Shown here: positions 1-11,489 of the stretch, piece by piece
Layout: the number at the start of each line of letters is the position of its first letter
How positions within the stretch are numbered: the stretch's first letter is position 1
From: an uncultured Shinella sp.
GTDB taxonomy: Bacteria > Pseudomonadota > Alphaproteobacteria > Rhizobiales > Rhizobiaceae
Direction: 5' to 3'
DNA length: 11,489 bases
NCBI GenBank assembly: GCA_946886325.1
Contig: CAMPIK010000027.1
Coordinates: forward strand, 1-11,489
Position numbers and translations under genes: made by a program
Notes under the pieces: generated by a model
Databases searched by the model: none
Seen by the model: the letters and a program-made list of their open reading frames with translations, nothing else
What the model was told of the DNA's origin: nothing

Positions 1-1063
1 TTTCGGCCAGAGGCGTATCGGCAAGGATGCCGATGATGGCTTCGGCGATATCGAGAGGATCGAGACTTGTAACTGCTCCAGCGCCGGCGAGGGTTACTTC
101 GGGGAAATGGCAAGCCTCGGTAATGACCACCGGCGTACCGGTGGCGAGGGCCTCGGTGATCGCAATGCTGAAACCCTCCTGCCGGCTTGGCAGACAAAAA
201 CAAGCGGCGGAGACCAGGGCCTGAAGCTTGGTTTCGCCGTATAGCGGGCCGACCATGTAGACTCGCCATTCGAGCCCGAGCTGCCGTACGAGGTCGCGGA
301 AATCGTCTTCCGCCCCTCCGTCCGGCCCTGCCACGATCAGATCGACGTCGGGGCATTTCCCCGCGACGACCTTGAACGCGCTTGCCAGAAGGTCGAGCCC
401 TTTCTTGTAGTGCAGCCGCGACAGGAAGAGCACGAAGCGCCGGTCTGAGGGCAGGCCGATCAGGCTGGCGAAGTCCTGGGCGGACGGCAGATGCTCGAAC
501 TCCTCGACGAAAATCCCGTTCGGAATGATTTCGGCGGGCGCTTTGAGGCCAAGTGGCCGCATGAGGGCGACCTCGTCGCTGTTCAGTGCATGAATGAACG
601 CCGCATTGTCGAGCATCCGGCGGCAGCCGAGCGCCAGCGCCAGCCGCTTCTTCCGGGACTTCTGTGCGAGGCTCCAGATATCGAGCATTCCAGCAGGACA
701 GACGCAATATGACACGTCGTTTCGTGCCGCGATTGTCGCTGCGCAGACCAGGATCGGTTCCCATACGCCGTGCAGGTGCATGTGTTGGGCGTCAGCAAGA
801 ACCCGCGCCAGCAAGGCACGTGCCTTCAGGCACAAGATGGCCTCCACCATCCCCGCCGGCGGCAGGATGTGCCAGACGATGTTCGCAAAGCCGGGGATCA
901 TTCCTCCCAGCCGAGAAACCTGGGCGAGAGTCCGGTCATCCGCCTGACTCACGACATGAACGTCATGGCCCAGGCTTGCCTGTGCAGCGGCAAGTCGCAT
1001 GACCACTGCCTGAGGTCCACCTTTATCGGGGTCGATGGACGTGATGACGTGAACGATTTTCAT
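1..1063 (-). CDS. Glycosyltransferase, GT4-like, 3' end cut by window edge
   Basis: This is a GT-B fold sugar transferase, expected to add a sugar from a nucleotide donor to a lipid-linked or growing glycan at the cytoplasmic face of the inner membrane. Reading leftward from the ATG at 1061-1063, the frame stays open to the window edge, giving 354 complete codons. The N-terminus holds a glycine-rich acceptor loop (DKGGPQAVV, residues 13-21). Further on come HLHGVWEP (96-103), PNGIF (181-185), the donor-domain strand LSRLHYKKGLD (214-224), and the retaining-transferase block EGFSIAITEALATGTPVVIT (296-315), with its two glutamates E296 and E304 seven residues apart. GT4 enzymes usually run 360-420 residues, so only the C-terminal helix is probably missing. 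The start overlaps the stop of the next upstream gene as ATGA, and no strong Shine-Dalgarno is visible, which suggests translational coupling. The sugar and acceptor cannot be told from sequence. Confidence 0.9.
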   Translation of the reverse strand, partial: MKIVHVITSIDPDKGGPQAVVMRLAAAQASLGHDVHVVSQADDRTLAQVSRLGGMIPGFANIVWHILPPAGMVEAILCLKARALLARVLADAQHMHLHGVWEPILVCAATIAARNDVSYCVCPAGMLDIWSLAQKSRKKRLALALGCRRMLDNAAFIHALNSDEVALMRPLGLKAPAEIIPNGIFVEEFEHLPSAQDFASLIGLPSDRRFVLFLSRLHYKKGLDLLASAFKVVAGKCPDVDLIVAGPDGGAEDDFRDLVRQLGLEWRVYMVGPLYGETKLQALVSAACFCLPSRQEGFSIAITEALATGTPVVITEACHFPEVTLAGAGAVTSLDPLDIAEAIIGILADTPLAE

Positions 1064-2301
1064 CGGCCGGACCCGTGCTGCGCGTGAACTCTGGAAAGGA
1101 CGGCGAGAAGGCGGGCGCCATATTTGTCGACCGTGTGCTCCTGCGCGGCAAGCCGGGCGTTTGCCGACATCGCCGCCCGCACATCCTCGTTTTCTGCAAG
1201 GTGACGCACGGCATCGGCAATCGCCTGGGGATCGCGTGGCGGCACGATAAAGCCTTCGATACCATCGCGCACCACGCTACCGGTGCTGCAGGTCGTGATG
1301 ACCGGAAGGCCGGCTGCGAGTGCCTCGTACACTGCGGTTGCCGATCCCTCGCAGAGAGACGGCAGAAGGAACACGTCCGCCCAGCGGTATTCCTCGGCAA
1401 TGGCCGCGCGCGGGACAATGCCCCGCAGCTCTATCGACCGGGCGATCCGGCGACGAATCCCCGGAGGCAGCCGGTCCGGACCGGCCATCCGCATCCGGAC
1501 GGCGGTGCCGAGCCGTTCGGCAGCCTCGAGCACATAAGGGGAGCCTTTTCGAAGGCCTATTTCGCCAACTGTCAGAATTCGCAGCGGCCCGGGCATGCGA
1601 TGGGTGGGGGCAAGACGGCCCTCGGCATCGACTCCGTACGGCACGACGACGCAACGGTCTGCCGAGCCGCCTTCTGCAACGACATGGTCGCGGACAAACG
1701 GGGACGGGCAGACAATGCAATCCGCCAGCGCCCATTCGGCGCGCTCTCGGGCCGCAAATGTCCCGGCATGGGGGTTCGGCCGCGGGAGACCGGCCCAGTC
1801 CGGAAAGCGGCGCATTTCTTCCGAAAGAAGGCCTTCCACGATGTCTCGCGGGGCAATCATCTGCTCGACGGCGATCCACATGCCTTGCCGCTTGGCAACG
1901 CGCATCTGTTCGAGCGCGTCGCCGCTATAGGCATAAAGACCCGCCGCGTCGTGGAAGCCTCGGCTGGCGACAAGTTCTGAGAACCGGCTTCCGGCCCAGA
2001 CAGCATGCGAGGCCTCTTCTGCTGCATCCTGGATGCGCAGGCGCCGAAGAGCGGAGCGGACGCCGAAGAGCGGAAAGTCCGTGATCATTTTCGATGGAAT
2101 GCCGCTCGGAACCCGCCCGACAAGCCGCTGCACGGGCCGCGGCAACATCGCCTGGGGCATTTTTCGGAGAAGGGCTGGCCAGCTCTTGGTGCCGCAAATG
2201 TCGGTGAAGAAGTGCCGGAGCCGGCCTTCCTTTGCGAGAATTCGGGCGACGGCATAGTGCATGCGGGCACCAAGCTGACTGACGACGACCGTATCGTTCA
2301 T
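1060..2301 (-). CDS. Glycosyltransferase, GT4-like (413 aa)
   Basis: This is a predicted retaining GT-B glycosyltransferase, probably one step in assembling a surface polysaccharide repeat unit. The N-terminal acceptor domain is poorly recognisable beyond VVVSQLGARMHYAVARIL (residues 5-22). The C-terminal donor domain is clear: VPYGVD (220-225), VGEIGLRKGSPYVLEA (245-260), a WADVFLLPS strand (307-315), and the nucleotide-sugar binding block starting CEGSATAVYEALAAGLPVIT (317-336), in which E318 and E326 match the family's E-x7-E pair. DGIEGFIVPPRD (346-357) is the usual following loop. The length is normal for GT4. It is the middle gene of three leftward transferases. Its ATG overlaps the upstream stop as ATGA, and its own TGA overlaps the downstream ATG in the same way, a sign of a coupled operon. 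The donor sugar is unknown; GDP-fucose from the adjacent gmd/fcl pair is a contextual guess. Confidence 0.92.
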   Translation of the reverse strand: MNDTVVVSQLGARMHYAVARILAKEGRLRHFFTDICGTKSWPALLRKMPQAMLPRPVQRLVGRVPSGIPSKMITDFPLFGVRSALRRLRIQDAAEEASHAVWAGSRFSELVASRGFHDAAGLYAYSGDALEQMRVAKRQGMWIAVEQMIAPRDIVEGLLSEEMRRFPDWAGLPRPNPHAGTFAARERAEWALADCIVCPSPFVRDHVVAEGGSADRCVVVPYGVDAEGRLAPTHRMPGPLRILTVGEIGLRKGSPYVLEAAERLGTAVRMRMAGPDRLPPGIRRRIARSIELRGIVPRAAIAEEYRWADVFLLPSLCEGSATAVYEALAAGLPVITTCSTGSVVRDGIEGFIVPPRDPQAIADAVRHLAENEDVRAAMSANARLAAQEHTVDKYGARLLAVLSRVHAQHGSGR

Positions 2302-3560
2302 GATGGCCCCTGTTCCAGGATCACGGCGCCGACGGGAACGCGATCCGTTTCATCAAAGTCGCGAAGGAGGGTTTTCCACGTAACGAGTGCATGGTCATAG
2401 CCATAGTCGGCTTCGAGCGTCTTCCTCGCTGACGCTCCCATGTCTGCTACCCGTTCGGGCGAAGCAGCGAGATCGGTGATTGTGCGGGCAAGACCTTCGG
2501 CATCGCCGATACTGAAATTCACGCCGCAGCCGCGGGCATTGATGACATTGGCGACACTGCCCTTTGCGTCACCGATGAAAAGCGCCGGCCGGCCGGCGGC
2601 AAGGATGCCGTAGAATTTGCTCGGAATGATGCAATGTTCCAGGCGCGGAAGCAGCGAAACGACATGCAGGTCCGGCACACCAAGGCTGTCGGCGATGTAT
2701 TCCACCGGCTGCAGCGGCTTGAAATCGACATTGGCAAGACGCCGTTCCCGCACGGCGTCCAATACGGATGCAAGCTTGTAGCCGCCTCCGATCATGAGAA
2801 AACGAATGTCGAGGCGATCCCTCAACAGCGTCGCCGCGTCAATCAGGGTGGCGAATTCATGGGCCCGACCGAAATTGCCGGAATAGCCGACCACGAACTT
2901 GCCTTCGTAACCCCACGACATGCGGAGTCGATTCTTTTCCCTGGGAATGGGGAGGATCTCGGCTGCATCGGACCAGTGATGCAACACCCGGATACGATCC
3001 GCCGGCAAGCCGCGCGCCAACAGGTAGTCCGCCATTCGCTCCGTCGGGCAAATGGACAGTCGCGCACGGGCAATCGATCGATCGCGGAGCCAGACGGCCA
3101 ACCGCGCGAGTAAAGGAGCCTTGGCGAAAAGACCGAGTTCGATGGCCGTTTCGGGGAAGAGATCCATGATCCAGTTGACCATCACCCCGCCGCGCAGTCG
3201 GATAGCCAACGCGCAGCCGAGTGAGATCAGAGGGGGATCGGTGCAGACAACGACCACATCGTCACGCCTGACATTCCGGGCGAGCCAGGCAAAGGCCGCA
3301 GCATGGAAGGACAGGTAGTCAACGGCCCGGCCCGGCAGGCTGCCGCGCCCGAAGCGCGACGTGGAAAGCCGGACAATCTCTACGCCGGAACAGTTTTCCC
3401 GCGCGGCGAGCGTTGCGTCGGTGCGGTCATGGCAGGTGCGGCTGGCGACGATGGCGACATCGCCGCCCTGCCGCGCCAACCCGAAAGCAAGCGCGGACAC
3501 CATGCGGCTGGTTGCCGACTGGTCCGGATGGCCATAGCGATTGACGAATATCGTTCTCAT
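2298..3560 (-). CDS. Glycosyltransferase, GT4, WbuB/WcaI-like (420 aa)
   Basis: This is a predicted GT4 glycosyltransferase resembling the WbuB/WcaI group, which includes fucosamine and colanic-acid transferases. Family-like signatures in order are DQSATSRMVSALAFGLA near the N-terminus (residues 13-29), CTDPPLISLG (106-115), MDLFPETAIELG (132-143), LHHWSD (193-198), the donor-domain entry VVGYSGNFGRAHEF (223-236), and the late block SKFYGILAAGRPALFIG (314-330). The segment around 104-128 is hydrophobic and could touch the membrane. It is the first gene of the leftward transferase operon, so the operon promoter should lie upstream of 3560 in the 3561-3856 spacer. A purine-rich GGGGCGG sequence sits shortly before the ATG. 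Its stop overlaps the next gene's start as ATGA. Assignment to the glycosyltransferase class is strong; the specific sugar is inferred only from general similarity. Confidence 0.92.
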   Translation of the reverse strand: MRTIFVNRYGHPDQSATSRMVSALAFGLARQGGDVAIVASRTCHDRTDATLAARENCSGVEIVRLSTSRFGRGSLPGRAVDYLSFHAAAFAWLARNVRRDDVVVVCTDPPLISLGCALAIRLRGGVMVNWIMDLFPETAIELGLFAKAPLLARLAVWLRDRSIARARLSICPTERMADYLLARGLPADRIRVLHHWSDAAEILPIPREKNRLRMSWGYEGKFVVGYSGNFGRAHEFATLIDAATLLRDRLDIRFLMIGGGYKLASVLDAVRERRLANVDFKPLQPVEYIADSLGVPDLHVVSLLPRLEHCIIPSKFYGILAAGRPALFIGDAKGSVANVINARGCGVNFSIGDAEGLARTITDLAASPERVADMGASARKTLEADYGYDHALVTWKTLLRDFDETDRVPVGAVILEQGPS

Positions 3561-3856
3561 GAAGCCGCCCCGTTGCTCTGCGTGCCGGATACGATCCTGC
3601 CAGTACGCGTCCGGGCGGCAAGTTCTCCAAAGGCGCTAGCGGGGCATGACCGATCGCAACCGGTCTACGCCTTCCGGACGGCGCACATAGACCTTCGTTG
3701 TGCATGTCCGCGACTATGCCCAGATACGGAGGCTCGAAACGACTGATCGCCCCCAAACGACCACCTTGTCGCTGGGAACGCTTCATCGCTAACTCTCGGA
3801 CAACGGGTCGCGACTGGTCGTGACTGCCGCCTTCTTCCGAGAGAGCTAATTCCGCG
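3561..3856. other. Divergent intergenic spacer, transferase operon / gmd
   Basis: This 296-bp non-coding stretch separates the leftward transferase operon from the rightward gmd-fcl pair and must hold, or pass on, the promoters for both. Short frames run through it but none has a convincing start, ribosome site or recognisable product. A candidate rightward promoter lies at 3766-3794. I saw no good leftward -35/-10 pair and no nod-box-like block. A GAGAG tract at 3841-3845 sits 11 bases before the gmd ATG as a weak ribosome binding site. Confidence 0.6.
3766..3794 (+). promoter_or_regulatory. Candidate housekeeping promoter for gmd-fcl
   Basis: TTGTCG at 3766-3771 is followed by a 17-base spacer and CTAACT at 3789-3794. 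This resembles the alphaproteobacterial sigma-70 pattern CTTGAC-N17-CTATAT, with partial matches in both boxes. Transcription would start near 3801, leaving a leader of about 56 bases before the gmd ATG. This is pattern matching by eye in GC-rich DNA and has no independent support. Confidence 0.3.
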
Positions 3857-4927
3857 ATGGCTGAAAAAACTGCCTTGATTGTCGGCGTGACGGGCCAGGA
3901 CGGCTCCTATCTGACCGAGTTGCTCCTGTCCAAGGGATATCATGTACACGGACTGAAGCGCCGCTCGTCGTCCTTCAACACGGGCCGCGTCGATCACCTG
4001 TATGTCGACCCGCGATCGCCCGGCGTGCGGTTTCAAATGCACTTCGGCGACCTGACGGATGGGACGAATCTCTGCCGGGTTATTCAGGAAGTCAGCCCGG
4101 ACGAGATTTACAATCTTGGCGCACAGAGCCATGTGCAGGTCAGTTTCGACTCGCCGGAATACACCGCGAACACGGACGCGCTCGGCACGCTGCGTCTGCT
4201 GGAGGCCATGCGGCTCCTGAAGATGGGCAAGCAATGCCGCTTCTACCAGGCTTCAACCTCGGAATTGTTCGGCGGTATCATGGACACGCCGCAGCGCGAA
4301 AGCACCCCTTTTCACCCGCGCAGCCCCTATGCGGTCGCCAAGCTCTATGCCTATTGGACGACGGTCAACTATCGGGAAGCCTATGGTTTCCATGCCTCGA
4401 ACGGCATCCTCTTCAATCACGAGAGCCCGCGGCGGGGAGAGACCTTCGTCACCAGGAAGATCACCCGCGCGGTTGCGGCGATCGAGTGGGGATTGCAGGA
4501 AAAGCTCTACCTCGGCAACCTCGACGCCCGGCGCGACTGGGGACATGCCCGCGATTATGTCGAGGGCATGTGGCGGATCGTCCAGCAGGACAACCCGGAT
4601 GACTACGTGCTGGCGACCGGCGAGGCACATACCGTCCGGGAATTCGTCGAATGTGCCTTCGGTATCGTGGGAAAGACCATCGAGTGGAGCGGAGCGGGCG
4701 TTGAAGAGGTCGGCTACGACCGCGTGAGCGGGAACCCCCTCATCGAGATCGACCCACGTTATTTCCGTCCTGCAGAAGTCGACATTCTGCTCGGCGACGC
4801 AAGCAAGGCAAGGGATCGGCTCGGCTGGCGAAATACAGCGACATTCGAGGATCTCGTTTCGGAAATGGTGGATTCGGATTTGCGCCGGATTGTCAGGGAG
4901 GAAGGTCGCAATGATCTCCATGGGTGA
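3857..4927 (+). CDS. gmd: GDP-mannose 4,6-dehydratase
   Basis: Gmd converts GDP-D-mannose to GDP-4-keto-6-deoxy-D-mannose in the cytoplasm, the first committed step to GDP-L-fucose and also to GDP-rhamnose or GDP-perosamine. It is an extended short-chain dehydrogenase. The NADP-binding loop GVTGQDG is at residues 10-16, and [11 protein letters not shown] (34-44) is the family's cofactor and tetramer-contact segment. The catalytic set is T134 and E136 in [10 protein letters not shown] with the Y158-x3-K162 pair in [27 protein letters not shown] and [17 protein letters not shown] are strong Gmd signatures. At 356 residues it is close to the E. coli enzyme. The first ATG places the Rossmann loop correctly. 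The reductase gene overlaps its 3' end by 17 bases, which fixes the pathway branch to fucose. Rhizobial Nod-factor homologues are called noeL, but nothing nearby indicates a nod locus. Confidence 0.97.
4897..4901 (+). promoter_or_regulatory. Ribosome binding site deciding the fcl start
   Basis: GGAGG at 4897-4901, within the longer AGGGAGGAAGG tract, lies 9 bases before the ATG at 4911. It therefore supports that ATG over the in-frame TTG at 4890 and the ATG at 4920. It lies inside the gmd coding sequence. Confidence 0.75.
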
Positions 4928-5900
4928 CAAGGCCACGGTGTCCTATGACCTGCGCAGAAAGCGCGTATGGGTCGCCGGGCACAATGGCATGGTGGGCTCG
5001 GCGTTGCTGCGCCGTCTCGAACAGGAACGTTGCGATATCCAGACCGTATCGCATGCGGAAGTCGATCTGACGCGACAAGCGGATACGGAAAGCTGGATGA
5101 GAAAGGCGCGACCGGAAGCGATATTCATCGCCGCGGCGCGGGTCGGCGGTATCGCTGCCAATGCCCGCTATCCCGCGGAATTCCTCTCGGAGAACGTGCT
5201 CATCCTGCTCAATATCATGAAGACCGCATCGGATCTCGGCGTCGAGAAGCTCATCTGCCTGGGGTCGAGCTGCATCTATCCGAAACATGCAGAGCAGCCC
5301 ATTTGCGAGGATGCGTTGCTGACGGGCAGCCTGGAGCCGACAAATGAGGCCTATGCGATCGCCAAGATCGCCGGCATCAAGCTTGCTGCCGCCTATGCCG
5401 AACAATACGGTCGCCGCTTCATCTCTGTCATGCCGACGAATCTCTATGGTCAGAACGACAATTTCGACCTGGACCACTCGCACGTCATACCCGCGCTGAT
5501 ACGCAAGATGCACGACGCCAGGGTCTCCCATCGCGATAGTGTCGTGGTCTGGGGGACAGGGACGCCACGGCGCGAATTCCTGCATGTCGATGACCTGGCG
5601 GATGCCTGCGTGTTCCTGATGAAAGGATACGAAAGCCCGAAACCGATCAATATCGGGTCCGGCGAGGAGATCACTATCGGGCAACTCGCTTTTCTGATTG
5701 CCGATGTCGTCGATTTCCGTGGCCACATTGTCTTCGATGCCTTCAAGCCGGATGGCACGCCTCGGAAGCTTCTGGACAGTTCGCGCCTTCGCGCCCTCGG
5801 CTGGTCGCACAAGATCGAACTTCGCTCAGGCATTCAGGAACTCTATGAGCGGTGGATGAACAGTGACCGCTGCCTCAACGCGTATCAGGAACATTCCTAG
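4911..5900 (+). CDS. fcl: GDP-L-fucose synthase (epimerase/reductase)
   Basis: This enzyme, also known as WcaG, performs the 3,5-epimerisation and NADPH-dependent 4-reduction of GDP-4-keto-6-deoxymannose to give GDP-L-fucose. With the start at 4911 it has 329 residues, near the 321 of the E. coli enzyme. The cofactor loop GHNGMVG is at residues 23-29, [10 protein letters not shown] at 75-84, the SSCIYPK motif at 119-125 carries the catalytic serine and a conserved cysteine (C121), and the Y148-x3-K152 pair is in [11 protein letters not shown]. Then come [12 protein letters not shown] with a conserved histidine in SHV (H191), and [17 protein letters not shown] (214-230). It overlaps gmd by 17 bases. 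The last codon runs straight into the terminal repeat of a RIME1-like element, which supplies the TAG stop, yet the protein is full length. Rhizobial Nod-factor homologues are called nolK; the setting here favours a polysaccharide role. Confidence 0.96.
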
Positions 5901-6003
5901 AGCATTTCCAGCCGAAGCGAAGTCGCTTCGGCGTCGGATAATGCGGCAGAAACAAAACACGAGAGCATCTGCGGTGAGCCGGATTTCACCGGAGATGCTC
6001 TAG
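5897..6003. repeat. RIME1-like two-palindrome intergenic element
   Basis: This 107-bp unit is bounded by 13-base imperfect inverted ends: CTAGAGCATTTCC at 5897-5909, and the reverse complement of 5991-6003, CTAGAGCATCTCC (12 of 13 match). Inside are two hairpins. The first has 10-base perfect arms at 5911-5920 and 5923-5932. The second has 16-base arms at 5962-5977 and 5986-6001 with one mismatch. The AGAGCAT core appears three times (5899-5905 and 5962-5968, plus inverted at 5995-6001). Size and the two-palindrome plan fit the RIME1 family of Rhizobium-specific intergenic mosaic elements; the family assignment is from memory of its architecture, not an alignment. It fills the whole gap between two convergent genes and provides both of their stop codons. 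Confidence 0.75.
5962..6001 (-). terminator. Possible terminator for the leftward sensor gene
   Basis: A 16-base-pair stem with one mismatch and an 8-base loop begins at the stop codon of the leftward gene. On the leftward strand it is followed by a T-rich stretch (GTGTTTTGTTTCTG, complement of 5948-5961). This resembles an intrinsic terminator, though the T run is interrupted. The hairpin is part of the RIME1-like element, so terminator function may be secondary. For rightward transcription from fcl neither hairpin has a following T run. Confidence 0.45.
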
Positions 6004-9000
6004 TCGCCGCTTTCTGCGGCCAGCACCAGCCTTGCCAATGCCGGCAGGGAACCCACTTCCGTTCGCTTCATGATGGCCGCTCGATGCGCTTCGACGGTGC
6101 GCTGGCTCAGGCCAAGATCCATTGCGATGATCTTGCTGGGCTGGCCGGTCAGCACCCGGTCCATTATCTCGCGCTGGCGTTCCGTCAAGCGCGCCAGCCG
6201 CGCCTGCGCGTCACGCTGCCGGAGCCCCTGCTTGCTGCTGTCCTGACTACGCTCCAGTGCCTGGGAAACACGCGACAGCAGTTCGGAGGGGCCGATCGGC
6301 TTCTCGATGAAGTCCGAAGCTCCCGCCTTCATTGCCAGGACGGCCGTCGCGATGTCGCCGGCCCCCGTGATCATGATGACGGGCAGAGTTAGCCCCCTGC
6401 CGCGGAGCGTTTGCAGGACGCCAAGGCCGCTCATTCCCGGCAACCGGACGTCCATCACCAGGCATCCGGGTTGCTGCGCATTGAAATTGGCGAGAAATAC
6501 CTCTCCGTCGGAAAAGGTCTGTACCCGGTGTCCGGCTGCCTCGAAGGTTGCCCGGAGAGCCTCGCGCGTTGGCAAGTCGTCGTCGACGATAGTGATCGCC
6601 GATGCGTCTGACAATGCTGGCCTCGGATCGTCTGGCTGCTGCTCGTCAAGCGGTATCGCATTCGAGCGCAGCACGAACTGGATTGCCTCCAGAAGTTCGC
6701 CAAGGCTGACGGGCTTCGGCATGTGAAGGCAGTCCTCGTCCGAGAGGACTTGCTGCGTTTCTGCCGAGATATCTCCTGTGAGAACGATCGCTGGAACCTG
6801 ACGACCGAGGATCGAACGCAACTGCTTGGTGACATCGATGCCACTCATCTCGTTCGGCAGATTGTAGTCGGCCAGAATAAGCGACGGGACCACCTTTTTG
6901 CTTGAGACGAGCTCGATCGCGGCGGAACCGTCGTTTGCGGCAAATACGGTGTGATGTTCATCGCGAAGCGCGATGTCGATCAGGCTACGGACCTTCTGGT
7001 CGTCTTCGATGACGAGGATCGTACCGTGCATCTGCGGTGCCTCGGTGCTGGCTGCGGTCGATCTCGGTTCCGGTTGCGGCTCTTCCCTTCCGAGCGCCAG
7101 CTGGATCGTGAACACCGAGCCCTTGCCCGAAACGGAGCGGACGTTGATCTTGTGGCCAAGCAGCAGGCCAAGACGCTTGACGATGGACAGGCCGAGACCG
7201 AGGCCAAGTTCCACTTCGGTCCCATCGTTGGCGGCCTGATGATACTCGTCGAAAATGGATTGGAGTTGGTGGGACGGAATGCCGATACCGCTGTCCCAGA
7301 CTTCTATGGACAGCGTATCCCTGTGACGTCGGCAACCGAGCAGGATCTTGCCTTTCCTGGTGTATTTGACTGCATTCGCCAGCAGGTTGCGGATCATCTG
7401 TTCAAGGAGGCGAGGATCGGTTCGCACCAGCAAGGACGATGGCACGAAGCGAAGGGAAATGCCCTTCTCCATGGCGCTGTAGCTGAACTCGTCGTTCAGC
7501 CGCTGCAGCACTTCATTGACCCTGCATGTCGCGATGCGTGGATAAACGGTACCTGCTTCGATCTGGTTGATATCGAGAAGGGCGTTGAGCATGCCGGACA
7601 TCGAATGGAGTGTATCCCGAAAGCTCCTGACGAACTTCCTGGCCTTTTCCCCTTCAACCGTCTTCTCCAGCAATCCCTGGAGAAGGACCAACGACTGCAG
7701 AGGTTGGCGCAGGTCATGGCTTGCCGCGGCGAGAAACCGCGATTTCGCAGCATTGGCGCGTTCGGCAGCGCGCTTCGCCCTGCCGAGCGCTTCATGCGCA
7801 TGGTGCTGTGTCGTCACATCTGCAAATGTGATGACGACGCCTTCCGTTCCGCCCTCTTGCGTCCGGTAGGGCATGACGCGGCGCAGGAACCAGTTGCCGC
7901 CTGCTGTTCTGACTTCCCGCTCCTTGTTGACGCTTCCCTTCAAGACCGCGGTGGCATCAGCGAGCAGTGCCGAGTCCGGCACACGAGAATTGAGGTCCGT
8001 CAGCGGGCGGCCGATATCTCCCAGGATAGCGTTGAAGATCGAGCGCGTTGCCGGGTTGAAGAAGCGGATATTCAGGTCGGGATCGAGGAAGATCGTGGCG
8101 ACGTCGGTGCTGTACAATACGTTTTCAAGATCATTTGCCGTCGCGCGCTGGCGCTCCAGCGCTTCCTGGAGCTGGGAATTCAGCGCTGTCAGCTCCTCGT
8201 TTAGAGACTGGAGTTCTTCCTTGGAGGTAAGGAGTTCCTCGTTGGCGGATTGGTATTCCTCATTTAGCGAAAGGGTTTCCGCATTGACCGCCTTTTGCTC
8301 CTCTGCCGTATTCTCCAGATCGCGGATCGCCGCATGCAGTTCCGTTCGGGTCGCAGAAAGTTCGCGTGCCAGCGCGTGCGAGTGCTCGTCGTGAACGAGG
8401 CTCGACGGGTCGCTCAATTGAGGTGGCTTCTCTGTGTCGAGGAAGCTCACAAGAAGGAGGTCCTCGCCGTCGATGGAAACCGGCTGCGCGACAATCTCGT
8501 AGTGCAACAGCATGTCGTCGGCGTCGTGATAGAACCCGGTCGAAACGGTGCGAACTTTCTCCTGAAAGGCGCGGTGGAGCGCGGAACGCAGCTTCGTGTG
8601 AATGCTGCGCGGTGTAACCGTAAAGATATCCTGCGTCGGATAGCCCGGTGCAATGCGCAGATAGCGCTGCACCGGTCCGAGCGAATAGAGATATTCATAC
8701 TTCCTGTTGATCAGCACCGTGGCTGGAGCATAGTTGTCGATGATCGTGCGGCGGCACAGCTCGGCGAGTGCGGCTTGCCGATTCGGGACGGGGTCTCGCT
8801 GCATGGGAGTCCTGACATTGTCTGACGCGTTGCTGGCAAAGACGAAGCGTCCACGTTGCCCTTTGCGGCGGAATATCCGTGAAGGCTTGTCGAGCACATC
8901 GAATCGGCTGCTATCGGGGCCAACGGTTTCCGTATTGCCGAGCAGCAGGATGCCGTTTTCATTGAGTGCGAAATGGCAAAGCGAAATGACGGTCGCCTGC

Positions 9001-10310
9001 GCTTCCGGCCCGAAATAGATCAGCAGGTTACGGCAGGAGATGAAATCGATGTTGGAGAAAGGTGGATCGCTGAGAATGTTCTGGACAGCAAAGATGATGG
9101 CAGATCGAAGCTGCGAAACAACGCGGTAGCCGCTCCCATCCGATATGAAGAAGCGCTGCAGCCGCTGCGGAGAAACCTCCGTCTCGATCGTCTTGGGATA
9201 GATGCCATCCCGGGCGAAGGCGACAGCGCCTTCGTCGGCGTCAGAGGCGAATATCTGCATCTGGATATCGCGCCCGGCTTCCGAAATGCATTCTTGCACG
9301 ATCATCGCCAGCGAGTACGCTTCTTCGCCGGTGCTGCATCCGGCAACCCACAATCGCAAAGGCTGTCCGGACGGGTGGTGCTTCACGAGCGCAGGCACAA
9401 TCTGCGTTCGCAACCGTTCGAAAACGTCCGGATCACGGAAGAAGCTCGTCACGTTTATCAGTATGTCGGTTGCGAGATGTGACAGTTCGAGCGGATTCTT
9501 GACCAGTTTTTCAAGGTAACGCGCCTTGTCCGAGGAGGCGATTCCGGCCATCGCCATGCGCCGTTCCAGCCGCCGATGTAGCGTTCCCTGCTTGTAGAGG
9601 GAGAAATCCTTGCCGGTCGATTCGCGCATCATGGCTACGATCGTATCCATGATGGCCCTGTTTGAAGGCGGCCCAACGTCCTTGCCGCCCTTTGCGGAAT
9701 AGGGCCTTTGCAGTGCTTCGCCGATCGCGCCCAAAGGCATCACGTGACTGGCCATTCCGGAATCGATCGCGCTGTTCGGCATCCCGTCGTAGCCCGCTTC
9801 ATTCGGGTCTTGGACAAAGACCCTGCCCCCGGCCTCGCGAATGAAGCGAATGCCGATGCTCCCGTCTGTACCGGTACCGGAAAGAACTATTGCCGTGGCG
9901 CGCGGGCCATATTCCATGGCAAGATTGTGCAGAAGGAAATCAAACGGCATACGCATCCCGTGGCGAACGGGAGGTAAGGTCAACCGTATCGTATCGGCTT
10001 CCACGGCAATGTAGCGCCCGGGAGGAATGATGAAGAGATGCTCCGGCTCCAGTCGCTGACCATCTTCAGCCTGGACCACTGTCATCTTGGTGTGGTTGGA
10101 CAGGAGCTCCGCCAGCATGCTCTCGTGAACCGGATCGAGATGCTGAACGAGAACAAACGCGTTCCCGCCGCCTGACGGCATTGCCTCAAGAAGAATGCGG
10201 CAAGCTTCGAGTCCGCCCGCCGATGCACCGATTGCGACAATATTGGTTATTGGCCTGCCGGAGTTCTTGTCAAACGCTGACGCACGCGACGGAGGTCGGG
10301 TTGAACTCAT
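6000..10310 (-). CDS. CheB-CheR-PAS-PAS-histidine kinase-REC-REC-LuxR/FixJ fusion (1436 aa)
   Basis: This is a giant signalling protein. The CheB methylesterase (about 20-200) keeps its triad: S30 in IGASAGG, H57 in VQHLDP, D149 in GTGTDG, but lacks CheB's usual receiver. CheR methyltransferase (about 218-485) has GTLHRRLERRM, the SAM loop WVAGCSTGEEAYSLA (321-335) and FISCRNLLIYF. A PAS-like region (about 516-625), a coiled coil (about 645-730, NEEL/KEEL repeats) and a second PAS-like region (730-835) follow. The kinase has H865 in SHDLRQPL, N box NLLANAVKYT (975-984), DSGIGIP, and LGLGLGLSIVK. Receiver 1 has D1148, T1178, K1199; receiver 2 has D1287, T1315, K1337. A FixJ-type helix-turn-helix ends it (about 1373-1432). 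No transmembrane segment is evident, so it is probably cytosolic. The ATG at 10310 is chosen over an in-frame TTG at 10412; its ribosome site is weak. Ligand and targets are unknown. Confidence 0.93.
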   Translation of the reverse strand: MSSTRPPSRASAFDKNSGRPITNIVAIGASAGGLEACRILLEAMPSGGGNAFVLVQHLDPVHESMLAELLSNHTKMTVVQAEDGQRLEPEHLFIIPPGRYIAVEADTIRLTLPPVRHGMRMPFDFLLHNLAMEYGPRATAIVLSGTGTDGSIGIRFIREAGGRVFVQDPNEAGYDGMPNSAIDSGMASHVMPLGAIGEALQRPYSAKGGKDVGPPSNRAIMDTIVAMMRESTGKDFSLYKQGTLHRRLERRMAMAGIASSDKARYLEKLVKNPLELSHLATDILINVTSFFRDPDVFERLRTQIVPALVKHHPSGQPLRLWVAGCSTGEEAYSLAMIVQECISEAGRDIQMQIFASDADEGAVAFARDGIYPKTIETEVSPQRLQRFFISDGSGYRVVSQLRSAIIFAVQNILSDPPFSNIDFISCRNLLIYFGPEAQATVISLCHFALNENGILLLGNTETVGPDSSRFDVLDKPSRIFRRKGQRGRFVFASNASDNVRTPMQRDPVPNRQAALAELCRRTIIDNYAPATVLINRKYEYLYSLGPVQRYLRIAPGYPTQDIFTVTPRSIHTKLRSALHRAFQEKVRTVSTGFYHDADDMLLHYEIVAQPVSIDGEDLLLVSFLDTEKPPQLSDPSSLVHDEHSHALARELSATRTELHAAIRDLENTAEEQKAVNAETLSLNEEYQSANEELLTSKEELQSLNEELTALNSQLQEALERQRATANDLENVLYSTDVATIFLDPDLNIRFFNPATRSIFNAILGDIGRPLTDLNSRVPDSALLADATAVLKGSVNKEREVRTAGGNWFLRRVMPYRTQEGGTEGVVITFADVTTQHHAHEALGRAKRAAERANAAKSRFLAAASHDLRQPLQSLVLLQGLLEKTVEGEKARKFVRSFRDTLHSMSGMLNALLDINQIEAGTVYPRIATCRVNEVLQRLNDEFSYSAMEKGISLRFVPSSLLVRTDPRLLEQMIRNLLANAVKYTRKGKILLGCRRHRDTLSIEVWDSGIGIPSHQLQSIFDEYHQAANDGTEVELGLGLGLSIVKRLGLLLGHKINVRSVSGKGSVFTIQLALGREEPQPEPRSTAASTEAPQMHGTILVIEDDQKVRSLIDIALRDEHHTVFAANDGSAAIELVSSKKVVPSLILADYNLPNEMSGIDVTKQLRSILGRQVPAIVLTGDISAETQQVLSDEDCLHMPKPVSLGELLEAIQFVLRSNAIPLDEQQPDDPRPALSDASAITIVDDDLPTREALRATFEAAGHRVQTFSDGEVFLANFNAQQPGCLVMDVRLPGMSGLGVLQTLRGRGLTLPVIMITGAGDIATAVLAMKAGASDFIEKPIGPSELLSRVSQALERSQDSSKQGLRQRDAQARLARLTERQREIMDRVLTGQPSKIIAMDLGLSQRTVEAHRAAIMKRTEVGSLPALARLVLAAESGD

Positions 10311-10387
10311 AGATGCGATCTCAAGGACTCTCCAAACATTTTGAGCATTCAATAGGTGTCTATGGTGCTGCCACTGAGTATAGGCAG

Positions 10388-10406
10388 AACCGATACAACC
10401 GGATAC
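10388..10406. repeat. Tandem direct repeat, possible operator half-sites
   Basis: AACCGATAC (10388-10396) is followed at once by AACCGGATAC (10397-10406), the same motif with one inserted G. The pair lies between two divergent regulator genes that both encode LuxR-type DNA-binding domains, so a binding-site role is possible. Two short copies can also occur by chance. Confidence 0.3.
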
Positions 10407-10563
10407 CCTCAACGTACGTATTTTCCGAGTCTATTTTCAGTGTGTCTTTTTGATATAGATTTATGATTGCAGCAGGTATCGCCGCAAGGAATGGCTATCC
10501 ATAAGTATGGCCTATTTCAACATTGTGTCTTTATGAAGAACTTTCTTGAAAAAGAACATTCAT

Positions 10564-10568
10564 GGAGG
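10564..10568 (+). promoter_or_regulatory. Ribosome binding site deciding the regulator start
   Basis: GGAGG at 10564-10568 lies 9 bases before a GTG at 10578-10580, the same spacing as at fcl in this window. It abuts the in-frame ATG at 10569 with no spacer, which makes that ATG unlikely. No comparable site precedes the in-frame TTG at 10467 or the ATGs at 10491, 10533 and 10689. Confidence 0.55.
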
Positions 10569-10577
10569 ATGTATGCC

Positions 10578-11327
10578 GTGGTTCAGGTCGGTGAAACAGG
10601 TGCGTTGAACTATCGTGGAAAACAAAACGGTATAGCTTCGTCGTCAATTTTCCCGCCGGTCAGCCGGACGACAGGTGCTTTCGCAAGTATGAGAGTCCTC
10701 GATATAATCGATGAGCGCGCACTGGATCGTGAGTGCCTATCTCAAAGCCTGGTATCGCATGGAATTGACATGACGATCGTGCTTTTCAACTCCGTTGAAA
10801 CCTGGATATCCAAATATGCAGAGGCATCCAGCGGCGTATTGATCAACATCGGCAGCCACGATTGTACCGAACCCCAGATCAAGAACAGCATCCAAACGCT
10901 CGTCTCCCGGTTTCCCGGTCTTCCAATTATCATCCTGGCCGACAATCATGATCTGCGTCAGGTTCTCACAGCTCTGGAACTTGGCGTTAGGGGCTTCATT
11001 CCTTCTGCCGTTGGAATTGCCGTTTGCGTGAAGGCAATCTCACTTGCTCTCTCGGGAGGCATCTTCATTTCCACTGAAAGCCTGCCGGAACTGCGTCGGC
11101 TGATGTCCGTTGCCGATCAACAGGAGCGTAAACGCGCGGAAATCTTCACCTGCCGGGAAGAAGACGTCATCGCCATGCTCAAACTTGGCAAAGCCAACAA
11201 GATCATTGCCTACGAACTCGATCTGCGAGAAAGCACCGTAAAGGTTCACATCAGAAACATCATGAAGAAACTCAATGTCAAAAATCGGACGCAGGTGATC
11301 TTCAGGTTAAATGAACTTTTCGAATAA
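10578..11327 (+). CDS. LuxR-family regulator with degenerate receiver domain (249 aa)
   Basis: This is a predicted DNA-binding transcription factor of the NarL/FixJ architecture. An unassigned leader (residues 1-37) is followed by a receiver-like fold from M38 (RVLDIIDERALDREC) to about 165, then a LuxR/GerE helix-turn-helix at about 187-247 with FTCREEDVIAMLKLGKANKIIA and STVKVHIRNIMKKLNVKNRTQ. The receiver keeps the fold pattern but not the chemistry: the phospho-acceptor position reads L88-I89-N90-I91, the Thr/Ser position is A121 (IIILAD), and the conserved Lys position is S143 (GFIPS). It is therefore probably not controlled by phosphorylation. The start is the GTG with the well-placed GGAGG; an ATG at 10689 would give a 212-residue protein beginning at the receiver. 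It is divergent from the giant sensor kinase, which suggests mutual regulation. The target genes are unknown. Confidence 0.85.
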   Translation: MVQVGETGALNYRGKQNGIASSSIFPPVSRTTGAFASMRVLDIIDERALDRECLSQSLVSHGIDMTIVLFNSVETWISKYAEASSGVLINIGSHDCTEPQIKNSIQTLVSRFPGLPIIILADNHDLRQVLTALELGVRGFIPSAVGIAVCVKAISLALSGGIFISTESLPELRRLMSVADQQERKRAEIFTCREEDVIAMLKLGKANKIIAYELDLRESTVKVHIRNIMKKLNVKNRTQVIFRLNELFE

Positions 11328-11489
11328 CATAAATTGCGATTTAAGAACGAAAAGCTCTTTTATTTTGAAAATTATTGCCTCGTTCTTCGCTGAACTGGTA
11401 GCGCCAATCTCGCTCATGATACGAGTACACATGCAGGTGGCTTGGTAAAACACGCAACGCTGATGATTGGAATTCCGGCGGACATGTGG
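11328..11489. other. Downstream intergenic tail, no gene seen
   Basis: These 162 bases after the regulator's TAA carry no frame that I can support. The first part (11328-11375) is AT-rich. An 8-base inverted repeat AAGAACGA / TCGTTCTT (11343-11350 and 11380-11387) spans a 29-base T-rich loop. It could be a weak transcript-end structure or a binding site. The remainder to the window edge shows nothing recognisable. Confidence 0.4.
11343..11387. repeat. Inverted repeat downstream of the regulator gene
   Basis: AAGAACGA at 11343-11350 is matched by TCGTTCTT at 11380-11387, a perfect 8-base inverted repeat 15 bases past the stop codon. The long loop contains CTCTTTTATTTT. The loop is too long, and the trailing sequence not T-rich enough, for a confident intrinsic terminator. 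Confidence 0.3.

Follow-up and report, generated by a model that had tools for sequence, protein, structure and literature searches.

The sensor kinase encoded on the minus strand of an 11,489-nucleotide stretch of DNA from an uncultured Shinella sp. (GenBank assembly GCA_946886325.1, contig CAMPIK010000027.1; hereafter the window) is best explained as a protein that methylates and demethylates its own coiled coil and sets its own gain by doing so, a reading that we consider probable on the sequence evidence. We regard the coil as the best-supported target because of the pattern of Glu pairs along it, the erosion of these pairs upon loss of the methyltransferase domain CheR, and the occurrence of relatives in genomes without detected chemoreceptors. 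The original prediction had likewise pointed to the coil, for the reason that no chemoreceptor gene is present in the window. The choice of target stands, while the reason given for it does not, as chemoreceptor genes are merely located elsewhere in the genome. The full architecture of this kinase is already widespread, and it is the evidence on the methylation target that is new here.

Domain architecture of the kinase

The gene at 6000-10310 on the minus strand reads open from ATG to stop over 1436 codons, as predicted. A hidden frameshift had been named as a risk to that reading, and no sign of one was found: relatives at 72-75% identity align over the whole chain. The gene and its parts are as follows.

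6000..10310, minus strand: whole gene, 1436 codons plus stop (open reading frame; end-to-end relatives)
9711..10238, minus strand: CheB methylesterase, residues 25-200, with S30, H57 and D149 (Pfam PF01339, 3.2e-51, 173.9 bits; PDB CheB 1chd, 5.5e-23)
8886..9644, minus strand: CheR_N, residues 223-259, and SAM-binding CheR, residues 286-475 (Pfam PF03705 and PF01739, 1.9e-48 for the latter; PDB CheR 5ftw, 3.5e-31)
8436..8780, minus strand: PAS1, residues 511-625, without a Pfam match (AlphaFold2 pLDDT 88.5; Foldseek PAS/LOV, best E 5.8e-05)
8112..8384, minus strand: long single helix or coiled coil, residues 643-733 (91 residues), continuing into PAS2 (AlphaFold2 model of residues 1-850)
7812..8129, minus strand: PAS2, residues 728-833 (Pfam PAS_10, 6.5e-25)
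7092..7748, minus strand: HisKA, residues 855-920, with H865, and HATPase_c, residues 965-1073 (Pfam)
6666..7025, minus strand: receiver 1, residues about 1096-1215 with borders set by hand, with D1148 (Pfam Response_reg in two stretches; D1148 invariant)
6267..6596, minus strand: receiver 2, residues 1239-1348 as the best Response_reg stretch, with D1287 (Pfam; D1287 invariant)
6027..6191, minus strand: GerE/LuxR helix-turn-helix, residues 1374-1428 (Pfam, 9.3e-14)

The Pfam calls on the kinase (CheB, CheR_N/CheR, PAS_10, HisKA, HATPase_c, Response_reg and GerE) all lie above the curated cut-offs. In an alignment of 121 sequences, the window protein included, no variation is seen at D149, H865, D1148 or D1287, and conservation is at least 90% at S30 and H57, which bears out the claim that the catalytic and phospho-acceptor residues are intact. 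The Ser-His-Asp triad lies within the CheB domain, which begins at residue 25; the N-terminal receiver of a classical CheB is absent. The CheR portion comprises CheR_N and a SAM-binding domain with its GCSTGEE loop, and the kinase portion has the phospho-accepting His of HisKA, HATPase_c and the C-terminal receiver that characterize a hybrid histidine kinase.

Two PAS-like regions had been proposed. PAS2 is recognized by Pfam, and Foldseek matches the AlphaFold2 model of PAS1 to 65 PDB entries (E up to 1e-3), of which the best 50 are mostly named PAS, LOV, heme-PAS or FixL; the TM values against PDB PAS/LOV structures are mostly about 0.5-0.6. The proposal is therefore correct. The model of residues 1-850 as a whole has a pTM of 0.31 and a pLDDT of 69.8, and the placement of CheR on the coil is not readable from it.

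We compared the modules of the protein with known systems. CheB/CheR fusion sensor kinases, which we take to be KEGG K13924 ('two-component system CheB/CheR fusion protein'), are like the window protein in their Pfam set; many of them, however, end in an HWE-type kinase or in one receiver, whereas the window protein ends in HisKA-REC-REC-HTH. The HisKA-HATPase-REC1 module resembles NahK/ErcS hybrid histidine kinases (348.8 bits against a cut-off of 400 for NF041832), and the REC2-HTH module resembles the FixJ response regulator (220.2 bits against a cut-off of 255 for NCBIfam NF006900). Both scores fall below their cut-offs, and the modules are therefore relatives of these families and not members. 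Unlike NahK/ErcS, the window protein has CheB-CheR-PAS in front and a second receiver and HTH behind, and unlike FixJ, its REC2-HTH is covalently joined to its kinase. Thus, the predicted fusion of a FixJ-type output to a hybrid kinase holds as a resemblance and fails as family membership. MCPsignal (PF00015) is missing among the Pfam matches of the kinase, which places it outside the methyl-accepting chemotaxis proteins. It is like these receptors and their CheR and CheB in having Glx-Glx heptad pairs on a long coil with a methylating and demethylating pair alongside, but differs from them in that it is without the MCP signal domain, unites enzymes, receptor and kinase in one chain, and has a DNA-binding output. 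Searches with defence-system and phage-family profile libraries gave weak or domain-level matches and nothing more, and Rfam gave no matches at gathering score.

Relatives and distribution

One protein (P0002) is 99% identical to the window protein, and the closest named relatives after it are Shinella proteins (P0003, at 75%; L001 and L002). The gene neighbourhood has about 77% DNA identity to Shinella megaplasmids. Among the 120 best relatives listed, identity ranges from 53 to 99% and nearly all have the same Pfam set including GerE, P0009 being without GerE. Within Shinella, the gene was found in five of 21 genomes, three with CheR and coil and two without.

When 289 genomes of the class were surveyed for the coil, 34 matches were found, spread over 26 genomes. 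CheR lies in the same frame as the coil in 31 of the 33 loci fetched, and eight of the 33 encode CheB-CheR-PAS1-coil-PAS2-HK-REC-REC-HTH in one frame; one more (L043) is frameshifted and shows the remainder of the full order. Other surveyed members terminate in HWE-type kinases or a single receiver. The order CheB-CheR-PAS-coil-PAS is shared by the window protein and most surveyed relatives. The PAS1 profile matches 77 of 398 sampled Pseudomonadota genomes; the 94 loci fetched for this survey, in addition to three earlier ones, contain 96 PAS1 ORFs, 91 of them with CheR and coil, four cut or broken, and one being L126 (described below). These four were dropped from the count: L151 and L164 are truncated at the borders of the fetched sequence, L168 has an interrupted gene with its coil in a later ORF, and L173 stops at the contig end.

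The original prediction had named as damaging a survey showing the arrangement to be both common and already characterised. Rarity is not supported by the survey of domain order, in that the full order is common in Alphaproteobacteria. As to characterisation, the open-licence literature searched yielded no experimental study of any CheB-CheR-PAS-kinase protein (weak evidence of absence), no mechanism for any CheB/CheR fusion kinase, and no statement of the substrate of the fusion proteins' methylation pair.

Gene neighbourhood and upstream region

The kinase gene is flanked in syntenic records by gmd and GDP-fucose synthase genes on one side and a divergent LuxR-family regulator on the other.

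3857..5900, plus strand: gmd and the GDP-L-fucose synthase gene of an exopolysaccharide cluster, transcribed towards the kinase gene (Pfam; names in syntenic records)
10415..10432, minus strand: upstream block AGACTCGGAAAATACGTA, candidate operator (alignment of five Shinella-like loci)
10467..11327, plus strand: LuxR-family regulator gene, divergent from the kinase gene, which probably starts near 10569 and has syntenic counterparts in Shinella (Pfam GerE, 5.7e-18)

In the syntenic records the cluster also includes glycosyltransferases, a putative colanic acid acetyltransferase, a tyrosine autokinase, an export protein and a second response-regulator gene. This fucose-type exopolysaccharide cluster is the likeliest output of the kinase, polysaccharide regulation being suggested by the position of the gene. 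In Shinella HZN7 both the cluster and the regulator are present, but the kinase gene is missing. The block at 10415-10432 is kept in all five Shinella-like loci, with one mismatch in its TACGTA end in L004, and the rest of the upstream region is variable save for a few short stretches. The block has a single match in the window and was matched in none of 200 shuffles; when three mismatches are allowed, it matches elsewhere in three related loci.

A heptad array of Glu pairs on the coil

The Glu-Glu pairs of the coil follow a strict seven-residue period.

8193..8303, minus strand: Glx-Glx heptad array at residues 670-671, 684-685, 691-692, 698-699 and 705-706, proposed methyl-accepting sites (alignment)

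Residues 677-678, which fall at the heptad spacing of the array, are Ala-Glu in the window protein. Across the 121 rows of the alignment E684, E691 and E699 are invariant, E685, E692, E698, E705 and E706 vary in merely one or two rows, and the flanks of the pairs are Ser, Thr or Ala, mostly at position -3 and almost always at +4. Chemoreceptor methylation sites have a consensus of Glx pairs, heptad spacing and small flanking residues. The pairs of the coil, being heptad-spaced and flanked by small residues, resemble such sites at the level of sequence.

P0001 has a run of four consecutive Glx-Glx pairs with a spacing of exactly seven. When the letters of the coil were shuffled 100,000 times, runs of at least four arose in 65 cases, a frequency to be interpreted cautiously as the run statistic was picked after the sequences had been viewed; of the 611 other mechanical ORFs in the fetched loci that are 300 aa or longer, none reached a run of three. 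Runs of at least four are found in 306 of 310 CheR-bearing relatives, some of which are near-duplicates, and in a second set all 118 CheR-bearing proteins have runs of five to eight. The four exceptions among the 310 are P0123, in which CheR is truncated, and P0007, P0069 and L096, in which CheR is present and the runs are merely two to three; these last three count against self-methylation.

Erosion of the pairs upon loss of CheR

The pairs are eroded or deleted in seven of nine credible CheR-loss lineages; the count becomes seven of eight to six of eight if P0165 and L062, which are joined with weak tree support, represent one loss. A 29-row tree of the kinase part, built without L126, L067 and P0010 (which misses an anchor motif), requires six label changes, at least four of them forced by well-supported branches. 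Shinella sumterensis MEC087 (L003) and Shinella H4-D48 (L004) have, at the same locus, lost CheR and separately the coil, keeping the PAS between the two as well as the downstream part. Their CheB domains are damaged at different residues: L003 has lost D149 and kept S30 and H57, and L004 has lost S30 and kept H57 and D149. Four database proteins (P0124-P0127) are like these two: they have neither CheR nor coil but retain the two PAS domains and the part downstream. P0122 has lost CheB, CheR and most of the coil; in P0123 the coil is two heptads shorter and has no pairs; in L126, which has an HWE-type kinase and belongs to another subfamily, CheR is lost, CheB is badly decayed and the coil has collapsed to a run of one; and L062 is eroded to a run of three. 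The coil of P0201 departs from that of its close relative P0205, which is full-length, at two residues, E699 being replaced by A and a Leu by Phe.

The cleanest case is that of P0241 and P0242 (= L067), which are CheR-less with an unshortened coil and a run of one. Four of their seven pairs are broken, by one changed residue each with length preserved, against 3 of 826 sites in 118 CheR-bearing relatives; in terms of letters, non-Glx residues occupy 4 of 14 pair positions against 3 of 1652. The off-pair positions of this coil have also diverged. P0241 differs from the consensus at 27 of 69 such positions and P0242 at 26 of 69, whereas the 118 relatives have a mean of 12.3 and a maximum of 24, and the nearest relative has 21 of 69. 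Off-pair divergence is thus approximately doubled, and the whole coil is therefore somewhat relaxed in this lineage.

Other proteins count against self-methylation: P0165 is CheR-less yet retains the coil with a run of six, and P0217, in which another PAS replaces CheB-CheR, retains a run of four. The loss count does not include a further 46 CheR-less proteins from the database, whose starts are doubtful. Most of them start within PAS1, or immediately ahead of it or of the coil, and resemble broken gene models; runs of at least four are present in 44, however, and these would speak against self-methylation if genuine.

The same co-loss of CheR and coil pairs fits equally well with a coil that serves as a docking or dimerisation platform for CheB and CheR, which would then act on another protein; exposed charged residues are able to bind domains, and a dock made useless by loss of the enzyme would decay. 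We nevertheless consider docking unlikely, in view of seven-spaced Glx pairs with small flanks that look like methyl-accepting helices, and of the P0241/P0242 coil, in which one residue per broken pair changed while the length was kept. Furthermore, a chemoreceptor substrate was undetected in 12 of the genomes described below, although other substrates are possible.

It is improbable that the N-terminal half is simply under relaxed selection, with CheR, CheB and coil eroding independently and their association coincidental. Erosion extends to CheB in Shinella and L126, the whole gene is missing in Shinella HZN7, the off-pair coil of P0241/P0242 is unusually diverged, and P0165 and P0217 have kept their coils, all as relaxed selection would have it. 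Against this, PAS1 lies between CheR and coil and has been kept in Shinella, P0122 and L126, and the decay therefore skips a domain; the CheB and PAS2 of P0241 match P0243 as closely as the same domains of CheR-bearing relatives do; and the rise at pair positions (4/14 against 3/1652) far exceeds that off the pairs (27/69 against a mean of 12.3/69).

Genomes without detected chemoreceptors

We searched for MCPsignal in 104 genomes, comprising the 100 in which the coil or PAS1 had been matched and four further Shinella. At E up to 1e-8 the domain was present in 89 and absent in 15. A relaxed search of these 15 found none over cut-off; weak matches below cut-off occur in eight of them (best E 5.6e-4). 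CheW is absent in 14 of the 15, G328 being the one that has it. After leaving out G328 for its CheW, G249 (member cut at a contig end) and G144 (CheR-less), 12 genomes hold a complete CheB-CheR-PAS1-coil protein without a chemoreceptor signal domain over cut-off or CheW, and chemoreceptors are therefore unlikely to be the target there. In the proteins of these 12 genomes the catalytic motifs are mostly intact and the pairs are present; G614 has Asn in place of the CheB Asp. Completeness is not given for these genomes, although G070, G186 and G369 each come as a single contig roughly as long as the genome. Two of the 12 genomes, G666 and G668, resemble each other.

For the window protein itself, a target in trans is possible, as Shinella is rich in chemoreceptors: the Shinella genomes searched have at least 20-32 chemoreceptor matches, with lower bounds of 23, 27 and 32 in the three that carry the gene at full length. 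We think there is only a slight chance that CheB and CheR act on the chemoreceptors of the cell while the coil is an ordinary signalling helix, even though the two domains resemble chemotaxis enzymes (the PDB 1chd and 5ftw matches) and 89 of the 104 genomes have some chemoreceptor, because the family persists without MCP signal domain over cut-off or CheW, including in G070, G186 and G369, and the CheR-less Shinella orthologs are without the coil between their two PAS domains. A chimeric CheB-CheR gene of Phaeobacter inhibens is also reported to depart from chemotaxis genes, being unchanged in CtrA-pathway mutants in which those genes fell (PMC11974857). Like this gene, a CheB-CheR chimera of Rhodospirillum centenum, RC1_3878, is named without a function (PMC2890560); both chimeras may belong to the family of the window kinase.

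Proposed mechanism and implications

If the kinase does methylate its own coil, a single cytoplasmic protein would make up a complete sensory system that includes adaptation of the kind seen in receptors. A cue would be sensed by the two PAS domains, which would act on the kinase through the long, presumably dimeric helix; H865 would be phosphorylated and its phosphate passed to D1148, to D1287 or to both; and the FixJ-like HTH would then alter transcription, most likely that of the surrounding exopolysaccharide cluster. CheR would methylate the Glu-Glu pairs on its own helix and CheB would demethylate or deamidate them, in cis or across the dimer. Methylation may thereby shift the charge of the coil and, with it, kinase gain, in the manner of a chemoreceptor.

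For the family as a whole, we lean towards the view that these widespread kinases self-adapt, with receptor, methyltransferase, methylesterase, kinase and transcription factor in one molecule, and that they do so independently of chemotaxis and also in chemoreceptor-free bacteria. Should the coil prove to be methylated, reversible methylation would be a general means of tuning two-component kinases, beyond chemoreceptors. A single gene would then provide a minimal system for studies of adaptation, for which the CheR-less Shinella orthologs and the P0241/P0242 lineage would be natural controls.

Non-coding sequence flanking the kinase gene

Two extragenic features lie beside the kinase gene:

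10415-10432, minus strand: block AGAYTCGGAAAATACGTA, upstream of the kinase gene, also found in L001-L004
5897-5999: extragenic stretch that looks palindromic, where the fucose synthase and kinase genes converge

The intergenic region separating the kinase gene from the divergent LuxR gene is variable overall, yet alignment of the window with L001-L004, Shinella-like loci that carry a kinase ortholog, shows that AGAYTCGGAAAATACGTA is retained in all of them; the L004 copy has a single mismatch, which falls in the TACGTA end. The block at 10415-10432 is a candidate operator. At the other end of the kinase gene, the first 50-59 bases of the 5897-5999 stretch (from 5897) are repeated at 98% in other Shinella plasmids.

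State of the locus and of the coil in related records

In Shinella HZN7 (NZ_CP015739.1, L176), only about 300 bp occupy the expected position of the kinase gene, and the polysaccharide cluster and LuxR gene are retained. The CheR-less ortholog region of S. sumterensis UPHL-collab-3 (L174, 17763-20921) carries a two-gene annotation, which may represent further decay. A Shinella-like copy of the locus also occurs in NZ_CP084754.1, titled Roseateles sp. XES5 and flagged UNVERIFIED_ORG; the organism is possibly mislabelled.

The CheB/CheR fusion gene at L168 (genome G314) appears to be broken between PAS1 and the coil, and the coil-PAS2 part lies some 630 codons further on, in another ORF. In P0123, a database relative with truncated CheR, the degenerate coil is 14 residues shorter by hand count, exactly two heptads, as if keeping the coil register were required.
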